Assembly: GCF_000242635.2 (NCBI RefSeq)
Contig: NC_017770.1
Location: forward strand, 806,001 to 870,000
Length of the DNA stretch: 64,000 bases
Source: Solitalea canadensis DSM 3403
GTDB lineage: Bacteria > Bacteroidota > Bacteroidia > Sphingobacteriales > Sphingobacteriaceae
Reading direction: 5' to 3'
Position numbers and translations under genes: made by a program. Of the stretch, positions 1 to 64,000 are shown one piece after another. The notes below the pieces were generated by a model. It saw only the letters and a program-made list of their open reading frames with translations, did no database searches and had not been told where the DNA came from. Positions within the stretch are counted from its first letter, which is position 1; each line of letters starts with the position of its first letter.

Positions 1-432
1 AACGCCATCAGCAGCAATACGGAAAACCGCTTTACGTTCAAAGATGAAGTTTAACAAACCCGAAGTTCCCAATGTACCACCAGAACGCGTAATATAACTT
101 CTTACGTTACCTACAGTACGGTTAATATTGTCAGTCGAAGTTTCTACAAGAATTGCCACTTTATAAGGGCCGTAACCTTCATAAACGATCTCTTCATAGT
201 TAGAAGTATCTTTATCTGTAGCACGTTTGATAGCAGCTTCAATTCTGTCTTTAGGCATGTTTGCACCTTTGGCGTTTTGCATGATCACACGTAAACGCGC
301 ATTAGACTCAGGATTAGGGCCGCCAGCTTTAACAGCAATAACTATATCTTTTCCGATGCGAGTAAATAGCTTTGCCATTTTACCCCAACGTTTCATTTTA
401 CTTTGCTTTCTTGCTTCAAATGCTCTTCCCAT
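1..432 (-). CDS. yebC: YebC/PmpR-family regulatory protein, C-terminus outside window
   Basis: The reading frame begins at an ATG complementary to 430-432 and stays open to the window edge, so about 144 N-terminal residues are present and the C-terminus is missing. The start MGRAFEARKQSKMKRWGKMA and the following segments KLFTRIGKDI and MPKDRIEAAIKRAT are typical of the YebC/PmpR (DUF28) family. Members of this family act as transcription regulators, or (more recent work on TACO1/YebC) as factors helping ribosomes through difficult stretches such as proline runs. The protein is cytosolic. The family assignment is firm; which of the two roles applies cannot be told from sequence. Confidence 0.93.
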   Translation of the reverse strand, partial: MGRAFEARKQSKMKRWGKMAKLFTRIGKDIVIAVKAGGPNPESNARLRVIMQNAKGANMPKDRIEAAIKRATDKDTSNYEEIVYEGYGPYKVAILVETSTDNINRTVGNVRSYITRSGGTLGTSGLLNFIFERKAVFRIAADGV

Positions 433-532
433 ATGTTAAAAGAATTCAGGATTGTTACGAAAAGCAGCCTTTTCAACTCAATCCGTTGATTTGTAAATTA
501 TATTATATTAAAATGAGTTTTTATTAATTCAA

Positions 533-1099
533 TTATAAGCCCGTATTATTTCTGAACAATTTAATTGCGATGGCTAACAGAATAACACCGAAAGCTTTCC
601 GGAGGATTTCTACTCCTGATTTTCCCAATAAACGCTCCAGGCGGTTCACATTTTTCAATACAAAATAAACAAAAATTAGATTGATAATTATACCTAAAAC
701 AATGTTTATTGTTTGATATTCTGCTTTTAACGAAAGTAAAGTAGTCATGGTTCCGGCTCCGGCAATCAACGGGAACGCAAGAGGTACTATCGATGCCGTT
801 TCTGGCATTTGATCTTTAAAAACATGTATACCAAGAATCATTTCCATAGCGATAAAGAAGATTACCAGCGATCCTGCGATGGCAAAAGACTTTACATCAA
901 TTCCAATGATTGTTAGTAGTTTTTCTCCGACAAAAAGAAACACAATCATTAAGATCATGGCAACTATAGTCGCTTTTTCAGATTGAATATGACCGGCTCT
1001 GTTTCTTAGTTCAATAATTACCGGTATCGAGCCTAAAATATCAATGATCGCAAAAAGGATCATTGTTACGGATATGATTTCGTTGATAGATAAATTCAT
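533..1099 (-). CDS. MarC-family integral membrane protein
   Basis: The 188-residue protein has about six hydrophobic segments and the MarC/UPF0056 signatures: FAIIDILGSIPVI near residue 17, then PLAFPLIAGAGTMTTLL near residue 107. The family sits in the inner membrane; the old link to multiple antibiotic resistance has not held up and the function is unknown. It has its own -7 box 8 nt before the start codon and lies just downstream of the terminator of the neighbouring permease, so it is probably a single-gene unit. The length is close to the family norm of about 200. Confidence 0.9.
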   Translation of the reverse strand: MNLSINEIISVTMILFAIIDILGSIPVIIELRNRAGHIQSEKATIVAMILMIVFLFVGEKLLTIIGIDVKSFAIAGSLVIFFIAMEMILGIHVFKDQMPETASIVPLAFPLIAGAGTMTTLLSLKAEYQTINIVLGIIINLIFVYFVLKNVNRLERLLGKSGVEILRKAFGVILLAIAIKLFRNNTGL

Positions 1100-1107
1100 A
1101 CAGGCCG

Positions 1108-1115
1108 CAAAGATA
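1108..1115 (-). promoter_or_regulatory. -7 box of marC (TATCTTTG)
   Basis: The minus strand reads TATCTTTG, a perfect match to the Bacteroidota TAnnTTTG element, 8 nt before the marC ATG. This implies a leader of only a few nucleotides. The box begins 4 nt downstream of the permease terminator stem. Confidence 0.7.
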
Positions 1116-1119
1116 TTAA

Positions 1120-1146
1120 AAAGGCTCCGAAATTTTCGGAGCCTTT
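1120..1146 (-). terminator. Terminator of the APC permease
   Basis: A 12-bp perfect stem (AAAGGCTCCGAA/TTCGGAGCCTTT) with a 3-nt loop, followed on the minus strand by a T-rich stretch. It lies 16 nt after the permease stop codon. Confidence 0.85.
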
Positions 1147-1161
1147 ATGAGATTCAATTTT

Positions 1162-2862
1162 TTACATTTCCTGTTCAATAGCTTTTGGGGCCGGTCTAAA
1201 GCTGAAGGCCCTATATAAGTAGAACACAATATTTACTGCTGCAAATATTAATGAGAAATAATAAATAGCTGTGTCAGGTGTTTCTGCAGTAATGTGGTGA
1301 ATAATAGCCACAACAATTAACAATACAGAAAGAGCAACACCAATCAATGAAATGGTTTTGTTGCTGGTAAATAATGTTTCTGATTTATTATCAGATAATG
1401 CACTGTTTTTCATTCCATAGCACAAATAAACAGTAAATCCGATCATCATCCATACAATTAAACGGATCCAGGTATCTAATGGTAGAAATACCATCATGAA
1501 TAAACAGGTTCCAACACCTAATAATGGAATTAAAGGCACTAAAGGAGTTTTGAATGAACGAGGTGCATCAGGCATTTTTTTACGCATTACTATAATACCA
1601 ATACATACAAGAATAAATGCGAACAAAGTTCCGATACTGGTCATTTCTCCTACAACACGTGCAGGAACAAAAGCAGCGAACAAGCTAACGAATAACATGA
1701 ATAACAAGTTACTCTTAGCAGGAGTACGGAACTTGCTGTTTACTTCCGAAAATACTTTTGGTAATAATCCGTCTTTACTCATGGAGAAGAATACGCGCGA
1801 CTGGCCTAAAAGCATTACCAGAATAACTGATGCATAACCTGCAAGAATCGCAATGATAATCGCTTTATTTAGCCAAGGATAAGCAGGAGTGATAGTTCCA
1901 TCTGCTCCAACCGGGCCCATGTGATCGATTGCCACTGCAACAGGTGCGATACCATCTTGTCCTTTAAATGCCGAGAAGTTAACAACTCCAGTCATTACGT
2001 GAGCAAAAAGTATATAAAGCAACGTACAGATGACCAGTGAAACTAAAATTCCAATAGGCATATCCCTTTTTGGATTCTTAGCTTCTTGTGCTGCAGTAGA
2101 AACAGCATCAAAACCGATATAGGCAAAGAATACAATAGCTGCTGCACGAACAATACCACTAAAACCAAAATGACCAAATGTTCCGGTGTTAGCTGGAACG
2201 TATGGCTGATAGTTTTCAGTTCTGATAAATGCCCATCCTAAAGCAATGAATACAAGTACAACAGCAACTTTTAAAGCTACAATAATACCATTTACCCATG
2301 CTGATTCTTTTGTTCCCTTAATTAATACCAAAGACATCAAAACGATGATGAATACTGCCGGTAAGTTGATCATACCTGAAACAACCGTTCCGTCAGCAAG
2401 TGTTGCCGTGTCAAAAGGAGACATGGTCATTGATGCCGGTAAATGAATATTGTAATAGTCCAAAAACTTGGTAAGGTATCGGCTCCAACTGATAGAAACA
2501 GTGGCAGCTCCAACCGCATATTCCAAAACTAAGTCCCATCCGATAACCCAGGCAACAAATTCGCCCATGGTAGCATACGAATAGGTGTAGGCGCTACCTG
2601 CAACAGGAATCATTGATGCAAACTCTGCATAACATAAACCTGCAAATGCACAACCTACAGCTGCAATAATAAATGAGATGGTGATAGCCGGACCTGCATT
2701 ATTAGCTGCAGCACCTCCGGTAATTGAAAACAAACCAGCTCCGATAATGGCCCCGATTCCTAGCGCAACCAAATGGTAGCTGCTTAATGTTCGCTTTAAT
2801 GAGCCTTCTCCAACTGATTCCGCCTCTTTTATAAGCGACTCTAATGGTTTTCTGAACTTCAT
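1162..2862 (-). CDS. APC-superfamily amino acid permease, cationic amino acid transporter type
   Basis: The 566-residue polytopic membrane protein has a short cytoplasmic N-terminus and then GIGAIIGAGLF at residues 35-45, the TM1 substrate-binding signature of APC amino acid transporters. Further family landmarks are PVAGSAYTYSY, FFAYIGFDAVSTAAQEAKNP and MSKDGLLP. About 12-14 hydrophobic segments are visible. Length and motifs match the CAT/YfnA branch, which imports amino acids by proton symport or exchange at the inner membrane. The substrate cannot be assigned. It is transcribed alone, between the hppA terminator and its own terminator. Confidence 0.9.
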   Translation of the reverse strand: MKFRKPLESLIKEAESVGEGSLKRTLSSYHLVALGIGAIIGAGLFSITGGAAANNAGPAITISFIIAAVGCAFAGLCYAEFASMIPVAGSAYTYSYATMGEFVAWVIGWDLVLEYAVGAATVSISWSRYLTKFLDYYNIHLPASMTMSPFDTATLADGTVVSGMINLPAVFIIVLMSLVLIKGTKESAWVNGIIVALKVAVVLVFIALGWAFIRTENYQPYVPANTGTFGHFGFSGIVRAAAIVFFAYIGFDAVSTAAQEAKNPKRDMPIGILVSLVICTLLYILFAHVMTGVVNFSAFKGQDGIAPVAVAIDHMGPVGADGTITPAYPWLNKAIIIAILAGYASVILVMLLGQSRVFFSMSKDGLLPKVFSEVNSKFRTPAKSNLLFMLFVSLFAAFVPARVVGEMTSIGTLFAFILVCIGIIVMRKKMPDAPRSFKTPLVPLIPLLGVGTCLFMMVFLPLDTWIRLIVWMMIGFTVYLCYGMKNSALSDNKSETLFTSNKTISLIGVALSVLLIVVAIIHHITAETPDTAIYYFSLIFAAVNIVFYLYRAFSFRPAPKAIEQEM

Positions 2863-3083
2863 AAAATTAATAATGTGCGTGTAATGTTTCCTTATATAAC
2901 TATTGATAGGTTAATTCTTCAAACCTAATTAAATTTTAGTAAATAAAAAGTGGGGTATTGAAATAAGTATAAAAAATGTTTTGAGCCAATTTTTATTTGT
3001 TTTGGCGTTAAAAAGGCACTTTTAGGAGTAAAAAGGGGGGTAGCATTTTGTTTTATACTCTTCACCAAAGATCTGAAATCAAA

Positions 3084-3111
3084 AAAGAGCAGGTTAATCA
3101 ACCTGCTCTTT
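3084..3111 (-). terminator. Terminator of hppA
   Basis: A 12-bp stem AAAGAGCAGGTT/AACCTGCTCTTT with loop AATC, followed on the minus strand by a T run. It lies 23 nt after the hppA stop codon. Confidence 0.88.
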
Positions 3112-3134
3112 CAATTTTGTATATTTTTTTAGCT

Positions 3135-5378
3135 TTATTTTTTGCTGCAACAAGCTTTCATTGCAACACTTCTTGTTGTGCCTTCTGATGAGTGACAAGT
3201 AGAACCTTGTGCCATTGTGCATTTATGTTTATTTGAATTCATCATGCTTACGTGGCTTTCTCCCTTGAATGCAATATGTGGAGCAATAACTAATGAAACG
3301 ATCGACATTAATTTAATAAGGATGTTCATTGATGGTCCAGAAGTGTCTTTAAACGGATCTCCAACGGTATCACCTGTAACTGATGCTTTATGCGGATCAG
3401 AACCTTTATAATAGGTTTCACCATCAATAACAACTCCTTTTTCGAACGATTTTTTAGCATTATCCCATGCTCCACCGGCGTTTGACTGGAACATTCCCAT
3501 CAATACTCCCGATACGGTAACACCAGCTAATGTACCTCCTAAAACTTCAGGACCGAATGCAAAGCCAATGATCAAAGGAACGATCAATGCAATTGCGCCA
3601 GGTAAGATCATTTCGCGAATGGATGCCTGGGTAGAAATAGCGACACATTTTTCGTATTCAGGTTTGGCTTTATACTCCATAATTCCAGGAATTTCACGGA
3701 ATTGTCTGCGAACCTCTTGAACCATTGCCATGGCAGCACGGCCTACAGCAGAAATTGCTAATGAGGAGAAAATAAATGGAATCATTCCTCCCACAAATAA
3801 TCCTGCTAAAACATCTGCTTTATAAATATCGATACTATCGATGCCGGCAACACCCACAAAAGCAGCAAATAATGCTAATGAAGTTAATGCTGCAGAAGCA
3901 ATTGCAAATCCTTTACCAGTTGCAGCAGTTGTATTTCCAACCGCGTCCAAATTATCAGTACGTTCACGAACTTCTTTCGGTAAGCCGCTCATTTCGGCAA
4001 TACCACCTGCATTGTCGGCAATTGGTCCGAAAGCATCAATGGCTAACTGCATAGCCGTAGTTGCCATCATACCAGCAGCGGCAATGGCAACACCATATAA
4101 ACCGGCAAAATGATAAGAACCAAAGATTCCTGCAGCTAACACCAGGATTGGTAATACGGTAGACTCCATTCCCATTGCCAAACCACCAATTATGTTGGTT
4201 GCATGTCCTGTTGATGATTGTTGTACAATAGTATTAACAGGGCGTTTACCCATTGCGGTATAGTATTCAGTAATGATACTCATCAACGCACCTACAATTA
4301 ATCCTACAATTATAGCCATGTAAACATTGGTAGCTGTAAATTCAACGCCACGCAACGACATGGTTTCAGGCATAAGAAATTTAACGGCAAAGAATGAAGC
4401 AATAGCTGTTAAAATAACTGACGACCAGTTTCCAAGGTTTAATGCAGCTTGAACACTAGCATGCTCATCTTTAATGCGTACGAAAACCATACTTACTATA
4501 GAAAAGATAAGTCCCAGGCCTGCAATAAGCATTGGAAGTAGGATAGGAGCTAAACCACCAAAATTATCTTTAGAATCAATTTCTTGTCCTAAAACCATTG
4601 TAGCTAAAATAGTTGCCACATAAGATCCAAATAAATCGGCACCCATACCGGCCACATCACCCACGTTATCACCTACGTTATCGGCAATGGTAGCAGGGTT
4701 ACGAACATCGTCTTCCGGAATTCCTGCTTCAACCTTACCAACAAGATCGGCGCCCACATCAGCAGCTTTGGTGTAGATACCTCCACCAACACGCGCAAAT
4801 AAAGCGATTGATTCAGCACCTAATGAAAACCCTGTTAAAACCTCAATGGTAGTTCGCATTTCCATGCCTGTAATGGATGCACCTGAGGGAACAAAGTACT
4901 TGTAAAACACAATAAATAAACCACCTAAACCTAATACTGCCAAACCTGAAACGCCTAAGCCCATTACGCTTCCTCCAGTGAAAGAAACTTTTAATGCTTG
5001 TGCTAAGCTGGTTCTTGCAGCTTGAGTGGTTCTTACATTGGCTTTTGTGGCAATGCGCATTCCAATATAACCGGCAGTAGCTGAAAATACTGCTCCTATT
5101 ACAAATGCCACGGCTATAAGCCAGTGAGAATGAACATTAGGCAATGTTCCTGACCAACCTAAAAATAAGGCAGCTATAACTACATAATAGCTTAATACTT
5201 TCCACTCTGCCTTTAAAAAGGCCATTGCTCCTTGAGCCACATATCCTGCAAGCTCAATCATGTTTTTGTCGCCGGCATCTTGTTTAGACACCCATGATGC
5301 TTTAATTGCTGTAACCAATAAGGATACTACCCCAAACAGGGGAATAATGTAAATAAGGTTTTCTTGTAAAAAATGCAT
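3135..5378 (-). CDS. hppA: Membrane-bound proton-translocating pyrophosphatase, K+-dependent type
   Basis: The 747-residue protein hydrolyses pyrophosphate and uses the energy to pump cations across the inner membrane. The catalytic [11 protein letters not shown] motif is at 207-217 and the Mg-binding DNVGDNVGD motif ends at D241. [10 protein letters not shown] carries the Ala/Gly pair typical of K+-dependent enzymes. The ion-gate region is informative: Glu189 sits seven residues before the conserved Arg196 of FARVGGG, while the position after GADLF, which is Glu in Na+-pumps, is Gly251. This is the Flavobacterium-type arrangement, so I infer H+ pumping. After the last membrane helix a 43-residue tail (about 705-747) has four Cys and three His; in the 16-helix fold this end faces the periplasm. 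Monocistronic. Confidence 0.95.
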
Positions 5379-5598
5379 AAAAAACTTAGGTTAGATAATT
5401 TGGTTTGCCTAAAATACTTTCGACTGAGCGAATCATCAAATAATATTTTATGAAAAAGCTAAAATTTAGAATAAAAAATTATTTCTTAGCAAAAGCAAAC
5501 GAAAGAACAAATTGAAATTTTGAAAAAATACTAATTGCTGCTTAATCGGCCTAATTTAACAGAAAAAAACTAACTTAATCAATAACCAAGAAAACTTT

Positions 5599-7101
5599 AT
5601 GGAGCCAACCTTTACCCAATCAAATCTTCATGCTGTGAATACGGAGCAAACCGAAATGAAACGAGAACTCGGTCTGTTCGATTCTACAATGATCGTTGTC
5701 GGATCGATGATCGGATCTGGTATTTTTATTGTAACAAGTGATATTGCCCGATTACTAGGCTCTCCATTTTGGATACTATTTGTATGGTTATTAACAGGTG
5801 TTATTACCCTGATTGCGGCATTAAGTTATGGGGAACTGGCTGGAATGATGCCTAAGGCCGGAGGACAGTATGTTTACCTTCGTGAGGCTTATAATAAGCT
5901 GGTGGGATTTCTTTTCGGGTGGACTACCTTTATGGTTATTCAAACCGGCACAATTGCAGCGGTAGCCATTGCTTTTGCAAAGTATACGGGCGTTTTACTG
6001 CCCACTTTGATAAATGATAATCCATTGTTTATCATTGGAGCACTTGGTTTCTCCAGTCAGCAATTTTTGGGTGTTGCTTTAATTGTTGTACTAACCATTG
6101 TAAACCTCTACGGAGTTAAGAATGCTAAAATAATTCAAGGAATATTTACAGTAGCTAAAATCGTTTCCCTTTTAGGCCTAATAGTTTTAGGAATTGCATT
6201 CGGATTAAGTTCAGATGCTTTTCATACTAATTTTACTAATTTCTTCTCAGAGCCATTTAAAACAGTAGCCGATAATGGACGAACTTCTATTATTGATGTG
6301 ATTAAACTTTCGGGTTGGTCGTTGATAGGAGCAATTGGTGGTGCATTGGTTGGGTCGTTATTCTCTTCAGATGCCTGGAATAACATTACTTATACGGCAG
6401 GTGAGGTAAAAGAGCCTAAACGCAATATTCCTTTAAGCTTATTTTTCGGTACACTAATCGTTACGGTATTATACATTCTTGCAAATGTGGCATACCTAAC
6501 TTTATTGCCGGTTAAAGGCGACCCGTCAGGGGCTGACGTTTTGTCGCGTGGAATTATGTTTGCCACCAATGATCGCGTTGCCACTGCCGGTGCTGAAATA
6601 ATTTTCGGAAGTGCAGCAGTCATTATCATGGCTGTTTTGATCATGGTTTCCACCTTTGGTTGCAATAACGGATTAATTATGGCCGGAGCTCGATTATACT
6701 ATGCCATGGCGAAAGATGGATTGTTTATTTCAAGAGCGGAGAAGCTAAATGATAAAGGAGTTCCTGCTTTTGGATTAATTATTCAGTGTTTTTGGGCTTC
6801 TTTGTTGTGTTTTTCAGGAAAATACAATGAATTATTGGATTATGTGATTTTTGCTGTATTGATTTTTTATTCATTAACGATTGGGGGAATATTCATTTTG
6901 CGTAAAACCCAACCAGATGTTGAACGCCCATATAAAGCATTCGGTTATCCGTTTATTCCGGCATTATACATCGTTTTAGCTACTGCAATCTGTATTGACC
7001 TGTTAATTGTTAAATCGGGAACAAGTCTTATTGGTCTTGGCATTGTATTAGCTGGTATTCCGGTATATTTTTTAACAGCCAAAAACCGTAAAACGGTTTA
7101 A
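5599..7101 (+). CDS. APC-superfamily amino acid permease
   Basis: The 500-residue polytopic membrane protein has GSMIGSGIF at residues 35-43 (the APC TM1 signature), then GELAGMMPKAGGQYVYLREAY and a glycine-rich central segment. About 12 hydrophobic helices are visible. It resembles the LAT/YhdG-like branch more than the longer CAT-like permease at 1162-2862, so the two are not close duplicates. It probably takes up amino acids at the inner membrane; the substrate is unknown. The ATG at 5599 is the first in frame and gives a normal short cytoplasmic N-terminus. Confidence 0.88.
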   Translation: MEPTFTQSNLHAVNTEQTEMKRELGLFDSTMIVVGSMIGSGIFIVTSDIARLLGSPFWILFVWLLTGVITLIAALSYGELAGMMPKAGGQYVYLREAYNKLVGFLFGWTTFMVIQTGTIAAVAIAFAKYTGVLLPTLINDNPLFIIGALGFSSQQFLGVALIVVLTIVNLYGVKNAKIIQGIFTVAKIVSLLGLIVLGIAFGLSSDAFHTNFTNFFSEPFKTVADNGRTSIIDVIKLSGWSLIGAIGGALVGSLFSSDAWNNITYTAGEVKEPKRNIPLSLFFGTLIVTVLYILANVAYLTLLPVKGDPSGADVLSRGIMFATNDRVATAGAEIIFGSAAVIIMAVLIMVSTFGCNNGLIMAGARLYYAMAKDGLFISRAEKLNDKGVPAFGLIIQCFWASLLCFSGKYNELLDYVIFAVLIFYSLTIGGIFILRKTQPDVERPYKAFGYPFIPALYIVLATAICIDLLIVKSGTSLIGLGIVLAGIPVYFLTAKNRKTV

Positions 7102-7160
7102 TGGGTGACAAATCAGTGAAATTATACTGATTTTTAAAAATTAGATGAATTAAAAATTGT

Positions 7161-7191
7161 TTTGACTGATAAAAAAATAACCTTAACTTAG
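7161..7191 (+). promoter_or_regulatory. Promoter of the cold-shock gene, with long leader
   Basis: TTTG at 7161-7164 is followed after 19 nt by TAACTTAG at 7184-7191, one mismatch from TAnnTTTG. This predicts a leader of about 110 nt, the long 5' UTR usual for cold-shock protein mRNAs. Inferred from consensus only. Confidence 0.5.
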
Positions 7192-7302
7192 GTTGCTTTG
7201 AATGACTGACTGAAAAGAAATGACTGTTCCTGTTAATGCAAGTCTGACATTTAATTCTTTTATCGATCATTCAGTTAGTGTGCTTATTTTTTAATAATTA
7301 TA

Positions 7303-7491
7303 ATGAAAACAGGAAAAGTAAAATTCTTTAATGAATCAAAAGGGTTTGGATTTATTAAAGACGAAGCCGGAAATGAAATCTTTGTTCACGTTACCGGTTT
7401 AATCGACAAAATTCGTGAAAACGATAAAGTGAGCTTCGAAGTAGCTCAAGGTAAAAAAGGATTAAATGCAGTGAATGTAAAGATAGCTTAA
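7303..7491 (+). CDS. Cold-shock protein, CspA family
   Basis: A 62-residue single cold-shock domain. RNP1 reads KGFGFI and RNP2 reads IFVHVTG, with conserved aromatic residues for single-stranded nucleic acid binding; family members act as RNA chaperones and antiterminators in the cytoplasm. The protein is slightly shorter than E. coli CspA (70) but the domain is complete. It has a roughly 110-nt predicted leader and a strong terminator directly behind, so it is monocistronic and probably abundant. Confidence 0.95.
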   Translation: MKTGKVKFFNESKGFGFIKDEAGNEIFVHVTGLIDKIRENDKVSFEVAQGKKGLNAVNVKIA

Positions 7492-7513
7492 GATATTTTA
7501 ATACTTTTTGAGT

Positions 7514-7546
7514 AAGCGATTGGTATAATAGCCAATCGCTTTTTTA
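7514..7546 (+). terminator. Terminator of the cold-shock gene
   Basis: A 10-bp stem AAGCGATTGG/CCAATCGCTT with an 8-nt loop, followed by T6. It lies 22 nt after the stop codon. Confidence 0.9.
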
Positions 7547-7697
7547 TTGTGTTGTCTTTTTTCTTTCTATTTCTATTAAGGTTAGTCTTCTCCGAAGTTT
7601 TCTCCTTAACGATGAAATTATCTCCTTTTGCCCCCTCAAATTTCTCCCGTTGGTCTATAATCTAAATAATGGGAATGAGGTAGATTGATGAAACAAG

Positions 7698-8987
7698 TTA
7701 AATAACTTCTGCAACAACAAATGTGCTTCCGCCTACAAACACTAAATCATTTTTGGCGGCTTTCTGTTTCGCTGCGTTTAAAGCATCGATTACCGAACTG
7801 TACACATCCCCATTTAAGCCAAAGTTTAATGCTAGCTTTTGAAGTTCATTAGCATCCATGCCTCGTGGTATATCTGCTTTACAAAAATAATAGCTAGCTT
7901 CTTTTGGCATTAATGCTAACACATGGCTGATGTCTTTATCTTTTACCATGCCAAAAACGATATATAGTTGATCATGAGGTGTTTCATTGATTTGCTCCAC
8001 TACTTGTGTAATTCCATCTACATTATGTCCGGTGTCACAGATGATTAATGGGTTTTCGCTTAGTGTATACCATCTTCCTAGCAAACCGGTAAGATGTTTT
8101 ACCTGTGATAAGGCACAATAGATATGATTATCTGATATATTAAAACCGATAGCTCTTAACGACTCTACTGATTCCAGCACTGTTTTAATGTTTTTTAACT
8201 GATAATTACCCGTAAGATCAAGTGCAAGATTAGGGTAGGAGATACCCGAATTGTTTGATACATGGAGGATTAATTTATGCTGGTACTTGTCCGTATTGGT
8301 AATTTTCCAGTTTTCAGATGCAAAAGTAATAGGGGAGTTTGTTTGCAGCGCTTTTTCAATAAATATTTCTGAAGCCAGTTCTTGTTTCTGACCGATAACA
8401 ACAGGTACATTATCCTTAATAATTCCGGCCTTTTCACCTGCAATTGCTTCAATCGTGTTGCCCAAAATGGAAGTGTGGTCAAAACTTATATTGGTTATTA
8501 CAGAAAGTAATGGAGTAATAATATTAGTTGAGTCTAAACGGCCACCTAAACCAGTTTCAATAACGGCAATGTCCACTTTTTCTTGTTCAAAGTAATCAAA
8601 AGCCAATGCCACTCCCATCTCAAAAAAGGAAGGTTCAATTTTTTCGAAATCTACTTTATAATTCGCTACAAAATCAATCACATTTTGTTCAGGGATCATT
8701 TGTCCGTTTATACGTATCCTTTCGCGAAAATCGCGTAAGTGAGGGGAGGTATACAATCCGGTTTTATAACCAGCTTCCTGCAAAATAGCTGCAAGCATAT
8801 GAGAGGTTGAACCTTTCCCATTGGTCCCTGCAATGTGTATCGATTTGAACTTTGTATGAGGATTGTCAAGAATTTCGCTTAACGCTTTAATATTATGAAG
8901 GTCAGCCTTAAACGCTTTTTCACCGATCCGGTGAAACATTGGCAAACGACTAAAAAGATAGTCTAACGTTTGTTGATAGGTAAGCAT
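7698..8987 (-). CDS. folC: Bifunctional dihydrofolate synthase / folylpolyglutamate synthase
   Basis: The 429-residue cytosolic enzyme adds glutamate to dihydropteroate and to tetrahydrofolates using ATP. The Mur-ligase-type P-loop GTNGKGS is at residues 54-60, followed by YTSPHL, the Mg-binding ETGLGGRLDSTN, and the C-terminal ligase domain starting near LLGRW. The length matches the family. It follows the TonB-like gene in the same direction after 124 nt. That gap contains a perfect 12-bp palindrome and a related second copy, so folC may have its own regulated promoter besides read-through from the ExbBD/TonB operon. Confidence 0.95.
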   Translation of the reverse strand: MLTYQQTLDYLFSRLPMFHRIGEKAFKADLHNIKALSEILDNPHTKFKSIHIAGTNGKGSTSHMLAAILQEAGYKTGLYTSPHLRDFRERIRINGQMIPEQNVIDFVANYKVDFEKIEPSFFEMGVALAFDYFEQEKVDIAVIETGLGGRLDSTNIITPLLSVITNISFDHTSILGNTIEAIAGEKAGIIKDNVPVVIGQKQELASEIFIEKALQTNSPITFASENWKITNTDKYQHKLILHVSNNSGISYPNLALDLTGNYQLKNIKTVLESVESLRAIGFNISDNHIYCALSQVKHLTGLLGRWYTLSENPLIICDTGHNVDGITQVVEQINETPHDQLYIVFGMVKDKDISHVLALMPKEASYYFCKADIPRGMDANELQKLALNFGLNGDVYSSVIDALNAAKQKAAKNDLVFVGGSTFVVAEVI

Positions 8988-9008
8988 TATTGATTATTTA
9001 TTGCAGAT

Positions 9009-9049
9009 CACCTATAGGTGTTTTCTTCTAAATTAACACATATAGGTAA
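9009..9049 (-). promoter_or_regulatory. Palindrome pair upstream of folC, possible operator
   Basis: CACCTATAGGTG at 9009-9020 is a perfect 12-bp palindrome. An imperfect copy, CACATATAGGTA, lies at 9038-9049, with centres 29 bp apart (nearly three helical turns). Both are in the folC upstream gap. The spacing suggests cooperative protein binding; the regulator is unknown. Confidence 0.35.
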
Positions 9050-9111
9050 AATCGTAAACTTTAGATTATTTTTAAGAGAGCGTTTTTATAATTCTAAGTA
9101 ATACGCGGAAA

Positions 9112-9972
9112 CTATTCCAGTCGGAAGGTAATTACCACCATACCAACCTGTGTTTCTGGTCCCGAAGAGATCGCATTCAGTTTACATTGTAAAACTGCAC
9201 GTTCACATTTTTTCCAAAGTGCTACGTTCGAAATAGTAGTACCCCTTGCACCAGCTTTAGCACTTGAAATATTACCATCACGGTCAACAACTATTTCAAC
9301 GGCGATTTTACCATTTTGTTGACCATCATCGGTGATCTGCGGTCTTGATAAGAATTTTCGTCCGGAAAGATTTAAAGCAACACCGCCTCCTCCGCCACCG
9401 CCATTTCCGTCGTAATTAGTAGAATTCGGGTCGCCATTTATTTTACCTTGATTACCAGGTTCATTTCCTGTTCCATCTCCGCCTCCTGTACCGTTCTGAG
9501 TTTTTTTACCCTTGTACAAGGCATTTGCATTTACTTTGGGTGTTTGTTCTCTAGCTGTTTCCGTAGGACTTTTAGTGGTTGTAACCGGTTGTTTTGTTTC
9601 TGTTTTTACGACTTTATTTGGAGCTGTTTTTACTTCAGAAGCATCTTCATTGTCTTGTGTTACCAACGCATCTTCCTGTTGATTAGAAACAGTGGGTTTA
9701 GTAGGAGCAATGTCTTCTACTTTTTCTTCTTGTTGCTTATTAGTTGCGTTTGGTGAGATAGATGGCTCATCCATGCTAGTGTAATCAGTGCCCATACCAA
9801 CATCAGAAGTTCCATAGTTCACCACTATTCCCCCTTCACCTTCTTCTTCTTGTGGGGTATACGGATTGGTTATTCTAACCCAAAAGCATATAGCCAGAAA
9901 CACCATATAGATTCCTATGGTGATCAGAAATGCCTTTCCTGAATTTTTCTCTTCTATATGAGTTGATTTCAC
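9112..9972 (-). CDS. TonB/TolA-like energy transducer
   Basis: The 286-residue protein has one membrane helix near residues 14-33, a long acidic and Thr/Pro/Lys-rich periplasmic linker, a Gly/Asn-rich stretch ending in a run of seven Gly, and a C-terminal domain with IAVEIVVDRDGNISSA. This is the architecture of inner-membrane proteins that carry proton-motive energy from ExbB-ExbD to the outer membrane. The C-terminal domain resembles Bacteroidota TonB-family and AglN/TolA-like proteins rather than E. coli TonB. It follows exbD by 21 nt, so the three genes form one motor set. Whether the partner is a TonB receptor or a Tol-like envelope system is open. Confidence 0.85.
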   Translation of the reverse strand: MKSTHIEEKNSGKAFLITIGIYMVFLAICFWVRITNPYTPQEEEGEGGIVVNYGTSDVGMGTDYTSMDEPSISPNATNKQQEEKVEDIAPTKPTVSNQQEDALVTQDNEDASEVKTAPNKVVKTETKQPVTTTKSPTETAREQTPKVNANALYKGKKTQNGTGGGDGTGNEPGNQGKINGDPNSTNYDGNGGGGGGGVALNLSGRKFLSRPQITDDGQQNGKIAVEIVVDRDGNISSAKAGARGTTISNVALWKKCERAVLQCKLNAISSGPETQVGMVVITFRLE

Positions 9973-9993
9973 TATTATTTTTTATGATAGTAA

Positions 9994-10389
9994 TTATTTT
10001 TTTTGTGCAGCCACTACCAGTTTTAGCTTATGTCTGCTTGCGATATCCATCACATTAACAAATGGTTGTACTTGTGCAGCAGAATCAGCATTGATGATTA
10101 CAGTAACTTCTTCCGCTTTTCCTTCGTAGCTTTTTAGAATTTCTTCGAGTTGTGGCTCCGATACCGCTTGTTTATCCACAAAATACTGGCCATCTTTAGT
10201 TACAGAAACATTAACGTTCTTTTTAGGAACTGTTTGTCCCGTAGCTGCTTTAGGCAGCGTAACTTTAATTACATGTGGAGCTACCAGAGTTGAAGCCAGA
10301 AGAAAGAATAACAACAAGAAGAACATGATATCATTCAGTGATGAAGTGTTTACTTCGGCTCCAATCTTATGTCGTCTTCTTAAATTCAT
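9994..10389 (-). CDS. exbD: ExbD/TolR biopolymer transport protein
   Basis: The 131-residue protein has a short cytoplasmic N-terminus, one membrane helix, and a periplasmic domain ending VMDIASRHKLKLVVAAQKK. The motor aspartate is visible in SSLNDIMFFLLLFFLLAST. It forms the proton channel stator with the ExbB protein encoded just upstream; the genes overlap by 4 nt (ATGA), indicating translational coupling. Confidence 0.93.
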   Translation of the reverse strand: MNLRRRHKIGAEVNTSSLNDIMFFLLLFFLLASTLVAPHVIKVTLPKAATGQTVPKKNVNVSVTKDGQYFVDKQAVSEPQLEEILKSYEGKAEEVTVIINADSAAQVQPFVNVMDIASRHKLKLVVAAQKK

Positions 10390-11090
10390 CTTGTTGGTTC
10401 CTCTAACAGATCTATAAAGTCAATTGCATCAGTTTCCATTTTCAGAATAACTCTGTCAACCATCATTGTTAGGATATGGTGGCCAATGTAAGCAAAGATA
10501 CCAATGATCAAACCGGCAGCAGAGGTAATCATTTTTTCATATAAACCTCCCGATACTAAACCGATATTGATTTCACCTGCCAATGAAATATTATAGAAAA
10601 TACGAATTACTCCTGAAATAGTTCCCACGAAACCAAGCATTGGAGCAATACCAGCAATAATTCCTAAAATGTTAATATTTTTTTCCAGTTTGGATACTTC
10701 CAGCTTACCTACGTTTTCAATTGAACCTTCAATCTCCTTAATGGGTTTGCCAATACGTACCAATCCTTTTTGCAACATGCGAGCGATAGGCGTATTGTTG
10801 TTTTTACAAACGCTGATAGCAGCATCAACATTTCCTGAAAGAATATATTGACGAATTTGAATCATTAGCGATGATTCGGTTTTGTTTGCTTTGCGTATAG
10901 TAAAATAACGTTCAAAAAAGATAAATAATGCAAGAAATAATAAGATTGCTAACGGAATCATTACCCAGCCTCCTTTAGCAACCAAATCCATTAAGCTTAA
11001 ACTTTCCTGTTTAGGAAGTGTGTTAATTGGCATGTTTCTCATGCTATCAACTACGCGCTGTGCGGAATCCGTAATCTGTAATAAAAACAT
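10386..11090 (-). CDS. exbB: ExbB/TolQ/MotA-family proton channel protein
   Basis: The 234-residue inner-membrane protein has a first helix near 38-58, a cytoplasmic loop, and two C-terminal helices with GIIAGIAPMLGFVGTISGVI and the conserved glycine-rich region, which place it in the MotA/TolQ/ExbB family. It energises the TonB-like protein through ExbD. The upstream neighbours (HU-domain protein, outer-membrane barrel, TPR protein) make a Tol-like envelope role as plausible as nutrient uptake. The ATG at 11090 lies 56 nt after the HU-domain gene. Confidence 0.92.
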   Translation of the reverse strand: MFLLQITDSAQRVVDSMRNMPINTLPKQESLSLMDLVAKGGWVMIPLAILLFLALFIFFERYFTIRKANKTESSLMIQIRQYILSGNVDAAISVCKNNNTPIARMLQKGLVRIGKPIKEIEGSIENVGKLEVSKLEKNINILGIIAGIAPMLGFVGTISGVIRIFYNISLAGEINIGLVSGGLYEKMITSAAGLIIGIFAYIGHHILTMMVDRVILKMETDAIDFIDLLEEPTR

Positions 11091-11146
11091 AGTCTATATT
11101 TAATGATGCGTTATCAACGCCATCTGCTTCTTTCTTATATTAATAA

Positions 11147-11734
11147 TTATTGTACGTTTTGCAAATAATACTGAACTCCTAGTAACAATATAAGTGAGAG
11201 GATGATGATGATCCCAAGTGATATGAGTAACCATTTCCAAACATTCCTTTCTTGCTTTTCCACCGGAGCAGCAGAGCTAATTCTTCTTTCCGTTGCTAAT
11301 GATCCTTTATGAGGGTCAACCGGACGAGAAGTTATTTCAGACAACCCATAATTATCTTTATTTAAAACAAAACCGTCGATAGTTTTAAAAGTAATATTAG
11401 CCATCTGGTCACTAACAAGCTTACCTATGCCTGGTAAATCAAATTCGTGATTCCTGCTTAATTCCTGTTTTACTTTGATAATAAATTTTTGTAACTCATA
11501 CTCGGCCATATGGGTTGATAGATTCTCACCTAAAGCAATTTCATTACGCAATAATCCATCGTCCGATAATCGGTGAGGATTAAATGTTACTGAAACGTTT
11601 GAAGGATAAAATGTAGTATTATCGTAATGATATTTAGTTTCTGTTTTGCTTAAATAAAGGCCTCCAACACTCGGAATGGTTACTTCATTATTACGCTCCA
11701 GTAACGTGATAATATGTTTAGTTATTTCTGTCAT
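11147..11734 (-). CDS. HU-CCDC81-like domain protein with C-terminal membrane anchor
   Basis: The 195-residue protein has an N-terminal part (about 1-130) resembling the paired HU-CCDC81 domains of Bacteroidota: ITKHIITLLERNNEVTIPSV, then FNPHRLSDDGLL and FDLPGIGKL. A linker follows, then one strong helix at about 167-192, leaving only a few residues outside. Related proteins usually end in a periplasmic peptidoglycan-binding SPOR domain, which is absent here. The topology suggests a cytoplasmic HU-like domain tethered to the inner membrane. The gene lies 7 nt after the outer-membrane barrel gene and 56 nt before exbB. Whether it binds DNA or a protein is unknown. Confidence 0.72.
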   Translation of the reverse strand: MTEITKHIITLLERNNEVTIPSVGGLYLSKTETKYHYDNTTFYPSNVSVTFNPHRLSDDGLLRNEIALGENLSTHMAEYELQKFIIKVKQELSRNHEFDLPGIGKLVSDQMANITFKTIDGFVLNKDNYGLSEITSRPVDPHKGSLATERRISSAAPVEKQERNVWKWLLISLGIIIILSLILLLGVQYYLQNVQ

Positions 11735-11741
11735 TTACTTT

Positions 11742-13394
11742 TTAAAAGGTTACGCTGATACCTGCAATAAAGTTAAAACCATAAGACGGATAATTTAGAA
11801 ACAGGTCGTAGTTTTTACCTAAAATATTGTTGGCATTAGCAAATACACCGAAGTTTTTATGGAACCCGTAATTAAAACCAAGGTTTAAGTCGGTATAACC
11901 GCTAAGCGTTCTATATGAGTTTATGGCCGGATCTACCAACGCATACTGTTCTCCTACGTTAAATAGATTGGCTGTAAATGAAAGTGTTTTTGTTGGCTGG
12001 AAAGTAGCCGACAGATCAACACGATATTTAGGAGTCAACCAAGGTTTTGCCATATTATCAAGGTCAAATGTATTATACAATGCTTCGAAACCTAAACGTA
12101 AACGGTCAGAGGCGGCATAATCCAGATTGGCTGTAATAGTTGTTTTCTTATTTTTCTCGCCTGCATAAATAACATGGTACTTGTTTCCATAAAATGGATT
12201 TTCTGTACTTGTTGCAGGTTGATTGTTGGTATAAAATGCTAAGCTATCGATACTGCTGTAAGCGAATTGAAACTTAAATCCTAAACCGGTAATAATTGTA
12301 CCTTTCAAACCTCCATAAGCCTTCATACGTTCATTAGAGTTGGCAAGATTAATATTGGCTCCCAAAAATGGATTGCGAGATGAAAGATCGCGAAGTGAGT
12401 TTTTTTGCAGGTCACCGGTTAATCCTCCATATAAACTTAGGTATTTTTCAATAGCCTGTAACTCAGCATACAAATTAGGGTACACTTTAAAAGTACTATT
12501 GTCGCCAAAATTAGCAACCAGGTTTAAACCCAATTTAGTTTGTAAGCGTTCTTTGTTAAGTGTAATATAAGGATTTACCCGGAAGAAATGATTTTTGTAT
12601 TGTCCGGCATCTTTATAATTATTCATATCCAGGTTTACAGCCACTGCTCCTCCAAACGTACCGAAATCATTGCCTAATAATCCGTTAAGGTAAAGGTTGT
12701 TTTCTTTTGCAGTATAGTTATCAGAGAAGGCATAACCACCTAATTTTACCGCGTAAGAAAGGGTTTTGTTCGGATCGATATTGCTTGCAAGTTCTACTTC
12801 AGCATTAAAGTTGTTAAACTTATGCAATACATCTTCTTTCTTGAATGATACCGTATCTGGATATCCGTAGAAATAATTATTATTCTGTCGGTAATTTATT
12901 GTTGCAGTTGTGGTAAATGAGTCATTGATAAATTTACCATACAATCCCACGTTGTTTTTCGAATAATTCTGGTTATGTAACTCACCTTTTGCAGAATACG
13001 CCTGATAATAAAAACCATATTGTTCGGTAGGAGATTGGGCGCTATTGAAATAAAACTCACCTAAAATACCAGACACGTTACCTGCGCCTAATTTTGCATA
13101 GAATAAAGGTAATATCGCATTGGCCTCCGACGGAATTGCCTGAGGGTTTACTTTGTTTACGTTTCCGTTTTGTGTAAACTGACGGTCGAATTGGGTATAC
13201 TGAAGAACTGGTTTTGCCGTATTGTCGTCGTTGAAGTCGGGGTTGCGACGAATTTTAATCGCATCACCCAGTACTGGCTTATATGGACGAACAACATCAA
13301 TTTCTTCTTCCAGCTTTTTCTGTGCAAAACCATTGGTTGCAGACAGTAAAAACGACCCGATAAGAACTATATATATATTAGAATTAAACTTCAT
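11742..13394 (-). CDS. Outer-membrane beta-barrel protein, TonB-receptor-like without plug
   Basis: The 550-residue protein has a signal peptide (cleavage near FAQ, residue 24) and a charged N-terminal strip (KKLEEEIDVVRPYKPVLGDA), then a long series of alternating amphipathic strands ending in the C-terminal phenylalanine (GISVTF) used for BAM insertion. The barrel resembles TonB-dependent receptors, with no plug or TonB-box domain that I can recognise. It overlaps neither neighbour: the TPR gene ends 8 nt before it and the HU-domain gene starts 7 nt after it. The conserved operon suggests an outer-membrane partner of the TPR protein and motor; the substrate is unknown. Confidence 0.8.
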   Translation of the reverse strand: MKFNSNIYIVLIGSFLLSATNGFAQKKLEEEIDVVRPYKPVLGDAIKIRRNPDFNDDNTAKPVLQYTQFDRQFTQNGNVNKVNPQAIPSEANAILPLFYAKLGAGNVSGILGEFYFNSAQSPTEQYGFYYQAYSAKGELHNQNYSKNNVGLYGKFINDSFTTTATINYRQNNNYFYGYPDTVSFKKEDVLHKFNNFNAEVELASNIDPNKTLSYAVKLGGYAFSDNYTAKENNLYLNGLLGNDFGTFGGAVAVNLDMNNYKDAGQYKNHFFRVNPYITLNKERLQTKLGLNLVANFGDNSTFKVYPNLYAELQAIEKYLSLYGGLTGDLQKNSLRDLSSRNPFLGANINLANSNERMKAYGGLKGTIITGLGFKFQFAYSSIDSLAFYTNNQPATSTENPFYGNKYHVIYAGEKNKKTTITANLDYAASDRLRLGFEALYNTFDLDNMAKPWLTPKYRVDLSATFQPTKTLSFTANLFNVGEQYALVDPAINSYRTLSGYTDLNLGFNYGFHKNFGVFANANNILGKNYDLFLNYPSYGFNFIAGISVTF

Positions 13395-13402
13395 TTTCGT
13401 TA

Positions 13403-16400
13403 CTATTTACTTGAGCGATTAATTTTAGCCAATTTGTCTTTTGCCGTTGGGATGATATCATCATCGGTTTCATAATTATCGATGATACTTTGCAATGTAC
13501 TTTTTGCCTGAAATGTATCTCCCTGTTTGTAATAGTTGTCGGCAAGTAAAAGGAAACTTTTGGCCACCCAATAGTCGTGATTAGAAAGATTGTCAATCAC
13601 TTCAAAACAAGTTTTCTGCGATTGTTTATACTGACCTTTCGTGTATTGTAATAAAGCAGTTAAATATTTTGCTTCAGCTGCATTAACAGACTTAGTTGAC
13701 GTTGATACATTAGCCAGCGATTTTGTAGCGGTTGCGGTATCTCCTTTAGCCAAATAAGCTTTTGCAGAGAATAGGTTCGCGGCATTAATCTCTTCCAAAG
13801 GCATTTTATCAAAATTGATGACTTTGTTAGCGTAGTACAGGGTTGAATCTGCATTTTCCTCTGCATTATTTACGCGCATTAGTCCAACAACTGCATAACC
13901 ATAGTTTGCTCTGAAATCAGCACTTTCTAACCGTAGTAAGTATGGTTTAGCCGATTCGTAATCTTTCTTATCTAAATAGATTTTAGAAGCATTGTACAGT
14001 GATTTTTCAGTGAATTTGTTATTGCTCTTTGTAAGGATGTACTGATAATCCGGTAATGCTTCATCATTTCTTTTTTGCTTCATTAAGCATTCTGCACGAT
14101 AGAAATGAGCTTCATTAATGAAATAACCATTTTCGAATTCGCCAATATAAGTTCCGAAAGCAGGAATACTTTCATCGCATTTACCTTTTAGGTAAAGGTT
14201 ATTTGCAGCTTCAAAACTAATCGAATCTTGTGCACTTGCACTGATTGCAGCTCCCGGCGTGTTTTTAGCATAAGCTAAGAACTCAGCTGAGTTACCTTTA
14301 TCAACATAAATGTTTTTAATTGCTAATACGGCTTCTTTAGCCTCAGCAGTATTAGGATACTTAGCTACAACCGCTTTATAAGCAGCTAATGCATTATTAT
14401 CGTCATTGGTATTAAAATAAACCAAACCAATATTCAACATTGCTTTTGGTACGTAACTGCTGTTAGGGAAACGACGAATTAAATCGTTAAAGCCATTTTT
14501 TGCTTGTTCAAAATTATTGGCCACAAAATTGGCATAAGCCATTTCGTAAACGCCATCATCTAAATAGGATGAATTTGGATAGAGTTCTTGTAAAGATTTA
14601 AGCGAATAGATTTTTTCGTTCAACTTATTCTGAACACCTTGGATCATTGCTTTTTGGAAAATCGCATAATCGGCACCTGCAGCACCTGCAATAATTACCT
14701 TATTGTATTGAGCCAATGCTTTGTCATAGCTTTTTGAAACGAAATTACAATCACCAATACGTAAAATAGCGTCCATTGCCATTTTCTTATCGGCAGTGCT
14801 ACTGTTTACATAACGTTCAAAATATTCAGCAGCCTTAGTGTAATTTTCCTTCTGAAAATAGGCATAACCTAAGTTATAGTAGCTGAATTTATAAATAGGT
14901 AAACCAGCAACACCAGGATAGCTTAAGAAATCTTCATAAGTATTAATCGCATCATCGTATTTCTGTAATTCAAATAATGATTCTGCCTTCCAGAATAACG
15001 ATTGCATTTCAATTTTGCCATCAACAGGGTTGTTTAATGATTTTTCAAACAGCTCTGATGCATAGGCAAAATCGCGAGCGTTAAACACTTCCACACCTCT
15101 GTAGTAAGCTACTTTCTGGTATAACAAATCCGTATTTTCTTTACGTTTCTTTACGCTTTCTAATGTTTCCAGTGCTTCTTTATAGTTTTTAGAAGAAAGT
15201 AAAATTTCACCTAAAAGTGTTTTAGCCTCATCAATATTTTTTGAACGAGGGTATTTGCTTACAAACTCGCGTGTACCAGAAAGGCCCTGTTGAGCAAAGT
15301 TGGTTTCATAAGCAAGTTTTGCATAGTTTAACAAACAATCCTCGCGCACACCCTCATGATATGTTAATTTAGCACCTCTTTGGAATGCGGCACGAGCGTT
15401 CAGTTTATTTTGTTTAGCTAAGAAACTGTTACCCAAAGTAAGCATGCCATATTGCGCATAAACATCGTCAGTATCAATCAGGCGCTCCAATTGAGTAATT
15501 GCCTTATCATACTCTTTGTTTTGATAATACGTGTACCCGATTTGATAAGTATCTTGCGAAGTTTGATCAGCGATAGCAGATTTATCAGTTAAGTAAGTAT
15601 CAAAATTGCGTTGGGCAATTGGGTAATTTTTCTTGTTGAAATAAGCAGAGCCAACAATTTTATGTAATTGTGATTTATATTTTGTTGTTCCTTTAGCTAA
15701 AATAGGCTCAGTGAAGCTAATTACATCATCATACTTTTCATTGATCAGGAATATCTGAGCAGTGTAATACTGGTATATTTCAGCATATTTTGCTGAATTC
15801 TTGATCTTGTTTAAATGATTTAACGCTGTTGTATAATCCTTGTTAATATAAGCGATATGAGCAAAGTAATACGTTGCATCTTCGCTGTATTTGTTATTCC
15901 CATCTTTTACTTTGGCAAAATTAGCACGGGCTTTATTGTAGTCTTTTTGAATAAAATAGCAGTAGGCCGTTTTAAAGTTATATTCAACTTGATCAGTGGT
16001 ATTCAAATCAATTTCTTCAACTTCCGAAAACCATTTTAGTGCTTCACTGTAATTCTCGTTTTTAAAATACACCCTTCCGATCTGAAACTTGGCAGTTTTT
16101 GATTTTGGATGGGTAGGATAGGTCTTAATGAACGATAATAACTCGCTTTCTGCATTCTTATTGTTTAGTTCCAATGCACAAACAGCAGCATAATATTCTG
16201 CATTTACTTTTGTAGTACTGTTAGCACTAGGGTCGTAAATGTTATTATTGGTTGAAACAGGATCTGTATAAACCTGTCTGAAAAGTTCGTTTGCAGAAGC
16301 GAACTTCTGGCTGTCAAAAAGTTCCAATGCTTTTCGGTACGTATCATTGACCGTATACTCGGCTGTCGCCTGCGCATACGTTGAAGCAGTAAAAAAGAAG

Positions 16401-16438
16401 GATATGGATAGCGCAAATAGTACTGATTTTTTAATCAT
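13403..16438 (-). CDS. Large secreted tetratricopeptide-repeat protein
   Basis: The 1011-residue protein has a signal peptide (cleavage near TYAQ, residue 23) followed by about two dozen TPR-like helical pairs along its whole length, for example SEALKWFSEVEEI, NKARANFAKVKDG and TKAAEYFERYVNS. Several repeats resemble the outer-membrane lipoprotein BamD/YbgF type. There is no lipobox cysteine, so a periplasmic scaffold is more likely than a lipoprotein. It is the first gene of the operon running through the barrel, HU-domain, ExbB, ExbD and TonB-like genes. In Tol-Pal systems the TPR protein YbgF (CpoB) is linked to the motor, and this could be a much enlarged counterpart (inference). Confidence 0.82.
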   Translation of the reverse strand: MIKKSVLFALSISFFFTASTYAQATAEYTVNDTYRKALELFDSQKFASANELFRQVYTDPVSTNNNIYDPSANSTTKVNAEYYAAVCALELNNKNAESELLSFIKTYPTHPKSKTAKFQIGRVYFKNENYSEALKWFSEVEEIDLNTTDQVEYNFKTAYCYFIQKDYNKARANFAKVKDGNNKYSEDATYYFAHIAYINKDYTTALNHLNKIKNSAKYAEIYQYYTAQIFLINEKYDDVISFTEPILAKGTTKYKSQLHKIVGSAYFNKKNYPIAQRNFDTYLTDKSAIADQTSQDTYQIGYTYYQNKEYDKAITQLERLIDTDDVYAQYGMLTLGNSFLAKQNKLNARAAFQRGAKLTYHEGVREDCLLNYAKLAYETNFAQQGLSGTREFVSKYPRSKNIDEAKTLLGEILLSSKNYKEALETLESVKKRKENTDLLYQKVAYYRGVEVFNARDFAYASELFEKSLNNPVDGKIEMQSLFWKAESLFELQKYDDAINTYEDFLSYPGVAGLPIYKFSYYNLGYAYFQKENYTKAAEYFERYVNSSTADKKMAMDAILRIGDCNFVSKSYDKALAQYNKVIIAGAAGADYAIFQKAMIQGVQNKLNEKIYSLKSLQELYPNSSYLDDGVYEMAYANFVANNFEQAKNGFNDLIRRFPNSSYVPKAMLNIGLVYFNTNDDNNALAAYKAVVAKYPNTAEAKEAVLAIKNIYVDKGNSAEFLAYAKNTPGAAISASAQDSISFEAANNLYLKGKCDESIPAFGTYIGEFENGYFINEAHFYRAECLMKQKRNDEALPDYQYILTKSNNKFTEKSLYNASKIYLDKKDYESAKPYLLRLESADFRANYGYAVVGLMRVNNAEENADSTLYYANKVINFDKMPLEEINAANLFSAKAYLAKGDTATATKSLANVSTSTKSVNAAEAKYLTALLQYTKGQYKQSQKTCFEVIDNLSNHDYWVAKSFLLLADNYYKQGDTFQAKSTLQSIIDNYETDDDIIPTAKDKLAKINRSSK

Positions 16439-16693
16439 TTTGAATGAACTTTTTAATTAGAATGTTCAAAATCTAAAATTATTGTAATTGTGAACTTAAA
16501 AAGGCTTAGAGTTATTCACAGTTGTTGATATTTAACTACTTGTGTAAGCCGAAAGTTACATAGCAAATCGTTTACCTCTTGTTGAATCATCCTAAGTGCT
16601 TTACACTTAAAAAGATGATTTTTTGACACGTGGGAAATAAATACACATATCAGGGTGTAGGGGCAACAGCGGATGAAATTAAATGGCAGGTGA

Positions 16694-17626
16694 TTATGCC
16701 AATGGATTTTGGCTGGCCAATAAGTACATGACGGCCATACGAACTGCAACACCATTCTCCACTTGTTCTAATATGATCGATTGTTTTGAATCGGCCACGT
16801 CTGAAGTGATTTCAACGCCTCGGTTAATCGGTCCCGGGTGCATAATCGTGATCTCTTTATCCAATGAATCTAATAGTTGTTTATTCAAACCATACATCAT
16901 TGAATATTCGCGAATTGAAGGGAAATATTTGATATCAAAACGCTCTAATTGAATGCGTAGCATATTAGCCACATCGCACCAGTTTAAGGCTTTGACAAGG
17001 TTATGTTCAACTTTTACTCCCAGATCTTTAATGTATCTGGGCATTAAGGTAGTTGGACCGCAAACCATTACTTCCGCGCCTAATTTTTTCAAACAGAGAA
17101 TATTTGAAAGTGCAACACGTGAGTGAAGTATGTCTCCAACAATTACAATTTTCTTACCTGCAACATCTCCATATTGCTGACGAATAGAAAAGGCATCTAA
17201 AAGAGCTTGTGTTGGATGTTCGTGGGCTCCATCTCCTGCATTTACAATTTGTGCATTGATATGTTTTGATAAGAATATTCCTGCTCCGGCATATGGATGA
17301 CGCATTACAATCATATCCACTTTCATTGCCAGAATATTGTTTACAGTGTCAATTAATGTTTCTCCTTTGCTCACTGATGAAGACGAAGCTGCAAAATTGA
17401 TAATATCTGCAGAAAGTCGTTTTTGTGCTAGTTCAAATGATAGCTTAGTGCGTGTTGAGTTCTCAAAGAAAATATTCGCAATAGTAATATCACGTAAAGA
17501 AGGTACTTTTTTAATAGGACGGTTAATAACTTCCTTAAAGTAATCTGCAGTCTCGAGGATTAATTGGATATCATTTTCGGTTAGGTCTTTAATTCCAAGT
17601 AAGTGTCGGGTGCTGAGGTGTTGCAT
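16694..17626 (-). CDS. pyrB: Aspartate carbamoyltransferase, catalytic chain
   Basis: The 310-residue cytosolic enzyme joins carbamoyl phosphate and aspartate in pyrimidine synthesis. Carbamoyl-phosphate site STRTKLSFE, then HPTQALLDAFSI and the aspartate-site HPGPINRGVEI, are intact. It is the second gene of a pyrR-pyrB pair (94 nt apart). No regulatory subunit gene (pyrI) is next to it, as in the many bacteria where PyrR supplies the control. Confidence 0.96.
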   Translation of the reverse strand: MQHLSTRHLLGIKDLTENDIQLILETADYFKEVINRPIKKVPSLRDITIANIFFENSTRTKLSFELAQKRLSADIINFAASSSSVSKGETLIDTVNNILAMKVDMIVMRHPYAGAGIFLSKHINAQIVNAGDGAHEHPTQALLDAFSIRQQYGDVAGKKIVIVGDILHSRVALSNILCLKKLGAEVMVCGPTTLMPRYIKDLGVKVEHNLVKALNWCDVANMLRIQLERFDIKYFPSIREYSMMYGLNKQLLDSLDKEITIMHPGPINRGVEITSDVADSKQSIILEQVENGVAVRMAVMYLLASQNPLA

Positions 17627-17719
17627 TTCTTTAGTTTATTCTATTGGTGTTTTTATTCCGAAGCTGAGGCTACGGGTTCTATTCGTAAAAAATGGAGAAA
17701 CTCCTTTCAGAGCGTATAA

Positions 17720-18262
17720 TTATTCTTCAGTAATTAATTCAATTTTATCGTTATCGTCCGTCTCTTTCCATGAAACACGTACATTTTGTGATGCAATTGA
17801 ATCTACCTGAATGCCGATATAATTCGGTTCGATAGGAATTTCGCGTGAAAAACGGCGATCTACCAAAACCAGCAATTCTACCTTTTGGGGGCGACCGTAA
17901 GCTAGCATGGCATCCATTCCCGCTCGAATTGTTCTTCCTGTATAAAGCACATCATCAACAAGGATCACTTTTTTGCCCTCAATGATGAAGTTAATATTGG
18001 TTGAATTAGGAACTAACGGAGATTCACGTCTGCGGAAATCATCTCTGAAAAAAGTAATATCCAGGTTGCCAAAATCAATATTGGCTTTTGGAAGTATTTT
18101 CTTTAGTTCTTCATGTATGCGATTTGCTAAAAAAACGCCTCTTGGCTGTAAGCCAATAATTGCAGTATTAGAAAAATTAGTGTGGTTTTCTATCAACTGG
18201 TAGCAAAGTCGCTTTATCGTAAGGTCAAATTTAGGACTGCTAAGCAACTGTTTATGTAGCAT
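17720..18262 (-). CDS. pyrR: PyrR bifunctional protein: pyrimidine operon regulator / uracil phosphoribosyltransferase
   Basis: The 180-residue protein carries the PRPP-binding loop VILVDDVLYTGRTIRAGMDAM and the RRFSREIPIEPNYIG segment typical of PyrR. Gram-positive homologues bind UMP and the pyr mRNA leader to cause attenuation. Here no anti-antiterminator structure is evident in the short leader, so the role may be mainly uracil salvage, or RNA binding elsewhere. It is first in the operon with pyrB and has a clear -7 box upstream. Confidence 0.92.
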   Translation of the reverse strand: MLHKQLLSSPKFDLTIKRLCYQLIENHTNFSNTAIIGLQPRGVFLANRIHEELKKILPKANIDFGNLDITFFRDDFRRRESPLVPNSTNINFIIEGKKVILVDDVLYTGRTIRAGMDAMLAYGRPQKVELLVLVDRRFSREIPIEPNYIGIQVDSIASQNVRVSWKETDDNDKIELITEE

Positions 18263-18281
18263 TGATTGAGTTTAAATTGGA

Positions 18282-18289
18282 CAAAGATA
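18282..18289 (-). promoter_or_regulatory. -7 box of pyrRB (TATCTTTG)
   Basis: The minus strand reads TATCTTTG, 19 nt before the pyrR ATG, giving a leader of about 15 nt, too short for a classical PyrR attenuator. Confidence 0.7.
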
Positions 18290-18519
18290 TAAAAAATTAC
18301 GTGTTACGAATTATGAGTTTCGGGTTAATTTTAAATAAGAAGTTGAAAGTGATGTAATACAATTTGTTACTAATTTGAGGTTGTGTGTTTTTAGAAGTAT
18401 AAAATAATTGATTCGTTAAGTTTTATTATGATAAACCTATTACACTCGAAGAGCAAATCCCACGAGAGAGGGTGGAAGGGGGCATTCATTTCGATACCTC
18501 TGGGGAATTTCAAAAAATA

Positions 18520-18547
18520 AAAGGCTGTCCTTTTTGGGACAGCCTTT
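18520..18547 (-). terminator. Terminator of rpsA
   Basis: An 11-bp stem AAAGGCTGTCC/GGACAGCCTTT with loop TTTTTG, followed on the minus strand by a T-rich tract. It lies 28 nt after the rpsA stop codon. Confidence 0.88.
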
Positions 18548-18575
18548 CGTATGCTAAAAAGAATTCAGCCTAAGC

Positions 18576-20507
18576 TTATTTCTTTTTGTTATCGCTTTCC
18601 ATTTGCTCTTTCAAAGCAGCAAGAACATCAAGATCACCTAAAGTAGTTTTCTCAACTGATTCTTTTACTTTTTTCACAGCTTTAGCTTGAGCTCCGGCTT
18701 CTTTTTTCTTAGTATCTCTTTCTGCAGCGCGTTCTTGAGCTTTTTCTTCTTCCCAAATGCGTGAGTGAGAAACAAGGATACGTTTAGAATCTTTGTTGAA
18801 CTCGATTACTAAGAATTCAGCAGTGTCATCAATACCTAAAGATTTACCATCTTCTTTAACTAAATGTTTGGTAGGAGCGAAGCCTTCAACACCATAAGGT
18901 AATGCAACGATCGCGCCTTTATCAGCCATTTTGATGATGGTTCCTTGGTGAACTGAATCTAACGTGAAGATAGTTTCGAAAGTATCCCAAGGGTTCTCTT
19001 CTAATTGTTTATGACCTAAGCTTAATTTGCGGTTTTCAGCATCTACTTCTAAAACAACAACCTCTATAGTTTCACCAACTTTAGTGAATTCGTGAGGGTG
19101 GTTGATTTTTTTAGACCAAGAAAGGTCAGAGATGTGAACTAAACCATCGATACCGTCTTCTAACTCAACAAATACGCCGAAGTTAGTCATGTTTTTAACG
19201 GTAGCTTTATGTTTGCTGCCAACAGGGTATCTATCTGCAACACCTACCCAAGGATCTGGAGTAAGTTGTTTAACACCTAATGACATTTTACGCTCATCGC
19301 GGTCTAAGGTTAATACAACAGCTTCAACCTCATCACCCACTTTCATGAATTCTTGAGGGTTGCGTAAGTGTTGTGACCATGACATTTCTGAAACGTGGAT
19401 CAAACCTTCAACACCAGGGATGATTTCTAAGAACGCTCCGTAGTCAGCTACAGTAACGATCTTACCTTTTACTTTAGAACCAACTTGTAATTCAGTATCT
19501 AAAGACTCCCAAGGGTGAGATTGTAATTGTTTCAAGCCTAATGCGATACGTTTTTTATCGTCATCAAAGTCAAGAACTACTACGTTGATTTTCTGATCTA
19601 ATTTCAATACCTCTTCTGGGTGATCGATACGACCCCATGAAATATCAGTAATGTGTAATAAACCATCTACGCCACCAAGGTCGATGAACACACCAAATGC
19701 GGTGATGTTTTTAACAGTACCTTCAAGTACCTGACCTTTTTCAAGTTTAGAGATGATGTCGATTTTTTGATTTTCAAGGTCGTCCTCGATAAGTACTTTG
19801 TGAGATACAACAACGTTTTTGAATTCGTGGTTGATTTTAACAACTTTGAATTCCATTGTTTTACCAACGTACACATCGTAATCACGAATAGGCTTAATGT
19901 CAATCTGTGAACCAGGTAAGAACGCTTCTACACCTTGGATATCAACAATTAAGCCACCTTTAGTGCGGCTCTTAACAAAACCATTGATGATTTCGTCGTT
20001 TTCGAGCGCTTTATTGATAGTTTCCCAAGATTTTTGGGTTTTAGCGCGTTTGCGAGAAAGGATTAACTGTCCGTTTTTATCCTCTTGACTTTCAACGAAA
20101 ACGTCAACGTCATCGCCTACTTTCAAGTCCGGAGTATCACGGAATTCTGATAGAGGAACTAAACCATCTGATTTAAAACCGATGTTTAATACCACATCTT
20201 TGTTGTTGATCAATACCACTTTACCGGTAACGATCTCACCTTTAGTTACTGAGCTTAAAGTACCTTCGTAAAGAGCCTCTAATTTCTCACGCTCAGCTTG
20301 TGAGTAGTTTCCAAAACCTTTTTTGTTTCCATCCCAGTCAAAATCACCTGTGTTTTGGGTCAGGCTTGATGATTTGATCTGTTCAATAGACAATGAATCT
20401 GCTTCAGATTCAATTTGTTCGCGGCGAGAAGATTTCTCTACGCCCTCAACATTAGCAGTCTTTAATTCAGCTGCCAGAACGTCTTGTTCTTTGTCTTTTT
20501 TAGCCAT
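18576..20507 (-). CDS. rpsA: 30S ribosomal protein S1
   Basis: The 643-residue protein has an acidic N-terminal extension of about 85 residues and six S1 RNA-binding domains at roughly 90-155, 172-240, 258-326, 343-412, 430-500 and 515-580. Conserved strands such as NITAFGVFIDLGGVDGLLHI are present, followed by a Lys/Ala-rich tail. S1 unfolds and delivers mRNA to the 30S subunit, which matters in Bacteroidota where few genes use Shine-Dalgarno pairing. The ATG at 20507 starts MAKKDKEQ. Its leader is unusual: a GC hairpin, a Shine-Dalgarno-like AAAGGAGA, and a three-codon ORF ending directly before this ATG. Confidence 0.95.
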   Translation of the reverse strand: MAKKDKEQDVLAAELKTANVEGVEKSSRREQIESEADSLSIEQIKSSSLTQNTGDFDWDGNKKGFGNYSQAEREKLEALYEGTLSSVTKGEIVTGKVVLINNKDVVLNIGFKSDGLVPLSEFRDTPDLKVGDDVDVFVESQEDKNGQLILSRKRAKTQKSWETINKALENDEIINGFVKSRTKGGLIVDIQGVEAFLPGSQIDIKPIRDYDVYVGKTMEFKVVKINHEFKNVVVSHKVLIEDDLENQKIDIISKLEKGQVLEGTVKNITAFGVFIDLGGVDGLLHITDISWGRIDHPEEVLKLDQKINVVVLDFDDDKKRIALGLKQLQSHPWESLDTELQVGSKVKGKIVTVADYGAFLEIIPGVEGLIHVSEMSWSQHLRNPQEFMKVGDEVEAVVLTLDRDERKMSLGVKQLTPDPWVGVADRYPVGSKHKATVKNMTNFGVFVELEDGIDGLVHISDLSWSKKINHPHEFTKVGETIEVVVLEVDAENRKLSLGHKQLEENPWDTFETIFTLDSVHQGTIIKMADKGAIVALPYGVEGFAPTKHLVKEDGKSLGIDDTAEFLVIEFNKDSKRILVSHSRIWEEEKAQERAAERDTKKKEAGAQAKAVKKVKESVEKTTLGDLDVLAALKEQMESDNKKK

Positions 20508-20556
20508 TTATTTTTTCATGTCTCCTTTTTCCGCCCTTTGGCGGACCGCAAAGATA
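20508..20556 (-). promoter_or_regulatory. rpsA promoter and structured leader with mini-ORF
   Basis: The minus-strand -7 box TATCTTTG is complementary to 20549-20556. After the start point the leader holds a perfect hairpin CCGCC-AAAG-GGCGG at about 20531-20544, then AAAAAGGAGA, then ATG AAA AAA TAA (20519 down to 20508) whose stop abuts the rpsA ATG. The Shine-Dalgarno is placed for the mini-ORF, 18 nt from the S1 start. This suggests coupling, reinitiation or autoregulation by S1 (inference). Confidence 0.6.
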
Positions 20557-20655
20557 CACATATTCTCTAAAATAAATGAAAAATTATAGGATTGATTTGT
20601 AGGTGTTTACAGAAAACGAAAGGTGTTTAACCATTAAATAATGCAGATATTTCTA

Positions 20656-21507
20656 TTAAATAGCTAATTGATCTATCATTTTAGTTATTATTTCTTTATA
20701 GGTGTCTGTAAACCTTTCATGATCATTCAATTTATCAACACCATCTATTGATTTTCTTAAAATGTTGGCAGCTTTCTCGGCATCCTGATGATCATAAAAA
20801 GTTTTAACCCATTCTTGCGACAACTGATAGTTTTCCGGAACACCTAACGCATGTTGATAAAAGTTGAATGGAGATTGAAGAATTTTAGTTTCAAAATACG
20901 ATTGTTCCTTTGACTTTGTCAGATCGAAATAGTCAATATGATATTTTAACTGTGCGATTACGCGCTGTTTAATTTGTTCGTTGTTTTCTTTTTTAGAAGG
21001 CTTAAATCTCCATGAATTTTCCTTTACAGATAGTAAGTCTTTAGCACCTTCCTGGTAATGTGTGCTTTGAGTATATATAAGGAAATAATTTTCGGATGGT
21101 TTTATTTTATTAATTGATAATACTTTGAATTTAAAATTGCTGTTTTTTACAGAAACGAGTTTTAATACGGTTTTTTGAACTGTTGTATTAGCTGTTTCTG
21201 TTATTGTTAAGATAGAATCTTTATTAGCATAGCTCCATTTTCCTGTAGAATATTTTATGGTACTCAGCGATGATACTACTCCATCTTTATATAAGTGGAT
21301 AAAGGATGATTCGGTAGGTAGCAATGTGTTGATTCCTAAATTAGCATAAATAGATTCGTTGGACGCTATTTCTTCATCAGGTTGCTCTACTCTAATAAGT
21401 TTTAATGAATACCTGGTTAACTCATTTTCTACCGAAAAGGGTGTACATGATGTTAAAAACAGGCCAATAATGAATAAATATACTGCTAACGAAAAACACT
21501 TTTTCAT
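20656..21507 (-). CDS. Lipoprotein of unknown function
   Basis: The 283-residue protein has a signal sequence with lipobox LTSC (Cys about residue 21), so the mature form is anchored in the envelope. No family is recognised. The body is mixed alpha/beta with many Lys/Ser/Thr, including a segment FIHLYKDGVVSSLSTIKYST resembling a repeated strand unit, and a helical C-terminus. It lies between rpsA and cmk in the same direction with gaps of 75-148 nt, with no obvious functional link. Confidence 0.75.
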   Translation of the reverse strand: MKKCFSLAVYLFIIGLFLTSCTPFSVENELTRYSLKLIRVEQPDEEIASNESIYANLGINTLLPTESSFIHLYKDGVVSSLSTIKYSTGKWSYANKDSILTITETANTTVQKTVLKLVSVKNSNFKFKVLSINKIKPSENYFLIYTQSTHYQEGAKDLLSVKENSWRFKPSKKENNEQIKQRVIAQLKYHIDYFDLTKSKEQSYFETKILQSPFNFYQHALGVPENYQLSQEWVKTFYDHQDAEKAANILRKSIDGVDKLNDHERFTDTYKEIITKMIDQLAI

Positions 21508-21582
21508 TTTTTAATAAACCTTTTTAAACTTATACGAATCAATAAGTAGGTAGGTTAGCAATTCTTTAAATATTGTTCAGAA

Positions 21583-22257
21583 TTAGGAAATTTTATTCTT
21601 ATAAAGATTCACCACAAACTCAAGCTGTTGCTCAGGGTTCATGTGCGAGTTATCTAAAATAACAGCGTCGTCTGCTTTTCTGAGGGGGCTTTCTTGTCGT
21701 GTTGTATCCAGCAAATCGCGTTCTTTAAGGTTATCAAGCACCTCACGAACGGTAACCTCATCGCCTTTTGCTTTTAGCTCTTTATAACGTCGTTCAGCTC
21801 TTATCAATGGTTCTGCAGTCATGAAAACTTTCAGCTGAGCATCAGGAAATACAGTTGTTCCAATATCCCTGCCGTCCATTACAATATTCTTTGTTTTGCC
21901 CATTTTCTGTTGAAGTTTCACCATAGCCTGACGTACCTCTTTGATAGCACTTACCTTGCTTACATTCTGTGAAACAGGCATAAGTCTGATCTCTTCAGAA
22001 ACGTCCTCGTTGTTTAATAAAACCTGGGTGTAATCATCTTCTAAATGAAGTTCGACATGAATGTTTTCGAGAGCCTCAATAATAGCATCGCGGTTATTGC
22101 AATCAATATTATTCCGAAGGAAATATAGGGTTGCTGCCCGGTACATTGCACCTGAGTCAACATAAATAAAGTTTAAACGTTTGGCTAACGCTTTTGCGAT
22201 AGTACTTTTTCCACACGAAGAATATCCGTCAATTGCAATAATAAAATTCTTGGGCAT
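21583..22257 (-). CDS. cmk: Cytidylate kinase
   Basis: The 224-residue cytosolic enzyme phosphorylates CMP and dCMP with ATP. The P-loop GYSSCGKSTIAKAL is near the N-terminus; MDGRDIGTTVFPDA and the Arg-rich lid segment ARRYKELKAKG are intact. The ATG at 22257 is preceded by a TAACTTTG -7 box. Being near rpsA is common in bacteria (cmk-rpsA). Confidence 0.95.
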   Translation of the reverse strand: MPKNFIIAIDGYSSCGKSTIAKALAKRLNFIYVDSGAMYRAATLYFLRNNIDCNNRDAIIEALENIHVELHLEDDYTQVLLNNEDVSEEIRLMPVSQNVSKVSAIKEVRQAMVKLQQKMGKTKNIVMDGRDIGTTVFPDAQLKVFMTAEPLIRAERRYKELKAKGDEVTVREVLDNLKERDLLDTTRQESPLRKADDAVILDNSHMNPEQQLEFVVNLYKNKIS

Positions 22258-22279
22258 GCTGTTTTCTTAAGAAATCGCC

Positions 22280-22287
22280 CAAAGTTA
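22280..22287 (-). promoter_or_regulatory. -7 box of cmk (TAACTTTG)
   Basis: A perfect TAnnTTTG match on the minus strand, 22 nt before the cmk ATG. Confidence 0.6.
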
Positions 22288-22337
22288 TAAAAATCAAATT
22301 AAGTATATAATGATAGAAAATTGCTTCTAAATAAAGA

Positions 22338-22358
22338 AAGCGGTCTTTTGGACCGCTT
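22338..22358 (-). terminator. Terminator of the RDD gene
   Basis: An 8-bp stem AAGCGGTC/GACCGCTT with loop TTTTG, flanked on the minus-strand 3' side by a T-rich tract. It lies between the RDD gene and cmk. Confidence 0.75.
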
Positions 22359-22404
22359 CTTCTTCTTAGATATTGGATTAGAGTGGATTGCTAAGTAATG
22401 AATT

Positions 22405-22923
22405 TTATTTCTTTAAAACAATAGTGCTGGCAATCATATCATGTAACGTTTGCTTTTTATCTGTAAATAAGGCAAGTAAATATCCGATGAAGAACGGAAT
22501 CATGCCTGTTATAAGCGTAGAGAAATAGCGACCCGTTGCTCTGGAAAAAGAAATTTTGTTTCCTTGAAGGTCGGTTACTTTAATATTCATTGCTTGTTTG
22601 CCCAAGGTGCCTTGCTTTTCTGAAGAGTTTAAAATTGCGTTGTATAGCCATGTTCCAACTAAAGCTAAACTAATAAACGTAAACACAGCCCCAAGGATGG
22701 CAAATATTGCGACGGGATTATCTTCAAGATCATTTGAAAATAAAGAGGTTGTACTTACCGCTCCGACAAAAATTAATGCAATTAAAATAAAGCCGAAGAT
22801 AAAGCTTATCAAAAGGCCATCAATTAAATAAGCAACAATGCGACTACCAAAATCGGCATATTCGTTTTGAGCTTTTACTTCATCAGCAAAAGAGGGATAG
22901 TTTACAGCAGGTGGGTTTTCCAT
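22405..22923 (-). CDS. RDD-family membrane protein
   Basis: About 172 residues from the preferred start. After an N-terminal segment (MENPPAVNYPSFADEVK) comes YADFGSRIVAYLIDGLLI, the Arg-Asp-Asp-type signature of the RDD domain, and three membrane helices ending LHDMIASTIVLKK. The frame is open 30 codons further up, but MENPP matches related N-termini and keeps the start outside the divergent arfB promoter. The function of RDD proteins is mostly unknown; some have been linked to ion exchange. Divergently arranged with arfB. Confidence 0.85.
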   Translation of the reverse strand: MENPPAVNYPSFADEVKAQNEYADFGSRIVAYLIDGLLISFIFGFILIALIFVGAVSTTSLFSNDLEDNPVAIFAILGAVFTFISLALVGTWLYNAILNSSEKQGTLGKQAMNIKVTDLQGNKISFSRATGRYFSTLITGMIPFFIGYLLALFTDKKQTLHDMIASTIVLKK

Positions 22924-22985
22924 AATATAGTTATTTTTGGTCATTAGTTTCAATGCTAAATTATTAATTAAAAAACTAAAACAAA

Positions 22986-23396
22986 ATGAATATAGATAGG
23001 GCTGTATTAGCATCAGAGTTGATTTATCAGATGTCTAGAAGCAGCGGAAAAGGTGGTCAGAATGTTAATAAAGTGGCAACTAAAGTGGAAGTAGGTTTTT
23101 CTATTGAACAATCCCAATTGTTTTCTAATGAAGAGAAAGAGCGGTTGCTGCAAAAACTAAGTGGTCGAATTACGAAGGATGGGCTAATAAAGATTACTTC
23201 TGAAGAGGAACGTAGTCAATTAATGAACAAACATCGGGTAATTGAAAAGTTGGCTCATATTTTAGAAAATGCTTTGAAAATTGAAAAACCACGAAGAGCT
23301 ACAAAGCCAAGCAAAGCATCAAAAGAAAAACGCTTAAAGAATAAGCAACTTACGTCTATTAAGAAAATTAACCGAACTATCAGAGGTTGGGAATAG
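22986..23396 (+). CDS. arfB: Alternative ribosome-rescue factor / peptidyl-tRNA hydrolase ArfB
   Basis: The 136-residue protein has the release-factor catalytic loop GGQ at residues 23-25 in SSGKGGQNVNKVATKVEV, followed by the short domain and a long Lys/Arg-rich tail (KPSKASKEKRLKNKQL) that in E. coli YaeJ enters the empty mRNA channel of stalled ribosomes. It releases peptides from non-stop complexes. The lack of codon-recognition domains separates it from RF1/RF2. Confidence 0.94.
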   Translation: MNIDRAVLASELIYQMSRSSGKGGQNVNKVATKVEVGFSIEQSQLFSNEEKERLLQKLSGRITKDGLIKITSEEERSQLMNKHRVIEKLAHILENALKIEKPRRATKPSKASKEKRLKNKQLTSIKKINRTIRGWE

Positions 23397-23415
23397 TTTG
23401 TTCCAAAAAGACAAA

Positions 23416-23437
23416 AGATAACCTAAATTGGTTATCT
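23416..23437. terminator. Bidirectional terminator between arfB and the first DUF5684 gene
   Basis: An 8-bp stem AGATAACC/GGTTATCT with a 6-nt loop between two convergent genes. T-rich on the minus-strand side, weaker on the plus side. Confidence 0.65.
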
Positions 23438-23469
23438 TCTGAAATAATGCGAAAAGTATTTTAAGGATA

Positions 23470-23856
23470 TTAGCTTACTAATTTATTAGATTGTTGAGCC
23501 GAAGGTCCTTGATAAACCGCATCACCAAATGCTAAAATTGGATAAAAAATAAAGCCTAAAAACAATAATCCGATTCCAAAGGCAGTTGATTTGCCAAAAC
23601 TTTTTGCGAGATCAAGGCTCAGAATAACCAGAACAATAAAATTAACGAAAGGAATAATCAGTCCGACAATCCACCAAAGCGGCCTGCCAACAATTTCGAG
23701 TAAAACAATCAGATTGTAAATTGGAATAATTGCTGCCCAGCCGGGTTTTCCAGCCTTTACAAACACTTTCCACATACTTACAATTATTAACGCAATAAAA
23801 GCAATGTAGACAATTCCAAAAGCTCCCATTGCCATTCCTGAAGGTTGATTTTCCAT
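23470..23856 (-). CDS. DUF5684 membrane protein, copy 1
   Basis: About 128 residues, starting at MENQPSG; the codons just upstream (TTG TTT) are less likely because both paralogues also begin MEN. It has three to four membrane helices and the core SMWKVFVKAGKPGWAAIIPI and GRPLWWIVGLIIPF shared by all three tandem copies. The same module occurs before the catalytic domain of Bacteroidota type I signal peptidases (known family pattern), but there is no peptidase domain here. Function unknown. An imperfect -7 box (TATCTTTA) is upstream and a terminator downstream, so it is an independent unit. Confidence 0.85.
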   Translation of the reverse strand: MENQPSGMAMGAFGIVYIAFIALIIVSMWKVFVKAGKPGWAAIIPIYNLIVLLEIVGRPLWWIVGLIIPFVNFIVLVILSLDLAKSFGKSTAFGIGLLFLGFIFYPILAFGDAVYQGPSAQQSNKLVS

Positions 23857-23964
23857 AAACAAACAGATGTTAAGTTAGTAGTATTTGTTAGTTATCAATT
23901 TTAAAGATACTATAAAATTATAATTGTTAATTATTTAATATTCAGTTTTTTATAAAAAAAAATA

Positions 23965-23985
23965 AGGCGACAGATTCTGTCGCCT
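23965..23985 (-). terminator. Terminator of DUF5684 copy 2
   Basis: A 9-bp perfect stem AGGCGACAG/CTGTCGCCT with loop ATT, followed on the minus strand by a long T run (complement of 23954-23962). Confidence 0.88.
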
Positions 23986-24013
23986 ATGGTTCACATTTGA
24001 TTAACTTCAGGGT

Positions 24014-24400
24014 TTATCTTTTTTGAAAGCTTTGTAAATCTGTAGTATTAGGGCCCTGATAAACTGCATCCCCGAATCCTAAGATCGGAAAGAAAACAAA
24101 TCCAAGAAATGCTAAACCAACTCCAAAGCCGGTGCCTTTTCCAAAGCTTTTAGCTAAGTCGATCATAATAATTATTAGCGCTACGATATTTACCAGCGGA
24201 ATAATCAATAAGACAATCCACCATAATGGACGGCCTGTTATTTCTAACAGTACGATAATGTTGTAAATAGGAATGATTGCAGCCCAACCTGGTTTACCAG
24301 CCTTGGTGAATACTTTCCACATACTTGTGATAACCAGAACCAGAATCGCTAAATATATTAAACTACCTATACCAGCTGCTGCACTTGAAGAATTTTCCAT
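24014..24400 (-). CDS. DUF5684 membrane protein, copy 2
   Basis: 128 residues, starting MENSSSAAAG. Membrane segments and the KAGKPGWAAIIPIYNI and GRPLWWIVLLIIPL motifs are almost the same as in copy 3, to which it is closest by eye; the C-terminal YQGPNTTDLQSFQ also matches copy 3. Probably an inner-membrane protein of unknown role. It carries its own terminator, so the tandem arrangement reflects duplication rather than an operon. Confidence 0.85.
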   Translation of the reverse strand: MENSSSAAAGIGSLIYLAILVLVITSMWKVFTKAGKPGWAAIIPIYNIIVLLEITGRPLWWIVLLIIPLVNIVALIIIMIDLAKSFGKGTGFGVGLAFLGFVFFPILGFGDAVYQGPNTTDLQSFQKR

Positions 24401-24530
24401 AAAATAAAATAACGTTTAAGAATTTAGTAGAATTATTCTAACAAATCAAAGTAAATATTAGTTAGCTATACTAATCGAAAAACACAAACAAGTAATCAAT
24501 TTGTTTCAAATTACAATACTGCCAAAAACA

Positions 24531-24560
24531 AAAAAGGAGACTTTCTCAAGTCTCCTTTTT
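24531..24560. terminator. Terminator of DUF5684 copy 3
   Basis: A 12-bp stem AAAAAGGAGACT/AGTCTCCTTTTT with loop TTCTCA, A/T runs on both sides. Confidence 0.88.
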
Positions 24561-24580
24561 TTGATTTTTGGTTTTTATAA

Positions 24581-24976
24581 TTATTGATTGCTGTTTGACA
24601 ATCCTTGTAAATCAGTTGATTTAGGACCTTGATAAGTAGCATCTCCAAAACCCAAAATAGGGAAGAAAATAAAACCTAATAAAATTAAGCCAATGCCGAA
24701 ACCTGTACCTTTTCCAAAGCTTTTTGCCAAGTCAATCATAACAATGATAGCTACGATGATGTTCACAAATGGGATAAGCATTAAAACGATCCACCATAAT
24801 GGGCGACCAGTAATTTCCAATAATACAATAATGTTATAGATAGGAATGATTGAAGCCCATCCTGGTTTTCCTGCTTTTGAAAACACTTTCCACATACTTG
24901 CAATTACCAAAATAACAATTGCTAAATACACTAAGCTGAATAGACCTACTGCTGCACCTACTGCTGAATTTTCCAT
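24581..24976 (-). CDS. DUF5684 membrane protein, copy 3
   Basis: 131 residues, starting MENSAVGAAVG. It has the same module as the two downstream copies, with KAGKPGWASIIPIYNIIVLL and DLAKSFGKGTGFGIGL. The first helix is preceded by a short polar N-terminus. A perfect TATTTTTG -7 box lies at 25026-25033 (minus strand), about 50 nt before the start. The retained length and conserved motifs in all three copies argue that each is functional. Confidence 0.85.
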   Translation of the reverse strand: MENSAVGAAVGLFSLVYLAIVILVIASMWKVFSKAGKPGWASIIPIYNIIVLLEITGRPLWWIVLMLIPFVNIIVAIIVMIDLAKSFGKGTGFGIGLILLGFIFFPILGFGDATYQGPKSTDLQGLSNSNQ

Positions 24977-25115
24977 AAAAGTTAATTAACGTTAGTTTTT
25001 GTTAAAAATAGTTTGTTTAGAGAAACAAAAATAACACAATAGTTTAAAGTGCAAATATTTTGTGAAGAACTTTTGGATTTAAATTCCTTTAAGTTAAATG
25101 TTTAAACACGCAGTG

Positions 25116-25613
25116 TTATCTTTTATACCAAAAAAAGATAATTATACCAACTAACGCTGTAAGGCTTAGTAAGAAAGCAATTTTATAGATGTTTTCGGTT
25201 CTTTCATGATAGGCGATCTCACTATTAAGTGATTTTATTTTGTTTTCTTTTTGAGTAATCAGATTTTTCATCCGTTCTTGCTCACTATTAAATCGAAAGG
25301 TTTGACCTGATAATGAATCACGTTTCTGAACAATTGAACTACTTCTGGCCATATTTAACCGTTCAATTGCATCCATTACTTTGTTATCCATTTCAATAAT
25401 CCTTTGCTGTGTTTCAATGATTTGACGCAGGTCGTTTTTAGATTGCCCTCCAAAAAAAGCATTTCGTTCATCCTTGTTTTTTTTCCACTCCTGAAATAAT
25501 ATACTACGTTGTTCAATTAAGGTGTTAAGGTTTTCTTGAGCTTGTTCAACGGTTTGACTAAAAACTGTAAATGTGGTAAGTAAAAGAAAAGCAAAAAGCG
25601 CAATAGATTTCAT
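25116..25613 (-). CDS. Secreted coiled-coil protein with C-terminal membrane helix, unknown function
   Basis: The 165-residue protein has a signal peptide (cleavage near VFSQ, residue 20), a long heptad-rich helical region (about 25-135, many Glu/Gln/Lys/Asn), and a terminal helix IAFLLSLTALVGIIIFFWYK with a basic end. The predicted topology is a periplasmic coiled coil anchored in the inner membrane by its C-terminus. No family recognised. It is upstream of, and codirectional with, the DUF5684 genes, but about 140 nt away with the copy 3 promoter between. Confidence 0.75.
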   Translation of the reverse strand: MKSIALFAFLLLTTFTVFSQTVEQAQENLNTLIEQRSILFQEWKKNKDERNAFFGGQSKNDLRQIIETQQRIIEMDNKVMDAIERLNMARSSSIVQKRDSLSGQTFRFNSEQERMKNLITQKENKIKSLNSEIAYHERTENIYKIAFLLSLTALVGIIIFFWYKR

Positions 25614-25807
25614 TTTATGGGTAATTTAACTTTTGTTTTTTGACGATCAATTCCAATGCTTCTCAATAAAAATTGAAAAGAACTTAAAAACGGAAAAATA
25701 GTTTAATTTTAACGCTTCAAAAAGCTGACCAAACCCTATAACGTTTTAAAATATAATACATGTATAGGGGATGTTTTATGATAAATCCAATCTAACTGAA
25801 GTACTTG

Positions 25808-27292
25808 ATGAATAAAATACTTATTGCCAATCGTGGGGAGATTGCGTTGCGCATTATGCGTTCGGCGCGAGAAATGGGAATTAAGACCGTTGCTGTTTAT
25901 TCCGATGCCGACAGAAATGCATTGCATGTTCAATATGCAGATGAATCGGTTCATGTAGGTCCGGCAGCTTCTAATCAATCATATTTAGTAATAGACAAAA
26001 TTATTAATGCAGCACTGTCGACCAGGGCTGATGCAATTCATCCTGGTTATGGCTTTTTATCTGAAAATGCAGATTTTGCCCGTAGAGTAAAACAGGCCGG
26101 CATTACATTAATCGGTCCATCACCCGAATCAATGGAAATGATGGGCGATAAACTTTCGGCAAAAGCAGCTGCAAAAAAATATAATATTCCTTTAGTTCCT
26201 GGAAGTGATGGAGCTATCGCAGATGAAAATGAAGCCATGCGTATTGCGCAGGAAATAGGTTTTCCTATTCTTATAAAAGCGTCTGCAGGAGGCGGTGGAA
26301 AGGGTATGCGTGTGGTTGAAAAAGCAGAGGAATTAGAAGAACAAATGCATCGGGCAATAAGTGAAGCTAAATCGGCATTTGGTGATGGATCTGTATTCAT
26401 TGAGCGTTATGTTGCATCTCCTCGTCATATTGAGTTTCAGGTATTGGGAGATACTCATGGAAATATTGTTCATTTGTTTGAACGTGAATGCTCGGTACAG
26501 CGTCGCCATCAAAAGGTGATTGAGGAAGCACCTTCGGCAGTTTTAACTCCGGAAATCAGAGAGAAAATGGGTAAATGTGCTGTTGATGTTGCTAAAGCAT
26601 GTAATTATGTAGGCGCAGGTACAGTAGAGTTTATTCTTGATGAAAGTTTAAATTTCTATTTTCTTGAAATGAATACCCGCTTGCAGGTTGAGCATCCTGT
26701 AACTGAAATGGTAACAGGCCTGGATCTGGTTAAGGAGCAAATAAAAATTTCACGTGGAGAAACGTTAAGCTTTAAACAGGAAGATCTTAAAATCAATGGT
26801 CACGCTATTGAACTCCGTGTTTATGCAGAAGATCCTAATAATAATTTTTTGCCGGATATCGGGACATTAAAACGTTATAAAACCCCTCAAGGTCCGGGAG
26901 TACGTGTGGATGATGGATTTGAGCAAGGTATGGAAATTCCTATCTATTATGATCCAATGATTGCTAAACTTATCACTCACGGCGAGGATCGTAATGAAGC
27001 TATTGACCGAATGATCCGTGCAATTAAAGATTATACCATATCTGGCATTGAAACAACTTTGGCCTTCGGACGTTTTGTAATGAAGCATGAAGCATTTGTG
27101 TCAGGGAATTTTGATACTCATTTCGTGAAGAAATACTTTAACGGAAAGCTTGAAGAAGAATATGTTGAAGCAGAAGCAGAACTGGCTGCTGTCATAGCAT
27201 TGAAAGCTCTTGAAAAAGCTAGAGGTAAGTCTGCTGCACAAGCCAATCAGCAATCTGGTTACAGTAGCTGGAGAATGCGTAGCAGACTGTAG
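25808..27292 (+). CDS. accC: Biotin carboxylase subunit (acetyl-/propionyl-CoA carboxylase type)
   Basis: The 494-residue ATP-grasp enzyme carboxylates the biotin carrier using bicarbonate. The N-terminal MNKILIANRGEIALRIMRSA, ATP-binding KASAGGGGKGMRVV, and the catalytic EMNTRLQVEHPVTE are complete. The TTG three bases earlier could be read as a start, but ATG at 25808 gives the standard N-terminus. No carrier or carboxyltransferase gene is next to it, so those subunits lie elsewhere. It ends with a low-complexity RGKSAAQANQQSGYSSW tail typical of the Bacteroidota acyl-CoA carboxylase subunit. Confidence 0.94.
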   Translation: MNKILIANRGEIALRIMRSAREMGIKTVAVYSDADRNALHVQYADESVHVGPAASNQSYLVIDKIINAALSTRADAIHPGYGFLSENADFARRVKQAGITLIGPSPESMEMMGDKLSAKAAAKKYNIPLVPGSDGAIADENEAMRIAQEIGFPILIKASAGGGGKGMRVVEKAEELEEQMHRAISEAKSAFGDGSVFIERYVASPRHIEFQVLGDTHGNIVHLFERECSVQRRHQKVIEEAPSAVLTPEIREKMGKCAVDVAKACNYVGAGTVEFILDESLNFYFLEMNTRLQVEHPVTEMVTGLDLVKEQIKISRGETLSFKQEDLKINGHAIELRVYAEDPNNNFLPDIGTLKRYKTPQGPGVRVDDGFEQGMEIPIYYDPMIAKLITHGEDRNEAIDRMIRAIKDYTISGIETTLAFGRFVMKHEAFVSGNFDTHFVKKYFNGKLEEEYVEAEAELAAVIALKALEKARGKSAAQANQQSGYSSWRMRSRL

Positions 27293-27305
27293 CGTTTACC
27301 AGAGA

Positions 27306-27382
27306 GGTAAGAGGTAAGTAATTAATGAGAAGAAATGGAGTGATAGTTTTTCCAAATTCTCAGATTTTCAAATTCTCAATTT
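27306..27382. repeat. Short word repeats between accC and ribE
   Basis: GAGGTAAGAGGTAAG, and AAATTCTCA twice separated by GATTTTC, form a small low-complexity cluster just before the ribE start. It belongs to the same class of degenerate-word spacers seen at five other places in the window. Confidence 0.55.
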
Positions 27383-27390
27383 AATAATAA

Positions 27391-27975
27391 GTGTTTACAG
27401 GGATTATTGAAACATTGGGCGTTGTTTCCAATATAGAAAAAGAAGGTACAAATATTCATTTCACTATTGAATCACCTATTTCAACCGAATTGAAAATTGA
27501 TCAAAGTGTGGCTCATAATGGTGTTTGTTTAACTGTTGTTAAAACGGATAGTAATAAGCACACTGTTACAGCAATTGATGAAACGTTAACTAAAACCAAT
27601 TTGGGCAACTGGAATGTTGGTACTAAGGTAAATTTAGAGCGATGTATGCAGATGAATGGCCGCCTTGATGGGCATATTGTTCAGGGGCATGTCGATCAAA
27701 CTGCTGTTTGTACGCAAGCCGATACTAAGGATGGGAGTTGGGAATTTAGCTTTAAATATGATGCTTCGGTAGGAAATGTTACGGTAGAGAAAGGTTCAAT
27801 TACGGTTAACGGAACTAGCTTAACGGTTGTTAATTCGAAAGACGATGAGTTTTCGGTAGCAATAATTCCATATACATATGAACATACCAATTTTCATACG
27901 ATCAAAGTAGGCACTACTGTGAATCTTGAGTTTGACATTATTGGTAAATATGTCGCTAGGTTGATGAATAGATAA
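27391..27975 (+). CDS. ribE: Riboflavin synthase, alpha chain
   Basis: The 194-residue enzyme dismutates two molecules of 6,7-dimethyl-8-ribityllumazine to riboflavin. Two lumazine-binding repeats are visible, with NGVCLTVV in the first and VNGTSLTVVN in the second. The start is GTG at 27391: it gives MFTGIIETLG, the invariant N-terminus of this family, and no ATG lies upstream in frame at a suitable place. No FMN riboswitch is seen in the roughly 98-nt gap. A strong terminator follows. Confidence 0.95.
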   Translation: MFTGIIETLGVVSNIEKEGTNIHFTIESPISTELKIDQSVAHNGVCLTVVKTDSNKHTVTAIDETLTKTNLGNWNVGTKVNLERCMQMNGRLDGHIVQGHVDQTAVCTQADTKDGSWEFSFKYDASVGNVTVEKGSITVNGTSLTVVNSKDDEFSVAIIPYTYEHTNFHTIKVGTTVNLEFDIIGKYVARLMNR

Positions 27976-28058
27976 GGACCTTTAAAGTATACATAAATTC
28001 TGCTTTTAAGTGAGTATGAATAACTAAAAAGTACATAATTTAAATATTAGAAAAACTG

Positions 28059-28095
28059 AAAAGTTGATGCATGTAAAACATCAACTTTTTTTTAT
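28059..28095 (+). terminator. Terminator of ribE
   Basis: An 11-bp stem AAAAGTTGATG/CATCAACTTTT with a 9-nt loop, followed by T-rich sequence; 84 nt after the stop codon. Confidence 0.88.
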
Positions 28096-28178
28096 TTTAT
28101 GGATGAAAAAGTCTTTGCTATGAGCTAGAAATTTCCATTTTTGCATCTCCTTAAACCAAGTTACAACTAAAAATCTGG

Positions 28179-29396
28179 ATGAAGTTTATTGTTTATACTA
28201 CTGTTGCACTTATTTCTTTAGGCGGTTTTTCCGCATGTAATTCCAAAAAAGCAAAAGTTAAAAGCGTTGAAGACACGCGTTCCTGCATAGATAAAATGAG
28301 TCCTAAAACAGAGGATATTGCCAATATTAAAAAGGTCATACATGCAGATCAAAAAGCCTGGCAGTTGGATACCATTTTTGAGAAAAAAGTAAAAAAAGAG
28401 GGCTTCAATGGAAATGTGCTGGTGGCCCAAAAAGGTGTAGTTATCTACGAGAAATCTTTCGGATTTGCTTCCTTCGGTGGGAAAACAAAAGATAGTCTGA
28501 AATCCGATTCTAAGTTTCAGTTGGCTTCCATGTCAAAAACATTTACGGCTGTTGCCGTTTTAAAGTTGATAGAAGGAGGGAAGTTAAAATTGGATGATAG
28601 TGTTCAAAAGTTTATTCCGGATTTTCCTTATCATGGCATTGATATTAAAATGTTATTGTCGCATCGCAGTGGCTTGCCTTATTATGCTTATGCGTTTGAT
28701 GATAGTGTAAGAAGAGTAAAAACTCCTCCTGATAATAACCAGATATTAAAGTGGTTCGCTCAATCAAGGCCAAAACCTTATAATGTACCGGGGCGCTCAT
28801 TTGCGTATAACAATAGCAATTATATGGTGTTAGCTTCAATTGTTGAAAGAGTTACCGGAATGCCTTTCGATCAATACCTGAAAATGGCCATTTTTGATCC
28901 GCTTGGAATGAAAAATACATTTTTATTTACCACAAAAAATGATTCCATCAACGTAAACAGAACGTTTGGATACGAAGGTCGCAGAAAGGTTAGTGTTGAT
29001 TATTACGATAGTGTAATAGGTGATAAAGGGATTTATTCAACGGTTGAAGATCTGTTCAGATGGTATAAAGGACTTAATTCTGACTGTTTGATTTCTAAAA
29101 AGACAATAAAGGAAGCTTGGGAACCTCGTAGTTTTGAACGTAAAGGCATTAAAAACTATGGTTATGGTTTTAGAATGATCTTAAGAGATGTAGATAGCAA
29201 ACACCCTAAATATGTATATCATAATGGCTGGTGGAAAGGTTACAGTACACTTTTCTGGTTTAACCCTAAAGAAGATTATGTTGTTATTATTTTAGGGAAC
29301 CGAAAGAACGGAACAGTTTACAGAGTAAAAAGCATTTTGCAGGTAATGGAAGAAGACTCCAATGTGAGTGACTTGGACGATGAATTAGCAGATTAG
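28179..29396 (+). CDS. Serine hydrolase lipoprotein, class C beta-lactamase-like
   Basis: The 405-residue protein has a lipobox-like GFSAC (Cys20), so it is probably envelope-anchored. The beta-lactamase/DD-peptidase fold motifs are present: SMSK at 117-120 (nucleophile Ser117, Lys120), the YNN motif in FAYNNSNYMV, and HNGWW in the position of KTG/HxG. Such proteins are esterases, D-aminopeptidases or transpeptidase-like enzymes; true beta-lactamase activity is not implied. Flanked by the ribE terminator and a word-repeat array, so it stands alone. Confidence 0.88.
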   Translation: MKFIVYTTVALISLGGFSACNSKKAKVKSVEDTRSCIDKMSPKTEDIANIKKVIHADQKAWQLDTIFEKKVKKEGFNGNVLVAQKGVVIYEKSFGFASFGGKTKDSLKSDSKFQLASMSKTFTAVAVLKLIEGGKLKLDDSVQKFIPDFPYHGIDIKMLLSHRSGLPYYAYAFDDSVRRVKTPPDNNQILKWFAQSRPKPYNVPGRSFAYNNSNYMVLASIVERVTGMPFDQYLKMAIFDPLGMKNTFLFTTKNDSINVNRTFGYEGRRKVSVDYYDSVIGDKGIYSTVEDLFRWYKGLNSDCLISKKTIKEAWEPRSFERKGIKNYGYGFRMILRDVDSKHPKYVYHNGWWKGYSTLFWFNPKEDYVVIILGNRKNGTVYRVKSILQVMEEDSNVSDLDDELAD

Positions 29397-29398
29397 AT

Positions 29399-29490
29399 AG
29401 GAGATATGGGATTTGAGATATAAGATATGAGTTTGAGATAGAGAGTAACAGTAGTTTTCTCATATCTCAAATCTCACATCTCAAATCTAT
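29399..29490. repeat. Inverted word array GAGATTTGAGAT
   Basis: The left arm consists of degenerate GAGATATGGGATTTGAGAT-type words, the right arm of CTCATATCTCAAATCTCACA-type words in the opposite direction. The outer part of each arm is complementary (CATATCTCAAATCTC type), so it could form a long cruciform or RNA hairpin. It lies between converging genes (serine hydrolase and NUDIX gene). Confidence 0.65.
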
Positions 29491-29940
29491 TTAGAACCAT
29501 TGTTGGTTAATATTACCCAGGTAAGTAGTTCTGTCACTTGATCCAAATCCAAAAAGTATCTTTATTTCAGCTCCTATATTTGGGTATAGGTTTTTATCAT
29601 CAAGGTCATCCACATTTATCCATTCTGCCGAAAGCGCTGAAGTATGGATAGCATTTAAAACCGGAACACCTGCTACTATTTTCCCGGCAAAGATATTATG
29701 AACTACTACTTCCTGTTTTTCCACCCTATGGGTTTCTGCCACAAACAGTAAATCATCAATTTCAATAGTTAAGCCCAATTCTTCCTTAAGCTCACGTACA
29801 ACCGCTTGTTGTAATGATTCACCAACTTCAGGGTTGCCTCCAGGTAAACCATACACTTCGGTTCCACCATAAATGTATTTCATCAATAAAACCGAATCAT
29901 TGTTTAAAAGCACAATGGACGGTCGGATTTTGTGTTTCAT
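29491..29940 (-). CDS. NUDIX hydrolase
   Basis: The 149-residue protein has a complete Nudix box: G35, E41, R49-E50 and E53-E54 in GGNPEVGESLQQAVVRELKE, followed by ELGL. These acidic residues bind Mg for cleaving nucleoside diphosphate-linked substrates. The substrate cannot be assigned. It overlaps the upstream MFS gene by 4 nt (ATGA), so it is translationally coupled and the last gene of a four-gene operon. Confidence 0.92.
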   Translation of the reverse strand: MKHKIRPSIVLLNNDSVLLMKYIYGGTEVYGLPGGNPEVGESLQQAVVRELKEELGLTIEIDDLLFVAETHRVEKQEVVVHNIFAGKIVAGVPVLNAIHTSALSAEWINVDDLDDKNLYPNIGAEIKILFGFGSSDRTTYLGNINQQWF

Positions 29941-31178
29941 ATTTCTTTTTTTGGTTTAACTCGCATTGCAAATATAGCCCAGGCAATGGTGGTAAAAATA
30001 AAACCTAACCACATTGGCGCATAATATGACCTTGCAACTACAAATCCTCCTATTAATGGAGTAATAATTTGTGCTAATGATTGAATAGATTGTTGCATAC
30101 CTAATGTTTCACCTTGAATATGTTTCGGTGCCGAATTTGATACAACGGCTGCAAAGTTAGGCATGCTCAATCCCTGCATTATTGAGAATAAAGGAATACA
30201 TAAATATAAACCTATAACGCTTTGGGGCAAAAGATAAGTTAAATAACTGAAGGCAAAAACAATTAAAGCAAAATTGAGCAGCTGATAAGGACTGAACTTT
30301 TTTGATAATAACCGTAAAATGCCTGCTTGCGTAATGACTCCCCACAATCCGATAAACCCAAAAATATAACCGATATGGGCCTCATCAAATTCAAATTTCT
30401 TGATCAGGAAAACCTGGAAGAATTGAGTAAACATAGTAAATCCGAAAAAGAACAAAAAGACCACTATAAAAAGCGCTCTTAAATTACCACTGTTTAATAC
30501 CTTTCTAAGATTTAAAAAACCTCCTAATACACTAATTTTTGCTTTCCGGTTAGGAGTTTTGAGTGTTTCAGGAAAACGAATAATTACCAGTATGATATTA
30601 ATGATTACTAATAAAGCAGAGAAGAATATAGGAGTGCTGGCATCAAACCAATGGACAATCTTATCACTTGAAAGAATGCCGCCTAAAACAGGTCCGATGA
30701 TAAACCCTAATCCGAAGGCAGCCCCAATCATACCGAAGTTTTTTGCCTTACTTTCAGCATTACTTGAATCAGCAATGGCCGAATATATAACGGAAAGATT
30801 GCCTGCCGCACAACCGGCGATGGCTCGTCCAATAAATAAAAATTCGATTTTTCGGAAATGTATTCCTGCTGCAAAAGCCAGATAGCCAATAAGGGTAGCA
30901 AATAGGCTGTAAAAAAGAACCTTTTTTCGGCCATGTTTATCTGATAATCCACCTAAGTAGGGACCACTGAAAAACTGAAAAATGGAAAAGGTAGCTATTA
31001 ATAAGCCCAGCAAACGTGTTCGCTCTTCGTAAGAGGTTTGACCGATAAAGAGGATATCGGAATCAATAAATAATGGACCGACAATAGGAATTATAATACC
31101 AATGCCTAACAGATCGATAAAAACTGTTATGAAAATGGTCAATAAAGGACTTTTCTGCTTGTCAGGTGGTATTTCCAT
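29937..31178 (-). CDS. MFS transporter, TetA-like drug efflux branch
   Basis: The 413-residue protein has 12 hydrophobic segments and motif A, GGLSDKHGRKKVL, between TM2 and TM3, plus GFIIGPVLGG in TM5 (antiporter motif C-like). It resembles proton-driven multidrug/tetracycline exporters, but the substrate is unknown. Third gene of the operon esterase - GNAT - MFS - NUDIX; a GNAT acetylase beside an efflux pump could modify or export the same compound (inference). Confidence 0.9.
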   Translation of the reverse strand: MEIPPDKQKSPLLTIFITVFIDLLGIGIIIPIVGPLFIDSDILFIGQTSYEERTRLLGLLIATFSIFQFFSGPYLGGLSDKHGRKKVLFYSLFATLIGYLAFAAGIHFRKIEFLFIGRAIAGCAAGNLSVIYSAIADSSNAESKAKNFGMIGAAFGLGFIIGPVLGGILSSDKIVHWFDASTPIFFSALLVIINIILVIIRFPETLKTPNRKAKISVLGGFLNLRKVLNSGNLRALFIVVFLFFFGFTMFTQFFQVFLIKKFEFDEAHIGYIFGFIGLWGVITQAGILRLLSKKFSPYQLLNFALIVFAFSYLTYLLPQSVIGLYLCIPLFSIMQGLSMPNFAAVVSNSAPKHIQGETLGMQQSIQSLAQIITPLIGGFVVARSYYAPMWLGFIFTTIAWAIFAMRVKPKKEI

Positions 31179-31193
31179 AAGTAGAAGATTCAG

Positions 31194-31715
31194 TTATAAT
31201 TGTTTATAATTATGATTGAACCAAGCCATTGCTATGTCAGCCTCAAGTCCATTAACACCCATCACACGATTTACAAATTTGCCTTCAATCGTAAAGCCTA
31301 ATTTCTCATAAAAACGAATGGCTTTGTCATTACTTTCCCTCGCAAATAATTCGATGCGAAGTATGTTTGAATGGTTCTCTTCCACATCCTCAATCAATGC
31401 CGAAAATAAATGTCTTCCTACACCTTTTCCCTGCCATTCTGGATCCACAACGATGGTAAGTTCACTCAAAATATGCGAAAACACTTTGAGTGAGGGAGTA
31501 TAACAATGAATTTCGCCGATAAGTATCGATGGGTTATTATCGTGTTCAACCACTAAAATAACGCCATCTTCTGTAGACTTTTTAACAAAAGAGTCGATGT
31601 ATTCGGTATTTACCTCCGAAGAAATGCGGGCAATTCCGCCTTCAACTTCAGCAACTCTTTTGTATAGGTTTAAAATGGCTGTTAAATCAGCTTTTGTTCC
31701 TTTTCTAATCTTCAT
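31194..31715 (-). CDS. GNAT-family N-acetyltransferase
   Basis: The 173-residue protein carries the acetyl-CoA pyrophosphate-binding motif in VDPEWQGKGVGRHLFSAL (Q/RxxGxG/A) and a C-terminal NDKAIRFYEKLGF. The acceptor substrate is unknown. It lies 24 nt after the esterase gene and 15 nt before the MFS gene, so it is part of the same transcript. Confidence 0.92.
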   Translation of the reverse strand: MKIRKGTKADLTAILNLYKRVAEVEGGIARISSEVNTEYIDSFVKKSTEDGVILVVEHDNNPSILIGEIHCYTPSLKVFSHILSELTIVVDPEWQGKGVGRHLFSALIEDVEENHSNILRIELFARESNDKAIRFYEKLGFTIEGKFVNRVMGVNGLEADIAMAWFNHNYKQL

Positions 31716-31739
31716 AATAGCTGGGGTTCGACGATGGAT

Positions 31740-32531
31740 CTATTTTGATAACGAAAATAACCAAGATAATAACGAAGGCTCTGCAAACGCATTGTCCCAA
31801 CTGTTGTGATTTACTTCCGGATATTCGGTGTATTTAACCTTGCATCCGGCATCTTGTAATGCTTTATACATGGTGCGCGAAAATTCTACCGGAACCACTG
31901 AATCTTTGGCTCCATGGAAAATCCATACGGCTGTTTTCTTGGCATATTTTGTAACTGTTTCCGGACGAGCGCCACCACAAATAGGAACTGCAGCCGCAAA
32001 TAATTTTGGATTTCTCCAAAGCATTTCGAATGTACCCATGCCGCCCATTGACAGGCCCATTATGTAAACTTTTTTTGAATTTACATTCCCTTTTTTGATG
32101 TAATCTTTAAGCATTTTTTGGGTTAGCGCAAGTGGCAATGTGGGGTCTCCATCCACCTGAAAATTAAATGTACGATTATTGGCAACCGATGAGATCTTGA
32201 CATTAGACCAATAGTTGTTTGCCGGACATTGAGGGAAAATTACTATTGCCGGAAATTGTTTTCTTACTGAGTCTTTTAAAAATAATTTGGCTCCATGAGT
32301 AAGTTGTTGTTCATTATCACTTCCCCGCTCTCCTGCACCATGCAGAAATAATACTAACGGATATTTTTTTGATGAGTCGAAGTTGTCTGGTAATAGAATC
32401 CGATATAATAATGTGTCTCCCTTGTTGACGAAAGTTTGTTTTTCAAATAAACTCATGTCCTGGGCAATGGATTTTTTTGTAATGAAAGTGCTAAAAACGA
32501 AAAGTAATAGGTATAAAAGTTTTCTATTCAT
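31740..32531 (-). CDS. Secreted alpha/beta-hydrolase (prolyl-oligopeptidase / esterase-like)
   Basis: The 263-residue protein has a signal peptide (cleavage near SIAQ, residue 24) and then an alpha/beta-hydrolase fold: oxyanion-hole region LFLHGAGERGSDN, nucleophile in GLSMGGMG, acid in HGAKDSVVP, and catalytic His in PEVNHNSW. It resembles secreted esterases of the feruloyl-esterase/PHB-depolymerase-like type. First gene of the four-gene operon; substrate unknown. Confidence 0.88.
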   Translation of the reverse strand: MNRKLLYLLLFVFSTFITKKSIAQDMSLFEKQTFVNKGDTLLYRILLPDNFDSSKKYPLVLFLHGAGERGSDNEQQLTHGAKLFLKDSVRKQFPAIVIFPQCPANNYWSNVKISSVANNRTFNFQVDGDPTLPLALTQKMLKDYIKKGNVNSKKVYIMGLSMGGMGTFEMLWRNPKLFAAAVPICGGARPETVTKYAKKTAVWIFHGAKDSVVPVEFSRTMYKALQDAGCKVKYTEYPEVNHNSWDNAFAEPSLLSWLFSLSK

Positions 32532-32676
32532 TATTGACAGTTTTAGAATAATTATCTAATGTAAGGTATTGAATAGCTATTTCAAATGATCAAAAACGAT
32601 AAAATCGTTATTTTGAAGGTAGTTAACTAAAACTTTACAAGTATCTTTCATCAAATATTTATTTTAAAATCAATAT

Positions 32677-33252
32677 ATGACCAAAGGCCGGCTGGAAGCA
32701 TTTAGCGATGGCGTAATAGCTATCATCATCACAATTATGGTATTAGAGATCAAAGTACCTCACGGAAGTGATCTTATGGCTTTAAAGCCGCTTATTCCGG
32801 TAGTAATTAGTTATGTGCTGAGTTTCATTTATATAGGAATTTATTGGAATAATCATCATCATATGTTGCATGCAGCAGAGCGAATAGACGGGAGTGTTTT
32901 ATGGGCCAATTTATACCTGTTATTTTGGTTATCATTAATTCCATTTGTTACAGCTTGGATGGGCGAAAATCATTTTGCCCCTGTTACTATGATGATGTAT
33001 GGATTTATAATGTTGATGTGTGCGTTGGCTTACTATATTTTGCAAACAAGAATTATCGCTAAAAATGGGAAAGATTCCAAATTATCACAAGCTTTAGGAG
33101 CGGATTTTAAAGGGAAGGCTTCTCTTGTGCTGTATACACTTGCTATTGGAGCAGCTTTTATTCATGAATGGATTTCTGCTGCAATCTATGTTTTAGTGGC
33201 AGTTATGTGGCTTATACCAGATAAGCGAATTGAGAAGGTGATCGATAATTAA
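32677..33252 (+). CDS. TMEM175/DUF1211-family membrane protein, putative K+ channel
   Basis: The 191-residue protein begins MTKGRLEAFSDGVIAIIITI, the FSDGV motif of TM1 in bacterial TMEM175 channels, and has six hydrophobic segments. Bacterial relatives form potassium-permeable tetramers. The length fits. It is divergent from the esterase operon and faces a large AT-rich word array downstream. Activity as a K+ channel is inferred from the family. Confidence 0.88.
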   Translation: MTKGRLEAFSDGVIAIIITIMVLEIKVPHGSDLMALKPLIPVVISYVLSFIYIGIYWNNHHHMLHAAERIDGSVLWANLYLLFWLSLIPFVTAWMGENHFAPVTMMMYGFIMLMCALAYYILQTRIIAKNGKDSKLSQALGADFKGKASLVLYTLAIGAAFIHEWISAAIYVLVAVMWLIPDKRIEKVIDN

Positions 33253-33256
33253 TTAT

Positions 33257-33512
33257 GAACCATATAAGACATATAAGGAACATATAAGAAAAATGAGCTA
33301 AAATTTAAACCATATAAGACATATAAGAACATTTAAGCTATACTCTTATAATTTCTTATATGGTTCAAAAATTATGCAAGACATGTAAGGAGTTAAGCTA
33401 TATTCTTATAATTTCTTATATGACTTATATGGTTCAAAAATTATATAAGGCATGTAAGGATTAAAGCTATACTCTTATAATTTCTTATATGTCTTATATG
33501 GTTTAAAAATTA
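33257..33512. repeat. Inverted word array CATATAAGA between TMEM175-like gene and hscA
   Basis: AAACCATATAAGACATATAAG at 33307-33327 recurs as a perfect 21-nt inverted copy at 33484-33504. Between and around them are several more degenerate CATATAAG/CTTATATG words, plus three near-direct copies of the unit beginning TTAAGCTATACTCTTATAAT. It occupies nearly the whole 267-bp gap between two convergent genes and could fold into a long stem. It is not a CRISPR: no constant unit and no unique spacers. Confidence 0.75.
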
Positions 33513-33519
33513 TATGGTT

Positions 33520-35376
33520 TTACCCGATTGATTTGCCTTTCATGGCTGTGGCAATTGCAACGTCCATTACACGTTCGGCAAACGGGCGAGTATATTCGTT
33601 GACGGCATCAATTTGAGTTAGAATTTCATCTTTAGAGCCCTTTGGAAGTAGTTTTTTCAAGGCTTCAACCATTTCAATTGTTTTACTTCTTTCTTCATCA
33701 TTCAGTAAGTGACCGTTACTGTTTAAGAAGCGTTCAACTGTATAGATCATTTGTTCGCCTTCAGTGCGTGCCTCAATAATCATACGTTGAGCCACATCAT
33801 CTTTTGCGTGTGAAACTGAATCCAATAGCATTTTTTCAACTTCCTGATCTGTTAAACCATAAGTTGGTTTTATCTCAACTTCCTGTTTAACACCGGAACG
33901 CAATTCAATCGCCTGAACGGTTAATATACCATCAGCATTTAACAAGAAATTGATGTCGACTTTAGGAAAACCGGCCGGCATAGCAGGGATGCCTTTTAAG
34001 TCGAATTCGGCGAGTTTACGATTGTCCTTTATCAGGTCGCGTTCACCCTGGAATACCGAAATTTTCATGTTTACCTGACCATCAATTGCAGTTGTATACT
34101 GGCGGCCAGCTTTTGTCGGAACTTTTGAGTTACGAGGAATGATCACATCCATTAAACCACCCATTGTTTCTACACCTAATGAAAGAGGAGTAACATCAAG
34201 TAATAGGATGTCTTTACGGTTTCCGGCTAGGATGTCGGCCTGAATGGCAGCGCCTAAAGCCACAACTTCATCAGGATTAAGGGTATCATTCACTTCCTTG
34301 CCGAAAAATGACGAAACTGAATTTCTTACTAATGGTGTGCGGGTTGAACCACCAACCATTACAACCGCATCAATATCAACAGCGGTTAATTTTGAATCAG
34401 CCAGGGCATTTTTACAACTGTTAATGGTAAGATCTACTTTAGGTTGAATCAGCGATTCAAATGTTGACTTATCTATTGAACAATCGATTCCTTGAACTTC
34501 ACCTGCAAAGGAGTCATTAAAACTCAAGTGTTTTTTTGCTTCTTCTGCTTTTAATCGAAGCGATTGTCGAATTTCTTTATATTGTTTAAGCTCGTCCTCT
34601 GTTAATCCACTTCTTTTTACCCAATACTCAATAATTGCACGGTCAAAATCGTCTCCTCCTAAAAAGGTATCGCCATTGGTAGATAATACCTCGAAAATAC
34701 CATTTTGGATTTTCAGGATAGAGATATCAAATGTTCCGCCTCCTAAATCATAAACGGCAATGGTTTTTTCTTCATCCGGACTTAATCCAATGCCATAAGC
34801 TAAACTTGCGGCAGTTGGTTCGTTTACAATACGAAGAACATCTAGCCCTGCTAATTTACCTGCATCTCGTGTTGCCTGACGTTGCGAGTCATTAAAATAG
34901 GCCGGAACAGTAATTACAGCACGATTCACCGGTGTTTTTAAAGCATGTTCAGCACGCGCTTTAAGCTCCTTAAGAATCATAGCATATAGCTCGATGGGGG
35001 AGTAAAATTTGTCTCCAATTTTAACTTTTACAAGTGTATCGCTATCGTCATCAACAATTTTATAAGAGAAGAAATTCTGATAGTGCTCAATATCTTTATA
35101 TGATCGTCCAAGCAAACGCTTTACAGAGAAAATAGTATGTTCAGGGTCTTCAATTAAATGTTCTTTTGCATCATTTCCAACGACAACACCGCCAGCCTGA
35201 CCAAGGTGAATAATAGATGGTACCAATACCCCCTTGCCCATATCATTGATTACCTGCGGATTTTTTTCTGGATTGATAAAAGCTACTAACGAGTTTGTAG
35301 TTCCCAAATCAATACCCACAATAATATCTTCTTTTTGCAAAGAACCTGTTGCCAGGTTTATAGAGACTTTCGCCAT
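33520..35376 (-). CDS. hscA: Hsp70-family chaperone HscA (Fe-S cluster assembly)
   Basis: The 618-residue protein has the ATPase domain signatures [28 protein letters not shown] and [12 protein letters not shown], and a substrate domain near [13 protein letters not shown]. The N-terminal [17 protein letters not shown] and the relatively short C-terminus match Bacteroidota HscA rather than DnaK. HscA with HscB helps transfer Fe-S clusters from IscU. No iscU or hscB neighbour is present. A perfect TATCTTTG box (35409-35416) precedes it. The upstream codirectional cysteine synthase has its own terminator, so the two are separate units. Confidence 0.9.
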
Positions 35377-35408
35377 TAATCTTTTCTTAAACTGATTTTA
35401 AATAACGG

Positions 35409-35416
35409 CAAAGATA
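35409..35416 (-). promoter_or_regulatory. -7 box of hscA (TATCTTTG)
   Basis: A perfect match on the minus strand, 32 nt before the hscA ATG; leader of about 28 nt. Confidence 0.65.
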
Positions 35417-35480
35417 AGGAATAGTTTTAGTGATGATTGTTTTAAATCTTTTTTGACATAAAAATGAGTTTACAAAAAAA

Positions 35481-35509
35481 GCCGCCATTTACGAATGGTA
35501 AATGACGGC
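35481..35509 (-). terminator. Terminator of the cysteine synthase gene
   Basis: A 12-bp stem with one mismatch (GCCGcCATTTAC / GTAAATGaCGGC), loop GAATG, followed on the minus strand by T7. Confidence 0.88.
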
Positions 35510-35541
35510 AGCTAAAAATTATTGTAAAAACTAGGAAATGC

Positions 35542-36597
35542 TTAAATACAGTTGCAACGATCAATTGGCTGATAATCGATAAACTCAACATCAGGAGCAA
35601 AATAACCTTCTTTTACTGGTTCTTCTTTCATCAGATCAGTGCTTAAATATTTTTTGTTACTATCGGCAAAAATGGTTACCACATTAGCATTTGAGCCCAT
35701 CTTGTTTTGCAACTTCATGGCTCCAATAATATTAGCGCCAGAAGAAATTCCAACTGCCAGGCCTAATTGACGAGCTAGTTTTTGCGCCATTAAAATTGAA
35801 TCGCCATCCGGAGCCTGAACCACTTCATCCAGTTCATTTAATTTAACAATAGCCGGAATAAACTCATCCGAAATGCCCTGAATACGGTGCGCACCTACTT
35901 TATATCCTGTTGTTAGGGTAGGTGATTCAGCAGGTTCCAATGCGTGGATTTTGATATCGGAATTCATCTTTTTAAGATAGTTTCCAACACCCATTACAGT
36001 GCCTCCGGTTCCAACTCCTGCTACAAAAGCATCAGGTTTAACTCCGATACTTCTTAGCTGGTTCCAGATCTCAACTCCGGTAGTTTTTTCGTGAGCGATC
36101 GAGTTGTACTCATTCGAAAACTGACAAGGTAAAAAGATGTTCGGATCAGCAGCTGCCATTTGCTCAGATAAAGCGATACTTCCCAGGAAACCGCCTTCTT
36201 CTTTGCTAATAAGCTTAATATCTGCACCCAAACTACTTATTATATCCATACGCTCTTTGCTGAGCCAGTTAGGCATAATAATGGTAACATCATGACCTAA
36301 GGCTTTACCTACTGCTGAAAATGCAATACCTGTATTTCCACTGGTCGCCTCCACAATTCTGTCGCCTTTCTTGATTTTACCTTCACGATAAGCCTGTTCT
36401 AAGATGTAAAGAGCCATACGGTCTTTAATACTTCCTGTAAGATTATAATGCTCACACTTTACATACAACTTACGTTCTTCGCCCTTAAACGTATAGGAAA
36501 TTTCAAGCATCGGGGTGTTGCCGATCATTCTCCAAAGTTCTCTGAACTTTTTCTCCAGACTGGTTGGAAAAACAGCCTGGCTTTCTTCAAGAATCAT
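35542..36597 (-). CDS. PLP-dependent cysteine synthase family protein
   Basis: The 351-residue enzyme has the PLP lysine at Lys58 in TGSIKDR, the substrate loop TSGNTG and the phosphate-binding GTGGTVMG. It makes cysteine (or a related amino acid) by beta-replacement on O-acetylserine. It is longer than typical CysK (about 310-320), with an extra N-terminal strip and a C-terminus ending DRCNCI. The length and C-terminal tail fit a Bacteroidota subgroup; cystathionine beta-synthase-type activity is an alternative. Its position next to hscA fits sulfur supply for Fe-S clusters, but the link is only suggestive. Confidence 0.88.
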
Positions 36598-36851
36598 ATT
36601 AATTAATCGATTGGGGTTATAGGTTAAATAACTAAGTGCAATTTTAGGAAATAATTACTTAAATAGAGATTATAATACATTGTCTACCAATAAAATAGGG
36701 TTTGTGGTCTAGCGTTTGTTTGCAAGTAGAAAACCTTTCTAATGAGGCTGTAAGGGTGATTGGAGATGCTAAAGTAGCCGATAGTCGTATAAAAATTTTA
36801 CAAAGCAACTGATATTTCTTTTCGACCGTCTTCTTTATAAAGCACACTCTT

Positions 36852-37442
36852 ATGATTACCAGATCGTTTTTTATCGTTTTATTTTTCCTGATACCCGGTT
36901 GTTTGTTTGCACAATATAATGATGGCGTAGTTTTAGAATTGGGAGCTGGTTCCAGGGCAAATTTAGGAGGTAAATGGGGAGGTTTTAGGGGTTATACAAT
37001 TCCTGTGGCTGTAAATTTTATAGGCAGTACGGGATGGTATGGGGGAGTTTTGTTTCAAGGTGGGAAGATGAAAACTACTCCATCAAAGTTTTCAAATAAA
37101 GTATCCGAACAATTTGATCAGTGGTTGTTAGGCGCTCAGGCCGGTAAATTAATCCCATTGAATACATTTCTCTCAGCAGATATCAATATAGGTTTATCAT
37201 TGCTGTACACAGACGGTGTTGCTTTTGCAAATGATATAGCTTCTTTGTTTGACAAAAATGAAGAGTTCATTAACAACGAAAATGCATTTGACAATGCCCA
37301 TATAAATGGATCAAGCTCTTTATCATTTCTGTTTCTGCCTCATAAACAATCACCTGTATATTTTAAAGCAGGAGGCTATGTCAATTTAAATAGCTTTGCA
37401 ACGTCAAAAGGACTATTGTTTTCAATTGGATTAAGACTGTAA
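36852..37442 (+). CDS. Secreted outer-membrane-like beta protein of unknown function
   Basis: The 196-residue protein has a signal peptide (cleavage near LFAQ, residue 21) and then alternating Gly/aromatic strands (GSRANLGGKWGGFRGYTIPV, GGYVNLNSFATSKGLLF) typical of a small outer-membrane barrel of about eight strands, ending in L after an R (GLRL) rather than an aromatic residue. No family recognised. Divergent from cysteine synthase over a 254-bp gap that shows no clear promoter. Confidence 0.7.
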   Translation: MITRSFFIVLFFLIPGCLFAQYNDGVVLELGAGSRANLGGKWGGFRGYTIPVAVNFIGSTGWYGGVLFQGGKMKTTPSKFSNKVSEQFDQWLLGAQAGKLIPLNTFLSADINIGLSLLYTDGVAFANDIASLFDKNEEFINNENAFDNAHINGSSSLSFLFLPHKQSPVYFKAGGYVNLNSFATSKGLLFSIGLRL

Positions 37443-37476
37443 AGTAATTGAAATTTCTTTACCACGGCTTCACGCA

Positions 37477-38568
37477 TTATTTTACCTCAACTTCAAACGA
37501 TTTCGGCCATCTTTTGCCGGTAACGATCATACGTTGAGTTTTGTTATTATAAGCAATACCATTTAAAACATTATCCGTATCACCTTTTTTTCCAACATGC
37601 TGTACAATATCATTTGCAGATAGGTAAGCCAAAACACGTCCATTATCCGGATCGATTTCTACAATGTGGTCGTTCATCCAAACGTTTGCATAAAGCTTCC
37701 CGTTGATAAATTGCAAGGCATTTAAACTATCAATCGGGCGTTTATCACTCCACACACTAATTACTTTCTTTATTTTATCAGGTTGCTCAGCACTTAAAAA
37801 ATAGATATTACTTGAGCCATCACTCATGATCAGCTCTTTACCATTATTGGTTAAGCCCCAACCTTCATTAATCCCATAAGGGTAGGTAAACGTATTTAAT
37901 TGCTTGAAACTTTCTTTGTCATAAACAAAACCAAGTTTAGATTCCCACGTAAGTTGGTAAATCTTATTATTCAGCACAGTAATTCCTTCGCCAAAGAATC
38001 GCTGATCAAGGTTTATTTTTTGAGCAACTTTTCCTGTGTTTAAATCATATTTCTGTAAAGAAGATTCGCCGTACATACCGGTGCCTTCGTAAATGCTTCC
38101 ATCAATAAATTCAAATCCTTGGGTAAAGTTCGCCGGATTATGAGCATATTCCTTAGTTATTTTTAACGTGTGAGTAGCAGGGGAAATATTAGACGTAATT
38201 GCAAAGTCAACCGCGTCAGAAAATTGCTCATTTCCATTATAATAAATAGTATAGGCAAAACGATGAAGTCCCAGTTTTAACTTATTGGTTAATACCTGCG
38301 TGTTAATGGATTTATCACCTTTTATAGCGGATTCAGCTGATTCATCAAAAACAGCAACAATCGAGTCGATTTTCTTGGGAGAATCTGTTTTGGTCAGGAA
38401 CTTAATATTAATTGTATCACCCCATTTAAATAAGTCATTCGACTGGATGGAAACATCCTTGATCAATGAATTCCTGATTTCATCCTGCGTTTCTTTTTTA
38501 CACGAGTAAAATGCAAAAGAAAGAATTAATAGGGCGATAAAGGATAGTGAATGTTTGTTGAATTGCAT
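37477..38568 (-). CDS. Glutaminyl-peptide cyclotransferase, bacterial/plant type, lipoprotein
   Basis: The 363-residue protein has a lipobox FYSCKK (Cys about 23), so it is an envelope lipoprotein. An N-terminal Ig-like region (about 30-130) precedes a five-bladed propeller of the Glu_cyclase_2 family with YAHNPANFTQGFEF, GMYGESSLQKYDL, FGEGITVLNNKIYQLTW and LNGIAYN. These enzymes convert N-terminal glutamine to pyroglutamate. Codirectional with pyrC upstream but behind its terminator. Confidence 0.88.
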   Translation of the reverse strand: MQFNKHSLSFIALLILSFAFYSCKKETQDEIRNSLIKDVSIQSNDLFKWGDTINIKFLTKTDSPKKIDSIVAVFDESAESAIKGDKSINTQVLTNKLKLGLHRFAYTIYYNGNEQFSDAVDFAITSNISPATHTLKITKEYAHNPANFTQGFEFIDGSIYEGTGMYGESSLQKYDLNTGKVAQKINLDQRFFGEGITVLNNKIYQLTWESKLGFVYDKESFKQLNTFTYPYGINEGWGLTNNGKELIMSDGSSNIYFLSAEQPDKIKKVISVWSDKRPIDSLNALQFINGKLYANVWMNDHIVEIDPDNGRVLAYLSANDIVQHVGKKGDTDNVLNGIAYNNKTQRMIVTGKRWPKSFEVEVK

Positions 38569-38586
38569 TTAATAAGGGATATAAGA

Positions 38587-38615
38587 GCCTTCCTGCTAAT
38601 TACTAACAGGAAGGC
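38587..38615 (-). terminator. Hairpin downstream of pyrC
   Basis: A 9-bp stem GCCTTCCTG/CAGGAAGGC with an 11-nt loop, lying just after the pyrC stop. There is no strong T run, so termination is less certain. Confidence 0.6.
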
Positions 38616-38622
38616 GAATTAA

Positions 38623-39963
38623 CTAATTTCTATCGAATAATAATCGTTGACCTTTGTTGGTATGATTCAGTCTGCCGTTTTCATAAGCCAAGTTTCCGCT
38701 AACGATGGTATGAGTTACTTTTGCACTAAATTCCTGACCTTCAAAAGGAGACCAACCGCATTTGTACAAAATATTGTCTTTGGTAACCGACCATGGGTTG
38801 TTCAAATCTACTAACACTAAATCAGCCCAATAACCTTCTCTGATAAAACCGCGTTTTTCTATATTGAAACAAATAGCCACATTATGTGCCATTTTTTCAG
38901 CTATTTTTTCTAACGATATTTTTCCTTGGTTATGGAATTCAAGCATAGCCGTTAATGCATGTTGAACCAATGGTCCGCCAGACGGTGCTTTTAAATAAGA
39001 TTGTTCTTTTTCCTCTATTGTGTGAGGCGCATGATCTGTGGCAATCACATCAATATGATCATTTAAAACAGCCTCAAAAATTTGCGCACGATCAGCTGCC
39101 GTTTTTACAGCGGGGTTCCATTTAATGTAATTACCTTTTGTTTTATAATCCTGATCACTGAACCAAAGATGGTGAACACAGGCTTCGGCAGTTATTTTTT
39201 TATCCTTTAACGGAGTTTTATTGTCAAATAATTGGGTTTCAATACCTGTTGAAATATGTAAAATATGTAATCGGGTGTTGAATTTCTGTGCAAGATCAAT
39301 TGCCTTACTGGATGAAATATAACAGGCCTCTGCACTTCTAATCAGTGGATGCATTTCAATGGTAATACGCTCTTCTGTAAATTCTTGTTTAAATCGTTCG
39401 AGATTATTACGGATAGTTGCTTCATCCTCACAATGGGTAGCAATTAACATCGGAACTTGAGAGAAAATACCTTCCAATGTCTTTTCGTTGTCAACAAGCA
39501 TATTTCCTGTTGATGAACCCATGAAGACTTTTATACCACAAACATTTTTGTTATTCGTTTTAAGTACCTCCTCCATGTTATCATTTCCTGCTCCCATAAA
39601 AAAGGAGTAATTGGCCAATGACGAATGTGATGCGATCTGATATTTTTCTGCTAATAATTCCTGCGTAAGTGTATTAGGAACTGTATTTGGCATTTCCATA
39701 TAAGAGGTAATACCGCCCGCTACAGCCGCTGCTGATTCAGACGCAATATTTGCTTTATGAGTTAACCCGGGCTCACGGAAATGTACCTGATCATCAATAC
39801 AACCAGGAAGTAAATATTTCCCTGCTGCATTTATTTCAATAGTGGCCGTTTCATTTATTGATGAATCGATCTTTTCAATAAAACCGTTTTTAACTAAAAC
39901 ATCAGCCGTAAATTGTTTGCCTTCATTTACAACAGTCGCATTCTTTATAAGGATAGAACTCAT
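38623..39963 (-). CDS. pyrC: Dihydroorotase, type I
   Basis: The 446-residue cytosolic enzyme cyclises carbamoyl aspartate in pyrimidine synthesis. The metal-binding HFREPG is near residue 62, the MEMPNT motif follows, and the metal-binding IATDHAPHT is near residue 310. It is the type I form (about 430-450 residues), not the shorter E. coli type. A TACCTTTG -7 box lies only 4 nt before ATG, implying a leaderless mRNA. Divergent from the DEAD-box gene. Confidence 0.95.
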   Translation of the reverse strand: MSSILIKNATVVNEGKQFTADVLVKNGFIEKIDSSINETATIEINAAGKYLLPGCIDDQVHFREPGLTHKANIASESAAAVAGGITSYMEMPNTVPNTLTQELLAEKYQIASHSSLANYSFFMGAGNDNMEEVLKTNNKNVCGIKVFMGSSTGNMLVDNEKTLEGIFSQVPMLIATHCEDEATIRNNLERFKQEFTEERITIEMHPLIRSAEACYISSSKAIDLAQKFNTRLHILHISTGIETQLFDNKTPLKDKKITAEACVHHLWFSDQDYKTKGNYIKWNPAVKTAADRAQIFEAVLNDHIDVIATDHAPHTIEEKEQSYLKAPSGGPLVQHALTAMLEFHNQGKISLEKIAEKMAHNVAICFNIEKRGFIREGYWADLVLVDLNNPWSVTKDNILYKCGWSPFEGQEFSAKVTHTIVSGNLAYENGRLNHTNKGQRLLFDRN

Positions 39964-39967
39964 GGCG

Positions 39968-39975
39968 CAAAGGTA
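39968..39975 (-). promoter_or_regulatory. -7 box of pyrC, 4 nt before ATG
   Basis: The minus strand reads TACCTTTG-CGCC-ATG. With transcription starting a few bases after the box, the mRNA would begin at or next to the start codon. Confidence 0.65.
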
Positions 39976-39976
39976 A

Positions 39977-40075
39977 AAAGATTTGAGATAAGAGAAGTGA
40001 GAAATGAGATGTGGATTTGAGACCCAATTACTTCTGTGTTGTGTAGTATCTCGTGTTCCAAATCTGAAATCTAAC
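39977..40075. repeat. Degenerate word array GATTTGAGAT in the pyrC / DEAD-box gap
   Basis: GATTTGAGATAAGAGAAGTG, GAGATGTGGATTTGAGAC on the left and ATCTCGTG, CCAAATCTGAAATCT on the right: the same word family and opposed-arm layout as at 29399-29490. It lies between two divergent leaderless promoters. Confidence 0.55.
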
Positions 40076-40095
40076 AGCTAACAAAAAATAAATGC

Positions 40096-40103
40096 TAATT
40101 TTG
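40096..40103 (+). promoter_or_regulatory. -7 box of the DEAD-box gene, 4 nt before ATG
   Basis: TAATTTTG-CGGC-ATG: a perfect -7 box 4 nt from the start codon, so a leaderless mRNA is expected. No -33 TTG at the usual distance. Confidence 0.65.
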
Positions 40104-40107
40104 CGGC

Positions 40108-41466
40108 ATGTCCAAAACTTTCGAGGATTTTCAGTTTAACCGCCAGATTTTGAATGCAATTGAAGAATCGGGTTATACTACTCCAACATTAATACAACAA
40201 AAAGCGATCACACCCATTTTGTCAGGAAATGACTTGATGGGGATTGCGCAAACGGGAACTGGTAAAACAGCTGCCTATGTATTGCCAATGGTGATGAAGC
40301 TAAAGTATGCACAGGGAAACGATCCTCGTGCATTGATTTTAGTTCCAACGCGTGAGCTTGCTTTGCAAGTGCTTGAAGCAACTCAAATTTTAGCAAAATA
40401 TACTGATTTACGTATCACTGCAATTTTCGGTGGACTTGGTCCAAAAACGCAAATTGAAACGATAAAGAATGGTGTGGATGTGCTAATTGCTACTCCGGGT
40501 CGTTTTATGGAGATTTATCTGAAAGGTGATCTTGTGGTAAAACACCTGAATTATTTCGTAATTGATGAGGCCGATAAAATGATGGATATGGGGTTTATTC
40601 CTCAAATTCATAAAATATTGGAGGTAATTCCACGTAAACGTCAGAATTTGTTGTTTTCGGCAACCATGTCGCAACGAGTGGAAAATTTAGCGGGTGATTT
40701 CTTAAAGTTTCCTACCAAAGTAGAAGTAACGCAACAGGCAACTCCGGCAGAAACGGTGACCCAAGTGCTGTACTACGTTCCAAATATTAAAACCAAGGTT
40801 AACCTGATGATGCATTTATTGCAGAATCAGGAAGAGGTAAGTAAGCTGATCGTATTTTGTAAAACAAAAACAACAGCAGACAGTATTTCAAAATATCTTG
40901 TACGACAATATGGAGAAGAACAGGTAAGAGTAATACATGCTAATAAAGGGCAAAATTCTCGCATCAATGCCATTAATCAGTTCAAGAATGATGATATCCG
41001 GATTTTAGTTGCAACTGATGTGGCTGCACGTGGTTTGGATGTATCGGATGTGAGTCATGTTATCAATTTTGATGTTCCGCTAATTTATGAAGATTATGTT
41101 CATCGAATAGGGCGGACCGGGCGTGCTAACAAAACAGGAGATGCGATCACTTTTTGTACGGATGCGGAGAAGATGCACATCGAAAAAATTCAAAAACTGA
41201 TCCGTCAGCAGATTCCTGTTGCCGACATCCCTTCAGGTATTAAGGTGGCGGAAACTCCTTACGACGAACGTCAAACGATGGCGCGAGAAATAGACGAACA
41301 AAAACGTAAGGCAGATCCAACCTTTAAGGGTGCCTTTCACGAAAAGAAAAACCCGTTTGCGAAGAAAGCAGAAAAAACAAAAAAGGAACAAAAACGTTCC
41401 TATACCGATCCTAAAAGTAAAGAAGCTCGTTTTGGGCCAAAGAAAAAAGGGAAGGGTAAGCGATAA
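40108..41466 (+). CDS. DEAD-box ATP-dependent RNA helicase
   Basis: The 452-residue protein has all helicase motifs: Q-motif region at TFEDFQF, AQTGTGKTAAY (I), PTRELA (Ia), TPGR (Ib), DEAD in VIDEADKMMDMGF (II), SAT (III), HANKGQ, ATDVAARGLDV (V) and HRIGRTGR (VI). It ends in a basic, low-complexity tail (about 390-452) rich in Lys/Glu/Pro. It remodels RNA, probably in ribosome assembly or mRNA decay; the tail resembles RhlE-type Bacteroidota enzymes. The gene 62 nt downstream is gldC. Confidence 0.95.
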   Translation: MSKTFEDFQFNRQILNAIEESGYTTPTLIQQKAITPILSGNDLMGIAQTGTGKTAAYVLPMVMKLKYAQGNDPRALILVPTRELALQVLEATQILAKYTDLRITAIFGGLGPKTQIETIKNGVDVLIATPGRFMEIYLKGDLVVKHLNYFVIDEADKMMDMGFIPQIHKILEVIPRKRQNLLFSATMSQRVENLAGDFLKFPTKVEVTQQATPAETVTQVLYYVPNIKTKVNLMMHLLQNQEEVSKLIVFCKTKTTADSISKYLVRQYGEEQVRVIHANKGQNSRINAINQFKNDDIRILVATDVAARGLDVSDVSHVINFDVPLIYEDYVHRIGRTGRANKTGDAITFCTDAEKMHIEKIQKLIRQQIPVADIPSGIKVAETPYDERQTMAREIDEQKRKADPTFKGAFHEKKNPFAKKAEKTKKEQKRSYTDPKSKEARFGPKKKGKGKR

Positions 41467-41475
41467 TAATTGCAC

Positions 41476-41515
41476 ATAATCAGTGTAATCAAACAATAAA
41501 ATAATCGGTGTAATC
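41476..41515 (+). repeat. Two 15-bp direct repeats between the helicase and gldC
   Basis: ATAATCAGTGTAATC at 41476-41490 and ATAATCGGTGTAATC at 41501-41515 differ at one base and are spaced 25 bp apart. They fill most of the 62-bp gap. Another degenerate-word spacer with a different word. Confidence 0.6.
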
Positions 41516-41528
41516 CAAAAAATAAATA

Positions 41529-41864
41529 ATGAAAAAAGCAGAAATTAAGTTAGCCATCGAATTAGATGATCAAAATATTCCGGAAACGATAACGTGGGAA
41601 TCAACTGATAATGAAAAGAAAGAAGCGGTTCCGGCAAAAGCGTTTATGTTGGCTATCTGGGATCACAATTATCAAAATACATTAAAAATTGATTTGTGGA
41701 CTAAAGAAATGCCTGTTGATGAAATGAAACGTTTCTTCTATGAAACATTAATGACCATGGGAGATACTTTTCAGCGTGCTACAGGTGAAACTGCTATTGT
41801 AGAAGATCTTCGTGATTATTGTGCTCACTTTGCTGAGAAAATGGAAGTGACTAAACAGTCATAA
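41529..41864 (+). CDS. gldC: Gliding motility protein GldC
   Basis: The 111-residue soluble protein matches GldC over its whole length (MKKAEIKLAIELDDQNIPE, VPAKAFMLAIWD, ALRIDLWTKEMPVDEMK-type segment). GldC is one of the proteins associated with gliding in Flavobacterium, where it is accessory (not essential); it is also conserved in non-gliding relatives. It lies alone here, behind the DEAD-box gene, without other gld genes. Confidence 0.92.
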   Translation: MKKAEIKLAIELDDQNIPETITWESTDNEKKEAVPAKAFMLAIWDHNYQNTLKIDLWTKEMPVDEMKRFFYETLMTMGDTFQRATGETAIVEDLRDYCAHFAEKMEVTKQS

Positions 41865-41882
41865 TTGTAAAAATATTAGTGC

Positions 41883-41923
41883 AAGAAAGGCGTAATTCTT
41901 TGATAAGACATTACGCCTTTCTT
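41883..41923 (+). terminator. Terminator of gldC
   Basis: A 14-bp stem AAGAAAGGCGTAAT/ATTACGCCTTTCTT with a 13-nt loop, followed by a T-rich stretch. Confidence 0.85.
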
Positions 41924-42004
41924 ATTTATCATTGCTGAACCGATTTAAATAGTGTTTAAATAAATATTCTACCGTTAAACAAATTTGCCTAAATAGTTGT
42001 TTAA

Positions 42005-42034
42005 TTGCTTTTTCTTTAACTTCATTTATCTTTG
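42005..42034 (+). promoter_or_regulatory. Promoter of the 42.1-kb lipoprotein gene
   Basis: TTG at 42005-42007, a 19-nt spacer, and TATCTTTG at 42027-42034: a complete Bacteroidota promoter. The predicted leader is about 100 nt. Confidence 0.7.
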
Positions 42035-42140
42035 CAACCAATTAGGCAATTAAAACATCTATAGCCTTAAACAAGTAATGCATTATTAATTACAGTTTAA
42101 GCAACAAACCAATTTCGTCTATCAATTACTAATTACATAA

Positions 42141-43358
42141 ATGAAAAAACAATTATTTGTATTAACTGCCGCTGCAATTGTAGCATTATCGGCATGTAAA
42201 AAAAGCAATAACGGCAGTAATGAAACTCCTGACGACTTCTCTCTTCCTTATTCAAACCTACCTGTTGAAGAGCAAAAGAAAGGCCTTGAGAAATCTGGAA
42301 TTAACTTTATTGATCAAATTACTGAACTTCCAAGTGTTGAGGCGGTTGATGTTATCGAGCATTTAGCAAGTTTAAATAGTCCAACAATTGGTGAAAACTC
42401 ATTAACTAAATTGGTTAGCGCGGTGTTGGCTGCTAAACAAAAGCAATATGATAAAGTAATGGAAGAAACAGGTGGAGTACCCGTTGATCCGGCTGAAACT
42501 ACTGCTTTATCTGAACTTTTCGGTGTTTATAACTGGAACGCTCAGACAGCTGACTGGGATAAAGTTGCTGCAACAGACCGATTGGAGTTAAATTTTCCAG
42601 CATCTCCAAATGCAACTGGTAACAATGCGAAGTTTGTAATGACTTACAAATCTTCAGGTATTTATTTTGTGGATGGAAGCGATAAAACTGAATTGCCATC
42701 GGAAGTTAATGGTAAATTAACGGTTGGTACCAAAGAATTATTGACTTATAAATCAACTGCAGCTTATAAAGCTGATGCAACTCCAACTGCAACCAGCTCA
42801 ACATTAACACTTGGTGCTTATGTTGTTTCTGTTTCAGCAAGCAATAATGGTGCAGTAGCTGCAAGCGATTTCAGTATTAAGAAAAATGATAAAGTATTGA
42901 TCGCAAGTTCCTCTAAAGTTGATGGAAATACCGGTTCAATTAGTGGTAATGAATCAGCCGATGAAATCGTAAATAATGCTAATACTTCGTTCCAGGTAAT
43001 GAACTTAAAAATTGCAGGTAAAGTGGATGTAAAAGCACTTTCTAAAGTTGAGAACAATACACAAAATGAGGCAGCTGCTAAAAAGTATGCTGAGGCAGTA
43101 AATGCGAACAGTGCATTAGTAGCTATTAATACGGATGATAATACTGTTTTTGCTAAAGTTAAATGCTATGCTAAACAAGGTGTTGAGATTTCTTATGAAT
43201 GGGATGGTACAAACTGGTATGCTAAAGAAACTAAAGTTTGGAAACCTGCATTTAAATTACAATTCAAAGATGGCTCTTTAATGGAAGTTGGAACCTACTT
43301 CGAAACCGGTTTCGATAACTTTATTGATAAAGTGAATGAATTTGTAGAGAAATTCTAA
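42141..43358 (+). CDS. Lipoprotein of unknown function
   Basis: The 405-residue protein has a lipobox ALSAC (Cys about 19) followed by KKSNNGSNET, a typical acidic/Asn-rich lipoprotein linker. The mature part has many Thr/Ser/Asn-rich strands (TATSSTLTLGAYVVSVSASN) suggesting an extracellular beta fold; no family recognised. It is preceded by a complete promoter with a leader of about 100 nt and followed by a perfect terminator, so it is a strongly insulated single gene. Confidence 0.75.
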   Translation: MKKQLFVLTAAAIVALSACKKSNNGSNETPDDFSLPYSNLPVEEQKKGLEKSGINFIDQITELPSVEAVDVIEHLASLNSPTIGENSLTKLVSAVLAAKQKQYDKVMEETGGVPVDPAETTALSELFGVYNWNAQTADWDKVAATDRLELNFPASPNATGNNAKFVMTYKSSGIYFVDGSDKTELPSEVNGKLTVGTKELLTYKSTAAYKADATPTATSSTLTLGAYVVSVSASNNGAVAASDFSIKKNDKVLIASSSKVDGNTGSISGNESADEIVNNANTSFQVMNLKIAGKVDVKALSKVENNTQNEAAAKKYAEAVNANSALVAINTDDNTVFAKVKCYAKQGVEISYEWDGTNWYAKETKVWKPAFKLQFKDGSLMEVGTYFETGFDNFIDKVNEFVEKF

Positions 43359-43375
43359 TCATTGATAAAAACTAT

Positions 43376-43411
43376 AAAAAGGCCTGTTTGAATGCTCAAA
43401 CAGGCCTTTTT
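43376..43411. terminator. Bidirectional terminator, lipoprotein gene / pepE
   Basis: A 16-bp perfect stem AAAAAGGCCTGTTTGA/TCAAACAGGCCTTTTT with loop ATGC between two convergent genes. Confidence 0.92.
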
Positions 43412-43509
43412 ATAGTATATGACGAGGTAAGTTGCTCCAGAGGAGCATATACTAAAAGTATTTACTCATATTTGCTTCAACTATCTGTATTGTATCACTC
43501 CGATATCGA

Positions 43510-44223
43510 TTATTTCAATAAAAAAGTGAAATCATCAGCCTTGTCAAGCTCCTTAATTTCTTCATTCTTTTTGAAGAGGCGAACTGATTTTTGACCTTCT
43601 AAACGAATGGTATTATTCTCTATATAAAACATACAACCTTCCCTTAACCCTGCAACATATTTATCAGGATTAGCGGTTACATATTCAAGTATTCGTTGCT
43701 CCCTGGTTTCTCCTGCATGATTATCAGGGTGACTATCTAAATAATGAGGGTTGATTTGAAAAGGGATCAGGTTTAAGGCATTAAATGACTGCGGTTGAAC
43801 AATAGGCATGTCATTAGTAGTGCAGATTGTCGGACAGGTAACATTTGTTCCTGCACTCCAACCTATATAAGGGGTACCTGATTTAACTTTTTGTCTGATG
43901 GCCTCTATCAAGCCCAGCTCTTGCATGTTTTTTAATAAATGAAAGGTATTTCCTCCTCCAATTACGATTGCTGAGGCGACTTCTACAGCTTGCACCGGAT
44001 CAGGGCTTGTATGAACCGATGTTACCTTAACGTTAAACTCCGAAAATCGTTCCTGCACTTTACGTTGATACTCCTCATATGAAAACGTTACTGCAGCAAA
44101 CGGGATGAAAAGCACCTCGTTTACGCTATGCTTTTTTAGAAAATCAGCAATAAAGCTTTTTGGATATTCCAGGTATTTTTCTCCTGCATTAGTAGAATTG
44201 CTGAGTAAAAGAAGATTAAGCAT
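43510..44223 (-). CDS. pepE: Peptidase E (alpha-aspartyl dipeptidase)
   Basis: The 237-residue family S51 serine peptidase hydrolyses Asp-X dipeptides. The nucleophile is in GTPYIGWSAGTNV; NPHYLDSHPDNHAGETR is the conserved His/Asp region. Cytosolic. The length is normal (about 230). Confidence 0.93.
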   Translation of the reverse strand: MLNLLLLSNSTNAGEKYLEYPKSFIADFLKKHSVNEVLFIPFAAVTFSYEEYQRKVQERFSEFNVKVTSVHTSPDPVQAVEVASAIVIGGGNTFHLLKNMQELGLIEAIRQKVKSGTPYIGWSAGTNVTCPTICTTNDMPIVQPQSFNALNLIPFQINPHYLDSHPDNHAGETREQRILEYVTANPDKYVAGLREGCMFYIENNTIRLEGQKSVRLFKKNEEIKELDKADDFTFLLK

Positions 44224-44293
44224 GATAAAAATAATAAGGTTTTGGTACCGCGAACTTACGGAGTAGAATTTTAAATTGAAGCTTAATTTACTA

Positions 44294-45166
44294 CTACTTA
44301 TTTAGTGGTTTTGCAATTAGTTGATAAACAGAACTTCCATAACCGCACCAGATGCCCAATGCAGGTCCCTCAATATTAGTAGGGATATCAGCAACCGAAC
44401 CTGCAAATGGGTTTCCCTTGTTTAGTTGTTGTTCATGGTATTTATTCCAAAACAAATAACCTTTTTCCGGGAGGGTGCTAAGCTTTACAAAAACGGTGTC
44501 GCCAATTGGGTAAAATACCTGTGTTTTATTTTGAAGGTAGGAGTCGGGTCCCCTGTTTATTTGTATTCTGGTGCTTTTTCCATTAAAATAATGGTCGTCC
44601 ATAGCTGAACGTAAGGTTGGAATAAATTTCTTATTGGTACTTTTTATTAGCGTTGAAATTCGATAATAGTTCTTTTCTGCAGCGTTATCCGTAAATTTAA
44701 CATTGAGTTGTGCAACCGTATCAATGTTAGGAACAGCTTCAAACCACACGTCATCAAATTCAACCGGAGCAGGAATGGTTGTTTCAGACTTTAGCGTAAT
44801 TCCTGCATACTCAACGGTTAATGTGTATCGTTTCCCGATTTCACCCTTTAATTCATTGCCTTGGTAAATAAAGGGAGGGAAATAATTATTGTTGATTTTT
44901 CCGGTGAGTACTTCTGTTTTTTCTCCGTCGCTAACCGTAACTTTTGCCCATCTGATCATGAGTTCCTTTAAAGTAGCTGAATCGAGGGTAGAGAAGAACG
45001 GAGCATTATGTGTTAATAGCACCACCGGGTAATCATCGTTTTCTATCCATCCTTCAACAACAAATTTCGGACTATAATTGGGGGTGTCGTCATACAAATT
45101 ACTGGCACATCCGCAGATAAAACAGCTGAATAATAAAAAGTATACTAGAATTGCAGAACGTTTCAT
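44294..45166 (-). CDS. DUF4249 lipoprotein
   Basis: The 290-residue protein has a lipobox FICGC (Cys about 20) and the conserved DUF4249 start SPKFVVEGWIENDDYPVVLLT. Such lipoproteins are coded next to TonB-dependent receptors in Bacteroidota and are thought to be surface or periplasmic partners of unknown function. The TBDR upstream ends 4 nt before its start, so they are co-transcribed. Confidence 0.85.
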   Translation of the reverse strand: MKRSAILVYFLLFSCFICGCASNLYDDTPNYSPKFVVEGWIENDDYPVVLLTHNAPFFSTLDSATLKELMIRWAKVTVSDGEKTEVLTGKINNNYFPPFIYQGNELKGEIGKRYTLTVEYAGITLKSETTIPAPVEFDDVWFEAVPNIDTVAQLNVKFTDNAAEKNYYRISTLIKSTNKKFIPTLRSAMDDHYFNGKSTRIQINRGPDSYLQNKTQVFYPIGDTVFVKLSTLPEKGYLFWNKYHEQQLNKGNPFAGSVADIPTNIEGPALGIWCGYGSSVYQLIAKPLNK

Positions 45167-45170
45167 GGTA

Positions 45171-47528
45171 TTAAAATTTAAAGTTCCAAGCTACTGATGG
45201 CAGCATTCGCAGCAAAGAAACCGGTTGCTTGGTGATCTGTACTTTGTATTTTTCTAAATCTCCTTTGGCAATAAAGAAAACATACATTGGATTATCCTGG
45301 TTGTAGGCATTGTAGATTGAAAAATCAAGACTGCTTTGGAATCGCTTAGAGCTCTTTAGCTGGTATTTTGCTGAAATATCTAACCGATGATAGTCTGGCA
45401 TTCTGAATGAATTATACGGTCCATATTCATTTACAATATTACCGTCGATAATATAACGAGCAATAGGAAGTGTAAATGCATTTCCGGTATTGTAGGTAAA
45501 GGAGGCAGATAAATCCCATTTTTTATTGATGTTGTAAATAGCGACCAAAGAAGCATCATGACGGCGGTCGTATTTTGCGGCAAACCGCTCTCCATTATTT
45601 ATTCCATCAAACTGCCGGTCTGTTTTTGAAAGCGTATAACTCAACCAACCTGAAATCTTCCCTTTTTTCTTTCGTATCTGGAACTCAGCACCCATCGAGC
45701 GACCTGATCCGAAGAGTAGATTAGTGTCGAAATTGGAATTGTCAATCAGATTAAACAGACTCTGATTTAACTCAACCTGACCTGCCATTGATCGATAATA
45801 GAGTTCAACAGCACCTTCATAATTATTATGAAATAGGTTTCTATAATATCCACCTGAATACTGATAACCTGTTTGGTTAGGGATGTTTTTAGAGGAAGAA
45901 ACCCAGAAGTCGGATGGGAAGTTAACTGCCGAAACGGTTAGTAAATGGATAAACTGATTCCTTTTTTCAAACGAAAGCTTAACTGATGATTGATCATTCA
46001 ATAGGTAACGCAGTGTAAATCGTGGCTCTACTACATTGAACTGTTTAATTAATTTGTTAGAAGCAAAAAGGGTAGTGTCAGTTTGATTATTGCCAACCGA
46101 TTGAACCAAGGAATAGGGGCCTAAGTGCCTATAATTGGTAAACCTTAATCCTCCGTTTATTGATAATTTATCAGATAGTTCGAAATCATCCTCTATAAAA
46201 ACGGCTGCTTCGTGTGTGTAATAACGATTTACAGGTCCGGTTTCAAATTTGGTGTCGCCAGAAATGATCTCAGGTTTGTTAGGAAGCAAGTTGTGATAAG
46301 TGTATTGAATACCTGCACTCAACTGGTGCCGGTTAAGTGTATATCTAAGTAGGTTTTTATAGTAAAGATCAGTAATTCCCGAAGTAAATTTCCCACTATA
46401 AGCATCCTGTGAGGCACTGAAATCTAATTGATAATTACTGTAACCGATGAGCTGATTAAGATTAGTTTTATCATTAAACTGATGCGACCATGAAAGAGCT
46501 GCTGCATCATTTCCCCAATACATCGAATTTTGCATGTTGATGTTGGTTAAACCCAAACCAAAATCGTCTCGTCCCGAATACGCAGTAAATGACAATAAAT
46601 CTTTACCGGAAAGTTTCGAAACAAAATTCAGATTAAGGTCGTGAAAATCGTACTTAGGATTTTTAAGTAATTTTTGTCCTGATCCTAGTTGGTTGTATAC
46701 GGGCCAAACAGTAAGATTTAAAAATGTTTGACGAACTGCTACATTTAAATAAGTTGAGGACGAAAACGGTATAGCTGCAGCTACTTTACCATAAATTAAT
46801 CCAACAGTACCGCTTATGGTAGTTTTTTCGGGGACAGACTTAAACGTATTTACTTTTAAAACCGACGATAAGCTTCCGCCATACTGTGCAGAAACACCTG
46901 ATTTCATCAAGCTGATATTGTCAAAGCCATCGCTGTTAAAAACGGAAAAGAAACCGAGTAAGTGCGATGGGTTATAAATCTGGGCATCATTGTATAAAAT
47001 AAGGTTTTGTCCGGATGACCCACCACGAACATATAAGCCTGAATTTGCTTCACCACCGTTTCCGATACCAGGCATTAATTTTAATGTCCGCATGGGATCT
47101 GCCTCTCCCAAAAAAGTTGGCAACTTTTTGAGTTCTTTTTTACTCATTTCTATTACACCGGTTTGAACCTGTGACACTGCATTACCAGTCGTGTTTGCAT
47201 GCACTTCCACTTCTTTAGTTTCAATAACTAGTTTTTTTAGACGGACGACTATACTTGTGTCATTTGTAACAGTTAACGTAAATTGAAGGGGTTGGTAAGC
47301 CAAATGATTAGCGGTAAATTGATGTTTGTGGTTTGAAATCAGCGTAGTTTTAAATTCGCCTTTGTTACCAGAGGTTAATTTAATAGCGCCTATTGTAATG
47401 GAAACATTAGAAATAATCATCCCATTTTCTTCATCTATTACAACACCACTCACACTGCTTTTAGTTTGTGCAAATAGTTGAAGGCCCAGAAAAGATAAAA
47501 TAAGGGCAATGGTTATTGGTTTAAACAT
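45171..47528 (-). CDS. TonB-dependent receptor
   Basis: The 785-residue outer-membrane receptor has a signal peptide (cleavage near LFAQ, residue 21), a carboxypeptidase-regulatory-like domain (about 25-105, SSVSGVVIDEENGMIISNVS), a plug with LPTFLGEADPMRTLKLMPGIG and GLYVRGGSSGQNLILYNDAQ, and a barrel ending in F (VAWNFKF). It imports a large substrate using TonB energy. Paired with DUF4249, not SusD; substrate unknown. No anti-sigma or sigma gene nearby. Confidence 0.93.
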   Translation of the reverse strand: MFKPITIALILSFLGLQLFAQTKSSVSGVVIDEENGMIISNVSITIGAIKLTSGNKGEFKTTLISNHKHQFTANHLAYQPLQFTLTVTNDTSIVVRLKKLVIETKEVEVHANTTGNAVSQVQTGVIEMSKKELKKLPTFLGEADPMRTLKLMPGIGNGGEANSGLYVRGGSSGQNLILYNDAQIYNPSHLLGFFSVFNSDGFDNISLMKSGVSAQYGGSLSSVLKVNTFKSVPEKTTISGTVGLIYGKVAAAIPFSSSTYLNVAVRQTFLNLTVWPVYNQLGSGQKLLKNPKYDFHDLNLNFVSKLSGKDLLSFTAYSGRDDFGLGLTNINMQNSMYWGNDAAALSWSHQFNDKTNLNQLIGYSNYQLDFSASQDAYSGKFTSGITDLYYKNLLRYTLNRHQLSAGIQYTYHNLLPNKPEIISGDTKFETGPVNRYYTHEAAVFIEDDFELSDKLSINGGLRFTNYRHLGPYSLVQSVGNNQTDTTLFASNKLIKQFNVVEPRFTLRYLLNDQSSVKLSFEKRNQFIHLLTVSAVNFPSDFWVSSSKNIPNQTGYQYSGGYYRNLFHNNYEGAVELYYRSMAGQVELNQSLFNLIDNSNFDTNLLFGSGRSMGAEFQIRKKKGKISGWLSYTLSKTDRQFDGINNGERFAAKYDRRHDASLVAIYNINKKWDLSASFTYNTGNAFTLPIARYIIDGNIVNEYGPYNSFRMPDYHRLDISAKYQLKSSKRFQSSLDFSIYNAYNQDNPMYVFFIAKGDLEKYKVQITKQPVSLLRMLPSVAWNFKF

Positions 47529-47562
47529 TAAGAAAAGGTAGCGTCAATACATATACAAAGTA

Positions 47563-47595
47563 AAACGACCTTGTTCTTAAAGAGCAAGATCGTTT
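47563..47595 (-). terminator. Terminator of the threonine aldolase gene
   Basis: A 15-bp stem with one mismatch and one wobble pair (AAACGAcCTTGTTCT / AGAGCAAGaTCGTTT), loop TAA. Confidence 0.75.
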
Positions 47596-47621
47596 ATATT
47601 AGATTTCAAAACTATAAAAAT

Positions 47622-48644
47622 TTAGCATGCAATTACTTTCAATTTTTTCAACAACACATCCATTTGTTCATCCGTAAAATCTAGATGTGTTACAAAACGT
47701 ATTTGTTGTTTACCTGGTGAACTGCATAAAACTCCGTTTTCCTTCATTTTAGCAATAAACACGCTTTCAGTAACAGTATCAATTAACTCAAAAACAACAA
47801 TATTAGTTTCAACAGGTAAAATGCTTTTAACAAAGCCACAATGTTGGAGACATTCTTCAATTGCTTTAGCTCGTTGGTGATCTTCTGTCAGTCGGTTAAC
47901 ATGATGATCTAATGCATAGATACCGGCAGCTGCTAGAAATCCGGCCTGACGCCAGCCTCCTCCCATTACTTTACGGATACGTTTAGCTTTTTCTATAAAT
48001 GAGTGAGTGCCCAACAAAACCGACCCCACCGGTGTTCCCAATCCTTTCGAAAGACAGATTGAAATGCCATCAAAACAATTACCTACATCGGCAGTTGAAT
48101 ATCCTTTGGCTATAATTGCATTAAAAATGCGAGCTCCATCGAGGTGCAAGAACAGATTGTTTTCTTTGCACGTTCTTGCAATAGCCTGCATTTCGGCAAG
48201 CTCCCAGCAATGTCCTCCTCCACGGTTTGCTGTATTTTCAATAACAACCAGACTAGTTTTAGGGTGATGAATATCGTTTTTGTTGATATTATCCAATACA
48301 TGCTGTGGGGTAAAAATACCACGATTCCCTTTTATGGTACGAGTTGAAGCTGCAGAATTAAAGGCAATTCCTCCTCCTTCATAATAATATACATGAGCTC
48401 CCTCATCACAAATAACTTCTTCTAACGGATTGGTAAAACATTTGATAGCTATTTGGTTGGTCATCGTTCCCGATGCACAAAACATCGCAGCTTCTTTATT
48501 GAAAAGTGCTGCGGCTTTTTGTTCAAGCGCTTTAACAGTTGGATCTTCTCCATAAACATCGTCACCCACAGAAGCATTCATCATTGCTTCGAGCATTTGA
48601 GGAGTGGGTTTGGTAATGGTATCGCTTCGCAGGTCAATAATCAT
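47622..48644 (-). CDS. ltaE: Low-specificity L-threonine aldolase
   Basis: The 340-residue PLP enzyme splits threonine (and allo-threonine) to glycine and acetaldehyde. The PLP lysine is in ISICLSKGLGTPVGSVL, with LDGARIFNA nearby. The frame is open 18 codons further, but MIIDLRSDTITKPT is the invariant family N-terminus, so the start is set at 48644. No Shine-Dalgarno, as usual here. Confidence 0.93.
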   Translation of the reverse strand: MIIDLRSDTITKPTPQMLEAMMNASVGDDVYGEDPTVKALEQKAAALFNKEAAMFCASGTMTNQIAIKCFTNPLEEVICDEGAHVYYYEGGGIAFNSAASTRTIKGNRGIFTPQHVLDNINKNDIHHPKTSLVVIENTANRGGGHCWELAEMQAIARTCKENNLFLHLDGARIFNAIIAKGYSTADVGNCFDGISICLSKGLGTPVGSVLLGTHSFIEKAKRIRKVMGGGWRQAGFLAAAGIYALDHHVNRLTEDHQRAKAIEECLQHCGFVKSILPVETNIVVFELIDTVTESVFIAKMKENGVLCSSPGKQQIRFVTHLDFTDEQMDVLLKKLKVIAC

Positions 48645-48806
48645 TTGATCGATTAAGATTGAATTAAGTAAAATAACTTTATAAGTGCCTCTAATCATGC
48701 TACAAGTAAGGCACTCAAAATAGCTTAAATAAATTCACTTAAACAATTCATTTTTAGTTATTGAAATTCTATAATTGTATCCAACCACTAAAAACTAATA
48801 CCCCAT

Positions 48807-49274
48807 ATGTTTGACGATGACGACGAAGATTTCGGATTTAATGAGGATGATTTTGATTCGGAAGCTTATAAAAGAGAGCAAGAAAGAATACATAATCTGC
48901 CAGTATTCGTAAAAGCTAAGGAAATAGCACATATTACTCAGGCTATTTGTGATTCTATAAAGGCGGAAAGAGATTTATTAGGCGTTCGTGATGCAATGCA
49001 GGAAAACGCTTTTTTGCTTGGAGCTAAGATAGCTGGAGCAGAAGGTGGCGATCTTTACACACTGCGAATGGAGAGTGCTGTTATAATTAAAATTCATGCC
49101 AGAGAGCTCTTAACGCAAACTACTTTATGTAAAATGGAGGAGCTGGTTGATGAAAAATACCTTCAATTGCTACGTGATGAAATAGACAATTTCCGATTAC
49201 TTTTTATTGACTGGGTTAACGGATTCGATAGAACGAACGATGTTCCCGATGATTGGGGATTGTTTTATAGTTAG
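48807..49274 (+). CDS. Conserved-looking acidic protein of unknown function
   Basis: The 155-residue protein starts with a striking acidic stretch (MFDDDDEDFGFNEDDFDSE), then a helical domain (HNLPVFVKAKEIAHITQAIC, ENAFLLGAKIAGAEGGDLYT) ending DWGLFYS. No family recognised; no signal or membrane segment, so cytosolic. The compact helical body suggests a folded domain. Divergent from ltaE, separated by 162 bp; weak -7 box TATAATTG upstream. Confidence 0.75.
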   Translation: MFDDDDEDFGFNEDDFDSEAYKREQERIHNLPVFVKAKEIAHITQAICDSIKAERDLLGVRDAMQENAFLLGAKIAGAEGGDLYTLRMESAVIIKIHARELLTQTTLCKMEELVDEKYLQLLRDEIDNFRLLFIDWVNGFDRTNDVPDDWGLFYS

Positions 49275-49768
49275 TTGATAAAAAGTTAATTCATAATTAA
49301 AAATGATTTAAATCAATTTTTAAGTGGAAAGTATATCGGATATTTGTGGTGTTGAAGTTACACTGTGAGATTGATCGTGATAAAGGTTGGTTAGCAAGGA
49401 TTAAAGGTGATGTAACGGAGACCCTTCAGGTTAGCGTGTTGTTTGATTGAGATTTTACCTGCAGGACTGATTCATTTGGATAGCGTTAGGTTTAATTTGT
49501 TTAGCTTTATGGTTTGTTTAGTTGCTACCATCCAAATGTTCAAAAAATAGAGAACAAGAGCGTGATCATGTAGGTGAGTTATCAGGTCTTTACAGGTATT
49601 TGCTTTCGTTGATACATGCGCGCTTTGTTCTTTTTTGTCTTTCCTTTTTTATTTATTACGGATTATTAGTTTCGGGTTGCGAGTTACCACATCTCATCAG
49701 TTAGCACATTATCGTTCAAAATATAAGCTTACCAATTTTAATCGGATTGAATTTTTGATTCGGTTAGA
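49275..49768. other. 494-bp gap without a supported gene
   Basis: I see no credible gene. A 60-residue frame at 49522-49704 lacks family features. The gap holds an inverted repeat CATTTGGAT (49473-49481) / ATCCAAATG (49530-49538), and a fragment TTTCGGGTTGCGAGTTACC near 49670-49686 of the GGGTTRCG word family. The rest is unremarkable AT-rich sequence. Confidence 0.5.
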
Positions 49769-50746
49769 TCATTCGTTGATTTTCCTGCCAATCCAATTAT
49801 AAAAATGTTGGGCACTTTCTCTGGTAGCTCCGAAAGCGACCATGGTATGAGCCATTCCCAAATACCTGATGATTTCGACTCTTATTCCTGTTTTTCTAAG
49901 TTTAATTCCATAGTTTTCTCCTTCATCTCGCAAAGGATCGTATTCAGAAGTTATAATCAGCGTTTCGGGTAGATCTTCAAGATAATCATGTTGTAGGGGA
50001 GAGGCAAAGCAGCGCTGAGCGTCCGATGGATGTAGGAAATATTGTTGTTCGAAGAACCGCATGGCCTCCTCAGTTAATCCATATCCCTCTCTGAAAGACA
50101 AGAAGCTTTTAGTATTCGATGAATGATCCGTTCTGGGGTTGATTAAAAGCTGTTTTAAGATTTTTGGTCCCTTGTTATCCCTTGCATATAAGGATAAGCC
50201 TGCAGCAAGGTTACCTCCGGCACTATCACCGGCAATGATGATGTTTTGTCGGCTTGCACCAAAATCCTCCGCATGTTCAAAGGTCCATTTAAGCGCTTCA
50301 AAACAATCATATAGTGGAACGGGAAATTTAAACTCAGGAGCTCTGTTATAGTCGACACCCACAACAACTGCATTAGCAAAAGTGGCGATGTTTTTTAGCA
50401 CATGAATATAGCTGGATGAATCTGCTAAAACGCCTCCTCCTCCATGCAGATAAAGTATTATTGGTAACTCCTTACCAGTTGCAGGGCTTACAATAGTGAG
50501 ACCAATAGAACGGTCAGGTAGTTGTATTTTTTTGTAAGAGGTTTTAAGCCCTTTTTCATAAAACCTAAATGAAAAGCTACGTGTAGCCAAATGCACTAGT
50601 CCCCGCATTAAGAAAATTGGAAGGTTTACATTAAAACTGCCCTGTCGTTTAAACTGCTTTACCAAACGAGGGTCCAAAGGAAGAGTAACCTTATTGGCAG
50701 GATAAGTTTCAATTTGCAGATTATCAATACAATTCAATTGTTCCAT
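49769..50746 (-). CDS. Alpha/beta-hydrolase, hormone-sensitive-lipase family
   Basis: The 325-residue esterase/lipase has the HSL-family oxyanion motif HGGG in LYLHGGGGVL, the nucleophile in AGDSAGGNLAAG, the acid in EYDPLRDEG, and the catalytic His in GMAHTM. No signal peptide. Acyl substrate unknown. A TACTTTTG -7 box lies at 50769-50776 (minus strand). Confidence 0.9.
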   Translation of the reverse strand: MEQLNCIDNLQIETYPANKVTLPLDPRLVKQFKRQGSFNVNLPIFLMRGLVHLATRSFSFRFYEKGLKTSYKKIQLPDRSIGLTIVSPATGKELPIILYLHGGGGVLADSSSYIHVLKNIATFANAVVVGVDYNRAPEFKFPVPLYDCFEALKWTFEHAEDFGASRQNIIIAGDSAGGNLAAGLSLYARDNKGPKILKQLLINPRTDHSSNTKSFLSFREGYGLTEEAMRFFEQQYFLHPSDAQRCFASPLQHDYLEDLPETLIITSEYDPLRDEGENYGIKLRKTGIRVEIIRYLGMAHTMVAFGATRESAQHFYNWIGRKINE

Positions 50747-50768
50747 TTTAGGGGTATTTTAATGAGCT

Positions 50769-50776
50769 CAAAAGTA
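50769..50776 (-). promoter_or_regulatory. -7 box of the HSL-type hydrolase (TACTTTTG)
   Basis: A perfect match on the minus strand, 22 nt before the ATG. Confidence 0.6.
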
Positions 50777-50920
50777 TATAATGTGTTTTTCTTATGATCT
50801 AAGTAGTTGTACTGGTTTTTAATTTTCATTCGGTGTAAATATTTACTTGTTTTGCTCCAAATTCAGTAAATATCTTATATATTTTGGATGTTTTAGGTTT
50901 TAAAATATCCTAAGGCGTAC

Positions 50921-50928
50921 TACTTTTG
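50921..50928 (+). promoter_or_regulatory. -7 box of the yitT-type gene (TACTTTTG)
   Basis: A perfect match, followed by C as is common; 27 nt before the ATG. Confidence 0.6.
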
Positions 50929-50955
50929 CACCTTCATTTTTGCTAATTCTTATTT

Positions 50956-51798
50956 ATGCGTGAACATACCCGAAACCTACTGCTAATCATCATCGGCGGA
51001 TGTATTTTTGCTTTAGGTATTAATCTTTTTGCTTTACCTGGCGAACTTTCTGAGGGTGGAGTTATTGGTATTACTATTTTACTGTATTATTATTTTGGAT
51101 GGTCTCCCGGGATAACTAATTTCCTTATAAACCTTGTTTTAATGGTTGCTGGTTATCGGCTGTTAGACAAACGCACCATCATCTACACTATCTTTGGCAT
51201 CATCAGCACTTCCTTCTTTTTATTTATAACTGAAAGTTTCGGACGTAAGTTTTCCGACGATACCTTACTCATTGCCATATTTGCAGGAGTGCTTGTTGGT
51301 GTTGGATTAGGGCTGGTTTTTTTATCAGGAGGAACTACCGGAGGTTCGGCAATTATTGCCAGGATTATTAACAAGTATTTTGGTGTTAGCTTGGGTAAAG
51401 CCATGCTTGCTGTTGATATTTTGGTTATTGGTGTATCGTACTTTAAGATCGGTACCGAAAAAACATTGTATACATTAATCGCAGTTTATCTGGGTGCCAG
51501 GTTAGTAGATTATATCATCGAAGGCTTTAATACCAAAAAAGCAGTTACCATTATCTCTGAAAACTCAATTGAAATTGCTGCACGTATTAATAGTCAGTTG
51601 GTACGTGGAGCTACTTTGTATAATGCGAGAGGAGCTTACACTCGGAAAGACAAAGAAGTAGTTTATTCAATCATAAGTAAGCAGCAATTACTAGAGTTAA
51701 AACGCCTGGTAAATGCCTGCGATCCCAATGCTTTTGTGGTGGTGCATGATGTGCATGAAGTTTTAGGACAATGGGGATTAGGCTCTACTGCAAAATAG
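50956..51798 (+). CDS. YitT-family membrane protein (DUF161/DUF2179)
   Basis: The 280-residue protein has five to six membrane helices (about 10-190), including NLFALPGELSEGGVIGITIL and GGTTGGSAIIARIINKY, followed by a soluble DUF2179 domain with RGATLYNARGAYTRKDKEVV and ending near residue 280. Function unknown, membrane-located. A terminator follows 22 nt after the stop. Confidence 0.92.
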   Translation: MREHTRNLLLIIIGGCIFALGINLFALPGELSEGGVIGITILLYYYFGWSPGITNFLINLVLMVAGYRLLDKRTIIYTIFGIISTSFFLFITESFGRKFSDDTLLIAIFAGVLVGVGLGLVFLSGGTTGGSAIIARIINKYFGVSLGKAMLAVDILVIGVSYFKIGTEKTLYTLIAVYLGARLVDYIIEGFNTKKAVTIISENSIEIAARINSQLVRGATLYNARGAYTRKDKEVVYSIISKQQLLELKRLVNACDPNAFVVVHDVHEVLGQWGLGSTAK

Positions 51799-51820
51799 AA
51801 ATTTATACTATAAATCTTAG

Positions 51821-51853
51821 AAAGACCAAACGATAACTCGCTTGGTCTTTTTT
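51821..51853 (+). terminator. Terminator of the yitT-type gene
   Basis: A 9-bp stem AAAGACCAA/TTGGTCTTT with a 12-nt loop, followed by T run. Confidence 0.88.
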
Positions 51854-52030
51854 ATGTAAAATATTTTATGAAGGTAGTAACAAGAATGTTGGTTTTGAAT
51901 TGGTTGGTTGTTTATAGGGTATCTTTGAACATCAAAGTTATTCTATTTAATGCGCTCTGTTGAATTTATGTTGCTCATAAGTCGAATAAGTTGTTATGGG
52001 CTACTATTACCGTATTAAAAAAGTTGAATC

Positions 52031-52344
52031 ATGAAAATTACTGCATTTTTAATTTGTGCACTATTTGCAACGTTAATTGCCAAATCACAAACTAATCCGG
52101 ACAATTCAATAACCGAAATTTCTACCATCCCTTCAAAAGGTTATATGCTATTGGAGATAATTACAAAAAGCTTCCCGCTATAAAAAAAATAGCTTTTGAA
52201 TCCCAAACAGAAATGATTGCAAAAGGTTATTATGCAGGTGAAATGCCTGTCAGTAAAATAGTGACCAATAAGAAGAATGTTCGAAATATGGACGTTAAAA
52301 AAGGTTATTATGCAATTGCCAATAACATTGATAAATTGCAGTAA
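52031..52344 (+). pseudogene. Frameshifted small secreted KGYY-repeat protein
   Basis: Frame one starts MKITAFLICALFATLIAKSQ, a signal peptide (cleavage near AKSQ). It breaks at about 52144, where TATTAT appears to have lost one T; the second frame then continues as AIGDNYKKLPAIKKIAFES to the stop at 52344. Rejoined, it is about 104 residues with three copies of a KGYY motif (KGYYAIGDN, KGYYAGEMP, KGYYAIANN), a periplasmic or secreted protein of unknown role. The total length is 3n+2, matching a single-base deletion. Either a recent pseudogene or a sequencing error. Confidence 0.75.
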
Positions 52345-52359
52345 TTTATCATTTGGACG

Positions 52360-52650
52360 ATGCCACAATTTCTAATTCTTGCTAATGATTACACTGATGA
52401 TGGTGCTTTAGATAGAAGATTATCTTTTCGGGGAGCACATCTGGAACGTGTTCGTAAAGAAAAACCAAAAGGAACTTTTATTATGGGAGGAGCCAAGTTA
52501 ACAGAGGATAATAAAATGTTCGGTTCAATGATGATTGTTGATCTTCCATCTGTAGAGGCGGTTCATGAATGGTTGAGTCAGGATCCTTACGTTAAGGATA
52601 AAGTTTGGGAAAGCTACGAAGTGATTCCGTTTAGAGTTGCGGATGTGTAA
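52360..52650 (+). CDS. YCII-domain protein
   Basis: The 96-residue protein has the YCII ferredoxin-like fold: MPQFLILANDYTD at the start, GTFIMGGAKL and DPYVKDKVWESYEVIPF at the end. Function unknown; family members may be small enzymes or heme/substrate-binding proteins. It directly follows the frameshifted KGYY gene (16 nt), so a shared transcript is possible. Confidence 0.88.
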   Translation: MPQFLILANDYTDDGALDRRLSFRGAHLERVRKEKPKGTFIMGGAKLTEDNKMFGSMMIVDLPSVEAVHEWLSQDPYVKDKVWESYEVIPFRVADV

Positions 52651-52703
52651 TTCAGTCGTAGAAACATACATCAAACTATAATCATAGTTAGTACCAACAT
52701 CTT

Positions 52704-53285
52704 ATGTCAATAAACAAAATTATAGCCCATTTTGACAAGTATCTTCCGCTCGAAAGTATGGAGAAAGAAGAATTTGTCAAGCGTTTGACCGAGAGAAAAA
52801 TTAAACGTAAGCAATACATATTGCAAGAGGGAGACATATGTAAGCATCTGACTTATGTAGTTGAAGGTTGTTTTAAAATGTATGCTGTCGACCCTAAGGG
52901 GAATGAACATAATCTTGAATTTGCTGCAGAAGATAACTGGATTGTTGATATCGGTAGTCTGCATAATGAGCAACCTAGCCGATTGTTTATTGAAGCAATA
53001 GAACCTTCTTTAATTCTACAGATTTCGAAAGGTGATCTCTGGTTTATGTTTTCAAATTATGCAAAGTTTGATAGAAACTTTCGGGTAATTATTGAAGATA
53101 AATATATCGAATTGCAAGATCGTGTCCTTCAAAACATAAGCTCAACAGCTCAGGACAGATATGAAGTATTTATTGAGCAATATCCTCATCTTATTAATCG
53201 ATTACCCAATACTCAAATAGCCTCGTACTTAGGGGTTACTCCTGAATTTCTCAGTAAAATACGTAGCGAAAGAATTGGTAAATGA
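52704..53285 (+). CDS. Crp/Fnr-family transcription regulator
   Basis: The 193-residue protein has an N-terminal cyclic-nucleotide-binding-like beta roll (about 20-120) and a C-terminal helix-turn-helix, LPNTQIASYLGVTPEFLSKI. In Bacteroidota such proteins commonly regulate nearby genes in response to unknown effectors; no clear cAMP-binding signature (RGE..) is seen. It is 53 nt after the YCII gene and 120 nt before the oxidoreductase, a likely local target. Confidence 0.9.
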   Translation: MSINKIIAHFDKYLPLESMEKEEFVKRLTERKIKRKQYILQEGDICKHLTYVVEGCFKMYAVDPKGNEHNLEFAAEDNWIVDIGSLHNEQPSRLFIEAIEPSLILQISKGDLWFMFSNYAKFDRNFRVIIEDKYIELQDRVLQNISSTAQDRYEVFIEQYPHLINRLPNTQIASYLGVTPEFLSKIRSERIGK

Positions 53286-53404
53286 TATTGGCCCCTTAAT
53301 ATAGTTTAAGGGTATTTCTTAAAATAGTTTATAGGTTAGAACCCTGATTCCATCGCAATTTTGTGTTGTTAATTCAATCATTAATTACATAAAAGCTTAA
53401 TAAA

Positions 53405-54052
53405 ATGGAATCAAAGAAACTTAGTGTAGCAATTATCGGTTTGGGTAAAATAGGTCAGGCCTTAGCCAAAAACCTGACAAAAGGAAACCGTTCTGTAATT
53501 GTTGCTTCCAGAGAATTTTCTAAAACAATGGAATTTTCAAAAAATGAAGATTCATTAATACCATTGGAAATAACGGATGCAATTAAAGAAAGTGATATTG
53601 TTATCCCAACCCTTATGTTTAACGACATCAAAGGTTTCTTAAAACAGTATGCTGCTGATTTAGAGGGAAAAATTATTATCGATGTATCAAATCCTATTGC
53701 TCCTGATGGTAATGGTGGCTTCAAAAAAATACTGGCCGAAAATGAATCTTCGGGAGAAGTTCTCTCGGAGTTGTTGCCAAAAGGTTCGAAGCTTATAAAG
53801 GCTTTTGGAACATTGGGAGTAGAATCATTGATTAATAAGGCTCATAAGGCTGAATCTAGGGTTCTTTTTTATGCTTCGGACAACGTATCCATTAATAGTC
53901 AAATAGAAGGGTTAATTCGAGATAGCGGATTTGAACCATTACATATTGGTGGCATTAATCAATCAAAGCGTATTGAGGTTTTTGGTGAACTTCATGAGTT
54001 TGGTGGCCTTGGAAAATCGGTTAATCTTACTGAGGCGAAGCAGTTGGTTTAA
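53405..54052 (+). CDS. NADP oxidoreductase, coenzyme-F420-dependent type (Rossmann fold)
   Basis: The 215-residue protein starts with the dinucleotide-binding motif VAIIGLGKIGQALAKNL and continues with IDVSNPIAPDGNG and IKAFGTLGVESL, typical of the NADPH-dependent F420-reductase-like family. Bacteria of this group lack F420, so it probably acts on another NADP substrate. It follows the Crp-like regulator; a strong terminator comes right after it. Confidence 0.85.
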   Translation: MESKKLSVAIIGLGKIGQALAKNLTKGNRSVIVASREFSKTMEFSKNEDSLIPLEITDAIKESDIVIPTLMFNDIKGFLKQYAADLEGKIIIDVSNPIAPDGNGGFKKILAENESSGEVLSELLPKGSKLIKAFGTLGVESLINKAHKAESRVLFYASDNVSINSQIEGLIRDSGFEPLHIGGINQSKRIEVFGELHEFGGLGKSVNLTEAKQLV

Positions 54053-54067
54053 TAAGATTAAAATTAA

Positions 54068-54102
54068 TAGAAAGGCTGATGACTCATTCATCAGCCTTTC
54101 TA
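54068..54102 (+). terminator. Terminator of the oxidoreductase gene
   Basis: A 14-bp or longer stem AGAAAGGCTGATGA/TCATCAGCCTTTCT with a short loop, followed by T-rich sequence. Confidence 0.88.
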
Positions 54103-54247
54103 TTATATTATTAAGTTGTCTGCTCGATTAACAATGTCAACAATTGCTTTTCATGTTGTTCATTTTAAAAAAGTATTTTCAAGGTTTAAAACATCAACTT
54201 TTACAGAGTTGTCTGTGATAAATAAAACAGAATATCCAGAAACCATT

Positions 54248-54990
54248 ATGAGAAAAATCTTTATGTTGATTATCACTGTACCTTTATAAACCGTCCTACA
54301 CTTATATTTCTGCTCGATTCATTGGGATGTGTACAGCTCTGGCGTGATTTTCTGAAGAAACTTGCTGGATCGACGGAATGTAATGTATTGATTTACGACC
54401 GACTGGGCTATGGTAAGTCGGATCCCATGCTTACACATGAAAGGTCAACCAACTACATGGAGTTGGAAGCGGATGTTTTAAACGATTTACTGGTTAAGTT
54501 TGAAATTGATAATGCCATCTTGTTTGGCCACAGTGATGGAGGTTCCATGCCTTAATTGCAGCAAGTAAATATTCGAAACGAATTAAGGGTGTGATATGTG
54601 AGGCTGCGCATATCTTTGTTGAAGAGGTGACATTAAATGGAATTAAGGAAGCTATCGATACTTATAAAACCACTGATCTACATGAGCGTTTAGTAAAGTA
54701 TCATGGCTCAAAAGTAGAAACAATATTTAGGGCCTGGACAGAAACTTGGACAAGTAGTGAATATAGAAATTGGAACATTGAACATTTTTTGTCGGGCATC
54801 ACTTGTCCGTTGTTGTTTATACAAGGAGAAGCAGATGAATATGGTACACTGGAACAGGTGGAAAAAACGGTTAGCCAGGTAAGAGGCAACACAAAAGTAT
54901 TTGTTACCAAATGTAGGACATACTCCGCATAAAGAAGAGCAGCAGAAAATTTTAGATAAATCAGCCGCGTTTATTCATCAGTTGGTTTGA
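54248..54990 (+). pseudogene. Alpha/beta-hydrolase with three frameshifts
   Basis: Joined frames give a complete hydrolase of about 247 residues: start M(E)KNLYVDYHC, then RPTLIFLLDSLG (family: LHDSLG), YDRLGYGKSD, nucleophile elbow FGHSDGGS, then AASKYSKRIKGVI, and a C-terminal GHTPHKEEQQ with the catalytic His. Three single-base changes break it: a lost G after the ATG (54248), a lost T near 54548 (SIALIA), and an added A near 54910 (NVGHTPH). The 743-bp length (3n+2) fits a net change of -1. All active-site motifs remain, so decay is recent or the frameshifts are sequence errors. Confidence 0.82.
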
Positions 54991-55040
54991 GATAAGAATA
55001 GAGTTTTAAACAATAAATGCTATAATGGTAGTAGGTTAAC

Positions 55041-55643
55041 ATGACAGACAAAGAACTTATTGAAAAGCTAGGCTCATTAATGGGACGTACCATAACTGAA
55101 ATAAAATATACTCCAACCAAATTTCATTACTCGACAATTCATGGTAATTGGACAGATAGTAATCCTGATTTGTTTGTCCTTCATTCTCCAGAATGGCAAA
55201 TTAAGCTCTCAGATGGACAATCATTGTTTTTTAGAGCTCAGCGACTAAATGAAGAAAGATTTATATCAAAAGTTCTAATAAATGATTCCTCCATATATCT
55301 AGATGGGGGATTATTAACTATTCCAAGGTCATTCAATTGGATGGATGTTTTTGATAAGCCTATTACAAAGTTTAGACTTTGGCAGCGGATAATTAGTTCA
55401 ACAAAGTTTTTGGGGCATGAGTATAATGTTAAGCATCAGGTTCATTATCAAATCATTGAAATTTTATGTGCTGATAAGACTTTATCTTTAACAACTTTGA
55501 ATGGAGATATCGGAGAAGGTGTTTTCTATCCTACAGGGTATTTTGACGATAATCTTGGACTTTTTATTAATAAAATGGTCTGTAGTTCACATACTATTAA
55601 TAACCTGACGATGAGAATGGCAATGACTTATAAATCAAGGTAA
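55041..55643 (+). CDS. Unknown 200-residue protein next to a SUKH gene
   Basis: A soluble-looking protein with no signal or membrane segments and no recognised family. It has many aromatic residues (WQIKLSDGQSLFFRAQRLNE, RSFNWMDVF, KFRLWQRII). It starts at ATG 55041 and ends 20 nt before the SUKH gene, so the two are probably co-transcribed. SUKH proteins are often immunity proteins, so this could be a second immunity factor, or an unrelated gene; inference only. Confidence 0.68.
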   Translation: MTDKELIEKLGSLMGRTITEIKYTPTKFHYSTIHGNWTDSNPDLFVLHSPEWQIKLSDGQSLFFRAQRLNEERFISKVLINDSSIYLDGGLLTIPRSFNWMDVFDKPITKFRLWQRIISSTKFLGHEYNVKHQVHYQIIEILCADKTLSLTTLNGDIGEGVFYPTGYFDDNLGLFINKMVCSSHTINNLTMRMAMTYKSR

Positions 55644-55663
55644 ACAGTCAGAAATCATTTAAT

Positions 55664-56092
55664 GTGTTTAATAATGGAAAAATAGAAGAAATTCTTTTAA
55701 AATATAACTGTCCAAGGCGTATTAATCATTCTTCAACAACAATTGAACAGATTGAGAATCTTGTCAAATTTAAAATCCCTTTAGATTATAAAGTTTATCT
55801 CCAGAATTACTTAGGATTTGAAGAATTTATTGGGTCGAAATTTATGCACTTATGGGATTTGGATGAAATTATAGAATTCAACAATTATGGTATTGTGGAA
55901 AAACTGCCTAATACATTAGGCATTGGAAGCAATGCAAGCAGTGAATTTATCGCACTTGAACTTACCGAGGATGGTAATTGTCGGGTTGTTATCTCTCCGT
56001 TTATAGGTCTGGATAAGCAAGATCACATTGAAATTGGTACATCCTTTACAGACTTTTTAGTTCGATTAGATAACGGACAGGAGTGGTTTTAG
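55664..56092 (+). CDS. SMI1/KNR4 (SUKH)-family protein
   Basis: The 142-residue protein has the SUKH layout: an N-terminal region IEQIENLVKFKIPLDYKVYL and a core IGSKFMHLWDLDEIIEFNN, ending DFLVRLDNGQEWF. In bacteria SUKH proteins often neutralise polymorphic toxins; others have unknown roles. The start must be GTG at 55664, since ATG at 55662 is out of frame. No toxin gene is visible in the window, so this would be an orphan immunity gene. Terminator downstream. Confidence 0.85.
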   Translation: MFNNGKIEEILLKYNCPRRINHSSTTIEQIENLVKFKIPLDYKVYLQNYLGFEEFIGSKFMHLWDLDEIIEFNNYGIVEKLPNTLGIGSNASSEFIALELTEDGNCRVVISPFIGLDKQDHIEIGTSFTDFLVRLDNGQEWF

Positions 56093-56137
56093 GATTAATA
56101 AAAGGATATGAAAGAAGAATCGCTAACATCAATAAAA

Positions 56138-56165
56138 TAAGACCTGCCATAATGCAGGTCTTTTT
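56138..56165. terminator. Bidirectional terminator, SUKH gene / lon
   Basis: An 8-bp stem AGACCTGC/GCAGGTCT with loop CATAAT, T-rich on both outer sides; between convergent genes. Confidence 0.85.
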
Positions 56166-56187
56166 CGTTTCAGATTGTAATGCCTGT

Positions 56188-58671
56188 TTAATTGGCAATT
56201 ACAGATTTGATATCTTCTTTAACACTCATATCAAGAGCATTCTCGACCTTATCTTTTAATAGGGCAAATTCAAGTACCTCACGCATTTCTGTAACGTAGT
56301 GGAACTTCATGTCCTTAATGTAATCCTGATTGATTTCTTCTACGTCTTTACGGTTCTGTTTACACATGATCACTTCTTTAATTCCGGCTCGTTTAGCTGC
56401 AAGAATTTTTTCTTTGATACCACCTACAGGAAGAACTTTTCCGCGTAAGGTAATTTCACCGGTCATGGCCAGTTGCGAACGTACTTTTCGCTGAGTAAAT
56501 GCAGACGCCAGCGAAGTTAACATCGTAATACCAGCTGAAGGACCGTCTTTAGGAACAGCTCCGGCAGGTACGTGTACGTGAACATCCCACTGGTCAAATA
56601 AACGGGTGTCGATGCCAAATTTTTTGCCGTGCGAACGTAAATAAGCGAGTGCAATAACAGCAGATTCCTTCATTACATCACCCAGACTTCCGGTTAATGT
56701 TAATTTACCTTTACCGGGACTGATACTGGTTTCAATAAATAAGATGTCGCCACCAACTTGTGTCCATGCTAAGCCGGTAACAACTCCGGCAACACTATTA
56801 TCTTCGTATTCATCTTTATCAAAAATAGATGGACCTAAAATACGTTCAACATCTTTATCTGTAAGCGTTGTGTCGTATTCTTCTTCTAATGCAACACTTT
56901 TAGCAACTCCACGAACAAGAGTAGCTATCTTCTTTTCTAGTGTACGAACTCCTGATTCACGAGTATAATTCTCAATTATCGTTTCAATAACTGAGGATTT
57001 TATATTGGCATGCTTGGATTTAAGTCCGTGTGCTTCCAGTTGTTTAGGAATTAAATACTTTTTAGCGATCTGGATCTTTTCTTCAACTGTATAACCGTTT
57101 ACCTCTATGATCTCCATCCGGTCGCGTAGGGCGGGGTGGATAGAACCCAGTGAGTTTGCTGTAGCAATAAACATTACATTAGACAGATCGAAATCTAACT
57201 CTACGTAATGATCTGAAAATGCATTGTTTTGTTCAGGGTCTAACACTTCCAATAATGCGGAAGAAGGGTCGCCACGGAAATCATTACCCACTTTATCAAT
57301 CTCATCCAATACAAAAACCGGGTTAGCAGATTTTGCTTTTTTCAATGACTGAATAACACGGCCCGGCATTGCACCAATGTAAGTTTTACGATGACCGCGA
57401 ATTTCAGCTTCGTCCCTAACACCTCCTAATGCCATACGAACGTATTTACGTCCAACTGCTTTGGCTATCGATTTACCTAATGAGGTTTTACCAACTCCCG
57501 GAGGGCCTACTAAACAAAGAATAGGGGCTTTCATGTCGTGTTTTAATTTTAACACGGCGATATATTCAAGGATACGATCTTTTACCTTTTCAAGTCCGAA
57601 ATGATCTTTATCCAATATTTTTTTAGCACGTTTCAGATCGAAATTATCCTTGGTGTATTCATCCCAAGGTAAATCGATTAATAATTCAAGATAATTAGTA
57701 ATTACAGAGTACTCTGCTGCAGCAGGGTTCATGCGAGCCAGTTTCTCCAATTCTTTGTTGAAGTGCTCCTTAACCTCTGCACTCCATTTTTTCTTGCTAC
57801 CACGCTCACGTAAATTCTGAACCTCAAGGTCAGGGGTGTTGCCTCCAAGTTCTTCCTGAATTGTTTTTAATTGTTGATGCAAGAAATATTCACGTTGTTG
57901 CTTATCAAGGTCAACCCGAACTTTACTTTGGATCTGGTTTTTCAACTCGAGCATTTGCAACTCTTTGGTCAGATGCTCAAGTACCATTTCCGCGCGTTTC
58001 TTTAAATTGGTTTCTTCCAGCAACGCTTGTTTCTCACCAACTTCAGCGTTCATATTTGAACAAATGAAATTGACTAAGAATGAAGGGCTTTCGATGTTTT
58101 TAATTGCAAAAGCAGCTTCGGACGGAATATTAGGAGAGTTTTGTATAATTTGTTGAGAAAGTTCCTTTAATGAACTTATCAATGCTTTAAACTCTTTATC
58201 ATTTGAAGGTTTTGGTTCTTCAAATAGATTGATGTGAGCCTGAAAATAGGGCTCTGACTGCACCATTTCGCCAATTGTAAAACGACGCTTACCCTGAATA
58301 ATTACCGTGGTGTTTCCATCAGGCATTTGGAGGGTTTTGATGATATAGGCAACAGTTCCTATTGCATTAAGATCTTCAGCTGTTGGGTCTTCAATCGCAA
58401 CATTCTTTTGAGATACAACTCCAATGATCTTACTAGATTTATAGGCTTCTTTTATAAGTTTTATTGATTTATCCCTTCCAACCGTGATCGGAATCACTAC
58501 ACCTGGAAATAAAACAGTGTTTCGCAATGGTAAAATAGGAAGCACATCCGGCAATTCCTCACGGTTCATTTCCTCCTCGTCTTCGGGAGTCATCAAAGGG
58601 AAAAACTCGGTTTCTTCTGATATCATAGAATCAAATCTTCTGTTTATTTCAAATGGATCAAATATGCTCAT
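56188..58671 (-). CDS. lon: ATP-dependent Lon protease
   Basis: The 827-residue cytosolic protease has an N-terminal substrate domain (about 40-250), a coiled-coil region, AAA+ Walker [15 protein letters not shown] and Walker [13 protein letters not shown], and a C-terminal proteolytic domain with catalytic Ser in KDGPSAGIT and Lys in [14 protein letters not shown]. It degrades damaged and regulatory proteins. The length is typical. The upstream region has a 22-bp inverted repeat GCACAA-N10-TTGTGC at 58759-58780, of unknown meaning. Confidence 0.96.
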
Positions 58672-58856
58672 CTAGTTCCTTTCGTGGCTTTATTCTTTAC
58701 CTCACATAACAATAAATAAAAGCCATTGTGTCAGTTAATGTATAATTATATAAGTTAAGCACAAATTTCAAGACTTGTGCCATTGTAAAAATAGCGGTTT
58801 TAAATGCAGAATAACTGAAAAAAAGGCAGGTTAACGTACCCGTTTTGTCAATGATA

Positions 58857-59345
58857 TTAGATACTTATTTTCTTCTTTACTTCACCCTCTTTAAACACCA
58901 GGGTTTTATGAGCTTTACCATTAATTAAGTTAACAATATTAGTTTGGCCTTCAAAGTCATTTATCAAAACGGCCTGTTGTAACTCAGAATTATTTAATCC
59001 TTCAGGAAGTGGAATTTCCAGGTATATGCTCATCGTATCGCCTTTTATTTCTTTGCCTATAAACTGAAACGCTTTCAGTTGAGATCTACTGTTCTTTAGC
59101 TGAAAAACTTGTTGTAGGTAATTTTTAAGAAAGGTGTCGAACTCAGCATCATGGATATGAATTTGTTTTTTGTATTTCTTGGAAAGAGTAACCTCCAGAT
59201 CATCCCAAAATACATTCATGATTATCTCAACCGATTTTGTCTTGTTATTATACTCCATCTGTGTCATAGAGGTATAAAACTTGTGCGAACTAGCCGGTTG
59301 AATAAAAAGTAAGATCAACAACAAGGAAAGCAACCATCTCTTCAT
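58857..59345 (-). CDS. Secreted DUF6702-family protein, mature N-terminus predicted to be His
   Basis: The 162-residue protein has a signal peptide ending PASS, so cleavage (A-S-S then His21) would give a mature protein starting HKFYTSMTQ. It then follows a strand-rich pattern (KSVEIIMNVFWDDLEVTLSKKY) and has more His at 63 and 65. The sequence belongs to the DUF6702 family of unknown function. The N-terminal His resembles copper/nickel-binding sites of other secreted proteins (inference). The pattern resembles the soluble N-terminal region of two-domain HupE/UreJ proteins. Neighbours: M1 peptidase and HupE/UreJ gene on the same strand. Confidence 0.78.
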   Translation of the reverse strand: MKRWLLSLLLILLFIQPASSHKFYTSMTQMEYNNKTKSVEIIMNVFWDDLEVTLSKKYKKQIHIHDAEFDTFLKNYLQQVFQLKNSRSQLKAFQFIGKEIKGDTMSIYLEIPLPEGLNNSELQQAVLINDFEGQTNIVNLINGKAHKTLVFKEGEVKKKISI

Positions 59346-59446
59346 AAAAGCAAATCTATTGATATTTATTAGAAACAGCGTATTTGAAGCTTTAATATAT
59401 AACTCCAGTTATTAGTCCATTATAAATGAAAACCTGATGTAAACAA

Positions 59447-59472
59447 AAAGGCTGCCTTTTATGACAGCCTTT
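59447..59472 (-). terminator. Terminator of the M1 peptidase gene
   Basis: An 8-bp stem AAAGGCTG/CAGCCTTT, extended by one further pair past a mismatch; followed on the minus strand by T-rich sequence. Confidence 0.8.
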
Positions 59473-59492
59473 CATTATTGAATGATGTTAAA

Positions 59493-61841
59493 TTACTTGT
59501 TATTCTGAGAAGGGGCAGTTGTTGATGCTGAACGTGACCCTCTTTCAGTTTGCATCAGATTTGGCTGCTTAGTACGCTGCTGCTGTTTAAATAACTGGAA
59601 CTGCGAAGCTACTGCCTGTTCTGGATAATAATTGTTGGCCTGATTGATATCGGCAGTTTCCTGGAAAGGATCAAGTACAAATTGTTTTACCGGTTTATTG
59701 GTAATAAACATTTTCGATACTTTCTCATTGTTTTTTCTCCATATCTCAGCCGGAATACGAACTACTTCGTTAGTGCCATCTTCGTATTGCATTTGAAGAA
59801 TTACCGGCATTACCAAGCCACCTACATTTTCAAAATCTATCAGGTAAACATTCGTCGATGATGAGAGTAGTTTTTTCTCACCGTCAGACAAATTGTTTGA
59901 AATAGACTGGTACTTTTTACGATCATTTTCCGTAACATCTAAGGCGTTGTATTTATTGTAAAAGTCTTGTAATTCAGGGAATCTATCAACACGATATTGC
60001 TTGATGTTTGCCTGATTACGTTGGTCTGAAACAGTTTTAGGCGATTCCTGTTGCTTTTTACGCTGTGCTGTTTTCTCCACATCAGGATTTTGTGAATCAA
60101 TTTTATACCAACTTACATTTTTAATCGCTATGTCAACCGGATCTGTTCCATAAAACCATCCTCTCCAAAACCAATCCAGGTCAACGCTTGATGCATCTTC
60201 CATCGTTCTGAAGAAATCTGCAGGTTGTGGGTGTTTAAATTTCCAGCGTTTAGCGTATTCTTTGAATGAATAATCAAATAATTCACGACCCATAACCGTT
60301 TCTCTCAGGATATTCAATGCTGTTGCAGGCTTACCATAAGCATTGTTACCAAACTGTATAATTGATTCGGAGTTCGACATAATCGGTTCGATTGTCGATT
60401 TGTCACTCGACATGTACTGAACGATGTTTTTAGGCTCTCCGCGTCTTGAAGGATAATTTTGTTCCCATTCTTGTTCACTCAAATACTGCAGGAACGTATT
60501 TAATCCTTCATCCATCCAACTCCATTGACGTTCGTCGGAGTTTACAATCATAGGGAAGAAATTATGTCCAACTTCGTGAATAACTACTGAAATTAAGCCA
60601 TATTTCGTATCAGCGGAGTAGGTACCATCTTTTTCGGGACGAGGGCCGTTGAAACAGATCATCGGATATTCCATTCCACCAACAGGACCGTTTACTGAAA
60701 TTGCATAAGGGTATGGATAATCGAATGTATAGCGAGAATAAACCTCTAGTGTATGAGCAATAGCCTGAGTTGAATAGCGTTCCCATAATGGATTGCCTTC
60801 TTTAGGATAGGCCGACATTGCCATTACTGTTTTGCCGTTCACATTTACTCCCATTGCATCCCAGATGAATTTGCGGGAAGACGCCCATGCAAAGTCACGC
60901 ACATTGTCGCCTTGGAACACCCAGGTTTTTTTCTCTTTTGCGTGTGATTTTTCTTTAGCAGTAGCTTCATCCTGAGAAACAATAATAACCGGTTTCTTTG
61001 ATGATGATTTAGCTTGTTCTAAAAGGTCAATTTGTTTTTTCGTTAATACTTGAGCTGGGTTTTGCAAAGTTCCTGTAGCCACAATAATATGATCAGCAGG
61101 AACAGTAATACTTACTTTATAATCACCAAATTCCAGGGCAAATTCACCGGTGCCTAAGAATTGTTTGTTTTGCCAACCATTTACATCATCGTACACGCAT
61201 AAACGAGGGAACCATTGCGCCATTTCATAAATGTAGTTTCCATCTTCAGCAAAATACTCCATTGCACCACGTCCGCCAGCTTTTCTTGAATCATTGATGT
61301 AGTTAAACCAATCAACAGAAAAGCTGAATGATGCACCTGGTTTTAGTTGTTGCGGCAAATCCACCCGCATCATTGTTTTATTAATCGTAAAAGGGAGTGC
61401 TTTTCCACCTGTATCTTTTACACTTTTTATCTGATAACCCAGTTTCGACTTGTTATTGATCATTTTATCCAATGCATCAAAACTCATGTTCTCTACCTTA
61501 CCATTTGTTTGCGTAAGATGAGCATCCGAATTTTCCGCATAAATATTTTGGTCAAGTTGTAACCAAACATAGGTTAAAGCGTCAGGGGAGTTGTTGTGGT
61601 ACGTAATTGTTTCAGTGCCAGTAATGCTTTGATTTTCATCGTTAAGTTCAACCTTGATAACATAATCTACTTTTTGTTGCCAGTAGGAATGCCCAGGTGC
61701 ACCAGACCCATTTCGGTACTCATTAGGAGTGGGCCATAGTTCTTGTAACTGATGAAATTTGTTGTTGTTATAAATACCACCTTGCGCAAAAACGCTATGG
61801 CTTGCACAAAGTACAAGGAAGGAAAGTAAAATTTTCTTCAT
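59493..61841 (-). CDS. Secreted M1-family zinc metallopeptidase
   Basis: The 782-residue protein has a signal peptide (cleavage near VFAQ, residue 20). The M1 catalytic motif HEVGHNFF is present with the third zinc ligand Glu in MDEGLNTF; the substrate-binding GxMEN loop reads GGMEYP. The N-terminal saddle and a C-terminal half with a Pro/Gln-rich region are visible. It is a predicted periplasmic aminopeptidase. Position between DUF6702 and HupE/UreJ genes. Confidence 0.93.
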   Translation of the reverse strand: MKKILLSFLVLCASHSVFAQGGIYNNNKFHQLQELWPTPNEYRNGSGAPGHSYWQQKVDYVIKVELNDENQSITGTETITYHNNSPDALTYVWLQLDQNIYAENSDAHLTQTNGKVENMSFDALDKMINNKSKLGYQIKSVKDTGGKALPFTINKTMMRVDLPQQLKPGASFSFSVDWFNYINDSRKAGGRGAMEYFAEDGNYIYEMAQWFPRLCVYDDVNGWQNKQFLGTGEFALEFGDYKVSITVPADHIIVATGTLQNPAQVLTKKQIDLLEQAKSSSKKPVIIVSQDEATAKEKSHAKEKKTWVFQGDNVRDFAWASSRKFIWDAMGVNVNGKTVMAMSAYPKEGNPLWERYSTQAIAHTLEVYSRYTFDYPYPYAISVNGPVGGMEYPMICFNGPRPEKDGTYSADTKYGLISVVIHEVGHNFFPMIVNSDERQWSWMDEGLNTFLQYLSEQEWEQNYPSRRGEPKNIVQYMSSDKSTIEPIMSNSESIIQFGNNAYGKPATALNILRETVMGRELFDYSFKEYAKRWKFKHPQPADFFRTMEDASSVDLDWFWRGWFYGTDPVDIAIKNVSWYKIDSQNPDVEKTAQRKKQQESPKTVSDQRNQANIKQYRVDRFPELQDFYNKYNALDVTENDRKKYQSISNNLSDGEKKLLSSSTNVYLIDFENVGGLVMPVILQMQYEDGTNEVVRIPAEIWRKNNEKVSKMFITNKPVKQFVLDPFQETADINQANNYYPEQAVASQFQLFKQQQRTKQPNLMQTERGSRSASTTAPSQNNK

Positions 61842-62398
61842 CTAATTAGTGTGATCGATCGGAAGCTAAAGTAATTGGCTGGAATGGCAATATAAATACT
61901 TGATATGTAACATTTATAGTGATATATATTTTGCTAAAATGATTTATAGCCGAATTATGGAAGGGTTGGGGGCGAATTGCGGGTTACGGGTTGCGAGTTA
62001 TGGGTTGTGAGTTGCGAATTATGGGTTACGTGTTACGGGTTTCGAATTCCTTATTTGATGGATGAATTATTATTTTAATTATTTCTATAATTATTTCAAG
62101 TTGTTATTATTTGCATACTCCGTCGGGATACGGGATAAAAGATGGGTAGCAAATGAGATTATAATAAGTGTTTGTGCGCCGTAGGAACAAAATTTCAGTA
62201 ACCGTTTAGCCCTTAACAGGGCTATAGGAATGATGGAACAAGTTAATGTTACCGATGTATTGTCCCGGTGGACATTTTATTGAACCTGCAATTTGTCAAT
62301 TATTCAACGATAATTCTTCATTATGCAAAGAACTCGTAACCCGTAATTCGCAACTCACAACCCGTAACCCGAAACCCGCAATTCGAAACCCGTAATAT
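61842..62398. other. 557-bp gap carrying a composite repeat island
   Basis: I see no gene. The gap holds the two opposed GGGTTRCG arms (61973-62047 and 62333-62396) and, between them, a different repeat-like segment with a small hairpin AGCCC-TTAAC-AGGGCT and GTGCGCCGTAGGAACAAAAT / TACCGATGTATTGTCCCGGT motifs that I recall from intergenic repeats of other Bacteroidota (from memory, not checked). Confidence 0.6.
61973..62396. repeat. Inverted word array GGGTTRCG with internal spacer
   Basis: The left arm (61973-62047) has degenerate GGGTTACGGGTTGCGAGTTA-type words; the right arm (62333-62396) has the complement, CAACCCGTAACCCG-type. The best-matching cores are GGGTTGTGAGTTGCGAATTA plus GGGTTACG, about 29 bp with one mismatch. 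The arms are separated by about 286 bp. The right arm ends 3 nt before the hupE stop codon. Confidence 0.75.
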
Positions 62399-62968
62399 TT
62401 AAAAAGGAAACCGTTGCCACATCCAGATCGCTGATTGAATAAGGACTGGAACTGAAATCGAATAGGTGATGACTTTGGAACTTAACTTAAGATGGTTTTT
62501 GAGGATATAAATAATTACCATAATAGCTGAGATAATGATAATTTGTCCTAACTCCAGGCCTATGTTAAATGGTAACAATGTAGTAAATGCGTTAAATTTC
62601 ATACCCAGAAACAGTTCCTTCAATAAACGGGAGAATCCCATTCCATGAACTAATCCAAAGAATCCTGAAAATAAAACTCGATAGTTGTGCAATTTGGGGA
62701 TAAACAGGTTTTCGATACAGGTAAATAAAATGGTGAATGCAATCAGAAACTCAATAAATTCTCCATTTACTGCAATAATATCAAGTGCACATAATGCAAG
62801 GGTAATAGAATGGGCAATTGTAAAGGAAGTTACAATCCAAAAAATGCGTTTCCAGTCTTTAAAGTTATAAATGGCACAGATAGCAAATAGAAAAAGTATG
62901 TGATCATAGCCATGTAAATCAAGAATATGAAAGAAGCCTTGGTTTAGGAAAATATAAAATTGGTCCAT
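62399..62968 (-). CDS. HupE/UreJ-family membrane protein, putative metal permease
   Basis: The 189-residue protein has six hydrophobic segments. His/Asp residues are at the start (H14, H19, D22, H23: HILDLHGYDHILFLF), then IAHSITLAL and VHGMGFSRLL, matching the HupE/UreJ family, where such residues bind nickel or cobalt. It has no signal or soluble domain. A TATTTTTG -7 box is 4 nt before ATG, so the mRNA is predicted to be leaderless. It lies on the same strand as M1 and DUF6702 genes but is separated by the repeat island. Substrate metal unknown. Confidence 0.87.
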   Translation of the reverse strand: MDQFYIFLNQGFFHILDLHGYDHILFLFAICAIYNFKDWKRIFWIVTSFTIAHSITLALCALDIIAVNGEFIEFLIAFTILFTCIENLFIPKLHNYRVLFSGFFGLVHGMGFSRLLKELFLGMKFNAFTTLLPFNIGLELGQIIIISAIMVIIYILKNHLKLSSKVITYSISVPVLIQSAIWMWQRFPF

Positions 62969-62972
62969 CCGG

Positions 62973-63001
62973 CAAAAATAAATTATTGGGCCAGATTACA
63001 A
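62973..63001 (-). promoter_or_regulatory. Promoter of the HupE/UreJ gene, 4 nt before ATG
   Basis: Minus strand: TTG (complement of 62999-63001), 18-nt spacer, TATTTTTG, then CCGG-ATG. Complete Bacteroidota promoter, leaderless start expected. Confidence 0.72.
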
Positions 63002-63055
63002 GTCAGAGTAATTACGGTCAGACCAATTTTATAATTCTACCACAGATTGTTTTTA

Positions 63056-64000
63056 TCAAAGCATATAATTAGATGCCGTTTTGCGAAACGACGCAACCTG
63101 CAGATCAATCCATTCGTTGTTTTTACTCATTTCATTTGCCATAAGATCAGCAACAGTAGCAGCACTTTCAACAGTGGCTTTGGCATCAAGCAGTAAAGCT
63201 CTGGTACGGCGCGCTAATACATCTTCAAGGGTGATGGCCATCTCATTTCTAATAGACCAGATAACCTCTGCTTTTACATAGGGCAAATCAACATGAATGC
63301 GCTCTCCTAACTCCGGATTATCTTTTATTAACAATTTGATGCCATCTGCATCACTACCATAGCAATCCAGCGGATCGGTAATGTCTGTATTTTGTTTCCA
63401 GCCGTGAATTTTCAATGAAGTTGTAATGGAGTTACGGTCCTCTAAACCACAAAACTCACATGCCTTATCAATTACATCTTGTCCCATCCGGCGATAAGTA
63501 GTCCATTTGCCTCCAGTAATAGTTAATAATCCTGATTGAGACACCAAAATAGTATGGTCCCTTGAAAGCGCTGCTGTATTATTGCCATTGCTGTTTTTAA
63601 CTAACGGACGTAATCCTGCAAACACGCTTTTTACATCTTCAATTTTAGGATCTTCATTGAGGTAGCGTGATGCATGTTTTAAGATAAATTCAATTTCCTC
63701 TGGCAGGGCTTTGGGCTCCAACTCAGGGTTTTCAACAGGTGTGTCAGTAGTGCCAACAACCACTTTATTGTGCCATGGAATAGCAAACATTACCCTTCCA
63801 TCGTCTGTATTTGGAACCATGATGGCGCTTTTTCCAGGTAAGAATTTCTTGTCGAAGACTAAGTGAATTCCCTGGCTTGGCGCTACAATCTTTGAAGAAT
63901 CAGGCTCGTCTACTTGCATTAGATGGTCTACAAATACACCCGTTGCATTGATCACTACCTTCGCTTTAATTTCATACTCCTGATGATCAAACTGATCTGT
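63056..64000 (-). CDS. glpD: Glycerol-3-phosphate dehydrogenase (FAD-dependent), N-terminus outside window
   Basis: About 315 C-terminal residues are present; the frame is open to the window end, so the N-terminal FAD-binding part is cut off. The sequence has VINATGVFVDHLM, VVVGTTDTPVE, VFAGLRPLVKNSNGN, TITGGKWTTYRRM and the C-terminal GlpD helical domain (RRTRALLLDAKATVESA). It oxidises glycerol-3-phosphate and passes electrons to quinones at the inner membrane. Confidence 0.93.
   Translation of the reverse strand, partial: TDQFDHQEYEIKAKVVINATGVFVDHLMQVDEPDSSKIVAPSQGIHLVFDKKFLPGKSAIMVPNTDDGRVMFAIPWHNKVVVGTTDTPVENPELEPKALPEEIEFILKHASRYLNEDPKIEDVKSVFAGLRPLVKNSNGNNTAALSRDHTILVSQSGLLTITGGKWTTYRRMGQDVIDKACEFCGLEDRNSITTSLKIHGWKQNTDITDPLDCYGSDADGIKLLIKDNPELGERIHVDLPYVKAEVIWSIRNEMAITLEDVLARRTRALLLDAKATVESAATVADLMANEMSKNNEWIDLQVASFRKTASNYML

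Follow-up and report, generated by a model that had tools for sequence, protein, structure and literature searches.

Whether a DUF6702 protein, an M1 metallopeptidase, and a HupE/UreJ permease encoded side by side in Solitalea canadensis DSM 3403 act jointly on a metal is the question raised by this locus, which lies near one end of the 64,000-nucleotide stretch of DNA analyzed here (the window). To our knowledge, no function has been agreed on for these three families in Bacteroidota. The initial annotation regarded them as a possible metal-handling module, with DUF6702 and HupE as the two parts of a split two-domain permease, an interpretation that is partly supported by the analysis below.

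The genes lie on the minus strand in the order glpD, HupE/UreJ_2 (62968-62399), M1 peptidase (61841-59493), DUF6702 (59345-58857), and lon, on the basis of open reading frames and Pfam matches. The zinc peptidase does sit between the other two genes as annotated, and all three reading frames are in place. The features considered are the following.

58857..59345, minus strand: DUF6702 protein, 162 aa, predicted to be exported, with a modeled Ang/ZrgA-like fold (PF20420, E 6.6e-39)
59286..59345, minus strand: predicted signal peptide, DUF6702 residues 1-20, ending in ASS before H (from sequence, by the (-3,-1) rule only)
59283..59285, minus strand: H21 codon, mature His1 of DUF6702 (His in 101/102 unique DUF6702 sequences)
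59199..59204, minus strand: D48-D49 codons (mature D28-D29), candidate metal ligands (D28 in 92/101, D29 in 100/101)
59446..59473, minus strand: intrinsic-terminator-like hairpin in the M1-DUF6702 gap (stem of 11 bp with a U-run; -16.2 kcal/mol, z -4.65)
59493..61841, minus strand: secreted M1 metallopeptidase, the module ortholog, 782 aa (PF01433, E 8e-15)
60507..60578, minus strand: M1 zinc site HEVGH (422-426) ... E445, of the HEXXH-x18-E type (from sequence; invariant in 13 aligned sequences including the window's)
61972..62395, no strand: dispersed repeat between HupE and M1 whose arms are inverted (69 nt each, 74% complementary)
62399..62968, minus strand: HupE/UreJ_2 permease of 189 aa lacking a soluble domain (PF13795, E 1.4e-42)
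62900..62929, minus strand: HupE first-helix motif H14-x7-D22-H23 (His/Asp/His invariant in 11 aligned sequences)

Family assignments are clear, with 133.6 bits for DUF6702 against PF20420 (cut-off 24) and 145.4 bits for HupE against PF13795, HupE_UreJ_2 (cut-off 24.5). The S. canadensis genome, a single contig of 5.2 Mb, carries one DUF6702 and one full HupE. The hairpin between M1 and DUF6702 is not listed by a simple scan; its strength (z -4.65) indicates that the two genes are probably transcribed separately here, which counts against a joint module. The lon gene also adjoins DUF6702 in the genome with the closest M1 (G122, locus L081; 67%), so that its presence reflects local synteny. A 37-residue HupE fragment found elsewhere in the same genome (G000:C1:1179242-1179352, L032) is probably a relic.

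Association between DUF6702 and HupE across Bacteroidota, which the annotation expected, was examined in 148 genomes of the phylum and in 296 Bacteroidia genomes that overlap the first sample. The smaller sample has DUF6702 in 42 genomes, HupE in 42, and both in 41; the larger has 148, 124, and 111, respectively. The Fisher p values for co-occurrence of DUF6702 with HupE and with M1 in the larger sample, 3e-33 and 5e-68, ignore relatedness. Far from rarely meeting, the two genes lie within 5 kb of one another in at least 63 of the 111 shared genomes (52 head-to-head and 11 in tandem; 20 of 31 families), whereas a crude estimate for random placement predicts about 0.4. The unlinked genomes comprise 36 with the genes on separate contigs or with the DUF6702 place unlisted and 12 with the genes far apart; the DUF6702 places of G314, G317, G334, and G358 are not among the matches listed, and three of these genomes are counted as unlinked. 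Of 43 divergent DUF6702-HupE gaps, 34 measure 49-131 bp (start codons assigned by rule), and no shared operator is seen by eye in the 43.

The peptidase belongs to the same neighborhoods. With M1 orthologs in the first sample defined by a score of at least 478 bits against the window's M1 (a threshold set after the match list was viewed), pairs less than 6 kb apart number 32/41 for DUF6702-M1, 17/41 for DUF6702-HupE, and 18/40 for HupE-M1, in the arrangements D< H> M>, H> M> D>, H> D> M>, D> M>, M> D>, D< M>, D> H>, and H> M> (D, DUF6702; H, HupE; M, M1). A query with HupE only against named genomes retrieved 80 loci, some ending at contig edges, of which 64 hold DUF6702 and/or M1 (both 42, DUF6702 only 9, M1 only 13, neither 16). 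Forty fetched stretches of 14.5-19 kb, the window's end included, were nearly all chosen around DUF6702; they contain it in 37 cases by construction, M1 in 30, and HupE in 16, and the next commonest gene family occurs in 11, all within L083-L097. Many loci in that range, mostly from family f4, also show by eye tandem secreted CarboxypepD_reg-like proteins beside the DUF6702-M1 pair and a PepE-like gene. Gene order is common within families and differs among them, while proximity is kept. HupE, M1, and DUF6702 thus form a real, rearranging, conserved three-gene set. Two observations count against a joint module: 37 of the 296 genomes have DUF6702 without HupE, so DUF6702 does not depend on HupE, and in family f4, probably Flavobacteriaceae, HupE lies elsewhere in 9 of 10 genomes.

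The relationship between DUF6702 and two-domain HupE proteins rests on fold, profile, and fusion evidence. An AlphaFold2 model of mature DUF6702, computed with 38 relatives, attains a pLDDT of 96.6 and a pTM of 0.89, and all 17 Foldseek matches in the PDB at E 0.001 or better are ZrgA, PA4063, or 9gce, the Ang-1 domain of a fused HupE. VIA-align superposes model residues 1-142 on residues 1-156 of the 9gce chain (124 residues, 2.8 A, Z 12.1), followed by ZrgA (Z 11.1) and PA4063 (10.1), before the next entry, an M1-type aminopeptidase, at 6.9; with scores 1 apart, 9gce and ZrgA are near ties. In this model, DUF6702 has the Ang fold. The DUF6702 profile matches the N-domains of 14 fused HupE proteins with a probability of 95.6 and a score of 54, against at most 14 for 60 column shuffles, 9.5 for the reversed profile, and 8.1 for the HupE profile. 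The match holds at probability 85.9 and score 38.9 without L185 and L190, a server run with 12 of the 14 gave 88, and a subgroup of five fused N-domains alone is weaker (11). Single fused proteins score lower against the DUF6702 profile (probabilities of 0.4, 62.5, and 55), which counts against the split reading, and PDB sequence searches with the DUF6702 profile, the fused proteins, and the N-domains did not find 9gce, ZrgA, or PA4063. One class of N-domains from fused HupE proteins, termed “HEVRPA”, also counts against it, showing no profile relation to DUF6702 (probability 0.1).

A natural fusion is found at locus L190 of G358, where a 449-residue protein combines a DUF6702-like domain at residues 32-162 (22.9 bits, slightly below the cut-off of 24; E 9e-5) with a following HupE. 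It has D at column 28 and A at column 29, and G358 has no M1 ortholog. The match in L185 is weaker (E 0.006), and among the proteins read a DUF6702-like domain is fused to HupE in these two alone. Sequence profile and model together indicate that DUF6702 and the N-domains of certain fused HupE proteins are homologous, and the “split version” proposed initially is a good description, with the Ang domain and HupE of the window residing on separate genes rather than on the single chain of an anglerase-HupE.

HupE itself appears to occur as a subtype tied to DUF6702. The His and Asp residues noted in its first transmembrane helix (H14, D22, and H23) are those invariant in the 11 aligned sequences, window's included. 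HupE linked to DUF6702 lacks an evident signal peptide and has HX7DH or HX8DH as its first-helix motif, whereas the HupE proteins read from 12 of the 13 genomes that lack DUF6702 (a fragment in G256 was left out) are HX6DH in 12/12, and 7 of these 12 seem by eye to bear their own signal peptide and an N-terminal His. Motif assignment by regular expression places DUF6702 and/or M1 within 5 kb of 67/81 HX7/8 HupE genes and 1/12 others where the locus extends 2.5 kb or more to either side; when short loci are counted, the figures are 83/111 and 1/48, with less than 1.5 kb available at most of the others. This set of loci is a biased sample, since DUF6702 was the starting point for fetching part of it, and some of the motif assignments (for example, L185, L201, and L203) are regular-expression artifacts. 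Two HupE proteins on alphaproteobacterial plasmids (L207 and L202) also have an apparent signal peptide and N-terminal His; the former lies near a DUF4198 gene and the latter near a metal-sensing repressor.

Candidate metal-site residues were assessed in 102 unique DUF6702 sequences from the fetched loci, of which 101 (including the fused L190 and two from Pseudoalteromonas) have the predicted N-terminal His. In mature numbering, D28 is conserved in 92 of the 101, D29 in 100, Y56 in 100, and Q114 in 100; H21, D48, and D49 are the full-length equivalents of residues 1, 28, and 29. The model has strands at 5-13 and 18-26 and a helix from 27, a register in which residue 1 should sit near 28-29. 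The further His residues at 63 and 65, to which the annotation drew attention, are present in the window protein but are not conserved (H at 63 in 6/101; at 65, H is outside the seven commonest states), and a role for them as metal ligands is not supported. The second DUF6702 paralog of one f3 genome (G012; L064:9098-9595) has neither the His nor the Asp pair.

A published relative, the “metal sequesterase” PaDUF6702 of Pseudomonas, binds Ni with a pM-range Kd, and Co and Cu with nM-range Kd values, through a modeled His1/His28/His32 site, according to the accessible text of PMC12537917 (Nat Commun 2025). It resembles the window protein in Pfam family, predicted N-terminal His, M1 neighbors, and beta-sandwich. 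Its ligands differ: the Pseudoalteromonas proteins have His in all three columns as published (H28 and H32, with D29), whereas Bacteroidota sequences mostly have D at column 28 and lack His32, and the window protein, with D28, D29, and V32, retains His1/Asp28 and not the three-His site, a difference that counts against the joint metal-handling reading. The Bacteroidota arrangement resembles instead the one-His sites given there for Ang-1 (His1/Asn41) and Ang-2 (His1/Asp33), and by this analogy the Bacteroidota form likely binds metal, although the metal may differ. The HupE “anglerases” that carry Ang-1 and Ang-2 (PMC12537917; 9gce) share with the window's proteins the modeled fold (Z 12.1), the predicted N-terminal His, and a HupE/UreJ_2 permease; they are one chain, compared with two genes and an M1 partner here, and the fused proteins read mostly have HX5DH in place of HX7/8DH. 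ZrgA, which serves a zinc importer as a non-canonical periplasmic binding protein (PMC9820375, as far as its accessible text goes), and PA4063 are zinc-binding proteins similar in fold to the DUF6702 model, but they have an ABC transporter partner and other zinc sites, and the DUF6702 profile does not match their sequences. The likeness of DUF6702 to Ang-1 is already published, as are M1 peptidases and HAD proteins among PaDUF6702 neighbors; HupE is not named as a neighbor in the accessible part of PMC12537917. The HupE link, the HX7/8DH subtype, the profile homology, and the fusion were not found in the literature on DUF6702, anglerases, and Bacteroidota HupE.

With regard to the identity of the metal, Rhizobium HupE, a nickel permease, has His and Asp in its first helix as does the window HupE, and both belong to the HupE/UreJ family, the latter as subtype HupE_UreJ_2. 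The nickel role of the Rhizobium protein is cited in PMC12537917. Urease alpha (about 190 bits) occurs in 3/148 genomes, in 1/42 of those with DUF6702, and has no match in the window's genome (G000); weaker matches of 22-26 bits in 12 more genomes were taken for other amidohydrolases. Nickel for urease is therefore an unlikely purpose. COX1, present in 141/148 genomes, is too widespread to be informative on copper.

The reading we consider probable is that the three genes are one functional set, a split two-domain anglerase-HupE permease that M1 accompanies almost constantly, with a metal hand-over. DUF6702 would be exported to the periplasm, where, folded like the metal-capture domains of Ang-1 and ZrgA, it may bind a transition metal via His1 and Asp28/Asp29 and pass it to the membrane-only HupE at H-x7-D-H of the first helix. 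M1 could then be the enzyme served by the metal or could free peptide-bound metal for DUF6702. Metal binding, hand-over, direction, and the metal itself are the parts of this scheme that we infer. If correct, it would give three families common in Bacteroidota a shared role, extend anglerase-type metal capture to a two-gene system, tie a peptidase to metal handling, and make HX7/8DH a sequence marker for HupE proteins that possibly depend on a capture protein encoded apart from them. A variant with a larger part for the peptidase is tentative and rather unlikely: cleavage outside the inner membrane would release metal or expose the DUF6702 N-terminus, feeding the HX7/8DH HupE, with M1-DUF6702 as a nearly obligate pair and fused Ang-HupE as the one-gene form without a peptidase.

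Equally doubtful, with the pairing data in its favor, is the proposal that DUF6702 is mainly a metallochaperone or stabilizer of M1, with HupE as an optional periplasmic metal supplier or a later addition. DUF6702 and M1 are indeed the tightest pair: with the M1 ortholog set in the second sample at E 1e-140 or better (our own cut), 143 genomes share the two (148 DUF6702, 150 M1), 7 have M1 and 5 DUF6702 without the other, and the distance is below 6 kb in 110/137 genomes with listed positions. M1 is present in 36/37 DUF6702 genomes without HupE and in 0/13 HupE genomes without DUF6702. DUF6702 is thus nearly always accompanied by the M1 ortholog. The pair extends outside the phylum to two Pseudoalteromonas megaplasmids, where the M1 and DUF6702 genes share one base and are followed by HAD and YebC, and neither record shows a HupE in the surrounding 5 kb. 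The M1 of one megaplasmid has 51% identity to that of the window across 752 aligned positions. The chaperone proposal leaves unexplained the 52 head-to-head DUF6702/HupE pairs, the L190 fusion, and the absence of the HX7/8 type from the 12 HupE proteins read from DUF6702-less genomes.

The N-terminus of DUF6702 is both the weakest part of the original case and its most interesting loose end. The window protein begins with MKRWLLSLLLILLFIQPASS followed by HKFY, and the A-x-S ahead of H21 fits the (-3,-1) rule, which makes the predicted exposure of the His plausible here. A simple signal-peptidase cut is not supported as the general route, given that the His, absent only from L064, is preceded by A, G, or S (never C) in 27/101 sequences and by F, L, V, R, or K in 60/101. 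One outcome that the annotation named as refuting it, a cleavage that leaves the His unexposed, is thus half realized, and the rarity of a classical site counts against the joint reading. For comparison, in Porphyromonas gingivalis, likewise a member of Bacteroidota, A-X-A is the cleavage motif that can be recognized according to the available text of PMC5837995, and that of PMC12537917 gives an N-terminal His as predicted for 65% of the DUF6702 family. Many relatives may reach a free N-terminal His by another route, use the side chain only, or be anchored.

Such a route could be provided by M1 itself, trimming the residues left after signal-peptide cleavage until the N-terminal His, which is improbable. 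The scarcity of A/G/S/C ahead of the His and the strong DUF6702-M1 pairing agree with trimming, as does the Pro that follows the His in 60/101 sequences, the bond before Pro being one that M1 enzymes resist. Yet the window and Pseudoalteromonas proteins keep M1 despite good sites before the His, a test of Pro at +2 against a poor -1 residue gives a Fisher p of 0.07, and the position of GXMEN, the exopeptidase motif of M1 aminopeptidases, reads GGMEYP invariantly in 13 aligned sequences. The AlphaFold model of M1 is poor (pLDDT 62) and was not used. Proximity that reflects common descent or housekeeping surroundings and no shared function, consistent with the orders common within families and with lon beside DUF6702 in the nearest relative too, is very improbable and already disfavored by the changes of order among families at retained proximity, by the lack of any other gene family in more than 11/40 fetched loci, and by the L190 fusion.

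Other elements of the locus deserve brief mention. The repeat within the 557-bp HupE-M1 gap has inverted arms of a 7-nt-periodic repeat flanking a core of about 270 nt, and one arm is matched at 30 places in the genome when the element's own two arms are counted, frequently in inverted pairs; the element is MITE-like or REP-like. Rfam at the gathering threshold has no match within the 64-kb window. Just beyond the lon end, an SMI1/KNR4 (SUKH) protein (55664-56092) lies beside an unassigned 200-aa open reading frame (55041-55643) and is possibly an immunity-type gene.
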